Positions 1 through 64,000 of a DNA stretch of 64,000 bases are shown in pieces (the first letter of the stretch is position 1; the number at the start of each line of letters is the position of its first letter). The position numbers and the translations under genes are program-made. This DNA comes from an uncultured Bryobacteraceae bacterium (lineage in GTDB: Bacteria; Acidobacteriota; Terriglobia; Bryobacterales; Bryobacteraceae). The stretch spans positions 1-64,000 of the forward strand of contig CALJAM010000002.1 of NCBI GenBank assembly GCA_938027685.1. Reading direction: 5' to 3'. The notes under the pieces were generated by a model. The model had not been told where the DNA came from and searched no databases. It worked only from the letters and a program-made list of their open reading frames with translations.

Positions 1-9
1 GCCTCCGGC

Positions 10-756
10 TCATGGCTCCCCGCTGAGAATCAGGTGACCGAAGGCTTCCGGAGTGTGGAAGCTTCGCGTGCCGGTGGGCTGCCAGCAGATGAACTTGCGG
101 TTGGGGGGCGGTCCCTGTGCACGGTACAGGTTGATCCGGAGTCGGTTGCCCTCCCGAGGCGGACGGCTGTCGATGGCAGCGAAGGGAATCTGCATCTCCG
201 CGTACCAGATCTTCGCCGCATGATCGATGCGCGCCTTGACCCTGAAACCCGAGTTCCATAACCAGCCGCCTTCGGGTCTGGGATGATCGCGGTCAATATC
301 GAGGTCCACCCATTCTCCCTGCGGGGAAACCTCGAATTCCTTGTACTGACGGATGTTTCGGAAATCCGACCCGATGAAGGCCTCGGCCACGTCGTATTCC
401 CAAAGTTTATTGGTTTCGGTGGCAGTCGAGGGATTGGGCTTCAGGTAAAGCTCTTCGTACGGGCAGATGTAGAGGAGGTAGAGGTGCCGATCGGTCCAGC
501 GGGAACGGATTTCCGTGCGGTGGTTGGGCACCGGCTTGCCGAACGGATCGCGCTCGGCAAAGACGCCGGCGATGCCTTTCCAGTGCGGGGCGTCGGGGTC
601 GGCCGTGAGTTCGAAATCCTGCCGCGCATAGTAACTGTGGAAAATCGCGGGCGAGGTCTGACCGCCGGGCGGTCCCACGACCGGCCGGCCGGGCTCCAGT
701 TTCACCTGCGCGGCCAGCGCAATGCTCAGGAACAGCAGCACAGCGAGCTTTTCCAT
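10..756 (-). CDS. Secreted CBM9-like carbohydrate-binding protein
   Basis: A 248-residue protein with a short hydrophobic Sec-type leader (about residues 1-16), so it is probably exported. The body resembles the family 9 carbohydrate-binding (CBM9-like) fold used in many acidobacterial sugar-binding proteins. It alternates aromatic-rich strands, with FELTADPDAPHWKG near residue 50, a WTDRHLYLLYICP strand near 85, an acidic DLDIDRDHP stretch near 150 and a C-terminal segment ending in GHLILSGEP. No catalytic domain is attached, so a binding or scaffolding role is inferred. The gene stands alone and diverges from the Hsp70-like gene. A TATCAT hexamer (766-771, minus strand) lies only 9 bases before the ATG, leaving almost no leader. 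The ligand is unknown. Confidence 0.7.
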   Translation of the reverse strand: MEKLAVLLFLSIALAAQVKLEPGRPVVGPPGGQTSPAIFHSYYARQDFELTADPDAPHWKGIAGVFAERDPFGKPVPNHRTEIRSRWTDRHLYLLYICPYEELYLKPNPSTATETNKLWEYDVAEAFIGSDFRNIRQYKEFEVSPQGEWVDLDIDRDHPRPEGGWLWNSGFRVKARIDHAAKIWYAEMQIPFAAIDSRPPREGNRLRINLYRAQGPPPNRKFICWQPTGTRSFHTPEAFGHLILSGEP

Positions 757-960
757 GACCCTTCAATGATAGGTTGCGGCGCCCAACCCGCTCAACCAGG
801 GTCGGCAAGCTTGCGGACTGGGCTGCCCGCCGTCGTCGCGGTGTATCATCAAGTTAGCCACGCGAGATGGTGAATCAGTGGGGCTTTGTGAAGTGCGATG
901 TGGTGGTTAGCGACTTCATTCGGTGAGTCTTCGATCCGCCGGCCTAAGGAACCGTTGCGG

Positions 961-3303
961 GTGCTGGGTATTGATCTGGGTACGACCAACTCGACGGTGG
1001 CGGAAGTTGTCTGGTTGCCAAGCGAAGCGGAGCCCGGTCCGGTGCGTTGCCTGACTGTGGAGCAACCGACGAGTGCCGGCCGTTACATGCACGTGTTGGT
1101 TCCCTCCGTGGTGGCTATACGAGAGAACGGTGAGACATGGGTGGGGGAGGGCGCCAAGCGGCTGCGCTCGCTGCCCGAAGCGGGCATCGAGGAGTACCGG
1201 AGCTGGTTCGCCGAGACCAAGAACGACATGGGCATCCGGCGGACGTACCATCGGGCACCGGCCGGATTCCGCTCGGCGCGGGCGATCGCGCGGCACATTC
1301 TCCGATTTCTTTACGAGGCGGCGCTTGCCGAATCGGAGATCCCGCCGGCCCGGGTCGTGGTCACCGTCCCGGCCAGCTTTCAGCTTGCGCAGCGCCAAGA
1401 TACGGTAGATGCAGCGCAAGGCGCATCCATCCAGCTCAGCGGGGGAGATCTGCTGGACGAGCCCGTGGCCGCCTTTCTGGCCTATTTAAACAAGCACAGA
1501 GCGCAGATTGAAGAACTCCTGCCGGCGCATTCCGGGACGAAGCGCATGCTGGTGTTCGACTTCGGCGGCGGCACCTGCGACGTGGCCATCTTCCGTCTGG
1601 GTCGCGATGAGCGGAACCGGTTAACCGTGGCGCCCCTCAGTGTCTCGCGCTACCACAGGCTGGGCGGCGGCGATATTGACCGGGCCATCATCCATGAGGT
1701 CCTGCTGCCGCAACTGCTCGAGCAGAACGGGCTTGTTCCGCAGGATCTGGATTACGAAGACAAGCGTCACGTCATTCAACCGGCTTTACAGGGAATCGCA
1801 GAGTCGCTCAAACAGAAGCTTTCGATCGAGGTCGCGCGTCTGAAAGCGCTGGGGCGCTGGCAGACGCTCGACAAGACCGCTCTGGTGGAGAGGCACCCGG
1901 GGCGAGTGTCGATCAAGGTGCGGCAACGCGAACTCTCGTTCCAGTCGCCGAGCCTGTCGCTGCCGCAGTTCGAAGCGGTTCTGGGCCCCTTCCTGGAACG
2001 GGATCTGTTGCTGCCGCGCGAGGATGACTACCGAGTGACCTGTTCAATCTTCGCCCCGATCGAAGACGCATTGAGTCGCGGCGGGCTCGGGCCCGAGGCC
2101 ATTGACCTCTGCCTGCTGGCGGGCGGCAGCACTCTCATCCCGCAGGTGCGAGAGGCCATCGCCGACTATTTTCCGAATGCAAGGCTGCTCTTTTTCGAAG
2201 ACAAAGAGGATGTACAGACGGCAATCGCGCAGGGTGCCGCTCTCCACGCGCTCAGTCTCGCCCTGACTGGCCGGGGCATATTCCAACCGATCGCCCACGA
2301 TGCCATATACCTGGAGACACGGCAGGGAGCGCTGCCACTCATCGTAGCCGGGACGCCCTTGCCGTTCCCGGCAGGGGATGGTTACGCGCGAAAGGACGAA
2401 TTGGTGGCGCCCGAGCAGATCGCCGCCGGCCAACAGGGGGCGATCCGGGTGCGGTTAATCGCAGGCGCGGAGCGTCGGGAGCTGTTCGAAAAGACCTGGG
2501 AGCTCAGGGGACCGATCCGGAAAGGGGAAAAACTGGTTCTGGAATACCGACTGGACGAAAACCAGGTGCTGTTTCTGAGGCTTTACCGGGAGGCCGCGGC
2601 CCAGGAAGGTGAGTTCACCGGACACGTGGAAAATCCCTTGAGCCACGTGGTCAACCCGTCGGCGACCCGGCGACGCATCCAGGAACTGGAAGAAATGCTG
2701 CGTACAAAAGAACTTTCTCGTGCGGAACAGCAGTGTTCGTTCGAGGAGCTGGGGGATCTGTACCGCGAGTTGGGCCAGTGCGAAAAAGCGCTGGCCTTTT
2801 ACCGGCAAGCGTTAGTTCGTGCGGAGGCCCCACCTGCATCTCTGCTGAACCGCATGGCCTTCTGCGCCCGGGACCTGGGCGACCGCGAGCGGGCAGAGAA
2901 GCTTTTCGGGCAGGCAGCTCAAGTGGAGTCCTGGTCTGGGACGTTTTTCAACTGGGCGCTGGCGCGCCTCAGGTGGGGCGACGCTGCCGGCGCGCTGGGG
3001 CTGGTGGAGCGCGCCATCGCCCTGGAGGATGATCCGCCCTACCGGGTGTTGCAGGCTCGCCTGCTCTACCAGTTGGGGCAAGTGGAACGGGCTCGGCGAA
3101 TCCTGGAGGAGGCGCTGCCTCGTTTTGCGCCCCCTGTAGTCTTGAATGAATTCGAGCTCTATTGGCTGGCTGAAGGCGCGCGCATGGCGGGAGACGGGGC
3201 GCTGCTGGCGCGGGCGGAGCAAATGCTTCGGCGCGCCAAGTCCGCTTCCACTCGGGCGGCTAGCGGCGTGCTCCCCGATTTGATGCGGCCCCCGCAAGGG
3301 TGA
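961..3303 (+). CDS. Hsp70-family ATPase fused to C-terminal TPR repeats
   Basis: A DnaK-like actin-fold ATPase. From the GTG at 961 it has the three Hsp70 nucleotide motifs: LGIDLGTTNS at the N-terminus (phosphate 1), DFGGGTCDVAIF near residue 200 (phosphate 2) and LLAGGSTLIP near 385 (adenosine). A divergent beta-rich region (about 450-570) stands where DnaK has its substrate-binding domain. The helical lid is replaced by about three or four tetratricopeptide repeats from about residue 592 (for example ELGDLYRELGQCEKALAFYRQAL). GTG 961 is preferred because Hsp70s begin at this motif and AAGGA lies 10 bases upstream; an in-frame ATG at 898 would add 21 unrelated residues. It is followed after 10 bases by a UvrD-like helicase and has no dnaJ or grpE beside it, so it is not the housekeeping DnaK. 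Role unknown. Confidence 0.85.
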   Translation: MLGIDLGTTNSTVAEVVWLPSEAEPGPVRCLTVEQPTSAGRYMHVLVPSVVAIRENGETWVGEGAKRLRSLPEAGIEEYRSWFAETKNDMGIRRTYHRAPAGFRSARAIARHILRFLYEAALAESEIPPARVVVTVPASFQLAQRQDTVDAAQGASIQLSGGDLLDEPVAAFLAYLNKHRAQIEELLPAHSGTKRMLVFDFGGGTCDVAIFRLGRDERNRLTVAPLSVSRYHRLGGGDIDRAIIHEVLLPQLLEQNGLVPQDLDYEDKRHVIQPALQGIAESLKQKLSIEVARLKALGRWQTLDKTALVERHPGRVSIKVRQRELSFQSPSLSLPQFEAVLGPFLERDLLLPREDDYRVTCSIFAPIEDALSRGGLGPEAIDLCLLAGGSTLIPQVREAIADYFPNARLLFFEDKEDVQTAIAQGAALHALSLALTGRGIFQPIAHDAIYLETRQGALPLIVAGTPLPFPAGDGYARKDELVAPEQIAAGQQGAIRVRLIAGAERRELFEKTWELRGPIRKGEKLVLEYRLDENQVLFLRLYREAAAQEGEFTGHVENPLSHVVNPSATRRRIQELEEMLRTKELSRAEQQCSFEELGDLYRELGQCEKALAFYRQALVRAEAPPASLLNRMAFCARDLGDRERAEKLFGQAAQVESWSGTFFNWALARLRWGDAAGALGLVERAIALEDDPPYRVLQARLLYQLGQVERARRILEEALPRFAPPVVLNEFELYWLAEGARMAGDGALLARAEQMLRRAKSASTRAASGVLPDLMRPPQG

Positions 3304-3313
3304 GGCGCGGACC

Positions 3314-4531
3314 ATGGGATGGCTGGTGCCACGCGAGGAACTCACTGCCGACCAGTTGCGGGCGGTCGAATTGAGTGTCGACCGTCATCGCGTGATCATG
3401 GGAGCACCCGGCTCGGGCAAGACCCTGGTTTTGCTGCACCGGGCCCGCTACCTGCTGGATCGCTACGGCTGGCCGCCGGAGCGCTTTCACATTTTCGTGT
3501 TCACTAACGTCCTCCACCAGTACATTCGGTCCGGGCTGGAAGACCTGGATTTGCCGAAACAGTGCGCGAGTACTTTTGACGACTGGTGCGTACACTACTA
3601 CGAGCGTTTCATCGGCCGGCGTTTGCCTTGGAACGCCGCTGAGAAGCAGCCCGACTACCGTTCCATTCGCGCCATCGTCCGGCAGCATGCCGCTGGCAAG
3701 CGCCTTTTCGAAGCGGTGATGGTGGATGAAGGACAGGATCTCCCGGTAGAAGACATCGCTTTTCTGGCCGGAGTCGCCAACCATGTGACGGTGGCGCTGG
3801 ACCGCCGGCAGCAGATTTATGAGGAGGGCGCCGAGGAACCGGAGATTTTGGGCGCTCTCAACTTGCGTCGCGGCGATGTGGCCTTACTCGATGCTTTCCG
3901 GTGTACGGAATATATTGTCCGCATCGCCAGCGAGTTCCTCCCGGATCCACGCGAACGTGAGGCTCTCCTGCACCAGGCCCGCATCGGATCGAAAGATCGT
4001 GAAACGCCCCTGCTCTATCTGGCTGCCGACTTCGAGGACGAGAGGAACCGGGTGCTGGAAGCCGTTCGCGAGCGCCAATTAACGGACCGCTCGATTGCGC
4101 TGCTTTTCCCGCGCAAACGGCAGGTCGAAGGTTTTGCCCGATGGCTGCGTAGTGCCGGAATCGAGGTCGAGACGCGCAAGAGCGGCTTGGATTTCAACTC
4201 GCCCAGGCCGAAACTGCTGACCATCCACAGCGCCAAGGGCCTGACCTTTGATAGCGTCCTGCTGCCCAGACTGGTGGAACGCAGCTTTCCCGGGGTATTG
4301 CATGCGCGCCGGGAGAGACTGCTCTACGTGGCGATCACGCGCGCCACTCGATGGGTCTATCTGAGCGCCGTGGAGGATGCTGAAATACCCGAATTGACGC
4401 GACTGCGTGAGTTGGCCGGCGATGGCTCGGTCCCGCTGACCGTGGTGCGCGGCAGCCCGCGAGGGCATCGCAGTCGCGCCTCAGCACTTGCGCAGACCTG
4501 CCCAGCCGAGGACGGCCTGAGCATCCTTTGA
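3314..4531 (+). CDS. Short UvrD/Rep-like superfamily 1 helicase or ATPase
   Basis: A 405-residue P-loop ATPase with the helicase motifs of UvrD-like SF1 proteins: Walker A GAPGSGKT at 30-37, Walker B VMVDEGQD at about 135-142, an LDRRQQIY motif near 162 (motif III position), TIHSAKGLTFDSV near 302 (motif V) and YVAITRAT near 338 (motif VI). At 405 residues it is much shorter than UvrD or Rep (roughly 670-720) and appears to lack most of the 1B and 2B subdomains. It may therefore be a minimal translocase or a regulatory ATPase rather than a processive helicase. It starts 10 bases after the Hsp70-TPR stop and is almost certainly co-transcribed with it, which suggests the two proteins act together. 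The substrate, DNA or RNA, cannot be read from the sequence. Confidence 0.85.
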   Translation: MGWLVPREELTADQLRAVELSVDRHRVIMGAPGSGKTLVLLHRARYLLDRYGWPPERFHIFVFTNVLHQYIRSGLEDLDLPKQCASTFDDWCVHYYERFIGRRLPWNAAEKQPDYRSIRAIVRQHAAGKRLFEAVMVDEGQDLPVEDIAFLAGVANHVTVALDRRQQIYEEGAEEPEILGALNLRRGDVALLDAFRCTEYIVRIASEFLPDPREREALLHQARIGSKDRETPLLYLAADFEDERNRVLEAVRERQLTDRSIALLFPRKRQVEGFARWLRSAGIEVETRKSGLDFNSPRPKLLTIHSAKGLTFDSVLLPRLVERSFPGVLHARRERLLYVAITRATRWVYLSAVEDAEIPELTRLRELAGDGSVPLTVVRGSPRGHRSRASALAQTCPAEDGLSIL

Positions 4532-4578
4532 GGTCGCCTTGCGTCCGCCGGACGCCCGCCACTGACCTAGCCTCGCAC

Positions 4579-4584
4579 TATAAT
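4579..4584 (+). promoter_or_regulatory. -10 element of the symporter gene, leaderless arrangement
   Basis: A perfect TATAAT lies six bases before the GTG at 4591. A transcript from it would start at or next to the start codon. No Shine-Dalgarno sequence lies between them, and no clear -35 was recognised. Confidence 0.55.
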
Positions 4585-4590
4585 CGCAAG

Positions 4591-6369
4591 GTGCAACTGG
4601 CCCCGCCGGACTGGTTCGTCATCGCACTGTATTTTGTGCTGAGCCTCGGCATCGGGCTGTACTACAAGGCCCGCGCCGGACGCAGCACGCAGGAGTTCTT
4701 CCTCTCCGGCCGCAACGTGCCCTGGTGGCTGGCGGGAACTTCGATGGTGGCCACCACCTTTGCCGCCGACACTCCGCTGGCCGTAACGGGTCTGGTGGCC
4801 AAGGGCGGGATCGCGGGCAACTGGCTTTGGTGGAACTTTGTGGCCGGTGGGATGCTCACGGTCTTCTTTTACGCCCGCTTGTGGCGACGCGCGGGCGTGA
4901 TGACCGACGTGGAGTTCGCCGAGATCCGCTACGCCGGGGCGCCGGCGGCCTTCCTGCGCGGCTTCCGGGCGTTGTATCTGGGCTTGCTGATTAACTCGAT
5001 CGTGCTGGGCTGGGTCAATCTGGCGATGGTGAAGATTCTCGAGCACGTGCTGGGAGTCAGTAAGGTCCAGGCTATCGCCATCACGCTGGGCATGATCGGC
5101 GTGACCTCGCTGATCTCGACGCTGTCGGGGCTCTGGGGTGTCCTGGTGACCGATTTCGTGCAGTTCGCCATCGCCATGAGCATGGTCATCGTGCTGGCCG
5201 TTTTCGCCGTCGACGCGGTGGGCGGCCTGGACGGTCTGTTGGCCAAGCTGGAAGCGCTGGACCGCGTGCGCGCGGCGGCCGGTCAACCCGGTTCCGTGCT
5301 GAGCTTCATTCCCGCTCCCGACTCGGCATGGATGCCCATGTTGACCTTTCTCGTTTACATCTCGCTCAACTGGTGGGCGACGTGGTATCCGGGTTCGGAG
5401 CCGGGCGGCGGCGGATTTGTAGCCCAGCGCATGTTTTCGGCTCGGGACGAGAAACATTCTCTGCTGGCCACGCTGTGGTTTCAGGTGGCCCACTTCGCTT
5501 TGCGCCCCTGGCCCTGGATCCTGACTGCGCTGGTGGCGCTGGTGCTGTACCCCGGACTGGCCGATCCCGAGGCCGGATATCTGCGCGTCATGCTGGACTG
5601 CATGCCGGCCTCTCTGCGCGGCTTGATGGTGGCGGCTTTCGCGGCCGCCTACATGTCCACCATCGCCACGCAACTGAACTGGGGCGCCAGCTACCTGGTC
5701 AACGACTTCTACCGGCGTTTCGTACGCCGCGAGGCGGCGGAGCGTCACTACGTGCTGGCCTCGCGCCTGGCCACGGTCTTCCTGACGCTGGTCTCGGCCG
5801 TGGTCACCTTCTACATGACCTCGATCGCCGCCGCCTGGAAGCTGCTTATTGTGACGGGGGCGGGCACCGGCGGCGTGCTTCTGCTGCGTTGGTATTGGTG
5901 GCGCATCAACGCCTGGAGCGAGGTCTCCTCGATGGTGGCGGCCTTTATCGTTTCCGTGAGCCTGCAACTGGTGTGGGGCCTGGATAGCGACGATCCGCTG
6001 GGCTTTGCCTGGATCATGATCGTCACGATCGGCATCACCACGGCGGTCTGGTTGACGACGACGCTGCTCACCCGCCCCGAACCGACCCAGACGCTGGTCG
6101 CCTTCTACCGCCGTGTGCGGCCCTCAGGGCGCGGATGGGCTCCGATTGCGCAGCTTGCGCCGGACGTGGAGCCGGAGTGCGAGGGATGGCGCAATCTGGC
6201 CGACGCGGCCGCGGGGTGCGTCTTGATTTACGGCGCGCTGTTCGGCGTGGGCAAACTGTTGCTGAAACAGACTGCCGTAGGTTTGGTTTTTCTGCTGGCT
6301 GCGCTGGCCGCCGGCGCTTTCATTTACCGCGATCTCAGCAGAAGGGGCTGGCATGTGGTGGCGCATTAG
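4591..6369 (+). CDS. Sodium:solute symporter (SSS family)
   Basis: An integral inner-membrane cotransporter of about 592 residues with the SSS pattern of long hydrophobic helices, an early YYKARAGRSTQEFFLSGR segment and WWLAGTSMVATTFAADTPL in the second helix region, which is typical of SSS proteins. Sugars, amino acids or osmolytes are possible substrates. GTG 4591 is chosen because the sequence upstream encodes an arginine-rich, non-family segment and a TATAAT sits just before it. A TTG at 4528, overlapping the helicase stop, is a less likely start. The 3' end overlaps the secreted glycosidase-like gene by 17 bases, which argues for coupled expression and an oligosaccharide or sugar-derivative substrate. 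Confidence 0.88.
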   Translation: MQLAPPDWFVIALYFVLSLGIGLYYKARAGRSTQEFFLSGRNVPWWLAGTSMVATTFAADTPLAVTGLVAKGGIAGNWLWWNFVAGGMLTVFFYARLWRRAGVMTDVEFAEIRYAGAPAAFLRGFRALYLGLLINSIVLGWVNLAMVKILEHVLGVSKVQAIAITLGMIGVTSLISTLSGLWGVLVTDFVQFAIAMSMVIVLAVFAVDAVGGLDGLLAKLEALDRVRAAAGQPGSVLSFIPAPDSAWMPMLTFLVYISLNWWATWYPGSEPGGGGFVAQRMFSARDEKHSLLATLWFQVAHFALRPWPWILTALVALVLYPGLADPEAGYLRVMLDCMPASLRGLMVAAFAAAYMSTIATQLNWGASYLVNDFYRRFVRREAAERHYVLASRLATVFLTLVSAVVTFYMTSIAAAWKLLIVTGAGTGGVLLLRWYWWRINAWSEVSSMVAAFIVSVSLQLVWGLDSDDPLGFAWIMIVTIGITTAVWLTTTLLTRPEPTQTLVAFYRRVRPSGRGWAPIAQLAPDVEPECEGWRNLADAAAGCVLIYGALFGVGKLLLKQTAVGLVFLLAALAAGAFIYRDLSRRGWHVVAH

Positions 6370-9136
6370 TCTGGCGCTGGCGGCGTGTTTTGCGTGGGCC
6401 GGTCCGGTGGAGTTCGGTCTGGAGGAGTACCGGCGCGCTCTGGAGGAAAAGGGCCTCAGGCCCAACCTCTTTCGTATTCGGACCGAGTTGAGCGCGGATC
6501 CGCCGGAGTCCTATCGCATCGGGCCGGGAGTGGTTAGCGGCGGGGATCTGCGGGGGCTGATGTACGGGCTGCTCGAAGCGGCCGAGCAGATCCGGAGGCA
6601 CGGACGGCTGACGGCTGTGCGGGGAAGCGCGGCGACCCCGATCCGGGGCATACGCTGGTTCCTGCACAACCGCGATCTCGAGCAGGGATGGTTTTACTCG
6701 AAACAGCACTGGCTGGATTTGTTCCAATTCTTGGCCCGCTGCCGCTTCAATCGCTTCAACCTGGTCTACGCCCACCAGACCGCCTACCAGGCGCCTCCCT
6801 ACCCGTTCTGGCTCGCCCTGGATGAGTTCCCGGAGATACGCGTGCCGGGCCTGGCCGAGCTGGAGCGCCGGCGGCATCTGGAAATGTTGCGCTTCATCTC
6901 CGACGCGGCCGCCGAGCATGGCATCGAGTTCACTCTGGGCATCTGGCAGCACAATGTGCAGCCCAATCAGGTCCCGACCGTGGTGGGCCTGACGCCGCAA
7001 AACATCGGTCCTTACAGCTATGCGGCGCTGAAGCGTGTCCTTGCCGCCTGCCCCGCCATCCGCAGCGTCCAGATGCGCACGAACGTGGAGTCCGGGATTC
7101 CGCGCGAGGAGCAGGTTCCCTTTTACCGCGACTGGGTGTTCCGGGCGATCCGCGAGGCAGGCAGGCGAGTGACGCTGGACCTGCGCGCGTGGGCTTTGGC
7201 AAAGGGCATGATCGAGGCGGCGCAAAGCGCGGGGGTGCCGCTGCGGGTCTCGGCGAAGTACTGGGCCGAACATCTGGGCCGACCCTATCCCCCGGCGGAA
7301 ACCTTTCCCGGCTACAGTTATCTCGATCTGCTGCGCAGACCGCGCGATTACGAGTTCTTCTGGGAAGTCTGGGCGCTTGGCTCCCACCGGCTTTTCCTTT
7401 GGGGAAACCCGGAGTATGTCCGCCGGGCGGCTGCCAGCTTCACCCTTTCAGGCGCGGCGGGCTTCGAGATCGACCCGCCGCTGGCGCAGAAAGGCTTCGG
7501 CAACCGGGCAGGCAGGTGGGGCATTTTCACCCCTGCCCACCAGGACAAGGTGTGGTGGCGTTGGGAGTTCCAACGTTACTGGTTCTTTTACCTGTTGTGG
7601 GGACGGCTGAGCTACGACCCCAAAACGCCGGAGCAGGTGTGGCAGCAGGAGTTTCGTCGCCGTTTTCAGGCCGCCGCGCCGCATGCATTCGAGGCCTACC
7701 GCGCCGCCAGCGAGGTGCTGAACGAGATCGTCGCCGTCCACCTGGCGGATCCCAACATGTACCTCTGGCCGGAAGTAAATCCGGGCGGCTTGATCGACGC
7801 CTATCTGGAGACGCGTCCGAGCGACTGGCGTTTCGTGGCCCGCATCCAGGAAGCGGTCGAGAACCGTTTAGAGGGTCTCACTTCCGCCAAGCAGACCCCG
7901 CAGGAGACGGCCGCGCGTTTGCGCGCCATCGCGTCCCGCATCGAGGAGGCCGTTGCCAAGGTTCGGGCCTCGCACGCAGGACGCGAATGGATCGCTTCGG
8001 AGCCCGATTTTCTGGCCCTCGCCCGCCTGGCCCGTTATCACGCGCACAAGCAGCTTGCCGCCTACGAGCTAGCCTGGCATTACCGCACCGGGGACGGAGC
8101 AGCTCTCAAGACGGCGCGGCGCGAGCTCGAGGGAGCGCTGAAGGAGTGGGAGGGACTGGTGACGCTGACCGACGGCCTCTATCCGGATGAGATGGTTTTC
8201 GGTCCCCAGGATTACGGGCACTGGAAGGACCGCCTCCCCTATGTGCGGCACGATCTGGAGACGGTGGCCGAGCGCGAACGCGTCTGGGAACAGTTCGGGC
8301 GATTCGATTTCGGATTCGATTTCGGCGGCGCGGCGGAGATCCCCCAGAACGTACCCCTGTATCGCCGCGATCCCTACCTGTGGCGACACACCGTCGCGCC
8401 GCGGTTCGAACTGGTGACTGCTGATACCGCTTTCTCGGTCGAACGCGGCTACGGCTGGCTGACGGCAGGCGACCGCAGGACTCACGCGCTGGCGCTAACC
8501 CCTTATGTCGAGCTACGCTCGGCCGTGAAAGATCCCCGGCGCCTGCCCAGGAATGTTCTGTACGGCGATTGGATCGAGGGACGCGGGCCGCAGACTTTCC
8601 GCGTGCGAACCGGGGAGGGTCGCTTCCGGGCGTTTGTCCTCGCGCCGGACGGGACTTGGCGGGAGAGCATCATGCAGGCGCAGGGCGGACACGTGGACCT
8701 GGTCTTCCCCGAGGGGACATGGCGGGTGAGTGGAGTTGTCTTGCGCCGGGATCCACCAGCTCCGGGATCCCCGCTGCCGGCCCCGCCACGCCTCGGACCC
8801 AGGCCGATGATAGCGCACGTGGCCCCCAAGCGGGCCCCGGCCGGTCACCCTCTCAAATTGGCCCTCGAAATCACTCCGGCCCCGCCCGAGCTGCTTACGC
8901 GGCTTTACTATCGCCCCCTCAATCAACTTTCTACCTTCAAGGTGCTCGAGGCGCGAGGCAGCCGGCCAGTCTTTACGATCCCGGGCGAGGAGATTACGTC
9001 CGACTGGGATCTCATGTATTACTTCGAGGTCCTGAGCCGCAACGGCGGCTATTTTTACCCCGATCCTGCGACCGCGATGCCGTACCTGGTCGTCAGCACC
9101 GAGGCGGCCGAACCCGGCGCCGGCAGCAACAAATAA
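6353..9136 (+). CDS. Secreted glycoside-hydrolase-like protein (GH20/GH67-type architecture)
   Basis: A 927-residue protein with a Sec leader (about 1-16). Residues 20-80 resemble the small alpha/beta domain that precedes the barrel in GH20, GH67 and GH84 enzymes (PESYRIGPGVVSGGDLRGLMYGLLEAAEQIR, split here as PESYRIGPGVV and GDLRGLMYGLLEA). A TIM-barrel-like region follows with RGIRWFLHNRD near 102 and FNRFNLVYAH near 138. The C-terminal third is beta-rich. No exact GH family or catalytic pair could be assigned. An AGAAGGGG-type ribosome site precedes the ATG, which lies inside the end of the symporter gene. The likely role is to release a sugar that the symporter imports; this is inference. 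Confidence 0.65.
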   Translation: MWWRISLALAACFAWAGPVEFGLEEYRRALEEKGLRPNLFRIRTELSADPPESYRIGPGVVSGGDLRGLMYGLLEAAEQIRRHGRLTAVRGSAATPIRGIRWFLHNRDLEQGWFYSKQHWLDLFQFLARCRFNRFNLVYAHQTAYQAPPYPFWLALDEFPEIRVPGLAELERRRHLEMLRFISDAAAEHGIEFTLGIWQHNVQPNQVPTVVGLTPQNIGPYSYAALKRVLAACPAIRSVQMRTNVESGIPREEQVPFYRDWVFRAIREAGRRVTLDLRAWALAKGMIEAAQSAGVPLRVSAKYWAEHLGRPYPPAETFPGYSYLDLLRRPRDYEFFWEVWALGSHRLFLWGNPEYVRRAAASFTLSGAAGFEIDPPLAQKGFGNRAGRWGIFTPAHQDKVWWRWEFQRYWFFYLLWGRLSYDPKTPEQVWQQEFRRRFQAAAPHAFEAYRAASEVLNEIVAVHLADPNMYLWPEVNPGGLIDAYLETRPSDWRFVARIQEAVENRLEGLTSAKQTPQETAARLRAIASRIEEAVAKVRASHAGREWIASEPDFLALARLARYHAHKQLAAYELAWHYRTGDGAALKTARRELEGALKEWEGLVTLTDGLYPDEMVFGPQDYGHWKDRLPYVRHDLETVAERERVWEQFGRFDFGFDFGGAAEIPQNVPLYRRDPYLWRHTVAPRFELVTADTAFSVERGYGWLTAGDRRTHALALTPYVELRSAVKDPRRLPRNVLYGDWIEGRGPQTFRVRTGEGRFRAFVLAPDGTWRESIMQAQGGHVDLVFPEGTWRVSGVVLRRDPPAPGSPLPAPPRLGPRPMIAHVAPKRAPAGHPLKLALEITPAPPELLTRLYYRPLNQLSTFKVLEARGSRPVFTIPGEEITSDWDLMYYFEVLSRNGGYFYPDPATAMPYLVVSTEAAEPGAGSNK

Positions 9137-9210
9137 CCCGCGAGCGTTTTTCAAAAAATCTTGCGCAAAATCGCGTCGTCCGGGGCATACTAAGGAGCGG
9201 GAGGTGCCGA

Positions 9211-9570
9211 ATGCCCGTTTCTCGCCTGATTCAACTCATTCGTCGTGCCAAACCGTTGACGGTCGAGGAAGGACTGAACATCCTGAAGCGCGATCATTAC
9301 CGCTGCCAGTACTGCGGTCTGGATGGTTCGACCAGTTTCGAGAACTACCTGGTAATGACCGTGGATTTTGTAGTCCCACGGGCGAGGGGCGGCAAGAAGG
9401 AGTCCCGCAACTTGGTCACGGCCTGTCGGCCGTGCAACCTCATCAAGGGCCGGCGCGTGTTCAAGAACTTCGAGGAGGCCAAGGCCTACGTCCTCAAGCG
9501 CCGTGAGGAATTGCGTCAGGAATGGGAAAAACGCATGGCGCGGCTGAAGACTCACCCGGCGGGCGCCTGA
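9211..9570 (+). CDS. Small HNH-endonuclease-fold protein, first His replaced by Phe
   Basis: A 119-residue protein with the zinc-ribbon HNH (McrA/Cas9-like) fold. CxxC pairs stand at 32-35 and 72-75, and the core reads VDFVVPRARGG at 51-61 followed by NLVTACRPCNLIKG. In active HNH nucleases the first histidine follows the Asp (DHxxP); here position 53 is Phe. Metal-dependent cleavage is therefore doubtful, although DNA binding through the fold remains possible. The C-terminal 35 residues are highly basic and helical. A GGAG/GGAGG ribosome site precedes the ATG, and a CATACT -10-like element lies at 9186-9191. It stands alone between unrelated genes. Confidence 0.8.
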   Translation: MPVSRLIQLIRRAKPLTVEEGLNILKRDHYRCQYCGLDGSTSFENYLVMTVDFVVPRARGGKKESRNLVTACRPCNLIKGRRVFKNFEEAKAYVLKRREELRQEWEKRMARLKTHPAGA

Positions 9571-9647
9571 GGTCGCGGTAAGCTCTTGCGGCCCTTGTCG
9601 CATCGGCCCCCCGAGCGGGGCTAAACTCTTGATTTACGCTATCGACG

Positions 9648-11132
9648 ATGCTGACACGCAGGGACCTGTTTAGAGGTGCAGCAGCCCTGCCGGGCGGCTC
9701 GGCGCGCCGGCCCAACTTGCTGTGGATCATCGCGGACGACCACGCTGCTTATGTTTTGGGAGCAGACGGCAACCGGCAGGCGCGAACCCCCAACCTTGAC
9801 CGTCTGGCCCGAGAGGGTGTGTGGTTCGCAAGGCATTACTGCAACGCTCCGGTCTGTACCCCCTCCCGTCAGTCCTTCCTGACGGGGCAGATGCCGCACG
9901 CCGCGGGGGTGACGGTGCTGCGCACGCCGCTTGCCGAGGACAAACCAACTTTGGCGAAACAACTGCGTGCCGCGGGCTACCATACGGCGGTCTTCGGCAA
10001 GATGCACTTCAACCGCCCTGCCCGCCCTGGCCTGCACGGGTTCGACCTGGTGATGACCGAGGACGCCGTGCGAAGGGCGTGGCAGAGCGAGGTCCGACCG
10101 AAGCCCTTGCCCGAGGGCGTCCGCACGCGCCCGCCTTGGCGGCCCTTCAAGGATCCTGCGAGGATCTGGCTGAACGCGGACAAGCTTCCCTATCCCGGTT
10201 ACCACGAGGACATGCTCGGAACCTACATTGCGCGCCGGGCGGTCCAGTATTTGCAGGAACACCGGGATACGCCTTTCGCCCTGTGGGTAAGTTTCACCGA
10301 GCCGCACTCGCCCTTCGATTTTCCGCTCGAGGATTGCGACCTCTTCGACCCCAGGGAATTCAAGCCCCCGCGCGTGGGCCCGGAAGATGGCTGGCAGATC
10401 CCCCTTATCTTTCGCGACCTCACCGAGCGCGACAAGCAAGGGATCATTGCGGCCTACTACACCTCTGTGGCCTACCTGGACCGAAATGTCGGGCTGATTC
10501 TCGACAGCCTGCGTCGGTTGGGGTTGGACCGCCACACATTGGTGATTTACATGGGAGACAACGGATACTGCCTGGGGCATCACGGCAGGTTCGAGAAACA
10601 TACCAGTTACGAACCGGCGATCCGTATCCCGCTGATCATGAGCTGGCCGGGACGGATCCGTCACGCGGTGGTGCGGGATCTGACGGAGGCAGTCGACGTG
10701 GCGCCGACGGTGCTCGACCTGCTGGAGGTGGAGCCCTTGCCGGTGCAGCACGGCAGGAGCCTGAGGCCGTACTTGGAAGGCGGCCGACCGGCGCGCCCCC
10801 GCGACCACATCTTCAGCGAGTACCTCGAAAACGAAGAGGCCTGCGTGCGGACCACCCGCTACAAACTGGTTTTCTGTTCCGGTCGCCGCGAGCGCCAGGA
10901 CGGCTACAAGACGGACAACCCCACCCCGGGTCGCTGGTGGCGTCTTTACGATCTCGAGCGCGATCCGGGCGAATTCCAGGACGTCTCGCGACGTCGCCCG
11001 GAGGTGGTCGATGGCCTGCTGGCCCTGATGTTGGAACGCTTCCGTAAAACGCACCCGGAGGCCCCGAACGAGCCGCCGGGGCTTTCCGTGCCCGAGGCGA
11101 TCGAGTTCTACCTGCGCCCGCGTGACGGCTGA
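9648..11132 (+). CDS. Type I sulfatase, Tat-type leader
   Basis: A 494-residue sulfatase of the alkaline-phosphatase superfamily. The formylglycine motif C-T-P-S-R is at residues 70-74, so Cys70 would be converted to formylglycine by an FGE or anSME encoded elsewhere. Metal ligands appear in the N-terminal ADDHAAY segment and the MGDNGYCLGHHGRFEKH region near 304. The N-terminus MLTRRDLFRGAA looks like a twin-arginine leader, although the hydrophobic stretch is short. Together with the glycosidases in the window it suggests use of sulfated polysaccharide; the substrate cannot be read. It is followed after about 50 bases by the epimerase-like gene on the same strand. Confidence 0.9.
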   Translation: MLTRRDLFRGAAALPGGSARRPNLLWIIADDHAAYVLGADGNRQARTPNLDRLAREGVWFARHYCNAPVCTPSRQSFLTGQMPHAAGVTVLRTPLAEDKPTLAKQLRAAGYHTAVFGKMHFNRPARPGLHGFDLVMTEDAVRRAWQSEVRPKPLPEGVRTRPPWRPFKDPARIWLNADKLPYPGYHEDMLGTYIARRAVQYLQEHRDTPFALWVSFTEPHSPFDFPLEDCDLFDPREFKPPRVGPEDGWQIPLIFRDLTERDKQGIIAAYYTSVAYLDRNVGLILDSLRRLGLDRHTLVIYMGDNGYCLGHHGRFEKHTSYEPAIRIPLIMSWPGRIRHAVVRDLTEAVDVAPTVLDLLEVEPLPVQHGRSLRPYLEGGRPARPRDHIFSEYLENEEACVRTTRYKLVFCSGRRERQDGYKTDNPTPGRWWRLYDLERDPGEFQDVSRRRPEVVDGLLALMLERFRKTHPEAPNEPPGLSVPEAIEFYLRPRDG

Positions 11133-11185
11133 GAACGGCCGCGCCGGCCTTCCGCCTTCGGGCAACTTGCACTATGCTGGAGTCC

Positions 11186-12262
11186 ATGTCCGAGACCGTC
11201 TACCGTAATCGCCGTGCCTTCCGGCTGGACAACGGCATCCTGCGGGTGACCGTTCTGGTCGAGGGCGGGCACATCGCCGAGGTTTTCGATCACGCCGCCG
11301 GCGTCAATCCGCTTTGGACCCCGCCCTGGCCTTCCATTGAACCCTCCAGTTACGACCCGACATTGCACCCCGAGTACGGTCAGAACGCCGAGAGCCGCCT
11401 GCTGGCAGGCATCATGGGACACAATCTTTGCTTGGACATCTTTGGCCCGCCCACCGACGAAGAGGCGGCGGCGGGGCTGCCCGTGCACGGCGAGGCCTCG
11501 GTGGCGCCCTACAGGATCGAGGCGGAGGGGGAACAACTGCGGGCCAGCGCCGAGCTGCCGGAGGCCCGTTTGCGCGTGGAACGTACGCTGCGGTTGGCCG
11601 CAGGCAGCCGTGTGTTGGAGTTCACGGAGGCCGTGGAAAATGTTTCGGCCACGGACAGGCCGGTAGGCTGGACGCAACATGTGACGCTCGGCCCGCCGTT
11701 CCTGGCGAAGGGGCAGACCCAGTTTCGCGCCACCGCTACGCGGTCGAAGGTGTTCGAAGCGGATTTCAGCCAGGGCAAGGGGTACCTGGCGATCGGCGCG
11801 GAGTTCGACTGGCCCTGGGCGCCCCGCAAGGACGGCGGCACGGTCGACATGCGTGTTTTCACCGATGCGGCGGTTTCCGGCGAATTCACGACGCACCTCA
11901 TGGATCCGGCGCGCGAACACGCTTGGTTCCTGGCCTGGTCGCCGTCGTTCCGGATCGCCTTCGGCTACGTGTGGCGCCGTGCGGACTTTCCGTGGCTGGG
12001 CATCTGGGAGGAGAACTACAGCCGGACCTCGGCGCCCTGGAACGGTAGGACCCTCACGCGCGGCATGGAATTCGGCGTCTCGCCTATGCCGGAGAACCGG
12101 CGCGCCATGATCGCCCGCGGAGGGATGTTCGGGGAGGCCGGATTCCGCTGGATTCCCGCGCGAAGCCGGGTTCAGGTGCGCTATGCGGCCTTCCTGGTGC
12201 CTGCCTCGCGGATTCCCGAAGAGGTCCGCTGGGACGGGGCAGGAGCCGTCGAGCTTGCTTAA
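11186..12262 (+). CDS. Galactose-mutarotase-fold (aldose 1-epimerase-like) protein
   Basis: About 358 residues with the beta-sandwich pattern of the galactose mutarotase-like superfamily: NGILRVTVLVEGGHIAEVFD near the N-terminus, LRVERTLRLAAGSRVLEFTE in the middle and GWTQHVTLGPPFL with a central His. No signal peptide is seen. ATG 11186 is chosen because a TATGCT hexamer (11173-11178) lies seven bases upstream; an in-frame ATG at 11174 inside that hexamer would add four residues. It probably acts on a hexose or hexuronate in the cytoplasm. Exact activity is uncertain. Confidence 0.7.
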   Translation: MSETVYRNRRAFRLDNGILRVTVLVEGGHIAEVFDHAAGVNPLWTPPWPSIEPSSYDPTLHPEYGQNAESRLLAGIMGHNLCLDIFGPPTDEEAAAGLPVHGEASVAPYRIEAEGEQLRASAELPEARLRVERTLRLAAGSRVLEFTEAVENVSATDRPVGWTQHVTLGPPFLAKGQTQFRATATRSKVFEADFSQGKGYLAIGAEFDWPWAPRKDGGTVDMRVFTDAAVSGEFTTHLMDPAREHAWFLAWSPSFRIAFGYVWRRADFPWLGIWEENYSRTSAPWNGRTLTRGMEFGVSPMPENRRAMIARGGMFGEAGFRWIPARSRVQVRYAAFLVPASRIPEEVRWDGAGAVELA

Positions 12263-12301
12263 CGGCGGCGCTGCCGGTTGACGCTGCCGCGGCGCGGTGC
12301 C

Positions 12302-12307
12302 TACAAT
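12302..12307 (+). promoter_or_regulatory. -10 element of tatA
   Basis: TACAAT, followed by a strong AGGAGG ribosome site at 12321-12326 and the ATG at 12331. This leader is short but ordinary. No clear -35 was recognised. Confidence 0.45.
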
Positions 12308-12330
12308 GAAGTGAATCACAAGGAGGACCC

Positions 12331-12501
12331 ATGCTCCGCTCGATCGGCCTGCCCGAGCTGTTGATCATCCTGGGCGTCGCCGTGCTACTGTTCGGCGGCA
12401 AAAAGATTCCCGAGGTGGCGAAGGGCTTGGGCGAAGGCATCCGCAATTTCAAAATCGCCCTCAAGGGCGAGGACAAGCAGGAAGAGAAGAAGCAGGCCTG
12501 A
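12331..12501 (+). CDS. tatA: Twin-arginine translocase subunit TatA/E
   Basis: A 56-residue protein with the complete TatA layout: short N-terminus, one transmembrane helix ([15 protein letters not shown]), the FGGKKIPE hinge, an amphipathic helix ([16 protein letters not shown]) and a charged tail ([10 protein letters not shown]). It forms the protein-conducting element for folded proteins with twin-arginine leaders in the inner membrane. AGGAGG lies five bases before the ATG. No tatB or tatC is nearby, so this is an orphan tatA. Five apparent Tat substrates occur elsewhere in the window. A strong hairpin terminator follows. Confidence 0.93.
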
Positions 12502-12554
12502 CCACGCGCAGTCCCTGACCTATTCAGGGGAAGCGAGCGGCCCGCTACAAAAGT

Positions 12555-12591
12555 AACCCCGCGCTCGAACGAGCGCGGGGTTCCATTTTTT
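12555..12591 (+). terminator. Rho-independent terminator between tatA and hup
   Basis: A 13-base perfect inverted repeat (AACCCCGCGCTCG at 12555-12567 and its complement at 12570-12582) is followed by a run of six T. It ends tatA transcription. It sits between convergent genes and may also stop hup transcription from the other side, where a shorter T-rich tract (TACTTTTGT) follows. Confidence 0.9.
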
Positions 12592-12605
12592 AGGGGTGCG
12601 GTCGC

Positions 12606-12911
12606 TTACTTCTTCTTGGGCGGAACGATGGCGTCCCTGACCGCCTTGGCCACCCGGAACTTTACTACCTTCTTGGCCGGGATCTTGATCGTTTCGCCGG
12701 TGGCCGGGTTGCGCCCGAGGCGGGCCTTGCGCTCGGCGCGAACCAGCTTGCCGATGCCCGGCAGGACGAAGACGCCGTTCTTCTTGGTCTCGCGCACCGC
12801 AATCGCGGCCAATGTCTCCAGAAACTGTTTGGCCACCTTATTTGGTACTTCGCAGGTCGTGGCTATTTCTCGGACCAGTTGCGTTTGCGTCATCCGCTTG
12901 GCTTCAGCCAT
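12606..12911 (-). CDS. hup: HU-family DNA-binding protein
   Basis: A 101-residue histone-like protein with the HU fold: helical N-terminal half (TQTQLVREIATTCEVP) and the beta-arm signature GRNPATGETIKIPAKK near residue 70. It bends DNA and compacts the nucleoid. The tail ends in PPKKK and is more lysine-rich than E. coli HU. AAGGAGG lies just before the ATG. It is convergent with tatA and follows recA on the same strand after a hairpin. Confidence 0.95.
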   Translation of the reverse strand: MAEAKRMTQTQLVREIATTCEVPNKVAKQFLETLAAIAVRETKKNGVFVLPGIGKLVRAERKARLGRNPATGETIKIPAKKVVKFRVAKAVRDAIVPPKKK

Positions 12912-12997
12912 ATACCTCCTTCACGATTCTCCCGATTGAAACGGCCCGGCCGTGCTTGCGGGACCGCGCGCCCGGGCCGGGTGCTCAAATCGCTTCA

Positions 12998-13026
12998 ATG
13001 ATAAGGAATATCGGCGCGGAAGTAAA
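12998..13026 (-). promoter_or_regulatory. Promoter of hup
   Basis: Reading leftward: TTTACT (13021-13026), a 17-base spacer, then TATCAT (12998-13003). This is close to a sigma-70 promoter and leaves a leader of about 80 bases before the hup ATG at 12911. Confidence 0.5.
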
Positions 13027-13040
13027 GAGGAAAATGCAGG

Positions 13041-13061
13041 AAAAGCCCTTTTTTCGGGCTT
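13041..13061 (-). terminator. Probable terminator of recA
   Basis: On the minus strand an AAGCCC/GGGCTT stem with a GAAAAAA loop is followed by TT and a T-rich stretch, about 50 bases after the recA stop codon. The stem is only six pairs, so efficiency may be moderate. Confidence 0.5.
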
Positions 13062-13112
13062 CCGGAGCTACTTTGCGCGCGCGGACGCTAGGGAAGCTTG
13101 TTTGCGAGGCCT

Positions 13113-14180
<1,068 letters not shown>

Positions 14181-14228
14181 GGTCAGACTCCTCGCCGGCG
14201 GGATACCGCACCGGAAACGCTTTCACAG

Positions 14229-14234
14229 ATTATA
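14229..14234 (-). promoter_or_regulatory. -10 element of recA
   Basis: TATAAT on the minus strand, about 49 bases before the ATG at 14180. The region to the right is GC-rich and shows no clear -35 hexamer and no GAACN4GTTC or CTGTN8ACAG operator. Confidence 0.5.
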
Positions 14235-14258
14235 TCGCTCCCGCCCGCGCCGTGCCGG

Positions 14259-15221
14259 TTACAGGCGAGGCGCGTAGTAACCCTTGCGTGCACGGACCAC
14301 CAGGTCGCGCCTGCCCTTGACGCGGACATCCACCGGCTGGTAGCGCCCGTCGGTTCGCAGCGGCTCGGGCCTGTAAAAGATGTTGTACTGGTGCCGCAGC
14401 TCGTTGGCGATGTTCTCGAAAGACTGGGCGAGGTCCTCGACCTTGAAGGGGAACAGGGCCAGGCCGCCCGTCTCAGACGCCAAATAGCGCAGGACCTTGT
14501 CTCCGTCGGTGTCCAGCCGCGTGATGTTGGTCGAGATGGTATAAATGACGGCGTCGGCCTTCTGGGCCATCTCCAGCGCCTGCTCGCGCGTAACTCGGCT
14601 CTGGTTGTCCTCGCCGTCGCTGAGGACGACCACTGCACGGCGGAACTTGTGGCGCGGCTGCTCCTGCGCCAGCTTGTCGCGGCAGGCGAAGTAAATGGCA
14701 TCATACAGGGAAGTGCCGCCGCCGGGTCGGAGCTCTCGGATGGCCGCCGCCAACTTCTCTAGGTCGTCGCTCAGATCCGCGACCAGTTCCACGTTGGTGT
14801 CGAAGCTGACCACCAACGCCTTGTCGTAGCGGGGGCGCATCACGCTGTTGAGGAACTCGATGGCGGCCTCCTGGATGAAGCGGAATCGTGGACGCACGCT
14901 GTTGCTGGTATCGAGCAAGAGTGCGATGCGCAAGGGCAGGTCGGTTTCGGCCGTGAACTCCAGGATCTTCTGCGGTCGCTTGTCCTCATAGACCTCGAAA
15001 TCGTCCTTGGTGAGGTTCGTGATGAACCGCCCCTTGCGGTCGGTCACCGTGAAGAGGATGTTGACGCGGGTGACGTCGAGGACGATGCGCGTCCTCTCGT
15101 CGTCCAGCTGTACGGCCTGCTGACTGGACTGGGCGCCTCCGCTGCGGGCGCGGGGCTGCTGCCCGGCCGCCACGAGCGCTGCCAGTAATGCAACCCAGGC
15201 TGCTTGCCGCATCTCGGACAC
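14259..15221 (-). CDS. Acidobacterial-type VWFA domain protein (exported)
   Basis: A 320-residue secreted protein with a leader (MRQAAWVALLAALVAAG from the ATG at 15212), a small N-terminal beta domain (VLDVTRVNILFTVTDRKG with FITNLTKDDFEVYED) and a von Willebrand A domain with an intact MIDAS (DTSNS near residue 108). This is the architecture of the VWFA-related family expanded in Acidobacteriota. Function is unknown; adhesion or surface assembly is usually assumed. The start is ambiguous. GTG 15221 lies eight bases after a TATAAT and would be leaderless, while ATG 15212 lies 17 bases after it with a GGTGG sequence between. Confidence 0.85.
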   Translation of the reverse strand: MSEMRQAAWVALLAALVAAGQQPRARSGGAQSSQQAVQLDDERTRIVLDVTRVNILFTVTDRKGRFITNLTKDDFEVYEDKRPQKILEFTAETDLPLRIALLLDTSNSVRPRFRFIQEAAIEFLNSVMRPRYDKALVVSFDTNVELVADLSDDLEKLAAAIRELRPGGGTSLYDAIYFACRDKLAQEQPRHKFRRAVVVLSDGEDNQSRVTREQALEMAQKADAVIYTISTNITRLDTDGDKVLRYLASETGGLALFPFKVEDLAQSFENIANELRHQYNIFYRPEPLRTDGRYQPVDVRVKGRRDLVVRARKGYYAPRL

Positions 15222-15229
15222 CCACCTTG

Positions 15230-15235
15230 ATTATA
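15230..15235 (-). promoter_or_regulatory. -10 element of the VWFA gene
   Basis: TATAAT on the minus strand, eight bases before GTG 15221 and 17 before ATG 15212. It supports a leaderless or very short-leader transcript. Confidence 0.5.
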
Positions 15236-15330
15236 GGGGCTGGCCCGCCAGGCGAACAATTGGCCGGGCCCCCGGGGGCCCAGCCGCCGGTGTACACTGA
15301 GCCATAACGTTGTCCAAAGGAGGTTTGCGC

Positions 15331-16431
15331 ATGGGCGCGCGATTTTCCCGCAGAAGGTTGATCCAGGCCGCGGGGGCCGGCGCCGTGGTGCCTGCGCTCG
15401 CCGAAGCGATGCGCAGGCCATGGCCGATCGTCGAAGGTCCGGACACCCCGAAATTGTGCCTTGGCCTTTGGGACGGAGGCGACGCGAACAAACCTGAGGT
15501 CTCCATGCGGCGCATCAAGCAACTCGGGGTGGATTACGTGTTGAGCGGGGGGCCGCGCATTCCTTGGGAGGAACAGGAACTGCGGGCGCGGATGGAGCGC
15601 TGCCGGGCCGCCGGGCTTACGCTTTACAACCTCATGATCTCGGGCTTCCCCAACACCATTTACGGGCGGCCCGGGCGTGACGAGGAGATCGAAAAGGTCA
15701 TCCAGTCCATTCGCGCCGCCGGCAGGGTTGGGCTGCCTGTCATCGAATACAACTTCTATGCGCACCGGGCCATGGAGGGCTACTACGAGCAGGAGGGGCG
15801 CGCCGGGAGCGGCTACACGGCCTTCGATTACGATCGCATGAAGGACCTGCCGCCTTTGCCGGAAGTTGGCGCCCACAGCGCGGAGGAGCTCTGGAAGAAT
15901 CTCACTTACTTTCTGAAGGCGGTCGTGCCCGAGGCCGAAAAGGCCGGGGTTCGGCTCGCGCTACATCCCAACGACCCGCCCGTGCCGATCAGTAGGGGCT
16001 CGGCACAAATCATGGCCACGCTGGAGGGATGGAAGCGGCTGATCGAGATCGTGCCCAGCCCGGCCAACGGCATCACCTACGATTGCGGCGTGACGCGCGA
16101 GCTTGGCGAGGACCCCGTGGAGGTCTGCCGCTACTTCCTGTCGCGGAAGCGGATCAACCACGTGCACTTCCGCAACGTCCGCGTGGTGAAGCCTTACGAA
16201 AAGTACGCCGAAGTGTTTCCCGACGAGGGCCAGGTGGACATGTTCGCGGTCATGAAGGAGCTGGTAAAGGGCGGCTACACGGGCACGATCTATCCCGAGC
16301 ACCCGCGCGGGCTGGATTACGATCGTGAACGCGGGCCGCTTCGCGGTTATCCGGGCGGCGGGGGCTACGCCGGCATCGCCTACAACGTGGCCTACGCACG
16401 CGCCATGTTGCAAGCCGCTTTGGCCTCCTGA
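15331..16431 (+). CDS. Mannonate-dehydratase-like (UxuA family) protein with Tat leader
   Basis: A 366-residue TIM-barrel protein related to UxuA, which dehydrates D-mannonate to 2-keto-3-deoxygluconate. Family features are RLALHPNDPP near residue 210, a GITYDCGV segment near 250 and HVHFRNVRVV near 280, with His, Cys and Asp/Glu ligands for the divalent metal. The N-terminus ARFSRRRLIQAAGAGAVVPALA is a clear twin-arginine leader (shown in parts: FSRRRLIQ, AAGAGAVVPALA). UxuA itself is cytoplasmic, so an exported member is unusual. AAAGGAGG lies seven bases before ATG 15331, and TACACT at 15293-15298 is a likely -10. The KDG kinase at 51917 would act on the product. Confidence 0.75.
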   Translation: MGARFSRRRLIQAAGAGAVVPALAEAMRRPWPIVEGPDTPKLCLGLWDGGDANKPEVSMRRIKQLGVDYVLSGGPRIPWEEQELRARMERCRAAGLTLYNLMISGFPNTIYGRPGRDEEIEKVIQSIRAAGRVGLPVIEYNFYAHRAMEGYYEQEGRAGSGYTAFDYDRMKDLPPLPEVGAHSAEELWKNLTYFLKAVVPEAEKAGVRLALHPNDPPVPISRGSAQIMATLEGWKRLIEIVPSPANGITYDCGVTRELGEDPVEVCRYFLSRKRINHVHFRNVRVVKPYEKYAEVFPDEGQVDMFAVMKELVKGGYTGTIYPEHPRGLDYDRERGPLRGYPGGGGYAGIAYNVAYARAMLQAALAS

Positions 16432-16435
16432 CGGG

Positions 16436-16975
16436 CTATTCTTCTTCGGAGGCGGCCTGCAGCGGCTCGATCAGGTCCGGATCCCGCGCCAGTCGCCTCA
16501 GAACCGCCACGATGGCTGCCGGCGTGAAACCGGCGCTGCGCAGGCGGCGGTAGACGGAGGCCACGCCTTTAGGCTCGGCGAGTACCTCTTCCAGGGGCGT
16601 TTTGCGGTACTTGCGACGCAGGAAGTCCTCGATCAGGCGACTCTCGTCGGTCCCCTGGTAGACGCGCGCGACTGCCCGTTCGGCGAGCTGCGGCGCCAAG
16701 CGGCGCCTGCGAAGCTCATGAACTACGCGGATCCGGCCGACCGCTTCGTTTTCCAGGCGTGCCGCGGCGTAGCTTTCGGCCAGTTTGCGGTCGTCCAGCA
16801 GTGCCATCTCGCGCAGGCGACGGATCACAGCGTCGACCTCTTCCTCGCCGGCAGCCCTCCGCCGGAGTTTCTCGCGCAGCTCGCCCAGGCTGTGCGCGCG
16901 GCGGCCGAGGGCGCGCAGGGCATACTCCAGCAGAGCCTGCCCCTGGAGAGGCTTGGGCTTTCTTTCCCCGGCCAT
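16436..16975 (-). CDS. recX: RecA modulator RecX
   Basis: A 179-residue basic helical protein of the RecX family, with repeated three-helix units: LLEYALRALGRRAHSLGELREKL near the N-terminus (two parts: LLEYALRALGRRAHS, LGELREKL), ALLDDRKLAESYAA in the middle and a third repeat towards the C-terminus. It binds RecA filaments and limits their growth. It does not sit directly beside recA: a VWFA gene and the divergent mannonate-dehydratase-like gene lie between. Its stop is five bases from the stop of that neighbour. Confidence 0.88.
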   Translation of the reverse strand: MAGERKPKPLQGQALLEYALRALGRRAHSLGELREKLRRRAAGEEEVDAVIRRLREMALLDDRKLAESYAAARLENEAVGRIRVVHELRRRRLAPQLAERAVARVYQGTDESRLIEDFLRRKYRKTPLEEVLAEPKGVASVYRRLRSAGFTPAAIVAVLRRLARDPDLIEPLQAASEEE

Positions 16976-17035
16976 GGCGCCCGGCTACGAATCTACCATG
17001 ACAGGGAGCCTCGGCTTCTCTGCTAGCCTGATAAC

Positions 17036-18175
17036 GTGCGCATCGGTATCACCTGTTATCCGACCTACGGCGGCAGCGGCATCGTCGCTACCGAACTGGG
17101 ACAGGAGCTCGCTGCCCGCGGCCACGAGGTGCATTTCATCTGCTATGCATCGCCCATCCGGTTGGAGCCCGACTCCAGACGGGTCCATTACCATGAGGTG
17201 GAGGTTTCTACCTATCCTCTCTTCCAATATCCCCCGTACAGTCTGGCCTTGGCCTCGCGAATGGCAGAAGTCGCCGAGCACTACAAGCTGGATCTGCTGC
17301 ACGTACACTACGCCATCCCCCATTCGATTTCTGCGCTGTTGGCACAGCAGATGCTGGAGCCGCGGAGGCTGCCCTTCATCACTACCCTGCACGGTACCGA
17401 CATCACGCTGGTGGGCGCCGATCGCTCCTACTTCCGGATCACGAAGTTCGCCATCGAGCAGTCCGACGGCATCACCTCGATCAGCGAGTACCTGCGTCAG
17501 CGGACGGTGGAAGTCTTCGGAATTCGCCGGCCGATTCGCGTGATTACGAACTTTGTCAACTGCGAGCTGTATCAGCCCGATCCGGCCCGGCGGGCCCAGA
17601 GCGACCTCGCCCCGCGAGGCGAAAAGGTCCTCATGCACATCTCCAACTTCCGGCCAGTCAAGCGGGTGACTGACTGCATCCGCATTCTCCAACTCGTGCG
17701 GCGCCACGTGGCCGCTCATCTGGTGATGGTGGGGGACGGGCCGGAGTACGCGGCGGCGCAGAACCTGGCGTGCGAGCTGGCATTGGAGCGGCATGTGACC
17801 TTTTTGGGCAAGCAGAGCCGCGTGCACCAATTGTTGCCTCTGGCGCACGTGTTGCTGCTGCCTAGCGAGATGGAGTCCTTCGGTTTGGCGGCTCTGGAAG
17901 CGATGGCGTGCGGGGTGCCACCGGTGGCCACGCGCGTAGGGGGCTTGCCCGAACTGGTCACTCACGGTGTGGACGGCTTCCTCGAGCCCGTGGGAGATGT
18001 CGAGGCGCAGGCCGCCCGCGTCGTCCAGTTGCTCACCGACAGCGCGCTCTATGAGCGCATTTCGGCTGCCGCCCGCCGCAAGGCGGTGACCCGGTTCTGT
18101 TCGAGCACGGTCATTCCGGCGTACGAACAGTATTACCGGGAGGTGTGCGAGCAGACCGCGGCCATCCGGGCCTGA
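17036..18175 (+). CDS. bshA: N-acetyl-alpha-glucosaminyl L-malate synthase BshA (bacillithiol synthesis)
   Basis: A 379-residue GT4 glycosyltransferase. The N-terminus IGITCYPTYGGSGIVATELG and the LLHVHYAIPHS segment are typical of BshA, which joins UDP-GlcNAc to L-malate in the first step of bacillithiol synthesis. The GT4 nucleotide-binding region SEMESFGLAALEAMACG is near residue 280. Start is GTG 17036, with a TAGCCT hexamer six bases upstream and no ribosome site. bshB and bshC are not in the window. The gene is convergent with nuoN, whose stop is 12 bases away. Confidence 0.9.
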   Translation: MRIGITCYPTYGGSGIVATELGQELAARGHEVHFICYASPIRLEPDSRRVHYHEVEVSTYPLFQYPPYSLALASRMAEVAEHYKLDLLHVHYAIPHSISALLAQQMLEPRRLPFITTLHGTDITLVGADRSYFRITKFAIEQSDGITSISEYLRQRTVEVFGIRRPIRVITNFVNCELYQPDPARRAQSDLAPRGEKVLMHISNFRPVKRVTDCIRILQLVRRHVAAHLVMVGDGPEYAAAQNLACELALERHVTFLGKQSRVHQLLPLAHVLLLPSEMESFGLAALEAMACGVPPVATRVGGLPELVTHGVDGFLEPVGDVEAQAARVVQLLTDSALYERISAAARRKAVTRFCSSTVIPAYEQYYREVCEQTAAIRA

Positions 18176-18187
18176 CGGCAAGACCGC

Positions 18188-19651
18188 CTAGGGCGCCAGC
18201 CTGGCGGCTTGGCTTGCATACTCCAGCACCGCAGAGGGGAAGATCCCTAGCAGAAGGGTGGCCACTGCCGACGCCCACAGCGCCGCTTGCACAGGCGCCG
18301 TGGGCGGAGTCAGGTCGCTTGCGGCCTCCGCCGGTTCGCGCATGTACATCACCACCAGGATGCGCAGGTAATAGTAGGCGGCCACGGCGCTGTTAAGCAA
18401 CCCGAGCACCGTCAGCCAGACCAGACCTGCCTCGAGCGCGGCTTTGAACACGTAGAATTTCCCGAAGAAACCGCCCGTCAGCGGCACGCCGATCAGGGAA
18501 AGCAGGAAGAGCGAAAGCAGGGCCGCCACCGCCGGCTGTTTCCATGCCAGTCCTGCGAGGTCGTCGACCTGCACGTAACGCTCGCCCTGGCGGGCGAAGT
18601 AGCTGACTACAGCGAAAGCCCCGACGTTCATGAAAACATAGGCGGCCAGGTAGAACATGGCGGCAGCCGTACCGATGGAGGAATGCGCGGCCACCGCGAC
18701 CATCACGTAACCCGCGTGCGCAATCGAGGAGTAGGCGAGCAGCCGTTTGATATTGCTTTGCAGCAGCGCGGCGAAATTCCCGATGATCATGGTGGCCAGC
18801 GCCGAGATCCAGACGATGTCCTCCCAGTTGGCGCTCACCGGTTCGAAGGCGGTCATGAAAACGCGGAGCAGGCCCGCGAAGGCTGCCGCTTTGGGCCCCG
18901 CCGAGAGGAACGCCGCCACTGGCGCCGGGGCGCCCTGGTATACGTCGGGGGCCCAGATTTGGAAGGGCGCGGCCGAGACCTTGAACGCGAATCCCACGAA
19001 CAGGAAGGCGGCGGCCGCGCCGACCAACGGGGTGGCCGCGACCGGCGGTCTGGCAAGCGCTGCACGGATCTCAACCAGCCACGTACTGCCCGCCGCGCCG
19101 TAGACCAAAGCCACCCCGTAGAGCAGGAATGCGCTGGCGAACGAGCCCAGCAGGAAGTATTTCACTGCCGCCTCGTTAGCCCGGCGGTCGGCACGCAGGT
19201 AACCCGCAAGCACGTAGCTGGCGATCGAGGAGGTCTCCAGGGCGATGAAGAGAATAATCAGCTCGGCCGCACTCGCCATCAGGCATTGACCTGCGACCGA
19301 GTAAAGCAGCAGCGCATAATACTCGCCCCTTTCGGCGGATTCGCGCCGCAGGTACGGGCCCGAGAAGAGCGCAACCAGCAGGCCGCCCGCAATCACAACC
19401 ACGCGGAAGAAGCCGGCGAACTCGTCCGCCGAGACAAGGCCGCTGAATGCAAGGCCGGGTTGCCGGGAGGCCGCAACCGAGGCAATCAGGGCCGCCCAAA
19501 GGGCAGCGAGGCAGAGGCGTCCCAGTTCGCGACCGCGGCGCCCGCCGGTGATTCCTTCCAAAACCAGGACCAGCGTCCCTGCCAGCACCAGCAGAATTTC
19601 CGGCGACAACCGCAGGAACTCGGCGGCAGTTGGTACGAAGGAGGGCTTCAC
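18188..19651 (-). CDS. nuoN: NADH-quinone oxidoreductase subunit N
   Basis: A 487-residue antiporter-like membrane subunit of respiratory complex I, one of the proton-pumping channels of the membrane arm. Long hydrophobic helices are seen throughout, with the conserved LFIALETSSIASYVLAG, YSSIAHAGYVMV and LSLIGVPLTGGFFGKFYVF segments (the last shown in part as GVPLTGGFFGKF). Its ATG overlaps the nuoM stop by four bases (ATGA at 19648-19651). It is the last gene of the leftward nuoJKLMN operon. Confidence 0.96.
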   Translation of the reverse strand: MKPSFVPTAAEFLRLSPEILLVLAGTLVLVLEGITGGRRGRELGRLCLAALWAALIASVAASRQPGLAFSGLVSADEFAGFFRVVVIAGGLLVALFSGPYLRRESAERGEYYALLLYSVAGQCLMASAAELIILFIALETSSIASYVLAGYLRADRRANEAAVKYFLLGSFASAFLLYGVALVYGAAGSTWLVEIRAALARPPVAATPLVGAAAAFLFVGFAFKVSAAPFQIWAPDVYQGAPAPVAAFLSAGPKAAAFAGLLRVFMTAFEPVSANWEDIVWISALATMIIGNFAALLQSNIKRLLAYSSIAHAGYVMVAVAAHSSIGTAAAMFYLAAYVFMNVGAFAVVSYFARQGERYVQVDDLAGLAWKQPAVAALLSLFLLSLIGVPLTGGFFGKFYVFKAALEAGLVWLTVLGLLNSAVAAYYYLRILVVMYMREPAEAASDLTPPTAPVQAALWASAVATLLLGIFPSAVLEYASQAARLAP

Positions 19652-21171
19652 GGCTTGGCCTCCTCGCGCGGCATGCTCAGCTGCACCCGGACCTCGCCGC
19701 TGGTGCGCGCGCGCTCAAGGATCCAGGCGTTCGTCTGGCGGATGGCGGGCAGGAACGTCTCGCTCGCCGTGCCCAACCACACCATCAACGCCACCAGTGG
19801 CAGCATCGCCGCCCACTCGCGCCTTTTCAGGTCATAGACGTGCTCGCGCACGCTTTCAGGCGCGGGCCCGAAGAACACGCGCTGGTAGAGCCACAGCATG
19901 TAGCCGGCCGCCAGGATCACTCCGGTGGCGGCCAGTACAGCCCAGCGGAAATTGACTTGCGCAGTGCCCTGCAGCACCAGGTACTCGCCCACGAAGTTGT
20001 TCAGCGTCGGCAGCCCGGCGCTGGCCAGCGCCGTAATCATGAAGACTGCCGCGAGATTCGGCGCGGGCGTAGCCACGCCGCCGTAGTCGGCAATCTCCAG
20101 CGAGTGCTTGCGTTCGTACAGAAAGCCTACCAGCACGAAGAGCGCGCCGGTGGAGATGCCGTGGTTGATCATCTGGTAGACGGCGCCGTCGGCGCCCAAC
20201 TGGCTGAAGGTGAAAATGCCCAGCACGACGAAGCCCAGGTGACTGACGGAGGTGTAGGCCACCAGTTTTTTCATGTTGGGCTGCACCAGGGCGACCAGCG
20301 CGCCATAGATGATGCCCGCGATGGCCAGCCCAACGATCCAGGGGGCGCATTCGCGCGAGGCTTGCGGGAACAGCGGCAGCAGGAAGCGCAGCAGCCCGTA
20401 GCAGCCCATCTTCAGCATGACGGAGGCCAGCATCACGGAGCCGGCCGTCGGGGCCTCCACGTGCGCATCCGGTAGCCAGGTGTGCAGCGGGAACAGGGGA
20501 ACCTTGATGGCGAAAGCGATAAAGAAGCCCAGAAACAGCAGCAGCTCCTCACCGCGGCGGAAAGCAAGATTGCCCGCGGCCTGCAAGCGGAGCAGCTCGA
20601 CGTAATCGAAGGTTCCCGCATACGTGTAAAGGTAAATGATTGCCGCCAGCATCAGCACCGAGCCGGCCATGGTGAAGAGGAAGAACTTCACCGCCGCGTA
20701 AATCCGGCGCTCGTGCCCCCAGACGCCGATCAGAAAGTACATGGGCACCAGGGAGACTTCCCAGAAGACGTAGAAGAGAATCAGGTCCAGCGCGACAAAG
20801 ACCCCGATCAGCCCGAACTCGAGCAGCAGAAACAGGGCGTAAAACTCCTTCACCCTGCGGCTTATGTAATTCCAGGAAACCAGGATCCCGACCGGCGTCA
20901 GCAGCGTGGTCAGCAGCACGAGCCAAAGGCTGAGGCCGTCCAGCGCCACGTGGTAGCGGATCTCCGGCGAGCGGATCCACGGCTTGTCGGTCACGAAAGC
21001 GAACTCGCCGGCCCCGCGGTAGCCGACCGCCAACCCAAGCGAAAGGACGAAGGTAAGCAGAGCGAAGCCCAGAGCTACGCGGCGGATGGTCTGCTCGCGT
21101 TCCCGAGGCAGGAAAAGCAGCAGCAGAAAACCGGCCAGAGGTAGGATGAGGACGACGTCCAGCAGATTCAT
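19648..21171 (-). CDS. nuoM: NADH-quinone oxidoreductase subunit M
   Basis: A 507-residue antiporter-like subunit of complex I. Typical segments are FYVFWEVSLVPMYFLIG, the buried-Lys region KFFLFTMAGSVLML and YTSVSHLGFVVLG. ATG 21171 is chosen because GGAGGTGGGCG precedes it and MNLLDVVLILPL is the expected first helix; an in-frame start 20 codons upstream would run inside nuoL. It overlaps nuoL by four bases (ATGA). Translational coupling along the operon is likely. Confidence 0.96.
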   Translation of the reverse strand: MNLLDVVLILPLAGFLLLLFLPREREQTIRRVALGFALLTFVLSLGLAVGYRGAGEFAFVTDKPWIRSPEIRYHVALDGLSLWLVLLTTLLTPVGILVSWNYISRRVKEFYALFLLLEFGLIGVFVALDLILFYVFWEVSLVPMYFLIGVWGHERRIYAAVKFFLFTMAGSVLMLAAIIYLYTYAGTFDYVELLRLQAAGNLAFRRGEELLLFLGFFIAFAIKVPLFPLHTWLPDAHVEAPTAGSVMLASVMLKMGCYGLLRFLLPLFPQASRECAPWIVGLAIAGIIYGALVALVQPNMKKLVAYTSVSHLGFVVLGIFTFSQLGADGAVYQMINHGISTGALFVLVGFLYERKHSLEIADYGGVATPAPNLAAVFMITALASAGLPTLNNFVGEYLVLQGTAQVNFRWAVLAATGVILAAGYMLWLYQRVFFGPAPESVREHVYDLKRREWAAMLPLVALMVWLGTASETFLPAIRQTNAWILERARTSGEVRVQLSMPREEAKP

Positions 21172-23012
21172 CGCCCACCTCCCGCCAGACCGATCGCCAG
21201 CAGAAGCGCCAGGGACCCTAACAGGACCCACGCCGCATAGCTGCGGAGGTCACCGGACTGAATGCGGCGCAGGACGTCGCCCGCGGCACGGGCCCGGGTG
21301 GCGATGCCGTTGACGGCGCCGTCGATCCAGGCCACGTCCACGGTGCGCCACAACATGTTTTCCGAACCTGTGATGACCGGCCGCAAGATCGCCGCCTGGT
21401 AGATCTCATCCACGAAGTATTTGTTGTAAACCAGCCGGTAAAGGGCGCCGAGGCGCGCGGCCACCCGATCGGCGAGACCGGGCCGTGCCACATAGAACAG
21501 CAAGGCCACGACGATGCCGGCCAGGCCTGCGGCCACCGAGATTGCGACCGGCAGGGTTTCGTGACGACCCTCCCCAGCCGGGAACATCGGCGCCAACCAG
21601 CGGGAAACCGGCGCGAAGCCGCCCGCCAGCGACAGCAGGGCTAACAGCACGAGAGGGACAGTCATCACGGGAGGGGACTCGTGGGCATAGCTCCAGCCGC
21701 GGGGCGCGCCGAAGAAGGCCAGGAAGATCGCGCGGAACACGTAGAAGGCGGTCAGGCCCGCGGTAAGCGTGCCGGCCCAGTACATCCAGGGTGCGTGATG
21801 ATAGGCGGCCAAGAGGATCTCGTCCTTGCTGAAAAAACCGGCCGTAAGGGGCACCCCCGAGATCGAGAGCGCAGCAGCCAGCAGCGTCCAGAAGGTGATC
21901 GGCGTTTTCGCTCGCAGGCCGCCCATCCTGCGCAGATCCTGCTCGCCCAGCGCGTGAATGACGCTGCCCGCCCCCAGAAACAGCAGGGCTTTGAAGAAGG
22001 CGTGCGTCCACAGGTGGTAAATGGCCGCGCCGAACGCGCCGACGCCGGCGCCCAGGAACATGTAGCCGAGCTGCGAAATGGTCGAGTAAGCGAAGACCTT
22101 CTTGATGTCGAACTGCGTCAGGCCGATCGTGGCGGCGAAGAAGGCGGTGGCGAGCCCGATGAGGGCCACGGCCTCCATGGCTAGCGGCGCATGCAGGTAA
22201 ACGACCGAGCAGCGAGCGACCATGTAGACGCCCGCGGTCACCATCGTCGCCGCGTGGATGAGGGCGGAGACCGGAGTGGGCCCCTCCATAGCATCGGGAA
22301 GCCACACGTACAGGGGAATCTGGGCCGATTTTCCCGTGGCCCCCACCAGCAGGAGCAAACCGATGGCGGTCAGCGTACCTACGCCCGCTTCGACGGGGAG
22401 CCTCGAGACGGCGTCGAAAACCTCGCCAAAATCGAGCGAGCGGAAATGGGTGTAGATGAGATAAATGCCCAGCGAAAAACCGAAATCGCCCACTCGATTC
22501 ACGATGAAAGCTTTATTGGCCGCATTGGTGGCGCTTGATTTCAGAAACCAGAAACCGATCAGTAGGTAACTGCATAAGCCCACGCCTTCCCAGCCGACGA
22601 ACAGCAGAAGGAAATTCGCCGCCAGCACGAGCGTGAGCATGAAAAACATGAACAGATTCAGGTAGGCGAAAAAGCGATAATATCCGCCCTCGTGCGCCAT
22701 GTAGCCGATGGAATAAATATGGATGAGCAGGCCGACGCCCGTTACCACCAAGAGCATGACCGCGCTCAGCCGGTCCACAGCCAGGTCGAAGCCAATCCGC
22801 ACGTCGCCGGCCTGGATCCAGGTGAAGTACCGCTCGAGGTGCGCCTCGTCCAGCGGCCAGAGCGCACCCAGCGTTTTCAGCGTCCACATGAAGCTGGCCA
22901 GCACCGCCCCGACGGCCACCGCGTTCACGAAGGCTTTTGAAGCGCGTCGTCCGAAGATCCCGTTCAGCAGGAAGCCCAGCAGGGGAAAGGCGGGGATCAA
23001 CCAGAGCTGCAT
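21168..23012 (-). CDS. nuoL: NADH-quinone oxidoreductase subunit L
   Basis: A 614-residue antiporter-like subunit at the distal tip of the complex I membrane arm. It carries the conserved WEGVGLCSYLLIGFWF, LPDAMEGPTPVSALIHAAT and YSTISQLGYMFLGAGVG segments (the second in part as LPDAMEGPTPVSALIHA). The C-terminal extension that runs along the other antiporter subunits is present. It lies four bases after nuoK and overlaps nuoM by four. Confidence 0.97.
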   Translation of the reverse strand: MQLWLIPAFPLLGFLLNGIFGRRASKAFVNAVAVGAVLASFMWTLKTLGALWPLDEAHLERYFTWIQAGDVRIGFDLAVDRLSAVMLLVVTGVGLLIHIYSIGYMAHEGGYYRFFAYLNLFMFFMLTLVLAANFLLLFVGWEGVGLCSYLLIGFWFLKSSATNAANKAFIVNRVGDFGFSLGIYLIYTHFRSLDFGEVFDAVSRLPVEAGVGTLTAIGLLLLVGATGKSAQIPLYVWLPDAMEGPTPVSALIHAATMVTAGVYMVARCSVVYLHAPLAMEAVALIGLATAFFAATIGLTQFDIKKVFAYSTISQLGYMFLGAGVGAFGAAIYHLWTHAFFKALLFLGAGSVIHALGEQDLRRMGGLRAKTPITFWTLLAAALSISGVPLTAGFFSKDEILLAAYHHAPWMYWAGTLTAGLTAFYVFRAIFLAFFGAPRGWSYAHESPPVMTVPLVLLALLSLAGGFAPVSRWLAPMFPAGEGRHETLPVAISVAAGLAGIVVALLFYVARPGLADRVAARLGALYRLVYNKYFVDEIYQAAILRPVITGSENMLWRTVDVAWIDGAVNGIATRARAAGDVLRRIQSGDLRSYAAWVLLGSLALLLAIGLAGGGR

Positions 23013-23016
23013 GGCG

Positions 23017-23331
23017 TCAATCCCGGAGCGCCTGCACCTCGTCGATTTCGACCGAGGCGCGGTTGCGGAAAACGGTGAGGATGATGGCGAGGCCCACCGC
23101 CGCCTCAGCGGCCGCCACTACCATGACGAAAAACGCCAACACCAGCCCGTCCACCTGGCGGAGATGATAGGCCAGCGCGACGAAGGTCAGGTTGACCGCG
23201 TTCAGCATCAGCTCGACGCACATGAACATGGTGATGATGTTGCGCCGCAGCAGGAAGCCCGCCGCTCCCAGCGTGAACAGCAGCGCGGCCAATATCAGGT
23301 ACCAGGAAAGCGGAACGCCCGCGGCGGTCAC
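23017..23331 (-). CDS. nuoK: NADH-quinone oxidoreductase subunit K
   Basis: A 104-residue, three-helix complex I subunit. The second helix has the conserved Glu in [18 protein letters not shown], which lies on the proton path. The length matches the family. It overlaps nuoJ by four bases (ATGA at 23328-23331). Confidence 0.96.
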
Positions 23332-23831
23332 CGTTTCACCTCCCTCCAGGCCAGCACGACCGCGCCGGCGATGGCAATGAGCACCAGAACCGAGGTCAAC
23401 TCAAAGGCGAGCAGATAACGGGTGAACAGTGCGTAACCTGTCTCGGCTGCGCCTCCTTGCCGGAACTCGCCGAAGCGGACCGGTTCGGGATCGGGGAAGC
23501 CCGCGAAGATGACGTAAGCCAGCGCGAGGAAGAGAGCCGCCAGCAGGGGCACGCCCAGGGTGGAAGCCATCAGCGAGGTCCCGCCGGGACGCTCCCCTCC
23601 CGCGTTCAGCAACATGATCACCATCACGAACAGGACCATCACTGCGCCTGCGTACACGATGACCTGCACAGCGGCGATGAACTGGGCGCCCAACAGCAGG
23701 TACAGCATCGCCAGCGAACCCATGACGCCGATCAGGGAAAGCGCGCTGACGATGGGCTGCCGTCGGATGACCACGTTCAGACCGCAAAGCGCGGCGATGG
23801 AGGCGAAAATCAAAAAGAGCAGACCGTCCAT
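23328..23831 (-). CDS. nuoJ: NADH-quinone oxidoreductase subunit J
   Basis: A 167-residue, five-helix complex I subunit with the conserved [20 protein letters not shown] segment in the third helix. GGAGGG lies three bases before the ATG. It is the first gene of this operon. The 235 bases to its right hold no nuoI or other nuo gene, so nuoA-I must be encoded elsewhere in this genome. Confidence 0.95.
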
Positions 23832-24066
23832 CGGCCCTCCATGTTATCGTCCCGGAAGCCCGACTCCTCGCTCCGGGCGCATCAATCGCACTACTGTAGC
23901 GAAGCGGGCCGCCGGCCTACAAGGGCCGCCGCGCGCGCAAGGCGGGCGCTTCCGGCCGGAAAGCAAACGCTGCCCTAAATTCTTGACGCGGCGCACCCGA
24001 TGAAACCACAATGGTGAATGGGGGCCGCACAACAGGCCGAACAGAAAATGACACAAGAGCCCGCCG

Positions 24067-26481
<2,415 letters not shown>

Positions 26482-26494
26482 TCAGTTATGCGGC

Positions 26495-26752
26495 TCAGGA
26501 GACGGGGAGCACGCTGACGTACTTGCCCAGCCGTCCGCGGTCGTGATACACAACGCGGCCGGGAATGCGTGCGTAGAGCGTGTCGTCTTTGCCGATGCCG
26601 ACGTTCTCGCCCGGCTTGACCCTGGTGCCGCGCTGGCGCACGAGGATTGCGCCGCCGGGAACCATCTGTCCGCTGAAGACCTTGAACCCCAGCCGCTGCC
26701 CTTGGGAATCCCGTCCGTTGCGGGAAACGCCGCCGCCTTTCTTATGCGCCAT
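26495..26752 (-). CDS. rpmA: 50S ribosomal protein L27
   Basis: An 85-residue L27 beginning [21 protein letters not shown], a typical N-terminus that reaches towards the peptidyl-transferase centre (in part: [14 protein letters not shown]). No N-terminal cleavage extension of the Firmicutes type is present. It overlaps the rplU 3' end by 11 bases and precedes obg by 46. Confidence 0.98.
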
Positions 26753-27110
26753 GCTGTGCCTCCTCGACCTGGTTGGGTTCGCTTGGGGCGCCCTGATCAG
26801 GGGCCAGGATGTCGGTGACCTTAAGACGGGTCAGTTCCTGGCGGTGGCCGATCGTGCGCTTGTACTGCTTCTTGCGCTTGAATTTGAAAACTTTAATCTT
26901 TTCGCCCCGGAAGTGAGCCTCGATGACAGCGCGCACCCTGGCGCCTGCCAGTTCGCTTCCGGTGAGCAACACTCCGGGCCGGGGCGAAAGCGCCAACACG
27001 CGACCGATCTCCACTTGCGAGCCCTCTTCTCCAGGCAGTCTTTCTACTTCGACGATTTGGCCCGGCGCGACACGATACTGCTTGCCACCAGTCTCGATTA
27101 CGGCGTACAT
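26742..27110 (-). CDS. rplU: 50S ribosomal protein L21
   Basis: A 122-residue L21 with the family start [18 protein letters not shown] and the conserved [19 protein letters not shown] region that contacts 23S rRNA. The C-terminal tail ([18 protein letters not shown]) is longer than in E. coli L21 (103 residues) and is the part that overlaps rpmA. It is the first gene of the rplU-rpmA-obg operon. Confidence 0.97.
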
Positions 27111-27206
27111 AAGCTACGCGATCCTACTGGGAGTTCCAAACGGGCCGTGCGGCAGAAGGCCGAGGTGGGATCAGGCTCGCCCGCGGCCCTAAGGACCTAC
27201 ACCATG

Positions 27207-27212
27207 ATAATA
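27207..27212 (-). promoter_or_regulatory. -10 element of the rplU-rpmA-obg operon
   Basis: TATTAT on the minus strand, about 97 bases before the rplU ATG. The leader between is long enough to hold an L21-type autoregulatory structure, but no motif was recognised by eye. Confidence 0.35.
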
Positions 27213-27292
27213 CAACAGCCGCGCAGCGCGGGCGGCGGGCCCGTCACCTCCGTGGAAGGGCTTGCATCTTTGCGGGTGAGAGCAGGTCGCCG

Positions 27293-27478
27293 ATGCCGCT
27301 TTACGAGTACCGCTGCCAAGAGTGCGGAACAATCTTTGAGCAGCTCCGGCGGGCTGACCAGGCCGACCGCGGCGTGACCTGTCCGCGCTGCGGCGCTGAG
27401 CAGGTGGAAAGGCTGGTTTCGCTGTTCAGCCAGTCCGCGCGAAGCTGCGGCGGAAGCGCCCGTCGAGGCTTTACCTGA
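27293..27478 (+). CDS. FmdB-type zinc-ribbon protein
   Basis: A 61-residue protein with the FmdB/CxxC_CxxC regulatory signature: MPLYEYRCQECG at the start, zinc ligands C8, C11, C30 and C33, and a short Ser/Gly-rich tail. The family has no firm biochemical role; some members are called putative regulators. It diverges from the rplU operon. Confidence 0.85.
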   Translation: MPLYEYRCQECGTIFEQLRRADQADRGVTCPRCGAEQVERLVSLFSQSARSCGGSARRGFT

Positions 27479-27525
27479 GGCTAGGCGTTTGCGCGGCGGT
27501 CGGCCGTGCGGGACGGGCTTCAGGG

Positions 27526-28383
27526 TCAGTAGAGAGGGCGCGGCCCTTTGAGGGGGGAGCTCTTGCCCAAGGCATCCAGCAGCGGGCGGGCCCCGGCCGC
27601 CACCAGCGAGAGCTCCGAAGGCGCCTGGAAGAACTGGAACCCCTGCTCGATGAATTCCTTCAGCTGGGCCGGGTTACCCGCCGGCCGTCCCAGGGGTATC
27701 TTGTGCTTGCGCGCCGCCGCCACCACGCGGGCAACCGCCTCACGGTGGCGCGGATCGTCCTGCCTGCCCCGCAGCCCCAGCGAAAAAGAGAGGTCGGAGG
27801 TTCCGATGAAGATCACGTCAATGCCGGGCACCGCGGCGATTTCTTCGATTCTTTCAACCGCCTCCTTCTGCTCGATGATCACGACGACCATCGCATTTTG
27901 GTCGGCGAAGTCCTGGTAACCCCCGGGAGCCGGCCAGCGCAACCCCGCCAATCCCGGCCCGAAACCGCGCTTTCCCAAGGGCGGGTACTTACAGGCTTCC
28001 ACGGCGCGGCGCGCCAGCTCGGGCGTCGAAGTGAACGGGAAGATCACGCCGAGCGCGCCGATATCCAGTGCGCGCTTCGCCGTCCACAGCTCGTTGACCG
28101 GAACCCGGATGAAGGGAACCGTCGGCGTGCCTCGCGTGGCCAGAATCATGGCCCGCGCTGTCTCGAGCGTGACGGCGCTGTGCTCCATCTCGATCCAGAT
28201 GAAATCGAAGCCCAAATTTCCCGCCTGTGCAGCCACGTCCGGGCTCGGCGTCGTGATGGTGAGGCCCAGCACGGGCCTGCCTTCGCGCAACTGCCTGCGC
28301 ACCGGGTTTTCCCACGCCTCCGGCGCCTGCGCCGTCAGGACGGCGGCGGTCATCGTCCACAACCACGTCTTTTGTCCGCGCAT
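27526..28383 (-). CDS. HpcH/HpaI-family class II aldolase with signal-like N-terminus
   Basis: A 285-residue TIM-barrel aldolase of the HpcH/HpaI family (2-keto-3-deoxy-sugar acid or 4-hydroxy-2-oxo-acid type). Family segments are FDFIWIEMEHSAV near residue 62, PFIRVPVNE near 95 and IEQKEAVERIEEI near 175, with the metal-binding Glu of the VVVIIEQ strand and Asp of IDVIFIGTSDLS. The first 22 residues look like a Sec leader (MRGQKTWLWTMTAAVLTAQA), which is odd for a cytoplasmic aldolase. ATG 28383 is preceded by ACGGAG. Reading further upstream in the same frame only runs antisense through the next two genes. Confidence 0.82.
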   Translation of the reverse strand: MRGQKTWLWTMTAAVLTAQAPEAWENPVRRQLREGRPVLGLTITTPSPDVAAQAGNLGFDFIWIEMEHSAVTLETARAMILATRGTPTVPFIRVPVNELWTAKRALDIGALGVIFPFTSTPELARRAVEACKYPPLGKRGFGPGLAGLRWPAPGGYQDFADQNAMVVVIIEQKEAVERIEEIAAVPGIDVIFIGTSDLSFSLGLRGRQDDPRHREAVARVVAAARKHKIPLGRPAGNPAQLKEFIEQGFQFFQAPSELSLVAAGARPLLDALGKSSPLKGPRPLY

Positions 28384-28416
28384 GATCTCCGTTAAGATAG
28401 CGCAAGGAGAAATGCC

Positions 28417-28722
28417 ATGCTGATCGTGCACGTCCATGTCCACGTGAAGCCGGAGTTCGTCGAGGCGTTTCGCCAGGCCACCATCGAGAACGCGCGCGAG
28501 AGCGTCAAGGAACCCGGCGTGGCGCGATTCGACGTCATCCAGCAAACCGACGATCCGACGCGGTTCATTCTCGTCGAAGTCTACCGGACGCCGGAAGCGC
28601 CTGCGCAGCACAAGGAAACGGCCCACTATCAGCGTTGGCGCGATACCGTGGCCGAGATGATGGCGGAGCCGCGGACCAGCGTGAAGTACACGAACGTATT
28701 TCCTGCGGACGAGGGCTGGTAG
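28417..28722 (+). CDS. Antibiotic-biosynthesis-monooxygenase (ABM/LsrG-like) domain protein
   Basis: A 101-residue ferredoxin-like dimer of the ABM family, with [18 protein letters not shown] at the N-terminus and [21 protein letters not shown] in the middle (in part: [20 protein letters not shown]). It most resembles LsrG-type and quinol-monooxygenase-type small proteins. A TAAGAT -10-like element and AAGGAG precede the ATG. The iron-type dehydrogenase gene begins 15 bases downstream, so the two are probably co-transcribed. Substrate unknown. Confidence 0.75.
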
Positions 28723-28737
28723 GGGAAGGCCACGGCG

Positions 28738-29892
28738 ATGCAGTTCGAGTTCGCCACCGCGGGGAGGATCGTTTTCGGCTCGGGAACGGTTCGCGAGGTC
28801 GCACCGGCCGCGCTTTCTTTCGGGAAGCGCGTACTGCTGGTGACGGGCTGCCCGGAAGCCGTCTTCGCGCCTTTGGAAGAGGAGCTTCGACGCGCGGGAC
28901 TCGAGTCCCTTCGCTTGGAGGTCCGTAGCGAGCCGACGCTTGACCTGGTCCGGGAAGGTACGGCGAAGGCGCGCGAAGCCGGCTGTGAGGCGGTCATCGC
29001 AGTGGGCGGCGGCAGTGCGATCGATGCCGGCAAGGCGATCGCGGCGCTGGCTAGCAATGGCGGCGATCCACTGGACTACCTCGAGGTCATCGGTCAGGGA
29101 CGCCCGCTGCGCCTGCCCTCGCTGCCTTGGATCGCGGTGCCCACGACGGCCGGAACGGGTGCGGAAGTGACGCGTAACGCCGTGCTGGCCTCGCCGGAGC
29201 ACAAGGTGAAGGCCAGTTTGCGCAGCCCGCTCATGCTGGCGCGCCTGGCCGTGGTGGATCCCGATCTCACGCTGGAGCTTCCTCCCGACGTCACCTCCAG
29301 CACGGGACTGGACGCTTTGACGCAATTGATCGAGCCGTACGTGTCGATCCGGGCCAATGCGATGACCGACATGTTCTGTCGGGAGGGCATGCTGCGCGTG
29401 GCGCGCTCGTTGGAACGGGCGTGCCGCTATCCGCGTGACCGTGAGGCTCGCACCGACATGAGCTTCGCGAGCCTGCTCGGCGGGTTGGCCCTTGCCAACG
29501 CGGGCCTTGGCGCGGTTCACGGCTTCGCAGCGCCAATCGGCGGCATGTTCGATGCGCCTCACGGCGCCGTTTGCGCGGGACTGCTGCCGCAGGTCATGCG
29601 TGTCAACATTCGCGCCTTGCGCGCCCGCGCGCCGGATTCGCCCGTGCTCGAGCGGTACCGCGACGTGGCGCGGATCCTGACCGGCCGCGGCGAGGCCCAG
29701 CCGGAAGACGGGGTCGCCTGGGTGGCAGACCTGGTCGAGCGGCTGGGAATCCTGATGCTGCGTGCCTACGGCGTCAGGCGCGAGCACGTGCCTGTGCTGG
29801 TGGAAAAGGCCGCGCGGGCCTCCAGCATGAGGGGCAATCCCATAGCTCTTACGGCCGAAGAACTGACGGAGATTCTCGAGGCGGCCCTGTGA
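28738..29892 (+). CDS. Iron-type (group III) alcohol dehydrogenase
   Basis: A 384-residue NAD(P)-linked dehydrogenase of the Fe-ADH family. It has the GGGSAID dinucleotide-binding motif near residue 87 and the PTTAGTGAEVTRNAV segment near 139. Of the four metal ligands known in FucO (Asp, His, His, His), Asp of GLDALTQ, His of AVHGF and His of APHG are present, but the second position is Gln. The nearby catalytic His is also replaced (FAAPIGG). This pattern appears in a subfamily of Fe-ADH-like proteins, so the metal or reaction may differ. It follows the ABM gene. Confidence 0.85.
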   Translation: MQFEFATAGRIVFGSGTVREVAPAALSFGKRVLLVTGCPEAVFAPLEEELRRAGLESLRLEVRSEPTLDLVREGTAKAREAGCEAVIAVGGGSAIDAGKAIAALASNGGDPLDYLEVIGQGRPLRLPSLPWIAVPTTAGTGAEVTRNAVLASPEHKVKASLRSPLMLARLAVVDPDLTLELPPDVTSSTGLDALTQLIEPYVSIRANAMTDMFCREGMLRVARSLERACRYPRDREARTDMSFASLLGGLALANAGLGAVHGFAAPIGGMFDAPHGAVCAGLLPQVMRVNIRALRARAPDSPVLERYRDVARILTGRGEAQPEDGVAWVADLVERLGILMLRAYGVRREHVPVLVEKAARASSMRGNPIALTAEELTEILEAAL

Positions 29893-29904
29893 GCGGCCTG
29901 TTTT

Positions 29905-30672
29905 TCAGGGCCGTAGGCTGAAATCCCACACCTGGACGTTGCCCTTGCCCTGCGTGTACTGCACCACGGCATATTCGCCGGGCCGGAGAGGCTCGACCGG
30001 CCAGATCTTGTAAAGGTTGTCGTCGAGCTGCTGACGAAAGACCTCGACCTCCTGCTGTTCCTCGATGATTTCGTTGGTGACGGGGATGATGTTCCACTTC
30101 TGCACGATGCGCACGCGCTTCTGCGTCCAAAGGCGGACGATTCCGAAGCGCTCGGCGGCGCTCAGGCGGATGAAGAACTCGGGACGGTCGGTGGCTATGA
30201 CCGTTTTGGATCGCTCGCCTTCCACTTCCACATTTGCCTTTCCCGCCACCACGGGGACCGGCGTGAGCACCTTCAGCAGCGAGCGGCCTTTACTGGTCGC
30301 CACCTTGCACTCGGCCTGCGGCACGGGCTGCACCTGGTCGTCGACGAGCCTGTAGACGCCGGGCTCCTGGGGGATGCTTGCCACGAGCCGCCTTTGCTCG
30401 CGCTCGACGCGTTCCTCGGCCTCGATGGCCTCAGCCTGCTTGCGCAACGCTTCTTCTCGCGCGGCCCGCTCGGCTTCCGTGCGTTGCAGGTCCACCAGGC
30501 GTAGAGGAATTTCCTCCCACTCGCTGCGTTCGACGCTGTAGTAGCGAACGCGATCGCCCTCGACGTGATACTCGCGCACGAGGTGATAGTTGCCGTCGCT
30601 CAGATACAGCCGGAAAGCGGGACGCGGCGCGAGGGTCAGGGCGAGCAACACTGCCAACAGGGCGCGCAGCAT
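29905..30672 (-). CDS. Secreted protein of unknown function with helical linker
   Basis: A 255-residue exported protein not assigned to a family. It has a leader (MLRALLAVLLALTLAPRPAF), a short beta segment (RLYLSDGNYHLVREYHV), a charged helical coil (about 65-98, EAERAAREEALRKQAEAIEA), and a C-terminal beta-rich half ending RPGEYAVVQYTQGKGNVQVWDFSL (in part: RPGEYAVVQYTQGKG). A TAGAAT hexamer at 30681-30686 lies eight bases before the ATG with no ribosome site between, which suggests a leaderless transcript. Confidence 0.7.
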   Translation of the reverse strand: MLRALLAVLLALTLAPRPAFRLYLSDGNYHLVREYHVEGDRVRYYSVERSEWEEIPLRLVDLQRTEAERAAREEALRKQAEAIEAEERVEREQRRLVASIPQEPGVYRLVDDQVQPVPQAECKVATSKGRSLLKVLTPVPVVAGKANVEVEGERSKTVIATDRPEFFIRLSAAERFGIVRLWTQKRVRIVQKWNIIPVTNEIIEEQQEVEVFRQQLDDNLYKIWPVEPLRPGEYAVVQYTQGKGNVQVWDFSLRP

Positions 30673-30713
30673 CTACCCTGATTCTACGCGCGGCAGGCGG
30701 TCTTCCGGGCGCT

Positions 30714-31427
30714 TCAACCGTCCCGCGGGTCGAGACCCGCGAGCCGGCGAGCCTCTTCGAGCGTTACGTCCTGATGGACGATGGCATGGAGGGCTTCCAA
30801 CAACCTGCCCGCTTCCGCCGCGGGGCCGCCGGGCGGGCCCAGGATGATGCCCTGCGCAGGGCCCTGCATGATCTGCCAGGTGTGCGCGATGAGGGCCTCG
30901 GGTGCGGAGAACTCCAGCCGCGCTACCACCGGCTTGCCCGCTGCGCGGGTCCAGGCGGTCCATCCTGCCGGGTCCGGCAGCCACGGCGCGGCGATGAGAT
31001 CGGCGCCATACTCTGCGCTGAGCTGCGCAGGCTCGCGCCAGTCCTCTCCGCGCACCTCGGCCATTAGCGGCATGCCCAGTCGACGTGCCTCCTCGGCGAC
31101 GCGGCCGAATCGCTCGAGCGACTCCCGTGCGGCGTGGCTTAGGGTCAGCGACACCGCTTCCACGCCCATCTCCAGCGCCGCCTGCACGCTGAGCAAGGGC
31201 TGGACGGGCCACCTACCGGCATCAAGCCGGAGGATCACTGCCAGCGCCCCTAGGTCCTCGGCCGTAGCGTCGAGCAGTCCGGGACTCGCCACGGCTGCGT
31301 CCGCGCCGCTGCGCGCCATCAGTCTAACCCAACCCAGCGGATCCTCACGCAGCGGATGACAGTCCAGGATGAGGGCTCGGCCCTGTGCGAAAATCCTCCG
31401 CAGACGCAGCGTCTTGCCGAGGTTCAT
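30714..31427 (-). CDS. DhnA/LsrF-like class I aldolase homologue without the Schiff-base Lys
   Basis: A 237-residue (beta/alpha)8 protein related to the archaeal-type class I fructose-bisphosphate aldolases and LsrF. It shares the [10 protein letters not shown] start, an Asp at position 22 in the LILDCH strand and the C-terminal phosphate-binding strand GIILGPPGG. In active relatives the strand after GAD reads IVKT, with Lys forming the Schiff base; here it reads GADLIAAPW and position 146 is Ala. The protein may be a non-catalytic homologue or use another mechanism. No signal peptide is present. It diverges from the aldo/keto reductase gene. Confidence 0.6.
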
Positions 31428-31455
31428 ATCACAAGGCTCCCCCAGCCCATGTCAG

Positions 31456-31461
31456 TATGGT
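31456..31461 (+). promoter_or_regulatory. -10 element of the aldo/keto reductase gene
   Basis: TATGGT, nine bases before ATG 31471, with no ribosome-binding sequence between. It is consistent with a leaderless or near-leaderless transcript. Confidence 0.35.
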
Positions 31462-31470
31462 AACAGGACT

Positions 31471-32439
31471 ATGCGCTACAGAACGTTAGGCAGAACAGGA
31501 ATTCAGGTCAGTGAGATTGGTTACGGCGCCTGGGGTATCGGCGGCAGCATGTGGGTCGGCAGCGATGACCAGGAGTCGTTGGCTGCGCTGCGGCGGGCGC
31601 TGGAGCTTGGCTTGAACTTCATAGACACGGCGCTGGCTTACGGCAACGGACACAGCGAACGCCTGGTGGGTCAGGTCGTACGTGAGGCCTCGCAGACGGT
31701 CTATGTCGCCACCAAGGTGCCGCCCAAGAACCTTTTGTGGCCGGCGCGGCCGGGGATCGGCATCCGCGAGGTCTTCCCCTACGACTACGTCATCCGAAGC
31801 ACGGAGCAGAGCCTGCGCAACCTCGGGTTGGATCATATCGATCTTCAGCAACTCCACGTCTGGAACCCCGAATGGATCCACGAGGAGGAATGGCGCCGTG
31901 CCTTCGAGGATCTGAAACGATCCGGCAAAGTACGTTTCGTTGGGGTTTCGATCAACGACCATCAGCCCGATTCGGCCCTGGAGCTGATCGAGACGGGTCT
32001 TATTGACACTGTCCAGGTGATCTACAACATCTTCGACCAGACGCCCGAGCGCCGCCTGTTTCCACTCTGCCTCGAGCGCAACATCGGCGTACTGGCCCGT
32101 GTTCCCTTCGACGAGGGCGCCTTGACCGGACAAATCACCGCGCAGAGCGAATTCGACCCCCGCGATTTCCGATCGCGCTACTTCCGCGGGGATCGCAAGC
32201 GCCAGGTGGAGGAACGCGTCGCAGCCCTGCGGCGGGATCTGGCGGGGGTCGAAGGAGATCTGCCGGAGATCGCCTTGCGCTTCTGCCTGTCGCACCCGGC
32301 GGTTTCCACCGTCATCCCCGGCATGCGCAAGGTCAAGCATGTCGAAGCCAATCTGGCGGTTTCCGACAAAGGGCCTCTGCCGGAGGCAGTCCTGGCCGTC
32401 CTGAGGAAGCATGCCTGGGAGAAGAATTTTTACGATTAG
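31471..32439 (+). CDS. Aldo/keto reductase
   Basis: A 322-residue NADPH-dependent aldo/keto reductase. It starts [20 protein letters not shown]. The catalytic tetrad is visible as Asp ([10 protein letters not shown]), Tyr of the same segment, Lys of VATKVPP and His of LQQLHVW. The NADP-binding C-terminal part includes [17 protein letters not shown] 31471 is chosen over an in-frame upstream start whose extra 34 residues are not family-like. The gene overlaps the next secreted-protein gene by 29 bases. Confidence 0.92.
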
Positions 32440-33385
32440 TCTGGCGCTGGCGTGCCTGTCGGCTGCGCAGCCCGACTACTTCCCGCTGCACCCGGCAAAT
32501 CAGTGGATTTACCGGGTAAGCGGGGCGGGAGGCGATCGTCTGCTCGCTGTCGAAGTCGCACGCACCGCGGAGTTCGCCGGCCGCACTTACTCGCTGCTAC
32601 GCGGTTTCGCCGCCGGGGAGGTCTGGGTGCGCATGGATGACGGCGGCAACCTTTGGGCTTACTTCCCGGATCGAAACCGCGAAGAACTCTGGTACGCGTT
32701 TCAAAAGCCGGAAGGGGAAGAGTACGGGACCTTTCTTCCGGGAGCGAACCGGCGCGCGGTGGTTACCTCGCGGAAGGCAACTTACAAAGGGCCGACGTGC
32801 GAGGCCGACCACGCACTGGAGATCAGTTACCCGTCCGCGGAGGGAGGCGGCATCGAGCGCGAGCTTTTCCTGCCCTACATCGGTCTGGTGCAGCGCAGCG
32901 AGCGGACGACAGGGGGAGCGCGAAGGACTTATGACCTGATCTACTCGCGCACAGGCGGGGTCACTGTGCTGTCGGCTCCCGAACTGAGTCTCACCCTCAG
33001 CTTGGACCGCGCTCTCTATTACGCCGATCTGATGCCTCCGGTGGATCCGGCCCGCGCCGTGCCTGTAATGACAGCCCGGCTCACGCTGCGCAATACCACG
33101 GGTCTGCCGGTGGAGCTCGTCTGGCCGAGCGGCCAGCGGTACGATTTCCAGGTCCGCAATGAGCGGGGGGAAATCGTGTGGCGCTGGTCGGAGGGGAAGG
33201 CCTTCATCATGGTCTATGGACGCGAGTCCTTCAGCGGAGAACGCAATTATACCGAGTTGATCCGCCTAGGTGATGCGAACGGCCAGCCATGGCGGCAGGG
33301 TCGGTATGTGCTCGAAGGATGGCTGGCTACGGAGCCGCGCACTTATGCAGCGAGCGCACCCTTCGAAATCCGGCACGTTCACTGA
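32411..33385 (+). CDS. Secreted protein with C-terminal BsuPI-like domain
   Basis: A 324-residue exported protein. A Sec leader (about 1-20) is followed by a beta-rich domain with [14 protein letters not shown], seen in several acidobacterial secreted proteins of unknown role. The C-terminal 110 residues resemble the BsuPI intracellular-proteinase-inhibitor fold: [20 protein letters not shown] and [19 protein letters not shown]. Inhibitor activity is not established for such exported relatives. The start lies 29 bases inside the end of the reductase gene. Confidence 0.7.
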
Positions 33386-33422
33386 AGAGCGGGGCGCCTG
33401 CGGAGCGCCTTTCCACTTTGCC

Positions 33423-33608
33423 TCAACTGGCGGCGGATTTGGCCAGCTCGAGATTGCTCGAGGTTATGCCCCAGATGCCGCTGACGGCCGCGGCGTTGTG
33501 CAGGAACAGGGCGGCCGAGGTAAAAACGACGAAGGCGAGAAGCAGCGTATACTCGACGACATCCTGCCCAGCGGTTTCGGTCCAGAACCCCGCCAGTAAC
33601 GGAACCAT
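33423..33608 (-). CDS. Orphan Flp-type (type IVb) pilin-like protein
   Basis: A 61-residue protein with the Flp/Fap pilin layout: short N-terminus, a GQDVVEYTLLLAF motif with the conserved Glu-Tyr, one hydrophobic helix continuing VVFTSAALFL, and a small polar tail. The Gly usually cleaved at in G/xxxxEY prepilins is present before the Glu-Tyr. ATG 33608 has GGAGAAGAG at a suitable distance; a GTG at 33653 would add 15 residues and overlaps a TATGAT -10-like site, so it is less likely. No tad assembly genes (cpa, tadABC) are within the window. Confidence 0.7.
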   Translation of the reverse strand: MVPLLAGFWTETAGQDVVEYTLLLAFVVFTSAALFLHNAAAVSGIWGITSSNLELAKSAAS

Positions 33609-33736
33609 TGCGTTCTCTTCTCCGATAGCAACCGCTTTTTCATCATAGACCACCCTCGCCGCCGGAACAAGAAAAAATCACGGGAGTCCTGCTCGACAGC
33701 GGATATGTGCGTACCCTAACCCGGCTCCCGCTAACG

Positions 33737-34756
33737 TTAGTTACCGATGTAGCGGGCGTAGAGGCTGCGGGCGACTCCGGGGTCCCCCGTCCCTTTAATG
33801 ATCGCCCGGCCGTCGGGGAAGACGGTCAGTTCGTAGGAGCCCGTGCGGAACCGTAGTGCGAACGGCGTAGCGCGCACTTCGCCCAGCGGGCCCAGCCGGC
33901 GGGCGAGCTCGGCGAGGTCGAGGGCGCCCCGTTCGTGAATCTGCACCGCGTTGCGCCCGCACAGGACAACCGGCGGCCGCTGTGGGGCTCTCAGATGGTG
34001 GAATTCCCGGAGCGCACAGGCCGGGCAATCAGGCTGGGGCCCGGGCTGCTCGACCTGGCGGATGCGCCCCTCCCAGAGGTCCAGCACAGTGATGCGCGGC
34101 TGAACCGCCGCTGGTCCTTCGCAGAGAATCTTCATGGCGTCGGACGCCTGGATGGCGGCGACGGCCGCGGTGACGGCGTTCAGGACGCCCGCCGTTTCGC
34201 AGGTGGGCTGGGAGCCGGCGGGCGGCTCGGGGTAGAGGCATTTCAGGCAGGCTGTGCGGCCAGGCACCACCGGCATCGTGACGCCGTAGGTCCCGAGCGC
34301 TGCCCCGTAGATCCAGGGCTTGCTGCGCTCGACGGCGTAATCGTTGATCAGGTAACGGGTCTGGAAGTTGTCGGTGCCGTCGAGGATGACGTCGGCAGCT
34401 TCCAGAAGCTCGGCGATGTTGGAAGGGTTCAGGTCAGTTACCAGGGGGCGCACCTCGATATGGGAGTTGATGCGCGCGAGCCGCCGGGACGCAGCCACGG
34501 CTTTCGGCAGGTCAATCTCCAGGTCATCCTCCTCGTAAAGCCATTGCCGCTGCAGGTTGCTGAGCTCGAGGAAGTCTCGGTCTATTAGGAGAAGACGACC
34601 GACGCCGGCCCGGGCCAGGGCCGAAGCCTGCAAACTCCCCAGCGCTCCGCAACCTACTATTGCGGCGGTAGCGGCACCCAGCCGTCGCTGGCCTTCTTCG
34701 CCGATGGCCGGCAGCACCAGTTGACGCGAATAACGCTCGCGTTCCTTGAGATCCAT
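33737..34756 (-). CDS. MoeB/ThiF-type E1-like adenylyltransferase
   Basis: A 339-residue E1-like enzyme. It begins ERERYSRQLVLPAIGEEGQ, with the nucleotide loop GCGALGS near residue 35, the DGTDNFQTRYL segment near 130, a zinc site of two CxxC pairs (CLKC near 172 and CPAC near 250) and the catalytic-Cys region PTCETAGVLN. Such enzymes adenylate the C-terminus of a small sulfur carrier (ThiS, MoaD) for thiamine, molybdopterin or thio-modification pathways. The usual C-terminal rhodanese domain is replaced by a smaller segment of about 75 residues. No sulfur carrier lies nearby. Confidence 0.85.
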   Translation of the reverse strand: MDLKERERYSRQLVLPAIGEEGQRRLGAATAAIVGCGALGSLQASALARAGVGRLLLIDRDFLELSNLQRQWLYEEDDLEIDLPKAVAASRRLARINSHIEVRPLVTDLNPSNIAELLEAADVILDGTDNFQTRYLINDYAVERSKPWIYGAALGTYGVTMPVVPGRTACLKCLYPEPPAGSQPTCETAGVLNAVTAAVAAIQASDAMKILCEGPAAVQPRITVLDLWEGRIRQVEQPGPQPDCPACALREFHHLRAPQRPPVVLCGRNAVQIHERGALDLAELARRLGPLGEVRATPFALRFRTGSYELTVFPDGRAIIKGTGDPGVARSLYARYIGN

Positions 34757-34815
34757 GCCCCTAGGTCATCTTAGCAGGCGGGAACGGGAAACCACCGGTT
34801 ACGGCGTTTAACTGG

Positions 34816-34821
34816 TACAAT
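34816..34821 (+). promoter_or_regulatory. -10 element of the coiled-coil membrane protein gene
   Basis: TACAAT, followed by AAGGAGG at 34828-34834 and the GTG at 34840. No good -35 was recognised. Confidence 0.4.
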
Positions 34822-34839
34822 CGAGCGAAGGAGGTTCCC

Positions 34840-35715
34840 GTGAGCACCTTCGAGACAGCGCCGCAACCTGAGGGATCGGGCGGTTCCCGTGTGATCATAC
34901 CGTTGCTGTTCGGCGCCGTAATTGCCTTGGTAGGGGCCACCGTAGTTCTGTTCGTGCAACTGGACGGCGTTCGCACGGATGTAGCCAAGCTGCGGGAATC
35001 CATGCAGGTGGAGATCGCGAACTTGAAAGAAGCCACCAAACTCACGAGCGCCGCCAGTCGCCGGCACTTGGACGAGCTCCGTGAGGAACTAGAGGCCGCC
35101 CGCCGTCAGGCGGCCGTAGCGGTAGGACAAGCCCGCACGGAAGCGCTGGCGAAAGCCGAGCAACTTGCTCGCCAACTGGCCGAGGAACAGCGGCGGCAGC
35201 ACCAGCAGGTGGCCAGCGAGCTCTCCGAAGTGCGGCAGGCCACCACCGCCGCCAGCGCCAAACTGGGTGAAGTCTCCAGCGAAGTTTCCTCCGTGAAGAG
35301 TGAGGTGGCCACCACGAAGTCCGAGCTCGAAAAGACGATTGCCGAGCTGAAACGCATGACCGGGGATATGGGCGTCATGAGCGGGCTCATCGCTACCAAC
35401 GCCAAAGAGCTCGCCGCCCTCAAGGAGCTGGGCGACCGCAACTACTTCGAGTTCGATCTCAAGAAGACAAAGGCCCCCCAACGCGTGGGAGACATCTCGA
35501 TCCTGCTGAAGCGGACGGATCCCAACCGCAACAAGTACACCATCGACGTGATCGCCGACGACAAGCGGGTGGAAAAGAAGGACCGCAACGTCAACGAGCC
35601 GGTCCAGTTCTACGTCTCGCGGGCCAAGCAGCCGTACGAGCTGGTAGTCAACGAGGTCCGCAAGGACCAAATCATAGGCTACCTGGCCACCCCCAAGGTG
35701 CAGGCCTCGCGTTAG
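34840..35715 (+). CDS. Single-span membrane protein with long coiled coil
   Basis: A 291-residue protein not assigned to a known family. One transmembrane helix (about residues 16-38, VIIPLLFGAVIALVGATVVL) follows a short N-terminal tail. A long charged coiled coil comes next (about 45-185), with heptad-like repeats such as ELEAARRQAAVAVGQARTEA and VSSEVSSVKSEVATTKSELE. A compact C-terminal beta domain (about 200-290) is rich in Lys and Asp (DISILLKRTDPNRNKYTIDV). GTG 34840 is supported by AAGGAGG. It could act as a periplasmic spacer or scaffold; this is inference. Confidence 0.7.
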   Translation: MSTFETAPQPEGSGGSRVIIPLLFGAVIALVGATVVLFVQLDGVRTDVAKLRESMQVEIANLKEATKLTSAASRRHLDELREELEAARRQAAVAVGQARTEALAKAEQLARQLAEEQRRQHQQVASELSEVRQATTAASAKLGEVSSEVSSVKSEVATTKSELEKTIAELKRMTGDMGVMSGLIATNAKELAALKELGDRNYFEFDLKKTKAPQRVGDISILLKRTDPNRNKYTIDVIADDKRVEKKDRNVNEPVQFYVSRAKQPYELVVNEVRKDQIIGYLATPKVQASR

Positions 35716-35733
35716 GGTGGGGCGCGCCGGGCC

Positions 35734-36525
35734 TCATTCGAGCGGTAAAGCGCTGACCTGAAAACGGCCCTCGCGGGTAATTTCCACCTTGACTCTTTCG
35801 CCGAGCGACAGCTCGCCCTCCAAGGTCACGAGGTATGGGGAACGGATGACCTCGAAGATGCGCGGACCCGGGGGCCCGCCCGCCCGCTTCAGGTCGCGGA
35901 CCGCGAACCAGGCGCCCCCGGTCTGTCGCGCCAGGTTCTCGAATAGGCTGCGCCCGGAACCTAGCACATAGACGGGATAAATGGAAACGTTGCGCCGCCT
36001 AGCCAAACGCAGCACGTCGCGTTCGCCCATGCGGCTCGAACCCTCCAGCCCTGCCGTCAGGAGGATGAGCACCCGCCGGAAACCCGATTCGTGGAAGCCG
36101 TCTTCGATTGCGGCGTAGAGTGCGTCCAGCACGTTGGGAACGTTCCCGTACTTTACCCGCAGCAGCGCACGCCGCAGCAGCTCTTTACTGGAGGTGAAGT
36201 CCTGGATCAGATCAGCGGAGGAAGCGAAGCTGGCGATGGCCATCTGATCCCGGCTCTGAAGCTGCTCGATCAGGCTCTCGGCGACAGGCTGAACCACGGC
36301 GCCGACGAGGGAGGCGTCGAGCAGCATCATGACGTCGAGCAGCCCCGCAGCGCGCTCGACGGCCTGGACTGCACGCAAGGTCCCATCGTCGTGGACGCGG
36401 AATTCCTGGGCTCGGAGGTCGCTGACCGGCCGGCCGGTGCGTTGGTCGAGCACGGTTACCAGGAGCCTTGTGGCGCTCCACGCGCTCGCGCAGGCCAGAA
36501 GAGCTAACACTGCCAGACGACGCAT
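35734..36525 (-). CDS. VWFA-like secreted protein with incomplete MIDAS
   Basis: A 263-residue exported protein with a leader (MRRLAVLALLACASAWS) and the same architecture as the VWFA protein at 14259: beta domain (VTVLDQRTGRPVSDLRAQEF) then a von Willebrand A domain. The MIDAS motif reads DASLV instead of DxSxS, so the third metal-binding residue is missing and metal-dependent ligand binding is doubtful. It ends shortly before the adaptor gene begins on the same strand, and the two may form a unit. Confidence 0.75.
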   Translation of the reverse strand: MRRLAVLALLACASAWSATRLLVTVLDQRTGRPVSDLRAQEFRVHDDGTLRAVQAVERAAGLLDVMMLLDASLVGAVVQPVAESLIEQLQSRDQMAIASFASSADLIQDFTSSKELLRRALLRVKYGNVPNVLDALYAAIEDGFHESGFRRVLILLTAGLEGSSRMGERDVLRLARRRNVSIYPVYVLGSGRSLFENLARQTGGAWFAVRDLKRAGGPPGPRIFEVIRSPYLVTLEGELSLGERVKVEITREGRFQVSALPLE

Positions 36526-36532
36526 GCAGCTC

Positions 36533-37741
36533 TCACTCCGATCTTGCGCCTTCCTGCACGATGCGGACGCTCACACCGCGCTCCAGCCGGTTCAGTTGAG
36601 TCACGGCCACCAGTTCGCCGGGTTCGACGCCTTCGATGATCTCGACCTCCTGGCCGATGCGGTCGCCGACCTTCACTTCCCGTGGCTCGACCGAATCGCC
36701 CCGGATGGCATAAACCTTGTTTGAGCCGAGCACGTAAGCCACCGCGCGCGCCGGCACCACGTGGACCTGCTCGAACTTGTTGGTGCGAATGCGGGCCTTG
36801 GCGTAGGAGCCGGGTTTCAGTTCTCCGTTGGGGTTCTGGATCAGCGCCTCAACCAGGAAGGTGCGCTTGCTCTGATCGACGGTGGGCGAAATTCGCCACA
36901 CCCGCCCTTCAAAGCGCCGGTCGGGAAAAGCTTCCACGTAAACCTCCGCTTGCTGGCCGACTTGCACCCACGGCGCCATACGCTCGGGCACCTCTGCGCG
37001 CAGCCGAATGGGGTTGATTTTGACGAGCGTGAACAGCGGCGTGTTGACGCGGACGTACTGGCCCATCGTCACCTGGCGCTCCTTGACGTAAGCCGCAAAA
37101 GGCGCCCGTACGGTGGCATCGCGCAGACGCTTGCGTTGCAGCTGAAGGCCGGCTTTGAACTGCTCGACCTGCTGAATGAGGTTTCGCGTCTGATTCAGCG
37201 TGGCATCGTAAGCCGCCTGCATGGCCTTGTAACGCGCCTGCGCCTGATCGAGCTCCTGCTGCGACCCGATCCCCTGATCCACGAGCTCCCGAACCCGCTT
37301 GTAGCGCTGTTCGGCGTCGAACAGCTCCGCTTGCGCCCGACGAACCTCCGGCGTCTCGCGGATGTCCCCCACGCGCTCCTCCTCGTGCTTGAGGCCGAGT
37401 CTTTCCAGGGCCTGCCGAAGCTGGGCTTCGGTCTGGGCCACCAGGTAACGCTGCTCCTCCTCGGAGATGCGGACCAGCACGTCACCCTCTTTGACCGCAT
37501 CACCCAGATCGAAGCGGACTTCCTCCACCCGACCGTCCACCTCGGCGCTGACGATCACCTCGTCGTAAGGGTACAGCGTGCCCACCGCCTCGACCACGCG
37601 CTGAATCTGCCTCGTCGTGACGGGGGCCACCCGCACCGCGACCGGGCCCGTGTCTTGTTTGGTCCGCTCGGCGGAGCGGCGATTGCAGGCGGCAACGCTC
37701 AACAGCGCCGCCAAGGCAGCAAGCAGAGCATGCGCCTTCAT
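36533..37741 (-). CDS. RND/HlyD-family periplasmic adaptor lipoprotein
   Basis: A 402-residue membrane-fusion protein of a tripartite efflux system. A lipoprotein signal (LLAALAALLSVAAC) is followed by a lipoyl/barrel half (VVEAVGTLYPYDEVIVSAEV), a helical hairpin (about 100-195, ELFDAEQRYKRVRELVDQG) and the closing beta barrel with PERMAPWVQVGQQAEVYVEA. GAAGGG precedes the ATG at 37741. It would bridge an inner-membrane RND pump to an outer-membrane channel, but no pump or TolC-like gene lies next to it. Confidence 0.85.
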   Translation of the reverse strand: MKAHALLAALAALLSVAACNRRSAERTKQDTGPVAVRVAPVTTRQIQRVVEAVGTLYPYDEVIVSAEVDGRVEEVRFDLGDAVKEGDVLVRISEEEQRYLVAQTEAQLRQALERLGLKHEEERVGDIRETPEVRRAQAELFDAEQRYKRVRELVDQGIGSQQELDQAQARYKAMQAAYDATLNQTRNLIQQVEQFKAGLQLQRKRLRDATVRAPFAAYVKERQVTMGQYVRVNTPLFTLVKINPIRLRAEVPERMAPWVQVGQQAEVYVEAFPDRRFEGRVWRISPTVDQSKRTFLVEALIQNPNGELKPGSYAKARIRTNKFEQVHVVPARAVAYVLGSNKVYAIRGDSVEPREVKVGDRIGQEVEIIEGVEPGELVAVTQLNRLERGVSVRIVQEGARSE

Positions 37742-37873
37742 GTAAGGGCCCTTCGCAAAGTAACAATCATCCGTCAGCTTTATCGTAATACGACACACGC
37801 TCACTGAGATTTCGGCGGATGCCACGCTCCTCCGGTTACAGAGGCCGCGAATTCGGACGGAGTCGACCTACGC

Positions 37874-38980
37874 TCAGGAATCGGTCGGCTCGATGAGTCG
37901 GTCGACATTCATCCGGTATATGGCGAGCTTGCCGTCGCGATCGCTCTGGAAATAAATGCGCCGGCTGTCCGGGGTGAAGGTCGGGCGCACTCGGGCCGGA
38001 TCTCTGGCAGCGTGCTCGCACAGCGTCAACTCCCGGCGGTTGACGCGGAGCAGAATCAGCAGGTAAGGCGACGCCACGTTAGCACTGGCTCCGAGGAATA
38101 CGGAGCCGTCGCTGTTGAGGCTCACGGCGGCGAACTGGCTGGTGGCGGCGACAAGCCGTTCCGCGCGGGAGGCCGGGTCGTACTCGCGGATCGCGCTGAG
38201 CCTGCTTTTCTCGGCCGGCTGGTGCAGGTACACAATCCGCCGTCCATCGCCCGACCAGAAGGCCTGCAGTACCCGTCCCGGCGGTGTGGGAACCCTCTCG
38301 CCCGGCTGGCCCAGGCCAGCTCTGATCCAAAGCTCGTCCTCGTGCAGGTAAAGAATCTGAGTCTCGCGGGAACCGACGGCCGGATCGCGCAGAGTCCCGG
38401 AGCGCTCGACCACGGTGGTCGCGTTGCCGTTGCTGGTGCGGATGAGGCGCAGCGCCCGCCGATCTGCGCGAACCTCCACCAGTGCGAGGCGCTTGCCGTC
38501 AGCCGAAAGGCTGAGGCCCCCCTCCCGTCGCCAACCCTCGGGCGTGCGATACAAAGCGCGCGCTTTCAGATTGCGCAGCGAGAGACGGTAGAGGACGCCG
38601 CCATCGAAGTAGCAGAGGTGCTCGTCATCGGCCAGCAGCGTGAATGCGTCAGGTTCGAGCGCGGCGGCCTCGGTCAACTGCTCGGATTCCGCGGTGCGTT
38701 CCTGCATCCGGTAAAGCTGGAACGAACCCGTGCGGTCGGAGGCGTACACGAAGAACCCGCTCTTGCGCGCGAAAGCTCGCGCCTGAGGCGGCGGAAGCAT
38801 GCTGGTGTGGGTGGGCTGAGTGAGCCGCTCGACGAGAAACTCGGTGGCGGGATCCGCATACGCGTACCGCTCCGGCGGCCATGTCTTGCGCTTCTGGGCC
38901 GCGAGAGCGGGTAGCGGGATCAGGGACAGCAGCCATCGCCGGCGCGTCCACCCGCGGCCGCGCGGCCCGCGCGCGTTCAT
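37874..38980 (-). CDS. Tat-exported beta-propeller protein (PD40/oligogalacturonide-lyase-like)
   Basis: A 368-residue protein with a twin-arginine-like leader (GWTRRRWLLSLIPLPALA) and about five TolB/PD40-type propeller blades, for example FFVYASDRTGSFQLYRMQ, LSLSADGKRLALVEV and PTFTPDSRRIYFQSDRDGK. This arrangement resembles family 22 oligogalacturonide lyases (a seven-bladed propeller that degrades pectin oligomers), although catalytic residues were not confirmed. The start at 38980 avoids six upstream codons that do not fit a leader. Confidence 0.65.
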   Translation of the reverse strand: MNARGPRGRGWTRRRWLLSLIPLPALAAQKRKTWPPERYAYADPATEFLVERLTQPTHTSMLPPPQARAFARKSGFFVYASDRTGSFQLYRMQERTAESEQLTEAAALEPDAFTLLADDEHLCYFDGGVLYRLSLRNLKARALYRTPEGWRREGGLSLSADGKRLALVEVRADRRALRLIRTSNGNATTVVERSGTLRDPAVGSRETQILYLHEDELWIRAGLGQPGERVPTPPGRVLQAFWSGDGRRIVYLHQPAEKSRLSAIREYDPASRAERLVAATSQFAAVSLNSDGSVFLGASANVASPYLLILLRVNRRELTLCEHAARDPARVRPTFTPDSRRIYFQSDRDGKLAIYRMNVDRLIEPTDS

Positions 38981-39039
38981 CACCCACGATCGTAGCATGA
39001 GCCCGCCGCCTGCTTCGGCCGCCGGGCGACGGCACGAGG

Positions 39040-41202
39040 CTAACGCAGCGAGATCGTCACGCCCGAGGACGCGCCCAACTGGTTGCGCAGCGTCACCGTC
39101 ACCGACTGTATGGCGTCGGCCAGACTCGACACATTGCGCACGTCGCCTTGCAGTGTGAAAGGCACCGTGGCTGTGAACAGGCTGCCGTACTGTTGCGAGG
39201 CGGCGCTCTGGTACCAGGCCAGAAAGCTGGGCTCCGCGTTCAGAGTGAGCTTGGTGGTGGCCAGGTTCTCTCCCTCCACGGCGCGGAATTCGAAATCCAT
39301 GTGCGTAATCGAGCGACTGGTAGCGTAGCCGCTTACCAGCAGCGTGATCGCATTGCCGGACTTGGAGGATAACGCCACGCTCAGCAAGCGGGGCGCGCCC
39401 TGCGGGACCGTAAGCGTCAGCGAAGGCGGCGTGGTCGGCGTCAGATTGATGCCTCCCTCGGTCGTGAATGAAGGCGTCAGCACGATGTTTCCGGCTACCG
39501 TTCCCGTTTGCAGGCGGATTTCGGTGGCGTTGCCCGCAAACAGCGCGCGCGTGGTGTTGGCCGGGATCGTGAAGGTGGCGGTCCGCCCACCCGTTGCGAA
39601 CTGCACTGCCGGATCGGGACTGAAAACATCGGAATTGAACGTCAGCGTGAGCGTCCCGGTCAGGGTCAGCGGGTAGGGCGATTCCAGCGCCAAGCCGACC
39701 GCGACTTGTTCCATCGGCTGCCGGGGACCCGAGGGGGCGATGAAACGGTACGCCGGCAACGGATCGGGTGGTCCGCCGGAGCCCGAGAGCGTGAAGCTCT
39801 GCGTGTCGATCTTCAGCGTCGCCGTGGCCAATCCCACCGAAGTGGGAGCGAATTCGATCGTGAAGCGGAGGGCGGCGCCCGGCTGAATCGTAGCGGGCAA
39901 GGCGGGCACGCCCGCCAGCGAAAAGGGAATTCCCGTCGCACCCAGGGTGATGCTGTTGATGACGGCAGGCGCCGTGCCGGTGTTGGTTACGATGAACTCG
40001 ACCTTACCGCTCCGGCCGACGGCGACCGGGGTGAAGACCACCGTGCCGCCGGGCTGTACGCTGTTGACTGCTGTGCCAACGGCGTACGAGTAAGCCAACG
40101 TCGCCCCCAGGCCGGTGCCAGTAACATCGAAGCTATCCGCACCCACGCGCAGCCGGCCGGATGCGCGGCCCGGCTGTGTAGGGCTGAAAGCGATGGTGAA
40201 GGAGGCCGAGGCGCCGGGCGCCAAGGTCAGCGGAAGGAACGGCAGATCGGTCAACGTGAAGCCCGCACCCTGAATGCTGATCACATTGATCGTCCCGTCC
40301 GCATTGCCCGTGTTGCGCACCCGGACGGTGACGGTGCTTTTCTCGCCCACGAGAGCGTCGGGCAGGGCGATGACCTGGCCCGGCGCGATCGCCGTGGCTG
40401 CTGTGGGAAGGAGGATTTCGTACGCATAGACGGCGCCCGACCCGGTGCCTTCCAATCGGAAGCTGACGAGACGATTTACGAGCTCGATCTCCAGGACGCC
40501 CTGGCTCGCTGCCAATTGCTTGGGCGTGAACTGGACCGAAAAACGCAATTCCTTGCCCGCTTCGACCGTTACCGGAGGCAGGGGCAGACCGACAAGCTGG
40601 AAAGCATCGCCCCCGCCGCGGATGTTATTCACCAATCCGGCGCCGCTGCCGCGGTTGCTGATGATGAATGACGCCGTGGCCGTGGTATTGAGAGCTGTGG
40701 CCGGAAAAGTCACTGTGCCGCCTGCTGCGAGGGGCGTCGTGTTGCCGCCTGGCGGGACGTAACTAAAGACGAACTCGGGCGCCGTGCCCGCGAGGTTGAT
40801 CGTCACACTCGTCGTCGTGCGCCCCTCGGTGTAGTTCACGGCGATGCGGCCGGAGGCTTTCTGCCCGGAGGTCGGCAGGTAGCGAATGGAGAGGGTGATG
40901 CTCTGATTGCGCATCAACGACAGGGGCAGCTCAGGCAGGCCGGTCACGGAAAAGTCCGTGTGTCCGGTGAGCTCCAGCGCGTTGATCGTGGCGGAACCTG
41001 CGGTCCCGACGTAGGTCAAGGTCACCGAGGCTGAAGCGGGGAGTCCGATGGCCTCCGCGGGTAGCGTGATCGTGCCGCCGTCGGAGATCGTAAAACGATT
41101 CGTGCCTTGCTGGACCAGCAGGGTAAAGGGCGCCGTCTGTGCGATGACCGCGGGAACGCCCGTCAGCAGGACAGGGAAAAGTGCCATTACCGCTCGCGTC
41201 AT
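39040..41202 (-). CDS. Secreted multi-repeat ASH/HYDIN-like beta-sandwich protein
   Basis: A 720-residue exported protein with a leader (MTRAVMALFPVLLTGVPAVIA) and four tandem repeats of about 110 residues (roughly 24-140, 141-255, 256-365 and 366-475). Each contains GGTVTFP-like and NTGTAPAVINSITL-like strands and a PFTIEFAPT-like segment, the pattern of the ASH/HYDIN choice-of-anchor-D domains. The last 240 residues are a different Thr-rich beta region. Repeat proteins of this kind act as stalks or adhesive surface modules. It is the last gene of a leftward three-gene set and starts five bases from its neighbour. Confidence 0.78.
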   Translation of the reverse strand: MTRAVMALFPVLLTGVPAVIAQTAPFTLLVQQGTNRFTISDGGTITLPAEAIGLPASASVTLTYVGTAGSATINALELTGHTDFSVTGLPELPLSLMRNQSITLSIRYLPTSGQKASGRIAVNYTEGRTTTSVTINLAGTAPEFVFSYVPPGGNTTPLAAGGTVTFPATALNTTATASFIISNRGSGAGLVNNIRGGGDAFQLVGLPLPPVTVEAGKELRFSVQFTPKQLAASQGVLEIELVNRLVSFRLEGTGSGAVYAYEILLPTAATAIAPGQVIALPDALVGEKSTVTVRVRNTGNADGTINVISIQGAGFTLTDLPFLPLTLAPGASASFTIAFSPTQPGRASGRLRVGADSFDVTGTGLGATLAYSYAVGTAVNSVQPGGTVVFTPVAVGRSGKVEFIVTNTGTAPAVINSITLGATGIPFSLAGVPALPATIQPGAALRFTIEFAPTSVGLATATLKIDTQSFTLSGSGGPPDPLPAYRFIAPSGPRQPMEQVAVGLALESPYPLTLTGTLTLTFNSDVFSPDPAVQFATGGRTATFTIPANTTRALFAGNATEIRLQTGTVAGNIVLTPSFTTEGGINLTPTTPPSLTLTVPQGAPRLLSVALSSKSGNAITLLVSGYATSRSITHMDFEFRAVEGENLATTKLTLNAEPSFLAWYQSAASQQYGSLFTATVPFTLQGDVRNVSSLADAIQSVTVTLRNQLGASSGVTISLR

Positions 41203-41206
41203 CGGC

Positions 41207-42127
41207 TTACTCCCCTTTACCTACCGGCACGAACCACACGCCCGGATCGGGCTCTGTCTTCAGCACGTAAAGCGGTTCCCCGCCCCCGGTGCTCGGGCGC
41301 AGGAGCCAAAGCTCGGCCCCGGAGAGGCGGGCCAGCGTGACAGGTTCGAAATCGAGGGCGAGTTCTGCGATACGAGCGCGGCCTGCCGGATCATACACGA
41401 AGACGGCGCGTTCGGAGCGATCAGCGACGAAGAGCCGCGCGCCATCGCGCGAAATGGCCACGCCCACCGGATCGGACACCAGCGCTATCGCCTCCGGTCT
41501 GGGTTGTGCGGCATAATCGTCCACCTGCCAGACTTCGGCGCCCGCGGCGACGTACAGTTTGCCGCCCGCCAGCGTGAGCGCGGCGGCCCGCACGCCGGCA
41601 AGCAACACCGCACGGCTCTCGCCGGCAATGAGGCAAACCCCCTCGCGCGTCCCCGCGATGATGCGGCCCTCGCGATCGATCGCGAGCGCGCCAGCCTCGC
41701 CGATCTCGAAAACCTCACCGGCTGCTGTCGCCGCATCGCCGATTCGGATCAGTTGGGCGCGGCCCGAAGTCGCGCTGTAAATCAAAGCCAGCGATCCGTC
41801 TTCCGACCAGACGGCGGTATCGGGGAGGATCTGCAGGTTCTCCACGGCGCTCCAGGAAGGCGCGAGCCGGGCCAGACCGTCCACGCGGTAGAGCTCGCCG
41901 TCCCTCAAGACCAACGCCGTGAATCCCCCGGGCGCGATGCTCGCCCATGAAAGCCCTGCAATCAGGGGATCTCCCAGGTAGGCGGCGCCGGGCAACCCCA
42001 CGATGGGGCGAAGTGCACCCGAAGCCTTATCGAAAGCGAAACCGCTGATAGGACCCTCGATCTGCAGGGTTTGCGCCGCCATCGCGCCGGCGGTCAGCCA
42101 CCAGAGCAACATCTTTGCTGTATTCAT
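41207..42127 (-). CDS. Secreted NHL/YVTN-type beta-propeller protein
   Basis: A 306-residue exported protein with a leader (MLLWWLTAGAMAAQ), then propeller blades recognisable by GVAISRDGARLFVADRSERA and AVFVYDPAGRARIAELALD. No catalytic motif is seen, so it probably binds proteins or glycans. GGAGGTGACG precedes ATG 42127. It lies five bases from the HYDIN-like gene and 14 after the Ig-like gene, so the three are almost certainly one operon. Confidence 0.75.
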   Translation of the reverse strand: MNTAKMLLWWLTAGAMAAQTLQIEGPISGFAFDKASGALRPIVGLPGAAYLGDPLIAGLSWASIAPGGFTALVLRDGELYRVDGLARLAPSWSAVENLQILPDTAVWSEDGSLALIYSATSGRAQLIRIGDAATAAGEVFEIGEAGALAIDREGRIIAGTREGVCLIAGESRAVLLAGVRAAALTLAGGKLYVAAGAEVWQVDDYAAQPRPEAIALVSDPVGVAISRDGARLFVADRSERAVFVYDPAGRARIAELALDFEPVTLARLSGAELWLLRPSTGGGEPLYVLKTEPDPGVWFVPVGKGE

Positions 42128-42141
42128 GAGCGTCACCTCCG

Positions 42142-42870
42142 TCAGCGTGGAGTGCCCACGGTGATGGGACCGGGGGTAATCGTGATCGGCCTGGACGTGG
42201 TGGCGGAAGCCGTTCCGTTGCCGCGCGTGGCCGCGACGGCGCCGATGACGGCGCCCGCGGCGCCCACGCCCACCAGAATCTTCCACCAACCAGAGCGAGC
42301 GCTCGAGATGCCGGGGCCTCCCCCTCCACCCCGGTACACGTTGGTCTGCGAGATCACGGCGCTACCGGTCCTGTTGCCCAGCGTGGCCGTCACTTTGATG
42401 TTGAAGCGACCGGCCTGGTCATTGGGCGCGTACCCGCTAGCGGCCGCGCGGCCCTTCTCGTCAGTGCGCACGGTCTGCGTGCGCATCCATCCGTGGAAGA
42501 CGCCGCCAGGCCCGGCGGGAGGTAGCTGGAAGATCACCTCGGCCCCGGCTACCGGCTTATCGTTCTCGTCGCGCACTTCCACCACGGGCGCGGTAGCTGA
42601 ACGCGTGCGGATGTTGTTCACGGCCCCTTCGCCCTCAACTACCACGATCTTGAGAACCCCGGGCGGCTCGGCGGGTTGGGCTTGCGCGGCGGGAGCCTGG
42701 GCCGCGGGTGTGCCAGGTGAGGGTCTTTCGGGGGTCGGCAAAGTCGAGGGAGCTTGCGTCCCCTGCGGCGGTTGTGCGATCTGGGGACGCGGACCGGTGG
42801 GCTGCTGAGCCGGCAACGGCCATGCCAGCAACCCGGCAAGAACGACGCTGAGCACGGTTCTGGGTTCCAA
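42142..42870 (-). CDS. Secreted Ig-like domain protein with C-terminal membrane segment
   Basis: A 242-residue protein starting at TTG 42870, with AGGAGG seven bases upstream. It has a leader (TVLSVVLAGLLAWPLPAQQ), a Pro/Gln/Ala-rich flexible linker (about 22-72), a bacterial Ig-like domain (VVEVRDENDKPVAGAEVIFQ and FNIKVTATLGNRTGSAVIS), a Gly-rich stretch, then a hydrophobic helix (WWKILVGVGAAGAVIGAVAA) close to the C-terminus that could anchor it. It is the first gene of the three-gene secreted set; it may tether the others at the surface. The earlier in-frame region upstream is Arg-rich and not protein-like. Confidence 0.7.
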   Translation of the reverse strand: MEPRTVLSVVLAGLLAWPLPAQQPTGPRPQIAQPPQGTQAPSTLPTPERPSPGTPAAQAPAAQAQPAEPPGVLKIVVVEGEGAVNNIRTRSATAPVVEVRDENDKPVAGAEVIFQLPPAGPGGVFHGWMRTQTVRTDEKGRAAASGYAPNDQAGRFNIKVTATLGNRTGSAVISQTNVYRGGGGGPGISSARSGWWKILVGVGAAGAVIGAVAATRGNGTASATTSRPITITPGPITVGTPR

Positions 42871-43052
42871 AGCTGGGCCTCCTGGGACGCTTACCGGTGG
42901 AAGATCGTCTCCCGACCAGTCTGACAGGATAACGTATCCGCGCCGGCGCCGCCTCCGGGCCCGAGGGCCCCGGTTTGCGAACGCTGCGCTCAAGCAGTTA
43001 AGACGCGGCAGATGCGGCCGCGTGTTACTCGCTTTGGGGGGCCAACACCGAC

Positions 43053-44312
43053 TCAGACGAGCCGGACCGACGGCGGCGGGCCGTACTCAATGCGAACTTC
43101 GCGCCCGCCGTTCAGGATGGACAATCGCCCCGCTTCGATCACCAGCTCGTTGTAGCGGCTATTGGCGGGAGTGGCCATCACGCCTGCCTTATCGATCTGC
43201 TCGAGGAGTTCGCGACGGCGACGAAGAGCCTCGAGCGGCGGCATGTCCGCGGTTTCCTGCTCGATGCGGATGGCGCTGCGGAGGATGTACTCGACCGAGC
43301 GGTAGCCGTAACCCACGGGGACCAGTCCCGGGCCGCCGAGGTCCACGTACTGAAAGTAGTCCGGACTGGGTTCGGCGTAAATGGTCGAGCCGGGACCGCC
43401 CGGACGCTCCGTATAACAGTAACGGATGCCACGGTACTGATCATCGTGGGCCAGCCAGGCGCCGCGGTCCGCCCCTGCGCAATACATCGTCAGCCCCTGG
43501 GTGTTCGTGCCCGGGCCCTCGTCAGGGAAGCCGAGCGCGTTCTGCACGTTCAGGCAGGCCCCGTTGGACCAAATCACGCGTGCGTCCGTCCACAGGAAGC
43601 CCTCGTTGCCGTTGGGGTAACGGTCCCGGATGCCGTAGACACTGACCGCCACAGGCAGCAGCCCGGTGATGAAATGGACCAGGTCCACGTAATGGCAGCC
43701 GATGTAGGTGAAGGCGTCGGAGTTCTCCGTCGTGCACCAGTTCTGGAAGTTCGAATGGCGGTAATACCATTTCTCCAGCAGCCACGCCGTGCCCAGCCGG
43801 AATTCGCCGAAGAGGCCCTGACGATAACGGCGGCGCGCGATCAGTGCGCGGTCGTCGAAGCGCTTGTGGTACTCGATGCCCACCAGGAGGCCTCGCTCCC
43901 GCGCCTCGCGCTCGATCTCTTCAGCCTCCCTTGCCGTGAGAACGAGCGGCTTGACGGTCAGCACGTGCTGGTCGGCGCGCAAGGCTTCCAGGATCACCGC
44001 GTGGTGGAGGTGGTCCGGCACCGCCACCACAACGATGTTGCGCGGCGGCATCCGGCGGATCAGCTCGCGGTAGAGCTCAGGCTGCGGTGCATCCAGGTCG
44101 CCGGAGGGATCGGGGTAGGCGCGGAAGGTGGAGCCCGGGAAGGCGCGCCGCAGCGTCTCGGATTCCATCAGCTCCTTCAGCGGGCGAGCCGTCAACGCGC
44201 AGATGGAGACCTCCCCGAGCCATCCCTGCCGCTGCATATGCCAGATGGAGGGCAGCAGTTGATCGTGCGTGATCATGCCGCCGCCGACAATGAGCACTTG
44301 CGGAGGAGTCAT
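43053..44312 (-). CDS. Gfo/Idh/MocA-family oxidoreductase
   Basis: A 419-residue NAD(P)-dependent sugar oxidoreductase. The Rossmann start reads VLIVGGGMITHD, and the canonical EKP motif appears as TVKPLVL, with the Lys kept and Glu replaced. The C-terminal beta sheet includes GTAWLLEKWYYR and DAFTYIGCHYVDLVHF, where His-Tyr near the active site fits the family. No Tat leader is present, so it is cytoplasmic. It overlaps the aminotransferase gene by four bases, so the two act in one pathway, probably converting a keto-sugar or cyclitol to an amine. The substrate is unknown. Confidence 0.85.
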   Translation of the reverse strand: MTPPQVLIVGGGMITHDQLLPSIWHMQRQGWLGEVSICALTARPLKELMESETLRRAFPGSTFRAYPDPSGDLDAPQPELYRELIRRMPPRNIVVVAVPDHLHHAVILEALRADQHVLTVKPLVLTAREAEEIEREARERGLLVGIEYHKRFDDRALIARRRYRQGLFGEFRLGTAWLLEKWYYRHSNFQNWCTTENSDAFTYIGCHYVDLVHFITGLLPVAVSVYGIRDRYPNGNEGFLWTDARVIWSNGACLNVQNALGFPDEGPGTNTQGLTMYCAGADRGAWLAHDDQYRGIRYCYTERPGGPGSTIYAEPSPDYFQYVDLGGPGLVPVGYGYRSVEYILRSAIRIEQETADMPPLEALRRRRELLEQIDKAGVMATPANSRYNELVIEAGRLSILNGGREVRIEYGPPPSVRLV

Positions 44313-45694
44313 CGCACCACAGCCTCCTGCGCGGCAAGGGCCTCGGCAAAGGCCTCCGCGAATCCGGCCACGCTATCCTCCAGTGCCTCCTCGCTAAGCA
44401 CGAGCGGCGGGGCGACCTTGATCGTCGAGCCCAGGTAGCCGACAGGGCTGAACATCAGAACGCCTTTTTCCATCGAGCGCCGCACAACCTCCCAGGCGAG
44501 GTCGCCGTCGGGCTCGCGGCTGCCGGGCCGCACACAGATGACCCCCGCCACCATGCCTTTGCCCAGCACCGCTCCGATCTGCGGGAAACGGGAGGCCAGC
44601 GCATTGAGCTTCTCGTGCAACAATGCGCCGACGCGGCGCGAATGCTCGACGAGCCCGTCCCGCAGGATGGTCTCGATCGAAGCCAGGGCGGCAGCGCAAC
44701 AGACGGGGTTGCCGGTATGCGTGGAGGTCATGGTGCCGGGCGCGAACTGGTCCATGACATCCGGGCGTCCGGCCACTGCCGAAATCGGCAGCGAGCTCGA
44801 GATGCCTTTACCGAAGCAGGCTATGTCGGGAACAATGCCGTAGTGCTCGAAACCCCACAGGGTTCCCGTGCGTCCGAATCCTGCCTGGACCTCGTCGCAG
44901 ATGAGCAAGGCCTTATGGCCCGTGCACCACTGGCGCAACGCCTGCATGTACTCGACCGGTGCGAAACCTGCGGTTCCGCCCTGGTAGGTCTCCAGCAGCA
45001 CGGCGCAGACGTTCTGCGGTTCGACGCCCAAGTCATATAGAGCGCGTTCAAAGCTCTCGAACGAGGTGTCCTCGGTCCAGAAGCCGTCCGGAAAAGGCAC
45101 CTGCACGAAGCCGGGATCCAGGTTGATGATCCATTCCTTCAGGGCGGGGATGCCGCCTGCCTGCTGTGCGCCCAGCGTCCGGCCATGAAATGCCTTTTCG
45201 TAAGAAACGATGACGTGCTTGCTGCGCCCGCCCTGCTTGACGCCCCAGGCGCGGGCCAGCTTGATGGCGCATTCGATGGTCTCCGACCCGGTGGTCAGCA
45301 GGAATACTTTTTTCAACGGCTCCGGCAGCAGGGAAGCCAGCCGCTCGACGAGCCGCGCGCGGATCTCGCTCGGGAAGCAATAGTTGGTGAGCAACCGTGA
45401 GGCAGCCTGGTTTTGGATGGCGTCGATGACCTCCTGGCGGCCGTGCCCTGCGTTGGTGATGAGCACTCCGCTCGACCAGTCCACCCAGCAATTGCCCCAG
45501 GCGTCGAACACTTGGAAGCCCTCGGCCCGATGCCAGATCACAGGCGGCTGGCCCCGCATGGCGAGCGGCTCATACTGAGCCAGACGACGAAGGATGGGCA
45601 GGGACTCGGGCACAGGGAGATCCGTCACAATGCGGCGGAAACGTGTTTCGATGCGCGGCACGCGCCGCGGCTCGAGCGGATATTCTCGCCCCAT
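44309..45694 (-). CDS. Class III PLP aminotransferase
   Basis: A 461-residue aminotransferase related to 4-aminobutyrate and acetylornithine transaminases. The PLP phosphate site is TTGSETIECAIKLAR, the ring-contact Asp lies in LICDEVQAGFGRTG and the Schiff-base Lys in CFGKGISSSLPI. A TACAAT hexamer (45703-45708) lies eight bases before the ATG. The next gene, a Gfo/Idh oxidoreductase, starts within its stop (ATGA). The pair could make an amino sugar, aminocyclitol or amino acid derivative. Confidence 0.9.
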   Translation of the reverse strand: MGREYPLEPRRVPRIETRFRRIVTDLPVPESLPILRRLAQYEPLAMRGQPPVIWHRAEGFQVFDAWGNCWVDWSSGVLITNAGHGRQEVIDAIQNQAASRLLTNYCFPSEIRARLVERLASLLPEPLKKVFLLTTGSETIECAIKLARAWGVKQGGRSKHVIVSYEKAFHGRTLGAQQAGGIPALKEWIINLDPGFVQVPFPDGFWTEDTSFESFERALYDLGVEPQNVCAVLLETYQGGTAGFAPVEYMQALRQWCTGHKALLICDEVQAGFGRTGTLWGFEHYGIVPDIACFGKGISSSLPISAVAGRPDVMDQFAPGTMTSTHTGNPVCCAAALASIETILRDGLVEHSRRVGALLHEKLNALASRFPQIGAVLGKGMVAGVICVRPGSREPDGDLAWEVVRRSMEKGVLMFSPVGYLGSTIKVAPPLVLSEEALEDSVAGFAEAFAEALAAQEAVVR

Positions 45695-45702
45695 ACCCGG
45701 CC

Positions 45703-45708
45703 ATTGTA
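45703..45708 (-). promoter_or_regulatory. -10 element of the aminotransferase operon
   Basis: TACAAT on the minus strand, eight bases before the ATG at 45694. No ribosome site is seen between, which suggests a leaderless transcript for the aminotransferase-oxidoreductase pair. Confidence 0.45.
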
Positions 45709-45750
45709 ACGCGCCGCGTCCGCCCGCCCCTGGCGCGCACTCCCCCAGGG

Positions 45751-47055
45751 TCAGACTTTCTCCGGCACCACGTACGGCTTGCGGTATTCGCGCGTCAGCA
45801 TGCGGTTGGCCTCGTCGTCCCCGACAAACTTCACCGTCTTGGGGTCGAAGCGCAAGCCGCGCTTGAGGCGGTAGCTGATGTTGGCCAGATGGCAGAGGGA
45901 GGCCGAGATGACGCCGATTTCGACGTCGGCGGTCAGGTCCCGGTAGTTGCGGCTGCGCACGGCCTTGAAGAAGTTCTCGATGTGCGGGATGGTGTCGCCG
46001 CGGTCGGCCTTTTCCTCCATCGCCAGCTCCCGCTTCTCGCCCTTGTAGACCTGGAAGCCGGCGCCGTCGATAGCCATGTATCCTTCGCTGCCGAGGAAGA
46101 GGTTGCCGATGGTGTTCTCGCCGCGAGGCTGCAAGCCGTCCTCGCCGCCGGTGATCAGGCCGCGGACTTCGAAGACGATCTCACAGTCGCCGTAGTCGAA
46201 CGTGGCGAGTTGGGTGTTGGGCGTCTCCTGGTCGTCGTCGTAGACGTACTTTCCGCCGGTCGAGACCACGTAGGTCGGCCAGGTGATGTCGCCCAGCCCC
46301 CAGCGCGCGATGTCCATCTCGTGCACGCCCTGGTTGCCGATATCGCCGTTGCCGGTGTCCCAGAACCAGTGCCAGTTGTAGCGGAAGCGGTTCTCGTTGA
46401 ACGGGCGCATGGGCGCAGGCCCGAGGAACAGATCCCAGTCGACTCCGGGAGGCACCGGGCCGTCGGGCTTTTTTCCGATTGAGCGGCGCCGCTTGAAGCA
46501 GAGCCCCTTGGAGAGGTAGACCTTGCCGATCACCCCCTCCCGGAGCAGTTGCATAGCGCGAATCTTGTGCGGGGCGCTGCGGCCCTGAGAACCCACCTGG
46601 ACCATGCGGTTGTACTTGCGCGCCGCCTCGATCATCTTCAGGCCCTCCCAGACGTTGTGGCAGGCCGGTTTCTCGACATACACGTCCTTGCCTGCCTGGC
46701 AGGCCCAGATGGTTTGCAGCGCATGCCAGTGGTTGGGCGTGGCGATGGAGACGGCGTGGATCTGCTTGTCCTCGAGCATCTTGCGCATGTCGGTGTACAC
46801 GGCAGGCTTGATCCCGGTTTTCTTTTCCACCATCGCCACGGCGCGCTCCTGCGCCGCTTGATCTACATCACATACGGCGACGACCTGGGCCGAGGGGATC
46901 GCCATGTAATAACTTAGGTGGGCCCGTCCGCGTCCGCCAAGGCCCACGATGGCGACATGAATGCGGTCGTTGGCGCCCAGGATGCGACGCGCGCCGATCG
47001 ACAACGCCGCCGCTCCCGCGCCGTAGATGAACTCTCGCCGGTTGCCTTCGCTCAT
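45751..47055 (-). CDS. Tat-exported Gfo/Idh/MocA-family oxidoreductase
   Basis: A 434-residue protein with a twin-arginine leader (NRREFIYGAGAAALSIGA), then a Rossmann domain (IHVAIVGLGGRGRAH) with the EKP motif in DVYVEKPACHN, and the bacterial-type C-terminal dimer domain (GNGDIGNQGVHEMDIARWGL). Exported members of this family are common in Acidobacteriota and Planctomycetota, with largely unknown sugar substrates. GAGGAGG lies before ATG 47055, and a TACAAT is about 47 bases upstream. Confidence 0.88.
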   Translation of the reverse strand: MSEGNRREFIYGAGAAALSIGARRILGANDRIHVAIVGLGGRGRAHLSYYMAIPSAQVVAVCDVDQAAQERAVAMVEKKTGIKPAVYTDMRKMLEDKQIHAVSIATPNHWHALQTIWACQAGKDVYVEKPACHNVWEGLKMIEAARKYNRMVQVGSQGRSAPHKIRAMQLLREGVIGKVYLSKGLCFKRRRSIGKKPDGPVPPGVDWDLFLGPAPMRPFNENRFRYNWHWFWDTGNGDIGNQGVHEMDIARWGLGDITWPTYVVSTGGKYVYDDDQETPNTQLATFDYGDCEIVFEVRGLITGGEDGLQPRGENTIGNLFLGSEGYMAIDGAGFQVYKGEKRELAMEEKADRGDTIPHIENFFKAVRSRNYRDLTADVEIGVISASLCHLANISYRLKRGLRFDPKTVKFVGDDEANRMLTREYRKPYVVPEKV

Positions 47056-47226
47056 CTCGATGCTTGACCTCCTCGCAGAACGTGGGTTGGTGATCGGGTA
47101 TATTGTAGGCGCCCGCCTCAACGGGCCGGCCGACCGGGCCCGCGACCTCGTTGCGCCTCGCGACCCGACCGAGCCTGCGCGCCCGTTATCATGCTAGCGC
47201 AGGAAGAAGCGGGCGCAAAGCCGCTT

Positions 47227-47735
47227 CATCCGTCTGGCGTAACCACTCGGGCGCGGGTTACGCCATGCTTCGAATTCCACGTCAGTAGGCCGCCGGAGAG
47301 CGCGCGCCCGCAGGCCATGCTGACGCAGAATCCGGACCGCGGAATGGGAGCGCCGGCCCACGGCGCAGTTCACCCGGATTTCCCCGTTCGCCGGCAGCTC
47401 TGCCGGAGGTGAACGCAGCTCAGCCAGGGCGATGTTGATAACGCCCGGCGGATCGTCCTGAGCGAATTCGTCCCGGTCGCGAACGTCGAGCAGGAGCGCG
47501 TGGGTGCTCCGGAGTTCGTCCCACGGGGCCGGTTCGAGGTCGCCGGCAGCACGTTCGCCGCCACCATGCCTGCCAGGTTCACCGGATCACTGGCCGAGCC
47601 GTACTGCGGCGCGTAGCCAGCTCGGCTTCCTACCGGTCAAACACGGTGGCGCGTTGGGCCATGCCATGGCGATCACGTCCGCGCGTTTGTCCATAATTGC
47701 CGGCCACGACCCAGGCGTTAAGGACGCGTTTGCTC
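47227..47735 (-). pseudogene. Decayed C-terminal part of a CoA-disulfide reductase with rhodanese domain
   Basis: No intact gene lies between 47056 and 47829, but the minus strand carries recognisable pieces of a pyridine-nucleotide-disulfide (CoA-disulfide) reductase in changing frames. From right to left these are RVLNAWVVAG, DKRADVIAMA, YAPQYGSASDPVNLAGMVAA (dimerisation domain), then a rhodanese domain (LLLDVRDRDEFAQDDPPGVI, NCAVGRR with the active-site Cys) and finally LSGGLLTW before a TGA at 47227-47229. At least four frame changes occur in about 500 bases, and the FAD/NAD-binding N-terminus is missing. Sequence errors could explain one or two shifts, but not the missing front. Confidence 0.75.
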
Positions 47736-47808
47736 ATAATCGCTGCGGGGGCAAAGATGGCAGCCTAGCCGAGTACGGCCCCATGGTTGGGCTGCGCGGC
47801 CGGTCTGT

Positions 47809-47814
47809 TACAAT
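47809..47814 (+). promoter_or_regulatory. -10 element of the RidA-like gene
   Basis: TACAAT, 15 bases before ATG 47830. The leader contains CAGCGGGACCC with only a weak ribosome-binding match. Confidence 0.4.
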
Positions 47815-47829
47815 CGACAGCGGGACCCG

Positions 47830-49050
47830 ATGCGAGCTGGCGTCATCTTCGGGTTCGTGCTTGCTTGGGTCTGGCCGCTCGTCGCCCTGCCAAGGGCGTT
47901 CGCCGCCGCAAATCCCCAGCGACCGCGTCAGGAGTGGCCTCTGCCCGTGGCCGAACCCAAGAAGAAGGAGCCCGAAGAACCCACGCAGGTTTTGGAACTA
48001 CCCAAGGAGCCGCCTCCCAGCGTCGTGGCCGAAAGCCAGCGCTTGAGCTTTCACGTGACGCCGCTTAGCTCGCAGGGCCTGCTCTCGCAGCAGGTGCGCC
48101 AAGCCCTGCGCGCTCTGTTCGCGCAGGTGCGCGGAGCGCAGGTGATCAAGCTGCGCGCTTTCGTGGCGGGGACCGGCGATCTCAGGCGCGTTCAGGCAGT
48201 GGTGAGCGAGACCTTCACCGAGCGCCGGCTGCCGCTGCCCGCGCTGAGCGTAGTGCAGGTGGGTGCGTTGCCGCTGGCCGGCGCGCAGGTGGTGCTGGAG
48301 GCCGTCGCCCAGGAGCGCAAGACGGTGAATCCGTACGGGTTGGCCTTCATTTCCGGCCAGGCCGCCGGCGCATCGGATCCGCTGGCTTCAGCCGGTCCGT
48401 TGCTGGAGCAGTCGCTGGGTGCGCTGCGCACTGCAGTGCACGCCGCGGGGTCGGACGAGGAAAACGTTTTGCGTGTGACTTGTTTTATCTCCTCCTTCGA
48501 CGACTGGAGCCACCTGCGTCAGCAAGTGGCGCGGGCATTCCCCCGGGCGGCCCTGAACCTGCTGCAGCCCCGGCGCGCCCCCACCCGCGCCCTGGTCGAG
48601 TGCGAGGCGGTGGCCCGTCTGAAAGCCTCGCCCGCCTCACCCTTCCAGTTGCTCAATCCCCCGCAGTTGCCGCGCGCGGAATACTACTCGCAGATCGCGC
48701 TGGTGGGTCCTGCACGCCTCGTTTTCACCGGCGCGCAGCTCGGCTTTCGCTCGACGGAGGAGGATGCCCGCCTGGCCTTCCAGCGGCTCGCCCGAACGCT
48801 GAAGGAGGTCGGGGCGTCCTTCCAGCAGGTCGCCGTCTCGCACCTTTATCCGCTCTCCGCCGCCACGGGTGAATTGTTACAGCGCGTACGGGCGGAGTTC
48901 TATGACCGACAGACGCCGCCTGCCTCCACCATGCTCGCGTTCGAGGGCCTACCTTCTTTGGATGCCTCTTTCGGGGTAGAGGTGGTGGCGGTGCTGCCTC
49001 CGACCGGCCACGGCTCCGCAAGGCCAGCCAGCCCCAGTTCGGCTCCCTGA
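47830..49050 (+). CDS. Exported protein with tandem RidA/YjgF-like domains
   Basis: A 406-residue protein. A Sec leader (VIFGFVLAWVWPLVALPRAFA) is followed by a Pro/Lys/Glu-rich linker (about 34-62), then two RidA/YjgF-fold regions. The first (about 70-165) ends in SVVQVGALPLAGAQVVLEAV, the typical trimer-forming strand. The next two segments, with LRVTCFISSFDDWSHLRQQV and FTGAQLGFRSTEEDARLAFQ, look like further RidA units, so three copies are possible. Cytoplasmic RidA hydrolyses reactive enamines and imines; an exported multi-domain version suggests a different ligand-binding role. Confidence 0.72.
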   Translation: MRAGVIFGFVLAWVWPLVALPRAFAAANPQRPRQEWPLPVAEPKKKEPEEPTQVLELPKEPPPSVVAESQRLSFHVTPLSSQGLLSQQVRQALRALFAQVRGAQVIKLRAFVAGTGDLRRVQAVVSETFTERRLPLPALSVVQVGALPLAGAQVVLEAVAQERKTVNPYGLAFISGQAAGASDPLASAGPLLEQSLGALRTAVHAAGSDEENVLRVTCFISSFDDWSHLRQQVARAFPRAALNLLQPRRAPTRALVECEAVARLKASPASPFQLLNPPQLPRAEYYSQIALVGPARLVFTGAQLGFRSTEEDARLAFQRLARTLKEVGASFQQVAVSHLYPLSAATGELLQRVRAEFYDRQTPPASTMLAFEGLPSLDASFGVEVVAVLPPTGHGSARPASPSSAP

Positions 49051-49140
49051 AAGACCCGGCCTCCGCCGAGCCTGCTCAAACCCGACGCGAACAAACGACC
49101 TTCCGTGCCAAAATCGTGAGTCCGGGAGGTTGCCGCGAGC

Positions 49141-51888
49141 ATGCGGATCGCGTCGTACCTTGCCGCCGTTCTAGGGGCGACCGCTTGCGCCACGGTCAGT
49201 GCGGCGGATTTTCCATTCCGCGATCCCTCGCTGTCGTTCGAACAGCGCGTCGAGGATCTGCTGAAGCGCCTCACGCTCGAGGAGAAGATCACTCAGTTGA
49301 TGAACGACGCGCCGGCCATCGAGAGGCTCGGCATCCCCGCCTACAATTGGTGGAACGAGTGCCTGCACGGCGTGGGGCGGGCGGGAGTCGCGACGGTCTT
49401 TCCGCAAGCCATCGGGCTGGCCGCCGCCTGGGACGTCGAATTGATGGAGCGCGTGGCGGCGGCCATTGCCGACGAGGCTCGCGCCAAGCACCACGAGTTC
49501 GTGCGCCGAGGCAAGCGGAACATTTACCAGGGCCTGACCTTCTGGACGCCCAACATCAATCTGTTCCGTGATCCGCGCTGGGGCCGGGGGATGGAAACCT
49601 ACGGGGAGGATCCCCACCTGACGGCACGCCTGGCGGTGGCTTTCATCCGGGGTCTTCAGGGCAACCACCCCCGCTATCTGAAGACTGTGGCCACGGCGAA
49701 GCATTTCGCCGTGCACAGCGGTCCGGAGCCGCTGCGACACAGCTTCGACGCGCGCGTGAGCATGGCCGACCTTTACGAGTCCTACCTGCCGCACTTCGAG
49801 AGCGCGGTGCGAGAGGCGGGTGCTGCATCGGTCATGTGCGCCTACAACCGGGTGAACGGCGAGCCCGCGTGCGCCAGCACGCTGTTGCTCGACCAGATCC
49901 TGCGCGGGCAATGGGGATTCCAGGGCTATGTCGTCTCCGACTGCGGGGCCGTACGCGACATCTACACCGCCCACCGCACGCTCCCTACGGCCGAAGCGGG
50001 CAGCGCCGAGGCTCTGCGCCGCGGCACGGACTTGAACTGCGGGACCGAGTACATGAACCTGCTCGCCGCCGTCCGCCAGGGATTGGCGAGCGAGGCCGAT
50101 GTGGACCGCGCCCTGCGCCGGCTTCTGATGGCGCGCTTTCGGCTGGGCATGTTCGACCCTCCGGAGATGGTTCCCTTCGCGCAGATCCCTTACAGCGTCA
50201 ACGACAGCCCGGAGCATCGGCGTCTGGCCCTCGAAGCCGCCCGCAAGAGCATCGTGCTGCTCAAGAACGAGCGGGGCGCGCTGCCGCTTTCGAAGTCGGT
50301 GCGGAAGATCGCCGTCGTGGGTCCCAACGCCGACGACGTTACGGCGTTGCTGGGCAACTACCACGGCGACCCTGCCGAACCCATCACGCCGTTAGCCGGC
50401 ATTCGCCGCAAGCTTCAGGGGACGGCAGCGGAGGTTATTTACGCGCGGGGTGCTTCCCTGGCCGAAGGCCTGCCCCATTTCGAGGTCGTGCCCTCGCAAT
50501 GCTTGCTGCCGCCGGAAGAGGCGGGGCGGGGCCACGGCCTGCTGGGCGAATACTTCCCGAGCGCCAGCTTCGACGGGCGTTCCAGGCGGCCACGCGAGCT
50601 GACCCACCCCTCCACCGGTCGTCCGGCGGTGGAATCGCCCAAGCCCGTGTCGCCGCTGTTCCGGCGTGTGGACGCGCAGGTGGATTTCCGCTGGCGCGAC
50701 GGCGCTCCGCGCGCCGATTTGAACGACGACGATTTCGGCGTGCGCTGGACGGGCTACCTGGTTCCAGCCGTCTCGGGGCGTTACAGCCTGGGAGCGATCG
50801 GCATGAATGCGTACACGCTCTTTCTGGACGACAAGCCGATCGTGCGCGCCAATCATGTGCATGAGCGTGCCTACGTCTGGTCGGATGTCGAGCTGGAAGC
50901 GGGGCGGCGCTACCGGCTCCGCCTGGACTACCACCACTACGTGAACGAGGCGGACATTCAACTGGTGTGGGCGCCGCCGCGCCCCGATCCGCTGCCCGAG
51001 GCTGTTAAGGCCGCCCGCCAGGCTGATGTCGTCATCGCCGTGCTCGGGCTTTCGCCTCGCCTCGAGGGAGAAGAAATGCGCGTGCCCGTGCCCGGTTTCA
51101 AGGGTGGCGACCGCGAGAGCCTGGACTTGCCCGCGACCCAGCAAAGGCTGCTCGAAGCCGTGTGCGCGACGGGCAAACCGGTGGTGTTGGTGCTGATGAA
51201 CGGCAGCGCCCTGGCCGTAAACTGGGCGCGCCGGAACGTGCCCGCCATCCTCGAAGCGTGGTACCCGGGGCAGGCCGGCGGCGACGCCATCGCCGACGTG
51301 CTTTTCGGCGATTACAACCCGGCGGGGCGATTGCCGGTGACCTTCTATCAATCGGCGGAGCAGTTGCCGCCTTTCACCGATTACTCGATGCGGGGCCGGA
51401 CCTATCGATACTTTGCGGGGGAGCCATTGTTTCCTTTCGGCTTCGGCCTCAGCTACACGAAGTTCTCCTACGGCAGGTTGCGAGCGCCGCGGCAAGTGCG
51501 GCCCGGCGAACCGATCATGGTCGAAGTTGAGGTCCGTAACGCGGGCGATCGGGCGGGTGAAGAGGTCGTGCAGGCCTATGTCACCGCGCTCGACCGCGCG
51601 GGCTCCAAGCCCATCCGCACGCTGGCCGGCTTCGCGCGCATCGCACTGGCGGCGGGTGAACGTCGCAGTGTGACGTTGCGGCTGGATGAGAGGGCATTTT
51701 GCGCGCCCGGGCCGGACGGGCGGCTGCGTTGGTCTCCCGGGCACTATCGACTTTGGGTCGGCGGCAAGCAGCCGGGCTTCCGCGGCGCGCTGGATGCTTC
51801 CACCACCGAAGTGGTCTCGGCGCGGCTGCGTGCGCTCGCACGCGCGGGGGAGGGCGAGCGGCCAACTGGCCGCCCGTCTGCCCATTGA
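49141..51888 (+). CDS. Secreted GH3 beta-glycosidase with PA14 insert
   Basis: A 915-residue glycoside hydrolase family 3 enzyme with a leader ([21 protein letters not shown]). The catalytic nucleophile is expected at Asp267 (YVVSDCGAV). An N-terminal barrel ([34 protein letters not shown]) is followed by the GH3 C-terminal domain, which is interrupted by a PA14 domain (about 463-610, [16 protein letters not shown]), and a fibronectin-III-like end. This layout is typical of xylan beta-xylosidases and beta-glucosidases. GGGAGG lies before the ATG. The KDG kinase follows after 28 bases. Confidence 0.93.
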
Positions 51889-51916
51889 GCTAAGTTTCGT
51901 AAAGGAGTCTTTACGT

Positions 51917-52951
51917 ATGCCTCAAACGGTCGTTACCTTTGGAGAAATCATGTTGCGCTTGGCGCCGCCGGGTTTCGAGCGTTTCCTGCAATCGCCCATG
52001 TTCGTGGCCACCTTCGGCGGAGGGGAAGCCAACGTGGCGGTGGCGTTGGCGGGCTTTGGCATCCCCGCCCGCTACGTGACGGTGCTGCCGCCCAAACATC
52101 CCATCGCCGATGCGGCAGTGAGCCAGTTGCGCGGCCTCGGCGTCGACACCTCGCACATCGTCCGCGCACCGGGCCGCATGGGCGTCTATTACGTCGAGGC
52201 CGGCGCCAACCAGCGGCCTTCCAAGGTCGTCTACGATCGCGACTACAGCGCCATCGCGCTGGCTCGGCCCGGCGTGGTCAACTGGGAGGAAGCGTTCGCG
52301 GGCGCAGGCTGGTTCCACGTCACCGGCATCACGCCGGCCCTCAGTCAGGGAGCCGCGGACCTAGCTCTCGAAGCGGTGCAGAAGGCGCGCGAGCGCGGCC
52401 TGACGGTCTCCTGCGATCTCAACTTCCGCAAGAACCTATGGAGATACGGCAAGTCCGCGCCCGAGGTCATGCGGGAAATCTTCCGCCATGTGGACGTCGG
52501 CATCGCGAACGAGGAGGACGTGCAGATGGCGTTGGGGATCGCTGCCGATGTGGATGTGGAGTCGGGCCGCCTGGATGTCTCCCAGTATCGCGGTCTGACG
52601 GAGCGCGTGATGAGCGAATTCGGCAACCTGAAGCTGATGGCCATCACGCTGCGCGAATCCTTCAGCGCGTCGCACAACGGATGGTCGGCCTGCCTGAACG
52701 ACGGGCGCGAGTTCCTCACCAGCCGGCGGTACGACATCACGCATATCGTGGACCGGGTGGGCGCGGGCGATTGCTTTGCCGCAGGGTTGATCTACGGCCT
52801 GTTGACGCTGCCCACGCACAAGGAGGCGCTGGAGTTCGCCGTAGCGGCCTCGTGCCTGAAGCACTCGCTGCCGGGCGATTTCTGCCGGTTCAGCGTCGAC
52901 GAGGTGCAGGCGCTGGTGAAAGGCGCCGGTTCGGGGCGCGTGCAGCGCTGA
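51917..52951 (+). CDS. kdgK: 2-keto-3-deoxygluconate kinase (PfkB family)
   Basis: A 344-residue sugar kinase. It begins [20 protein letters not shown] and has the PfkB substrate region [16 protein letters not shown], a [18 protein letters not shown] segment typical of KDG kinases, and the catalytic [13 protein letters not shown] near 281. It phosphorylates KDG, the product of mannonate dehydratase, before aldol cleavage to pyruvate and glyceraldehyde-3-phosphate. AAAGGAG lies 10 bases before ATG 51917. It is convergent with murJ, one base apart. Confidence 0.88.
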
Positions 52952-52952
52952 A

Positions 52953-54611
52953 TCAGGGTCCGGGACCGTTGGCGGCGGCTGCACGCAGCAGGCGCGCCAG
53001 CGGAGCGGCCAGCGCGCGGGAGGCGGATCGAAGCTCGCCTACTCGCATCAGACGGCACAGCAGGTAATAGGACGCGGCGCCCAGCGGCACACCCACGCCG
53101 AGCTGGATCAGGGAAGCCGCACGCCCGGCGCTCAGCCTTGCCTCCAGCAGCGCGCAACAGTCGGCCACGACCAAGCCCATGAGGGCGGAGGCTGCGGCAA
53201 TCCGCACAAGGCTCGAGGCCAGCCTCCCGCCGTGAAGGCCGCCCAGCTTGCGACGCATCTTCCAGAACAGCGCGATGACGGAGAACAACATGACGATCGA
53301 GGTCGCCAGGGCGAGACCCGTGTGCCCCATGCCCACCCGGCGGGTCATGGTCCATGCAGCGCAGTAATTCACCAGGATCGAAGAGAGGCTGACCAGCATG
53401 GGCGTGCGTGCGTCCCCCAGGGCATAGAAGCCCGGTGTCAGCACCTTTACGGCGGCGTAACCGGCCAGTCCCACCGCGTAGGCGGTCAGCGCGTGGGCCG
53501 TCTGGAGGGTGTCGTAGGCCTCGAACTTTCCGCCCTCGTAGATGGCCCCGATCAGCGGTCGACCCAGCACGGCGAGCCCAACCGAAGAAGGCAGCGTCAA
53601 CAGGAAGACGAGACCCAGCGACCGTGAGAGCGTATCGCGGAATTGCTCAAGATCCCCCGACGCCGCGCTGCGCGAAATGGCGGGCAGCGTGGCCGATGCA
53701 ATCGCAACCCCAAAGAGTCCGAGCGGCAGTTGCATGAAGCGGAAGGCGTAACTGAGCCAACTCACCGGCCCGTCAGGACCGCGCAGGGGATCGGTGATCG
53801 TGGAGGCGAAGTTGGTGTTCACCATCACGTTGATCTGCACGGCTGCACTGCCGATGATGGCGGGCGCCATCAGGCGAATGATCTGCCGCAGTCCCGGATG
53901 CGACCAGTCCAACTGGGGGCGATAGCGGAAGCCGCGTCGCCAAAGGCTGGGCAACTGCCCGCCCAGTTGCAGCACGCCGCCGAGCAGCACGCCGTAAGCC
54001 ATGCCTTCGATCGGCTCCAAGCCGACGTAGGGTCCGACACCGAAGCCTATCAGCAGGCCGAAGCCGAGCGAGCCCAGATTGAAAAAGGTGGAGGCGGACG
54101 CAGGCAGTGCGAACTGGCGGCAGGCGTTCAGGATGCCCATGGCTTGGGCGGCCAGGGCTACCAGCAGCAGGAAGGGAAACATCACCCGCGTCATGCCGAC
54201 GGCCAGGTCGAACTTGGCTTTTTCTTGCGCCCAGCCGGGCGCCAGCAGCCAGACCAGAGCGGGGCTGAAGACGATGCCCAGCACGCACAGCGCACCGACG
54301 ATCACGATTAAGGCCGTGGCCACCAGGTTCGCCAGCTCCCGGGCCGCCGCCTGCCCCTTGCGCGCCAGATACTCCGTAAAGGTGGGAACGAAGGCCGACG
54401 AAAGGGCGCCTTCGGCAAACAGATCTCGCGTCAGATTCGGTATGCGGAAGGCCAGCAGAAAGGCGTCGTAGGCCATGCCCGCGCCGAAGAGCCGGGCCAT
54501 GACGATCTCGCGCAGAAGCCCCGTCAGCCGGCTGCCCAGGACGGCCAGCGAGACGACGCCCGCTGAACGGACAACCTCATGGTGCGTCGCGCTCTCGGTC
54601 TCCTCGGCCAT
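52953..54611 (-). CDS. murJ: Lipid II flippase MurJ
   Basis: A 552-residue, multi-helix inner-membrane protein of the MviN/MurJ family, with SRLTGLLREIVMARLFGAG at the N-terminus, FRIPNLTRDLFAEGALSSAF next and LPLGLFGVAIASATLPAISR in the middle. It moves lipid II across the inner membrane for peptidoglycan synthesis. Predicted helices fit the usual 14. It is tail to tail with kdgK (one base between) and is not in a cell-wall gene cluster here. Confidence 0.95.
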   Translation of the reverse strand: MAEETESATHHEVVRSAGVVSLAVLGSRLTGLLREIVMARLFGAGMAYDAFLLAFRIPNLTRDLFAEGALSSAFVPTFTEYLARKGQAAARELANLVATALIVIVGALCVLGIVFSPALVWLLAPGWAQEKAKFDLAVGMTRVMFPFLLLVALAAQAMGILNACRQFALPASASTFFNLGSLGFGLLIGFGVGPYVGLEPIEGMAYGVLLGGVLQLGGQLPSLWRRGFRYRPQLDWSHPGLRQIIRLMAPAIIGSAAVQINVMVNTNFASTITDPLRGPDGPVSWLSYAFRFMQLPLGLFGVAIASATLPAISRSAASGDLEQFRDTLSRSLGLVFLLTLPSSVGLAVLGRPLIGAIYEGGKFEAYDTLQTAHALTAYAVGLAGYAAVKVLTPGFYALGDARTPMLVSLSSILVNYCAAWTMTRRVGMGHTGLALATSIVMLFSVIALFWKMRRKLGGLHGGRLASSLVRIAAASALMGLVVADCCALLEARLSAGRAASLIQLGVGVPLGAASYYLLCRLMRVGELRSASRALAAPLARLLRAAAANGPGP

Positions 54612-54702
54612 CTACGCCGCTCGGCAACCAGGCCGGCGTTCCCGAAGCGATCCCTTCGTGCGCCGGCGTCCCGCTACGGGCTGGGGCAAGGGCAGCTGAC
54701 CA

Positions 54703-55266
54703 TTATAGTGCGAAGGGCAGGGAATTCCGGTCCGGCTTGATGACGGCGATGTAGCCGAGATTCCGATAAAGCTGGCGATAATCCAAACCGAAACCGATTA
54801 CGAAGCGATCCGGGATCTCGAAGCAGCGGAAGGCCACGGGCACTTGGACGATCCGGCGCGGCGTGCGATCCAACAGCGTGCAGACGGCCAGTGAGTTGGG
54901 CCCCCGGGCGGCCAGCGTTTGCAGCAGGTAGCGGGCAGTGAAGCCGGTATCGACGATGTCCTCCACCAGCAGGACGTCCTCGCCCTCGATGCTTTCGTCC
55001 AGATCCTTCGCGATGCGCACCACGCCCGGCGCCGAGGGTCGGGTGGAGAAGCTCGAGATGGAGAGGAAGTCGATCTTCACAGGGATGCGGATGGCGCGGG
55101 CCAGTGCGGTGAGGAAAAACACGGCGCCTTTGAGCACTCCCACCAGTTTGAGGTTACCGTCGCGGTAGCGCTCGGAAATCTCCTCGGCGACCTCGCGGAT
55201 GCGTTTCTCGATCTGTTCCTCGGTGAAGAGGATACGCTCGATTTCGGGGACTGGAGGTCCGTTCAT
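54703..55266 (-). CDS. hpt: Hypoxanthine phosphoribosyltransferase
   Basis: A 187-residue purine salvage enzyme that converts hypoxanthine and guanine to IMP and GMP. The PRPP-binding motif is VLLVEDIVDTGFTARYL near 100, with VGVLKGAVFFL near 43 and the base-binding PDRFVIGFGLDY near 150. It overlaps the upstream kinase-like gene by four bases, so the two are translated together. Confidence 0.95.
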   Translation of the reverse strand: MNGPPVPEIERILFTEEQIEKRIREVAEEISERYRDGNLKLVGVLKGAVFFLTALARAIRIPVKIDFLSISSFSTRPSAPGVVRIAKDLDESIEGEDVLLVEDIVDTGFTARYLLQTLAARGPNSLAVCTLLDRTPRRIVQVPVAFRCFEIPDRFVIGFGLDYRQLYRNLGYIAVIKPDRNSLPFAL

Positions 55267-56267
55267 CGGCTTTCGGGTACGACGGGCTCAGAGGCGGGCG
55301 GACGCGAGGAACGGCCCACGGGTTCCGCCGGCCGGCCCAAACCGTACTTGAAAATCAGATTCTCGAAGTCTTTTTGATAAAACACCTGGATATTGATGTC
55401 CGGATAAATCTGCCTCAGTAACTTGATTTTCCGGTTTTTCTTGGTTACGAGGGATTGTTTCATCGTGGTCAGCTCGACGTAAAGGTCGAACTGAGGCAGG
55501 TAAAAATCGGGCGTAAAGGACTCGATGACGTTGCCGTGCCTGTCCCATTGCAAGGGGAAAGTACGCGGCTCGTACTCCCACGCCACCCGGTAGAAATCCA
55601 GCAGGTTGGCGAAGATCTCCTCGCTCGGATGGGAAAAGCGGCGGGGCTTGAAGGAGAGTTTGCCCGCCGGAGTTATGCCGTACCGCGAGAGTTTCAGGCG
55701 TACCTGGAACTGGAGGTGGGCTTCCGCCGCCGCGGACATAAGACCCTGCTCGGCCAGGGCGGCGGCGGTGGCTGCGCCGGCTACGATCTCGGCCGCCTGC
55801 TCCGGTTCGAGGCGTTCCGTGTTGAGGACCAGGTCGAAGTTCTCGGCACGCTGGGAGGAGCGGCCGAAGCGGCGCCGCCGCCGCAACCGGGCCTCGGTTT
55901 CCAGGCGGCGCAGGAGCTCCCGGGCGGCCGCGCGCTCCAGTTGCCGTTCGATCATGAGGATGCCTACGCGACGCGCCTCAGGCGCCACCACCTGCACGCG
56001 CAGGAGGCCGGGAAACTCTGCGAACAACAGCTCCGCGCCTTCGGCGCAAACGACCAGATGGTGCGCGGTGGCGAGGCGCGCCAGCACGGAAGTCATCAAC
56101 TCAGGCCAGGCCTTCTCCGGCAACGCGGACGGCGGTCCGAACTCCTCTTCAATGAGCGACGCCAGACGAAGCTCGCTGATCAGCTCGAACCCCAGACGCT
56201 GCGCGCTCAGCCGCGCCGTCTCCTCGTGTCGCGATCCAGGCGCACCCGTTACGGTGATGAGAGCCAT
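55263..56267 (-). CDS. Cytidylate-kinase-like domain fused to possible PD-(D/E)XK nuclease domain
   Basis: A 334-residue fusion. Residues 1 to about 190 resemble the cytidylate-kinase-like family (start LITVTGAPGSRHEETARLSA, and the Arg-rich GRSSQRAENFDLVLNTERL near 135), but the Walker A Lys is not evident. After a helical link, residues 210-305 contain a compact alpha/beta domain reading YRVAWEYEPRTFPL, SFTPDFYLPQFDLYVEL and KKNRKIKLLRQIYPDINI. Asp254 and Glu265 lie at the spacing of a PD-(D/E)XK nuclease core, with ELT in place of ExK and Lys nearby. It overlaps hpt by four bases and has a TATCAT -10-like element upstream. Role unknown. Confidence 0.65.
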   Translation of the reverse strand: MALITVTGAPGSRHEETARLSAQRLGFELISELRLASLIEEEFGPPSALPEKAWPELMTSVLARLATAHHLVVCAEGAELLFAEFPGLLRVQVVAPEARRVGILMIERQLERAAARELLRRLETEARLRRRRRFGRSSQRAENFDLVLNTERLEPEQAAEIVAGAATAAALAEQGLMSAAAEAHLQFQVRLKLSRYGITPAGKLSFKPRRFSHPSEEIFANLLDFYRVAWEYEPRTFPLQWDRHGNVIESFTPDFYLPQFDLYVELTTMKQSLVTKKNRKIKLLRQIYPDINIQVFYQKDFENLIFKYGLGRPAEPVGRSSRPPASEPVVPESR

Positions 56268-56350
56268 GGCCCGGGGACTGATCCCCAGTCAAGCACCATG
56301 ATAGCCCAGGCGCTTGCGGTAGGCATGCGGGCTCGTTCATCATTACAGGT

Positions 56351-58027
<1,677 letters not shown>

Positions 58028-58047
58028 GTGCGTCCACATCGGAGCGC

Positions 58048-58072
58048 GGAGGCGCGCCAATATCGCGCCTCC
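58048..58072 (+). terminator. Hairpin after the FAD oxidoreductase gene
   Basis: A nine-base perfect inverted repeat, GGAGGCGCG (58048-58056) and CGCGCCTCC (58064-58072), with a CCAATAT loop, 20 bases after the stop codon. No T run follows, so it may act as a weak or Rho-assisted terminator or protect the mRNA end. Confidence 0.5.
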
Positions 58073-58167
58073 TCAGTACTAGAACTCCTAATACGAGCGT
58101 CGAAGTTGACGTCTCGCGTGACAAAGTGATCATCTGTGAGTAGAACATCGGAGTTGCCTTTTCAGCC

Positions 58168-59025
58168 ATGTCCAACCCGCATCGCGCACTGGTCCTTTGT
58201 CTGCTTTCGAGTCTGGCGGCGCGCGCGTCGCTGATCGTGCTGTCCAACAACAGCCCCGCCGGCGATGCCTTCACTAACCCATCCGGAACGAATCAAGGTC
58301 TGGCTGTGGGAAGTTCCGGCTGGTATTACAACAACGTGCGTTATGGCGGCACAGTCGGCATAAGTGCGAACTTGCCCTGGGCCACCACGGGTTCGGTGTA
58401 CTTCTTCAGTCCCGGCGGGGCAGCCAAGGCGGATATCGAGTACCTTGCGGATGCGGTCTCCGTGGGCGGAAATTACTTGGCCGCCGGCAGCTTGGGGAGG
58501 TTTGCGGATCTGCAGAGCCTTTCTTACCGCTGGTACCGCGACGGAGGCAGCACGGTCGGCGCTCACCTGCATCCGGTGATCCGAATCCTGCTGGACGCCG
58601 ACGGGAACCTGGGTACTTTCGGTGACCGCGGCGGCCTGGTCTTCGAGCGCGTGTACCTGGGCCTTAGTCCAGCACCTGTCAACCAGTGGGTGAGCGAGAC
58701 GGTTAGCGGTTCGACCTATCTGTGGAACTTCGGCCTTGGTCTAGGCTTCGCCGCCAACATTAACGACACCCCCTACGCGTACGACGCCACGCTGGCTGAA
58801 TGGCAGGCTTACTTGCCGAACGCGGTAATCCTCGGGTTCAGTGCGGGCGTGGGTAGCGGTTGGAACGGCGTTTTCTCCGGCGCGGTGGACGATGTCTCTT
58901 GGGTGATTGCGGGCGCCGAAACGAGAACCAACTTCGAAGTGAGCGCGGTGCCGGAACCGGCCACAGCGGTCATGGTGGGGGCGGGGCTGGCCCTGCTGCT
59001 GAGGCGGCGGCTGAGGCGAGCCTGA
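58168..59025 (+). CDS. PEP-CTERM surface-sorting protein
   Basis: A 285-residue exported protein with a leader (LVLCLLSSLAARASLIVLS), a beta-rich middle with many Gly, Ser and Asn residues, and a C-terminal PEP-CTERM signal. The VPEPAT motif is followed by a hydrophobic helix (AVMVGAGLALLL) and Arg-rich end (RRRLRRA). Such tails are recognised by the exosortase EpsH, encoded elsewhere, and tied to exopolysaccharide production. The nearby region (58106-58111, TTGACG) may be a -35 but the -10 is weak. Confidence 0.9.
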   Translation: MSNPHRALVLCLLSSLAARASLIVLSNNSPAGDAFTNPSGTNQGLAVGSSGWYYNNVRYGGTVGISANLPWATTGSVYFFSPGGAAKADIEYLADAVSVGGNYLAAGSLGRFADLQSLSYRWYRDGGSTVGAHLHPVIRILLDADGNLGTFGDRGGLVFERVYLGLSPAPVNQWVSETVSGSTYLWNFGLGLGFAANINDTPYAYDATLAEWQAYLPNAVILGFSAGVGSGWNGVFSGAVDDVSWVIAGAETRTNFEVSAVPEPATAVMVGAGLALLLRRRLRRA

Positions 59026-59075
59026 GGCCCGCATCCGCCGCGAATCGCTGCCCCCGTACGGACCAAAGCCACTCG

Positions 59076-59103
59076 TTGATTCCCCCCCGGCCCGCTGTAT
59101 ACT
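59076..59103 (+). promoter_or_regulatory. Promoter of the TonB-dependent receptor
   Basis: TTGATT (59076-59081), 16-base spacer, TATACT (59098-59103). This is the best sigma-70-like promoter in the window. The leader holds GGAGGGAAG before ATG 59131. Confidence 0.65.
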
Positions 59104-59130
59104 AAGGGACGCCGTTGCGGAGGGAAGATC

Positions 59131-62100
59131 ATGAATACCAAGTTGGCCGCGGCCGCACTGTCCCTTTACGCGTTCCTGCTTCCCGTCGCCTGGGGCCAGG
59201 AGACGCGGGGCATGATCTACGGGCGCGTCATGGATCCGCAGGGTGCGGTGGTGCCGGGCGCGCGCGTCGTTGTGACCAACGTCGAGACCAACACTTCCGT
59301 CGAGGTTCAGACCAACGCCAGCGGGTATTACGAGGCCAACCTGCTCATTCACGGCAACTACCAGGTGAGCTTCGAGGCCGCAGGGTTCCGCCGGCTCGTG
59401 CGCCGGGGAATCGTACTGCCCATGAGCAGCCGCGTGGAAGTCAGCGCAACCCTGGAGCTGGGCCCGGTGGCCGAGTCCGTCACGGTCGAAGCCGCCGCCC
59501 CCCTCATCGACGCCGTTTCGGCATCCTCCGGGCGTGTGCTGGACAACCGCACCCAGCAGTCCTTGCCTACGTCCTTCAACAACGTGACCATTCTGGCGCG
59601 CTTTACGCCCGGCGTGCAGACCACCGGGGAGGTGCGCATTCTGGACGCCAACGACCAGGGTTCCTCCTCGGACTACCGCATTGCGGGTAGCGTAGGCGGC
59701 AACGAGTGGGCCATCGACAATGCGCCGAACATGGGCGTGGCGCGCCAGGTGGGCTTTCTGCCCCACACCGACGTCGTGGCCGAGATGAAAATCGAAACCG
59801 CCGGATTCGAAGCCTCCGTCGGGCATACCAGCGGGGCCGTCGTCTCGCTCGTTTCCAAGGCGGGGACCAACGAGTATCACGGCAGCGCCAGTTTCCAGCA
59901 CATTCAGAACCGCTGGAACGCGGCCAATTTCTTCACCGCGCAGCTCTGGCATCGCCGGATCGCGGAAGCTGAGGCCCAGGGCGACGTGGCGCGGGCCGAG
60001 CAACTGCGCAAGACTCCCAAGCAGCCCGGAGGCCTCAAGAATTACTGGGCGGGCACTCTGGGCGGTCCCGTGTGGATCCCCAAAGTCTTCAACGGCAAGG
60101 ATCGTCTTTTCTTCTTTTTTAGTTACTACGGCAAGCGCTGGTCGGAGACCACCTCCTCGCAGTACCTGAATCATACCTTCCCCACGCTGGCCGATCGCGA
60201 GGGCAATTTCGCGCCCCATCTGCTTGTGGATGCCGTGCGCTACCAGATCCACGATCCGCTGAGCGTGCGACCCGACCCGGCCCGGCCCACCCATTACATC
60301 CGCGATCCCATCCCGGGCAACATCCTGCCGAAATCGCGGATCAACAATCCTGCCTATTCCTTCTACTCGAAAATCATTCCGTTGCCGAATAACAATCCGA
60401 GCGATCCGCGACGCGAGCCGCTAAACAACTGGTTGGCGGTGGCGATGCCCTGGACGGCCGACTATATCGCCCTGACCAATCGCATCGACTATCACCAATC
60501 CGCCAGACATCGCTTTTACGGACGCTGGCTCTGGGATAATTACGACTTCGACCGCGGCGATTACACCTTCGAGACCATGCCCGGCCTGATGAACAGCCGG
60601 GCCATTCGCGACAACCTGAACTGGATCGGCGACTGGGTCTGGACACCCGGCCCCAGCACGTTGCTGGATGTGTCGCTTTCCATGCACCGCTACCGCGTCA
60701 GCGGCAGCATCCCTACCGGAGTCAGACGTTTCAAGCCGTCCGACCTGGGGCTGCCCGCCTACCTGGACCAAAAAGCCGGCGCCTGGGCCATGATCCCCAC
60801 GATGGCGGCCGCGGGTTATAGTTGCGCGATCGGCGGATGCTTCGGCTGGGCGGCGCCCGACATCCAGCACTACCGGCAGAGTTCGCTCAAGGCGGATCTC
60901 TCCTACGTCTGGGATCGGCACACGGTGCGCGCGGGAACGGACGTGCGCCTGCACTCACGCGCCGGCGGAGGGCTGGGTTATACCTCGGGCTATTTCTCGT
61001 TCGATAACTACTTCACCAGGCGCTACGACGACACCCTAATCCCCGCGGGCTCGATCGCCCATTCCTGGGCGGCCTTCATGATGGGCATACCCACCGGCAT
61101 GAGTATCGCGACAAACGACACGTACTATATGTCCTCGCCTTATGCCGGTTGGTACGTGCAGGACACCTGGCGCATCACGCCCAAGCTGACGGTGACGTAC
61201 GGCCTGCGTGTCGAATACGAGATCGGGCCGCGCGAGCGCTTCGACCGAATGCTGCTGCGCTTCGATCCCACGCTGAAACTGCCCATTTCCGACGCCGCCC
61301 AGGCGGCCTACGCTGCGCGCCCGCTCGCCGAGCGCCCGGCTTCGGATTTTGTCGTGCGAGGCGGGGCCATTTACGCCGGCAGGATGGGCGGCAGGAACTG
61401 GTGGGAGAGCGAACTGATGTGGCTGCCGCGCGTAGGCGTGGCCTGGCAGTTCGCACCGAAGACCGTGCTGCGCGCGGGCTACGGCCTGTTCTTCGATACG
61501 CTCAACGCCATGCTGAACGCGCCCAACCAGACCAACTTCAGCCGCAGCACTTCGACCGTGCTGACCACCGACTTCGGCTACAACTGGCTGGTAGGCGATC
61601 CCCGCAGGGGCATTTCTCCCCTTTCAGATCCCTTCCCCGTGCGAAGCGACGGGACGCGCTTCGACGTACCGCTACGCGATGCCTTGGGCGAAATGTCCGT
61701 CGCCGGACGGAGCTTCGCGTGGTACCCGGGCCAACTGCGCCATGCGCGCCAGCATCGCTGGCGAATCGGCGTACAGCGGCAGCTTGGGCAGACGATCGTG
61801 GTCGAGGCTGCGTACGCGGGTTCCTACTCGGACCGCAATTACCTAGGGCGGCCGCTCAACCCGCTGCCGGAGCGCTACTGGGCCGGCGGCTTAATTCGTA
61901 ACAACGCCATCGCCAGCGATCTTAGTCAGAACCTGCCCAATCCTTTCCAGTTGACCTACTTCTCCGCCTTGCGGAACACGCATCCGCTGATTTACCAGGA
62001 CCTGAGCACGCTGAGCTTTTTCCGGTCCTCCACCATCGCCAAAGCGCAACTGCTGCGACCCTTCCCGCACATGGGAACTTTGACCATGAACGGCAACGAC

Positions 62101-62787
62101 GGGGAGGTGCGGACCGACGAACTGCAACTCAGCTTCGAGCGCCGCTTCGCGCAAGGCTTTAACGTCTACGTGGCTTACACGCGCAATCGCAACCGCGAGG
62201 CGGATTACTTCCACAACGAGTTCGATCCCTGGCCTACCTGGCGCGACAGTAACGACAGTCGCCCGCACCGGTTGGTCTGGACGGCGGTAATCGAGCTGCC
62301 TTTCGGCAAGGGCAAGCCGCTCGCCCGCTCCGGGCCGGCGGCCGCGATCCTGGGCGGCTTTCAGGTGAGCCTCACCTACGAATTCCAGTCCGGCGCGCTG
62401 CTCGATTTTGGCAACCTGTTTTTTTACGGAGATCCGAAGGACATCCCGCTCAAGGGCCGAAAAACTTTCAGCCGCTGGTTCAACACCGATAACTTCGAGC
62501 GGAATGCCTCACGGGCGCCTGCCGCTTATCATCGGCGTGTCTTCCCGACGCGGGTCCCGGACGTACGCGCAGATTGGACGAACCACTGGAACGGCAACAT
62601 TCAGCGCGAATTCCGCTTGCTGGAGCGTTTCGGCCTCCAGTTCCGCATGGACGTACTGAACTTGCTGAACCGCACGCAGATGGCCGCGCCGGTAACGAAC
62701 CCGTTGGCGACCAACTTCGCCGAGTGCACCCAGCAGGCCTGGACGACGAAGCGGTTCCTGCAATTCCAGCTCCGGTTGGCCTTCTGA
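59131..62787 (+). CDS. TonB-dependent receptor with carboxypeptidase-regulatory-like domain
   Basis: A 1218-residue outer-membrane receptor of the Oar-like type expanded in Acidobacteriota. Leader about 1-22, a carboxypeptidase-regulatory-like beta domain (about 28-115, GVMDPQGAVVPGARVVVTN-like, here YGRVMDPQGAVVPGARVVVT), the plug (about 120-230, DIVAEMKIETAGFEASVGHT-like segment) and a large beta barrel with alternating aromatic strands. The C-terminus ends LQFQLRLAF, the terminal Phe expected for an outer-membrane beta barrel. A good promoter and GGAGGG precede the ATG. The ligand is probably a carbohydrate or a small peptide; this is inference. Confidence 0.93.
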   Translation: MNTKLAAAALSLYAFLLPVAWGQETRGMIYGRVMDPQGAVVPGARVVVTNVETNTSVEVQTNASGYYEANLLIHGNYQVSFEAAGFRRLVRRGIVLPMSSRVEVSATLELGPVAESVTVEAAAPLIDAVSASSGRVLDNRTQQSLPTSFNNVTILARFTPGVQTTGEVRILDANDQGSSSDYRIAGSVGGNEWAIDNAPNMGVARQVGFLPHTDVVAEMKIETAGFEASVGHTSGAVVSLVSKAGTNEYHGSASFQHIQNRWNAANFFTAQLWHRRIAEAEAQGDVARAEQLRKTPKQPGGLKNYWAGTLGGPVWIPKVFNGKDRLFFFFSYYGKRWSETTSSQYLNHTFPTLADREGNFAPHLLVDAVRYQIHDPLSVRPDPARPTHYIRDPIPGNILPKSRINNPAYSFYSKIIPLPNNNPSDPRREPLNNWLAVAMPWTADYIALTNRIDYHQSARHRFYGRWLWDNYDFDRGDYTFETMPGLMNSRAIRDNLNWIGDWVWTPGPSTLLDVSLSMHRYRVSGSIPTGVRRFKPSDLGLPAYLDQKAGAWAMIPTMAAAGYSCAIGGCFGWAAPDIQHYRQSSLKADLSYVWDRHTVRAGTDVRLHSRAGGGLGYTSGYFSFDNYFTRRYDDTLIPAGSIAHSWAAFMMGIPTGMSIATNDTYYMSSPYAGWYVQDTWRITPKLTVTYGLRVEYEIGPRERFDRMLLRFDPTLKLPISDAAQAAYAARPLAERPASDFVVRGGAIYAGRMGGRNWWESELMWLPRVGVAWQFAPKTVLRAGYGLFFDTLNAMLNAPNQTNFSRSTSTVLTTDFGYNWLVGDPRRGISPLSDPFPVRSDGTRFDVPLRDALGEMSVAGRSFAWYPGQLRHARQHRWRIGVQRQLGQTIVVEAAYAGSYSDRNYLGRPLNPLPERYWAGGLIRNNAIASDLSQNLPNPFQLTYFSALRNTHPLIYQDLSTLSFFRSSTIAKAQLLRPFPHMGTLTMNGNDGEVRTDELQLSFERRFAQGFNVYVAYTRNRNREADYFHNEFDPWPTWRDSNDSRPHRLVWTAVIELPFGKGKPLARSGPAAAILGGFQVSLTYEFQSGALLDFGNLFFYGDPKDIPLKGRKTFSRWFNTDNFERNASRAPAAYHRRVFPTRVPDVRADWTNHWNGNIQREFRLLERFGLQFRMDVLNLLNRTQMAAPVTNPLATNFAECTQQAWTTKRFLQFQLRLAF

Positions 62788-62818
62788 AAGGAGTGTGCGC
62801 CCCGCCTCGCACCGGGCC

Positions 62819-63739
62819 TCACGTGAGCCTGCGCTTGCGGAGCTCGTCGACGGCCACCGCAAGAATGATCACGGCGCCGATGATGGCCTGCTGTAGGTAG
62901 GGTGAGATGCCCAGCAGGTCGCTGCCGTTGGCCAGCAGCCCCATGATGAACGCGCCCACCAGCGTGCCCGGCACGCTGCCCTCGCCGCCGCGCAGGCTGC
63001 CGCCGCCGATGACGACCGCCGCGATCACCTGCAATTCATAGCCCTGGCCGGCGGTAGGCTGGCCGGTCATCAGGCGCGAGGCTTCGATCATGCCGGCCAG
63101 GCCGCAGAGCACGCCGCCGTAGGCGTAGACGGCCGTGGTGTGGAAGGCCACGGGAATCCCGGTGTACCATGCGGCCTCCGGATTGCTGCCGATGGCGAAC
63201 ACGTAGCGGCCCATACGCGTGTGCTCCAGGATCACGTGCGTAAGGGCGGCGCAGACGACGAGAATCCACAAAACAAAGGGCACGCCCAACAGGTTCCCTT
63301 CGCCGATGAAAGCGAACTCCTTCGGGATTCTATGGACGGGCAGGCCGTTGGAGATGATCAGAGTTATGCCGCGCGCAATGCCCAGCGTGCCCAGCGTCAC
63401 GATGAAGGGATTGATCCTCAACTGCGTGATGAGCAGGCCGTTGGCGAGTCCCCATCCGCAACCGCAGACCAGCGCCAGGGCGATGCTTGCCGGTATGGAC
63501 CAACCGGCCTCCAGCGCCATCGTACCCAACAGGCCGCTGAAGGCCATCACCGCTCCGACGGAAAGGTCGATCCCGCCGGCAATGATGATCAACGTCATGC
63601 CCAGCGCCATGACGTTGATGACCGCGGTCTGTCGCACGACGCTCGCCAAGTTCGTGTAGGTGAGAAAGTACGGGGAGGCCAACGAGAGGGCGATGAACAG
63701 CACCGCAAGCGTAGTGAGGGGAAGAAGGCGTTGCATCAT
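62819..63739 (-). CDS. Sugar ABC transporter permease (RbsC-like)
   Basis: A 306-residue membrane permease of the ribose/xylose/galactose type. It has [20 protein letters not shown] near residue 47, the [20 protein letters not shown] segment and a C-terminal [21 protein letters not shown]. It overlaps the ATP-binding gene by four bases (ATGA at 63736-63739). It belongs to an operon that runs off the right edge. Confidence 0.93.
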
Positions 63740-64000
63740 GCCGGGTTCTTTTCCTGTTGAGCGTCGGCTCGGCCCGTCGCCGCCTGCTGCGTATCTAGGG
63801 TCGCATACCGCATGATTTCCTCCTGCGCCGCGCCGCGGGGCAGCTCGGCCGTGATCCGTCCCTGGCGCATGACGAGGATGCGGTCCGCCACCTGCACGAT
63901 TTCGGGCAGTTCGGAGCTGACCATGAGCACCGCCGCGCCTTCCCGCGCGAGCTCATCCATCAGATGGAAGACTTCGGCTTTAGCGCCCACGTCAATGCCG
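63736..64000 (-). CDS. Sugar ABC transporter ATP-binding protein (partial, C-terminal end)
   Basis: The C-terminal 87 or so residues of an RbsA/MglA-type ATPase; the gene continues beyond 64000. The visible part includes [20 protein letters not shown], the D-loop region after the Walker B strand, and the switch segment [20 protein letters not shown], with the Ser replacing the usual His of the H-loop as in the second domain of RbsA. This fits a double-domain sugar ATPase. It is upstream of, and overlaps, the permease gene. Confidence 0.88.

Follow-up and report, generated by a model that had tools for sequence, protein, structure and literature searches.

Near the start of a 64,000-nucleotide stretch of DNA from an uncultured Bryobacteraceae bacterium (the window), a gene for an Hsp70 ATPase joined to TPRs (ORF1) is followed 10 bases later, on the same strand, by a gene for a small UvrD-type helicase (ORF2), which raises the question of what a chaperone ATPase and a nucleic-acid motor do together. 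The pair travels between distant bacteria and is often found in defence regions, and is therefore probably an undescribed mobile defence module; as an explanation, a mobile two-gene unit acting against phage (or responding to invaders or stress) is given an even chance of being correct. No description of an Hsp70-TPR/helicase pair was found in the literature searched, which took in few subscription papers, nor in the available portions of PMC11090510, PMC7159879 and PMC12458937.

The Hsp70-TPR protein

ORF1 is an 801 aa protein encoded by an open frame on the forward strand (898..3303) from an ATG at position 898, the contig beginning 897 bases upstream; a preliminary description had begun the unit at 961, where a possible GTG start lies in frame just before the ATPase motif; either codon may be the true start. 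The AlphaFold model of ORF1 (pLDDT 87.9) features a DnaK-like nucleotide-binding domain (NBD) and SBD-beta over residues 20-583, seen via a match to 7krv_B (Z 33.0, 471 residues aligned, 3.6 Å); in Pfam, HSP70 scores 88.9 bits, with its best stretch over residues 22-310, and several TPR models match inside residues 591-744. The NBD (952..2283, forward strand) has the Hsp70 fold with catalytic residues K108, E188, D221 and T226 and switch residues P158 and R166, the equivalents of DnaK K70, E171, D194, T199, P143 and R151; in the alignment these are retained in every Hsp70-TPR sequence having a letter there. The NBD is followed on the same strand by an SBD-beta-like sandwich (2284..2646; about model residues 463-583) and by a linker helix with five TPR hairpins (2662..3243; model residues 589-782), the helix hairpins spanning residues 608-782. 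By both Pfam and the model the α-helical lid (SBD-alpha) is absent from ORF1 and the TPR hairpins stand in that place; since the beta substrate domain is kept, the lid alone has been exchanged. The initial impression of an Hsp70 with intact nucleotide motifs and TPRs for a lid is borne out by Pfam, model and alignment.

The family differs from DnaK at two further positions; the equivalent of R167 is Asp or Glu in 22/23 main-family Hsp70-TPRs and that of D393, in the linker, is Pro in 21/23, both of which are J-protein docking residues in DnaK. With these residues lost, it is proposed that the Hsp70-TPR cycle would therefore not be DnaJ-driven. It had been remarked that neither dnaJ nor grpE accompanies the pair, and this holds; no match to either was found on the window's contig (C2), and the copies of the genome lie on C3, C4 and C6. 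The phosphate-loop T11 position is Pro in one of the 23 main-family proteins. None of the basic clamp residues is invariant across the TPRs, and the groove asparagine N685 is kept in 27/27 Hsp70-TPRs. A loss of groove asparagine in helicase-less Hsp70s is unsupported, as L030 lacks N651 but so do the paired L041 and L043; an altered residue of the SBD arch was left unused because the alignment is loose there. PADLOC-DB gave no good model for the ORF1 Hsp70 (best 15.5 bits, PDC-M61B).

The minimal helicase

ORF2 is a 405 aa minimal UvrD-type SF1 helicase encoded by an open frame on the forward strand (3314..4531); the N- and C-terminal domain profiles of UvrD both match, and the AlphaFold model (pLDDT 90.3) aligns with the 645-residue UvrD 4c2t_B over 356 residues at 3.0 Å (Z 35.0). 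SF1A motifs I, II and IV-VI are present with their catalytic residues, including Walker A/motif I (GAPGSGKT, 3401..3424), Walker B/motif II (VDEGQD, 3722..3739), motif V (TIHSAKGLTFD, 4220..4252) and motif VI (LLYVAITRATR, 4319..4351), all on the forward strand. The 2B insertion of UvrD is absent from both sequence and model, and 1B is a short remnant of about 44 residues separating motifs Ia/Ib from II; profiles, motifs and model agree with the reduced 405-residue enzyme, 10 bases downstream, that had been read from the letters.

Sequence, model and family comparison indicate that ORF2 ends in a disordered tail (4463..4528, forward strand) with an acidic-hydrophobic end motif, here EDGLSIL. 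The final residue is Leu, Phe, Ile or Tyr in 21/21 complete helicases, compared to 44/232 neighbour and control ORFs and 5/27 Hsp70 tails, and an acidic stretch usually precedes it in the paired helicases. The tail also resembles the SSB tail and the beta-clamp motif; another binding partner is conceivable. Two features of the pair are new: the acidic-hydrophobic end of the helicase, and the replaced DnaJ-docking arginine and linker aspartate of the Hsp70.

Pairing, distribution and transfer

The helicase (in a few cases broken) is the next gene at 25 of 30 Hsp70-TPR loci, and paired loci occur in at least eight phyla (Acidobacteriota, Neomarinimicrobiota, Bdellovibrionota, Hydrogenedentota, Chloroflexota, Bacillota, Armatimonadota and Bacteroidota) and in unplaced bacteria, the Acidobacteriota assignment of the G genomes being taken from L036, which is on the same contig as that of G116. 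L046 was left out of the adjacency count, its contig ending inside the Hsp70, and L036 was dropped as lying on the same contig as L032. At each of the 24 junctions measured the two genes share a strand and are separated by -7 to +27 bp; 14 of these junctions are 4-bp overlaps. The pairing, first noticed at one locus, exceeds chance and is not species-specific.

At E <= 1e-40, a cut-off chosen after seeing the list (the search's own 1e-25 gives 16 genomes), Hsp70-TPR is found in 9/396 genomes of the phylum and the close helicase is present in all nine. The close helicase (E <= 1e-40) occurs in only 10/396 genomes, and its co-occurrence with Hsp70-TPR is marked (Fisher 1.7e-17), the helicase profile A4 having been built partly from eight of the nine positive genomes; six additional genomes gave weak helicase matches (1e-26 to 1e-31), which were assigned to other UvrD-type proteins. 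The truncated helicase of L026 is in A4 and not in A9; neither set includes L039, which lies at a contig end, L023, which is truncated, or L040, which has an in-frame stop. The helicases of L023, L026 and L040 are broken. A helicase that always sits in unrelated operons is not what is seen, as it occurs without Hsp70-TPR once in 396 genomes, as a piece missing the N-terminus. At five loci (L030, L038, L044, L045 and L050) the Hsp70-TPR has no helicase beside it, and no full-length close helicase was found elsewhere in their genomes; Hsp70-TPR can therefore exist alone.

Distances between Hsp70s track those between helicases (r 0.92 for 20 pairs, and 0.66 when 16 main-family pairs are used; 0/5000 permutations as high), a test in which shared descent and interaction are not separated. 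A single clade for ten Acidobacteriota rows was rejected (p-AU 8e-93) after seven long or distant rows had been omitted from the 27 in A10 (L154, L045, L047, L048, L049, L040 and L030, the last from Acidobacteriota); A10 itself excludes the Hsp70 of L153 (in-frame stop), L044 and L050. As the tested Acidobacteriota copies are not monophyletic, the pair moves horizontally. Its rarity is patchy, with Hsp70-TPR in 9/396, 3/296 and 1/251 genomes (counts including the search-centre genome). The two genes are co-inherited as a tight tandem, have moved between phyla and lie repeatedly in defence loci.

The GC3 of the window's pair is slightly low (0.744 and 0.722, against a mean of 0.79 and SD of 0.05 for 33 long ORFs), a weak sign of transfer. 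The plasmid collection gave no match at 1e-35; in the phage collection 11 records matched, none over more than 80% of the query, and those annotated are DnaK or HscA. Among viral contigs no Hsp70-TPR relative was confirmed, and four helicase matches were weak (23-31%).

Genomic neighbourhood

Neighbours were examined at 21 of the 25 pair loci, excluding L032, L039, L040 and L043 (short contigs, or a near twin of L041), and restriction, DISARM-like, BREX-like, Hachiman or DarTG genes lie near eight. At 28 control loci, taken from genomes with an Hsp70-TPR, the families listed (25/41 and 25/45 in two tallies) include no defence genes of these kinds (Fisher 4.5e-4). Enrichment beside known defence genes, which had been put forward as a check on the pair, stands on the present reading but depends on what counts as defence; single control matches to PDC-S01, PD-T4-6/kinase, mads, MkoA and GajB/UvrD models were judged generic and left uncounted. 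One of these control proteins matches PDC-S01 at 1.2e-150, therefore a stricter reading counts at least one control locus; the Fisher value is 0.003, 0.027 or 0.057 when one, three or four control loci are counted. At L155, RecQ-like matches to DpdF models were also left uncounted, as they were regarded as housekeeping. Control loci L169 and L170 were unused as short, the first control set omitted ORFs above 1600 aa (one ORF dropped), and a second Hsp70 fragment (L037:5386-5856) was dropped from the neighbour set. Because ORF calling simply took the longest frame, the neighbour and control sets include some ORFs that are spurious or are cut by a contig end.

In the window the neighbours of the pair are genes for a CBM9-domain protein and a sodium:solute symporter, the latter coming after the helicase; the neighbour scan, on a contig cut upstream, recognised no defence gene beside it. 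An ordinary stress or repair pair, whose defence neighbours merely reflect shared genomic islands, would suit these metabolic-looking neighbours and the 13/21 loci, the window included, at which no neighbour was taken as a defence gene (not all of them having been scanned singly). It is nevertheless considered unlikely, given the contrast with the control loci and the same-strand, closely spaced placement of defence genes at several loci. Genes on the same strand next to the pair include DrmD 30 bp away at G207, type ISP and IIG enzymes at G367 and G717, a BREX-like set with BrxL at G412 and an IIG/NERD-UvrD set at G543. The same placements could instead point to a folding or assembly chaperone for large complexes (restriction, DISARM, BREX) with the helicase as client or accessory; this is improbable, as neighbours vary between loci, the pair also occurs where no such complex is recognised alongside (the window and other loci), and the J-protein docking residues are altered.

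Relation to known systems

ORF2 shares the 1A/2A core and helicase motifs with UvrD/PcrA/Rep, with NERD-UvrD (PADLOC C3a187, its best PADLOC model at 86.9 bits) and with GajB of Gabija; unlike these it has no 2B, a vestigial 1B, no nuclease domain and an acidic-hydrophobic tail. GajB is paired with GajA, whereas ORF2 is paired with an Hsp70, and the GajA OLD-type nuclease partner is absent from the positions on either side of the helicase, which the Hsp70 gene and the symporter occupy.

Hsp70 genes are also present in other predicted conflict loci. CoCoNuT CnuD has an Hsp70-type NBD/SBD within a defence operon, according to the available part of PMC11090510; however, its Walker-A-like motifs are described there as degenerate whereas the ATPase residues of ORF1 are kept, and CnuD is partnered by McrB/McrC homologs with HEAT-like repeats, whereas ORF1 has TPRs and a UvrD-type helicase as partner. 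Neither an McrB-type GTPase nor CnuC was found among the scanned window neighbours, the contig being cut upstream. The GAP1-N2 GTPase conflict systems, as presented in the portion of PMC7159879 available, include Hsp70 genes and some DnaJ- or TPR-fused proteins; in those systems GTPases are central and GrpE is encoded, and neither is recognised at the pair.

The RNA polymerase recycling motors HelD and HelR share the SF1 1A/2A core with ORF2, and HelD ranks among its closest matches by both profile and structure (43.0 bits to HelD_BACSU; Z 27.1 for the model to 8q3i_H). Together with CoCoNuT chaperone domains predicted to bind RNA (available part of PMC11090510), this would fit a rescue role in which the helicase, in the manner of HelD, clears RNA polymerase that has stalled, or RNA, with the Hsp70 binding RNA or nascent chains; such a role is doubtful, since UvrD/PcrA and NERD-UvrD/GajB profiles outscore HelD, the 405-residue model is without the added arm domains, and a patchy mobile distribution is odd for a housekeeping function. 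A toxin-antitoxin-like or abortive-infection unit in which Hsp70-TPR restrains a harmful helicase would accord with the missing 2B, the tight gene overlap and the survival of Hsp70 alone, the close helicase being alone only as a piece, but is very unlikely, as this lone-survivor pattern also fits simple decay and truncated helicases persist next to open Hsp70 genes at G314 and G367.

Proposed mechanism and significance

Of the roles first suggested for the pair (stress, defence or complex remodelling), defence is favoured by neighbours at 8/21 loci, patchy rarity and transfer, although the window itself has no recognised defence gene. That a chaperone-type sensor is coupled to a motor is still something we infer; the conserved helicase end and the correlated distances appear to make physical coupling more concrete. 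Within the mobile defence module, Hsp70-TPR and helicase may form one complex, with the acidic-hydrophobic tail of the helicase held in the TPR groove, by analogy with the eukaryotic TPR-EEVD arrangement with roles swapped. The Hsp70-TPR keeps its ATPase and interdomain switch without J-protein docking residues, and its cycle may be driven by the partner helicase, or by a peptide or other ligand on SBD-beta. A signal from phage or damage, once bound, would shift the nucleotide state of the Hsp70, so that the helicase is released or loaded; without the autoinhibitory 2B it could translocate at once, and the nucleic acid of an invader may be stripped, remodelled or made accessible to an adjoining nuclease or modification system.

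It is tentatively hypothesized, as a possibility short of probable, that the pair is a new kind of chaperone-gated motor; a J-protein-independent Hsp70 would hold the tail of a 2B-less UvrD helicase with its TPR lid, an invader ligand on SBD-beta would trigger the ATP cycle and switch the helicase on, and the unit would serve as a mobile immune module, alone or heading DISARM-like and BREX-like operons. If true, an immune helicase would have gained an Hsp70 as its regulatory half, a role for Hsp70 not found in the literature searched, and the presence of TPRs instead of a lid on an Hsp70 would be explained. The pair would also provide a compact two-gene system for understanding how a chaperone ATPase cycle gates a DNA or RNA motor, and would be a recurring unknown component added to DISARM-like and BREX-like loci.

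Organization and distribution of the pair

In the window, ORF1 (898−3303, + strand) encodes the 801 aa Hsp70-TPR protein and is followed after 10 bases by ORF2 (3314−4531, same strand), which encodes a 405 aa UvrD-type helicase. The contig begins at the first base of the window, and the gene in view upstream of the pair is divergent and encodes a CBM9-domain protein; a sodium:solute symporter gene lies downstream, and a small HNH protein of 119 aa (9211−9570; Pfam HNH, 41.5 bits) is encoded ~4.7 kb further on from the pair, on the same downstream side. No dnaJ or grpE match was found on this contig.

The Hsp70-TPR is rare, being present in 9 of 396 Acidobacteriota genomes in one profile search, in 2/150 genomes of the window's order, and in 3/296 and 1/251 genomes of two other phyla, the single genome being the centre of its own search. 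A contig scan of the best 80 of 516 relatives added members from Neomarinimicrobiota, Bacteriovoracaceae, Hydrogenedentota, Anaerolineales, Smithellaceae, Bacillota, Armatimonadota, Deltaproteobacteria, Thermomonas and Gemmataceae, together with a distant Bacteroidota branch at 24−28% identity; the lower-ranked relatives are DnaK-like. One Anaerolineales contig carries a second Hsp70-TPR start ~2 kb after the first pair (L037, 5528−5848), and one Bacillota MAG (G548) holds two separate copies (L039 and L155).

The helicase is the next gene in 25 of the 30 Hsp70-TPR loci having downstream sequence (main family 20/24, Bacteroidota 5/5, L050 0/1). All 24 measured junctions are same-strand and span −7 to 27 bp, with a 4-bp overlap in 14. 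Four of the 25 helicases are incomplete: two are truncated (L023, L026), one has an in-frame stop (L040, 2533−3234) and one runs off the contig end (L039). At L026, in genome G367, a transposase gene that by eye resembles the IS3 type adjoins the truncated helicase (2−856 and 974−1723), and a separate contig (C114, 34359−34910) carries a C-terminal piece of the helicase, as if the gene had been split by insertion. The helicase is absent downstream in L030, L038, L044 and L045; no full-length close helicase was found elsewhere in these genomes or in those of L046 and L050, the same search returning nothing more than one weak match and the two pieces in G367. Among the 396 genomes, those with a close helicase (E ≤ 1e-40) are the nine Hsp70-TPR genomes and G242, where the match covers only helicase-profile residues 150−386 and no Hsp70-TPR is nearby.

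A third gene (387−522 aa) follows the helicase in the Bacteroidota branch (L047, 3290−4453; L048, 13531−14898; L049, 12796−14364; L153, 12905−14308); the L048, L049 and L153 proteins have no Pfam match. A weak TerB-like small protein follows in L049, and in L154 the third gene, of 606 aa, is unlike the others.

Pairwise Hsp70 and helicase distances correlate with r 0.92 (20 pairs) and 0.66 (16 main-family pairs), as expected for co-inheritance and not by itself a sign of contact. A single clade for ten Acidobacteriota rows was rejected (p-AU 8e-93) in a tree of 20 main-family Hsp70s, from which 7 of 27 rows, one of them Acidobacteriota, were omitted; the copy from G116, a genome of the window's own family, clusters with Hydrogenedentota in this tree (95/93) and in the 27-row tree (99/94). 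The pair is a unit moving between phyla.

The Hsp70-TPR protein

Profile and structure model concur that residues 20−583 comprise the NBD and SBD-β (DnaK 7krv_B: Z 33.0, 471 aligned, 3.6 Å), and both place five TPR hairpins at residues 608−782. Residue equivalents, read from an alignment to the genome's own DnaK, indicate a conserved active site and loss of J-docking residues; the roles given to these positions are those of their DnaK counterparts in the Hsp70 literature. The catalytic K70, E171, D194 and T199 and the relay P143/R151 are retained in 23/23 main-family members and in every Bacteroidota protein with a letter there, one having a gap at K70; the phosphate-loop T11 is P in one main-family row and a gap in two. 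The R167 equivalent is D/E in 22/23 and that of linker D393 is P in 21/23. We infer an active ATPase that would operate without ordinary J-proteins.

The extreme C-terminus carries a conserved G-x-L-P motif (ORF1 residues 788−796, window ~3259−3285), modelled as short strands (pLDDT ~80) after a disordered stretch; P793 is kept in 23/23 main-family rows. A deltaproteobacterial Hsp70-TPR of 1031 aa (L044, 9902−12997) has an added C-terminal stretch, lacks the helicase and adjoins genes that by eye resemble nif genes. The Hsp70 of G717 is broken by an in-frame stop in the assembly (L153, 9288−11729).

The helicase and its C-terminal end

ORF2 is a UvrD core with helicase motifs, by profile match and sequence; its model (pLDDT 90.3) aligns 356 residues at 3.0 Å to the 645-residue UvrD 4c2t_B, without 2B and with 1B as a remnant. 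The closest PADLOC model is NERD+UvrD (86.9 bits), followed by GajB (73.9). The last 22 residues of the window helicase are disordered in the model. The final residue is L, F, I or Y in 21/21 complete helicases, even at 21−25% identity, versus 44/232 neighbour and control ORFs and 5/27 Hsp70 tails, the hallmark of a conserved C-terminal binding motif. Acidic residues mostly precede the final hydrophobic, with position −6 acidic in 15/21. By analogy with TPR-EEVD binding, the TPR groove in the partner protein is the obvious candidate docking site; the acidic-hydrophobic end also resembles the SSB tail and the β-clamp motif, and the groove is therefore only a candidate.

Defence-gene context

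For 21 pair loci, the proteins encoded within 4.5 kb (113 in all) were compared with PADLOC-DB (1e-15; 25 of 242 matched families listed), and chosen neighbours, some slightly beyond 4.5 kb, were then scanned one by one; defence genes were assigned in 8/21 loci. In G207 (L029) DrmD lies 30 bp downstream, followed by DpdE/DrmD-like, DrmMI and PDC-S19 genes; G412 (L031) has an IIG/DrmMI-type enzyme, an Orf5/HEC-06 protein, an SspC/BrxC-like protein and BrxL. A PLD-helicase lies upstream in G367 (L026), with a type ISP enzyme, and in G717 (L153), with an IIG enzyme and DUF3800; G543 (L033) has an IIG-type methylase upstream and NERD-UvrD downstream. HamA and HamB are downstream in L042, a C3a193 helicase accompanies divergent type I restriction genes in L154, and DarT and DarG lie 1.3 kb away on the opposite strand in L034. 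The window copy and twelve other pair loci have no assigned defence neighbour.

Two control sets from Hsp70-TPR-holding genomes (11 loci/119 proteins and 17 loci/96 proteins) yielded no restriction, DISARM, BREX, Hachiman or DarTG match among the families listed (25/41 and 25/45, respectively); PDC-S01, PD-T4-6/kinase, mads, MkoA and GajB/UvrD models gave single matches, which were judged generic. Fisher's test of 8/21 pair versus 0/28 control loci gives 4.5e-4, becoming 0.003, 0.027 or 0.057 if 1, 3 or 4 control loci are counted as defence.

Comparison with known systems and proposed mechanism

Hsp70-like proteins in a predicted conflict context are described in CoCoNuTs, where the Walker-A-like motifs are degenerate and McrBC proteins are the partners (PMC11090510), and in GAP1-N2 GTPase systems, where GrpE and DnaJ also occur (PMC7159879); in the portions of these papers covered, neither system has an Hsp70 paired with a UvrD-type helicase. 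ARMADA includes a GajB-like UvrD protein, and the term "Hsp70" is absent from the main text of the paper on it (PMC12458937). No earlier description of the pair was found in a search of mostly non-subscription literature.

As rivals to the mechanism proposed below, the pair may serve as an assembly chaperone for neighbouring complexes, as a unit that rescues transcription or RNA in the manner of HelD, or as a toxin-restraint unit; it may also be an ordinary stress pair. In the mechanism proposed here, the Hsp70-TPR and the helicase would form a complex through the helicase tail and the TPRs, with ATP gating and with the 2B-less helicase acting as the effector; a categorically new mechanism is possible for this pair.
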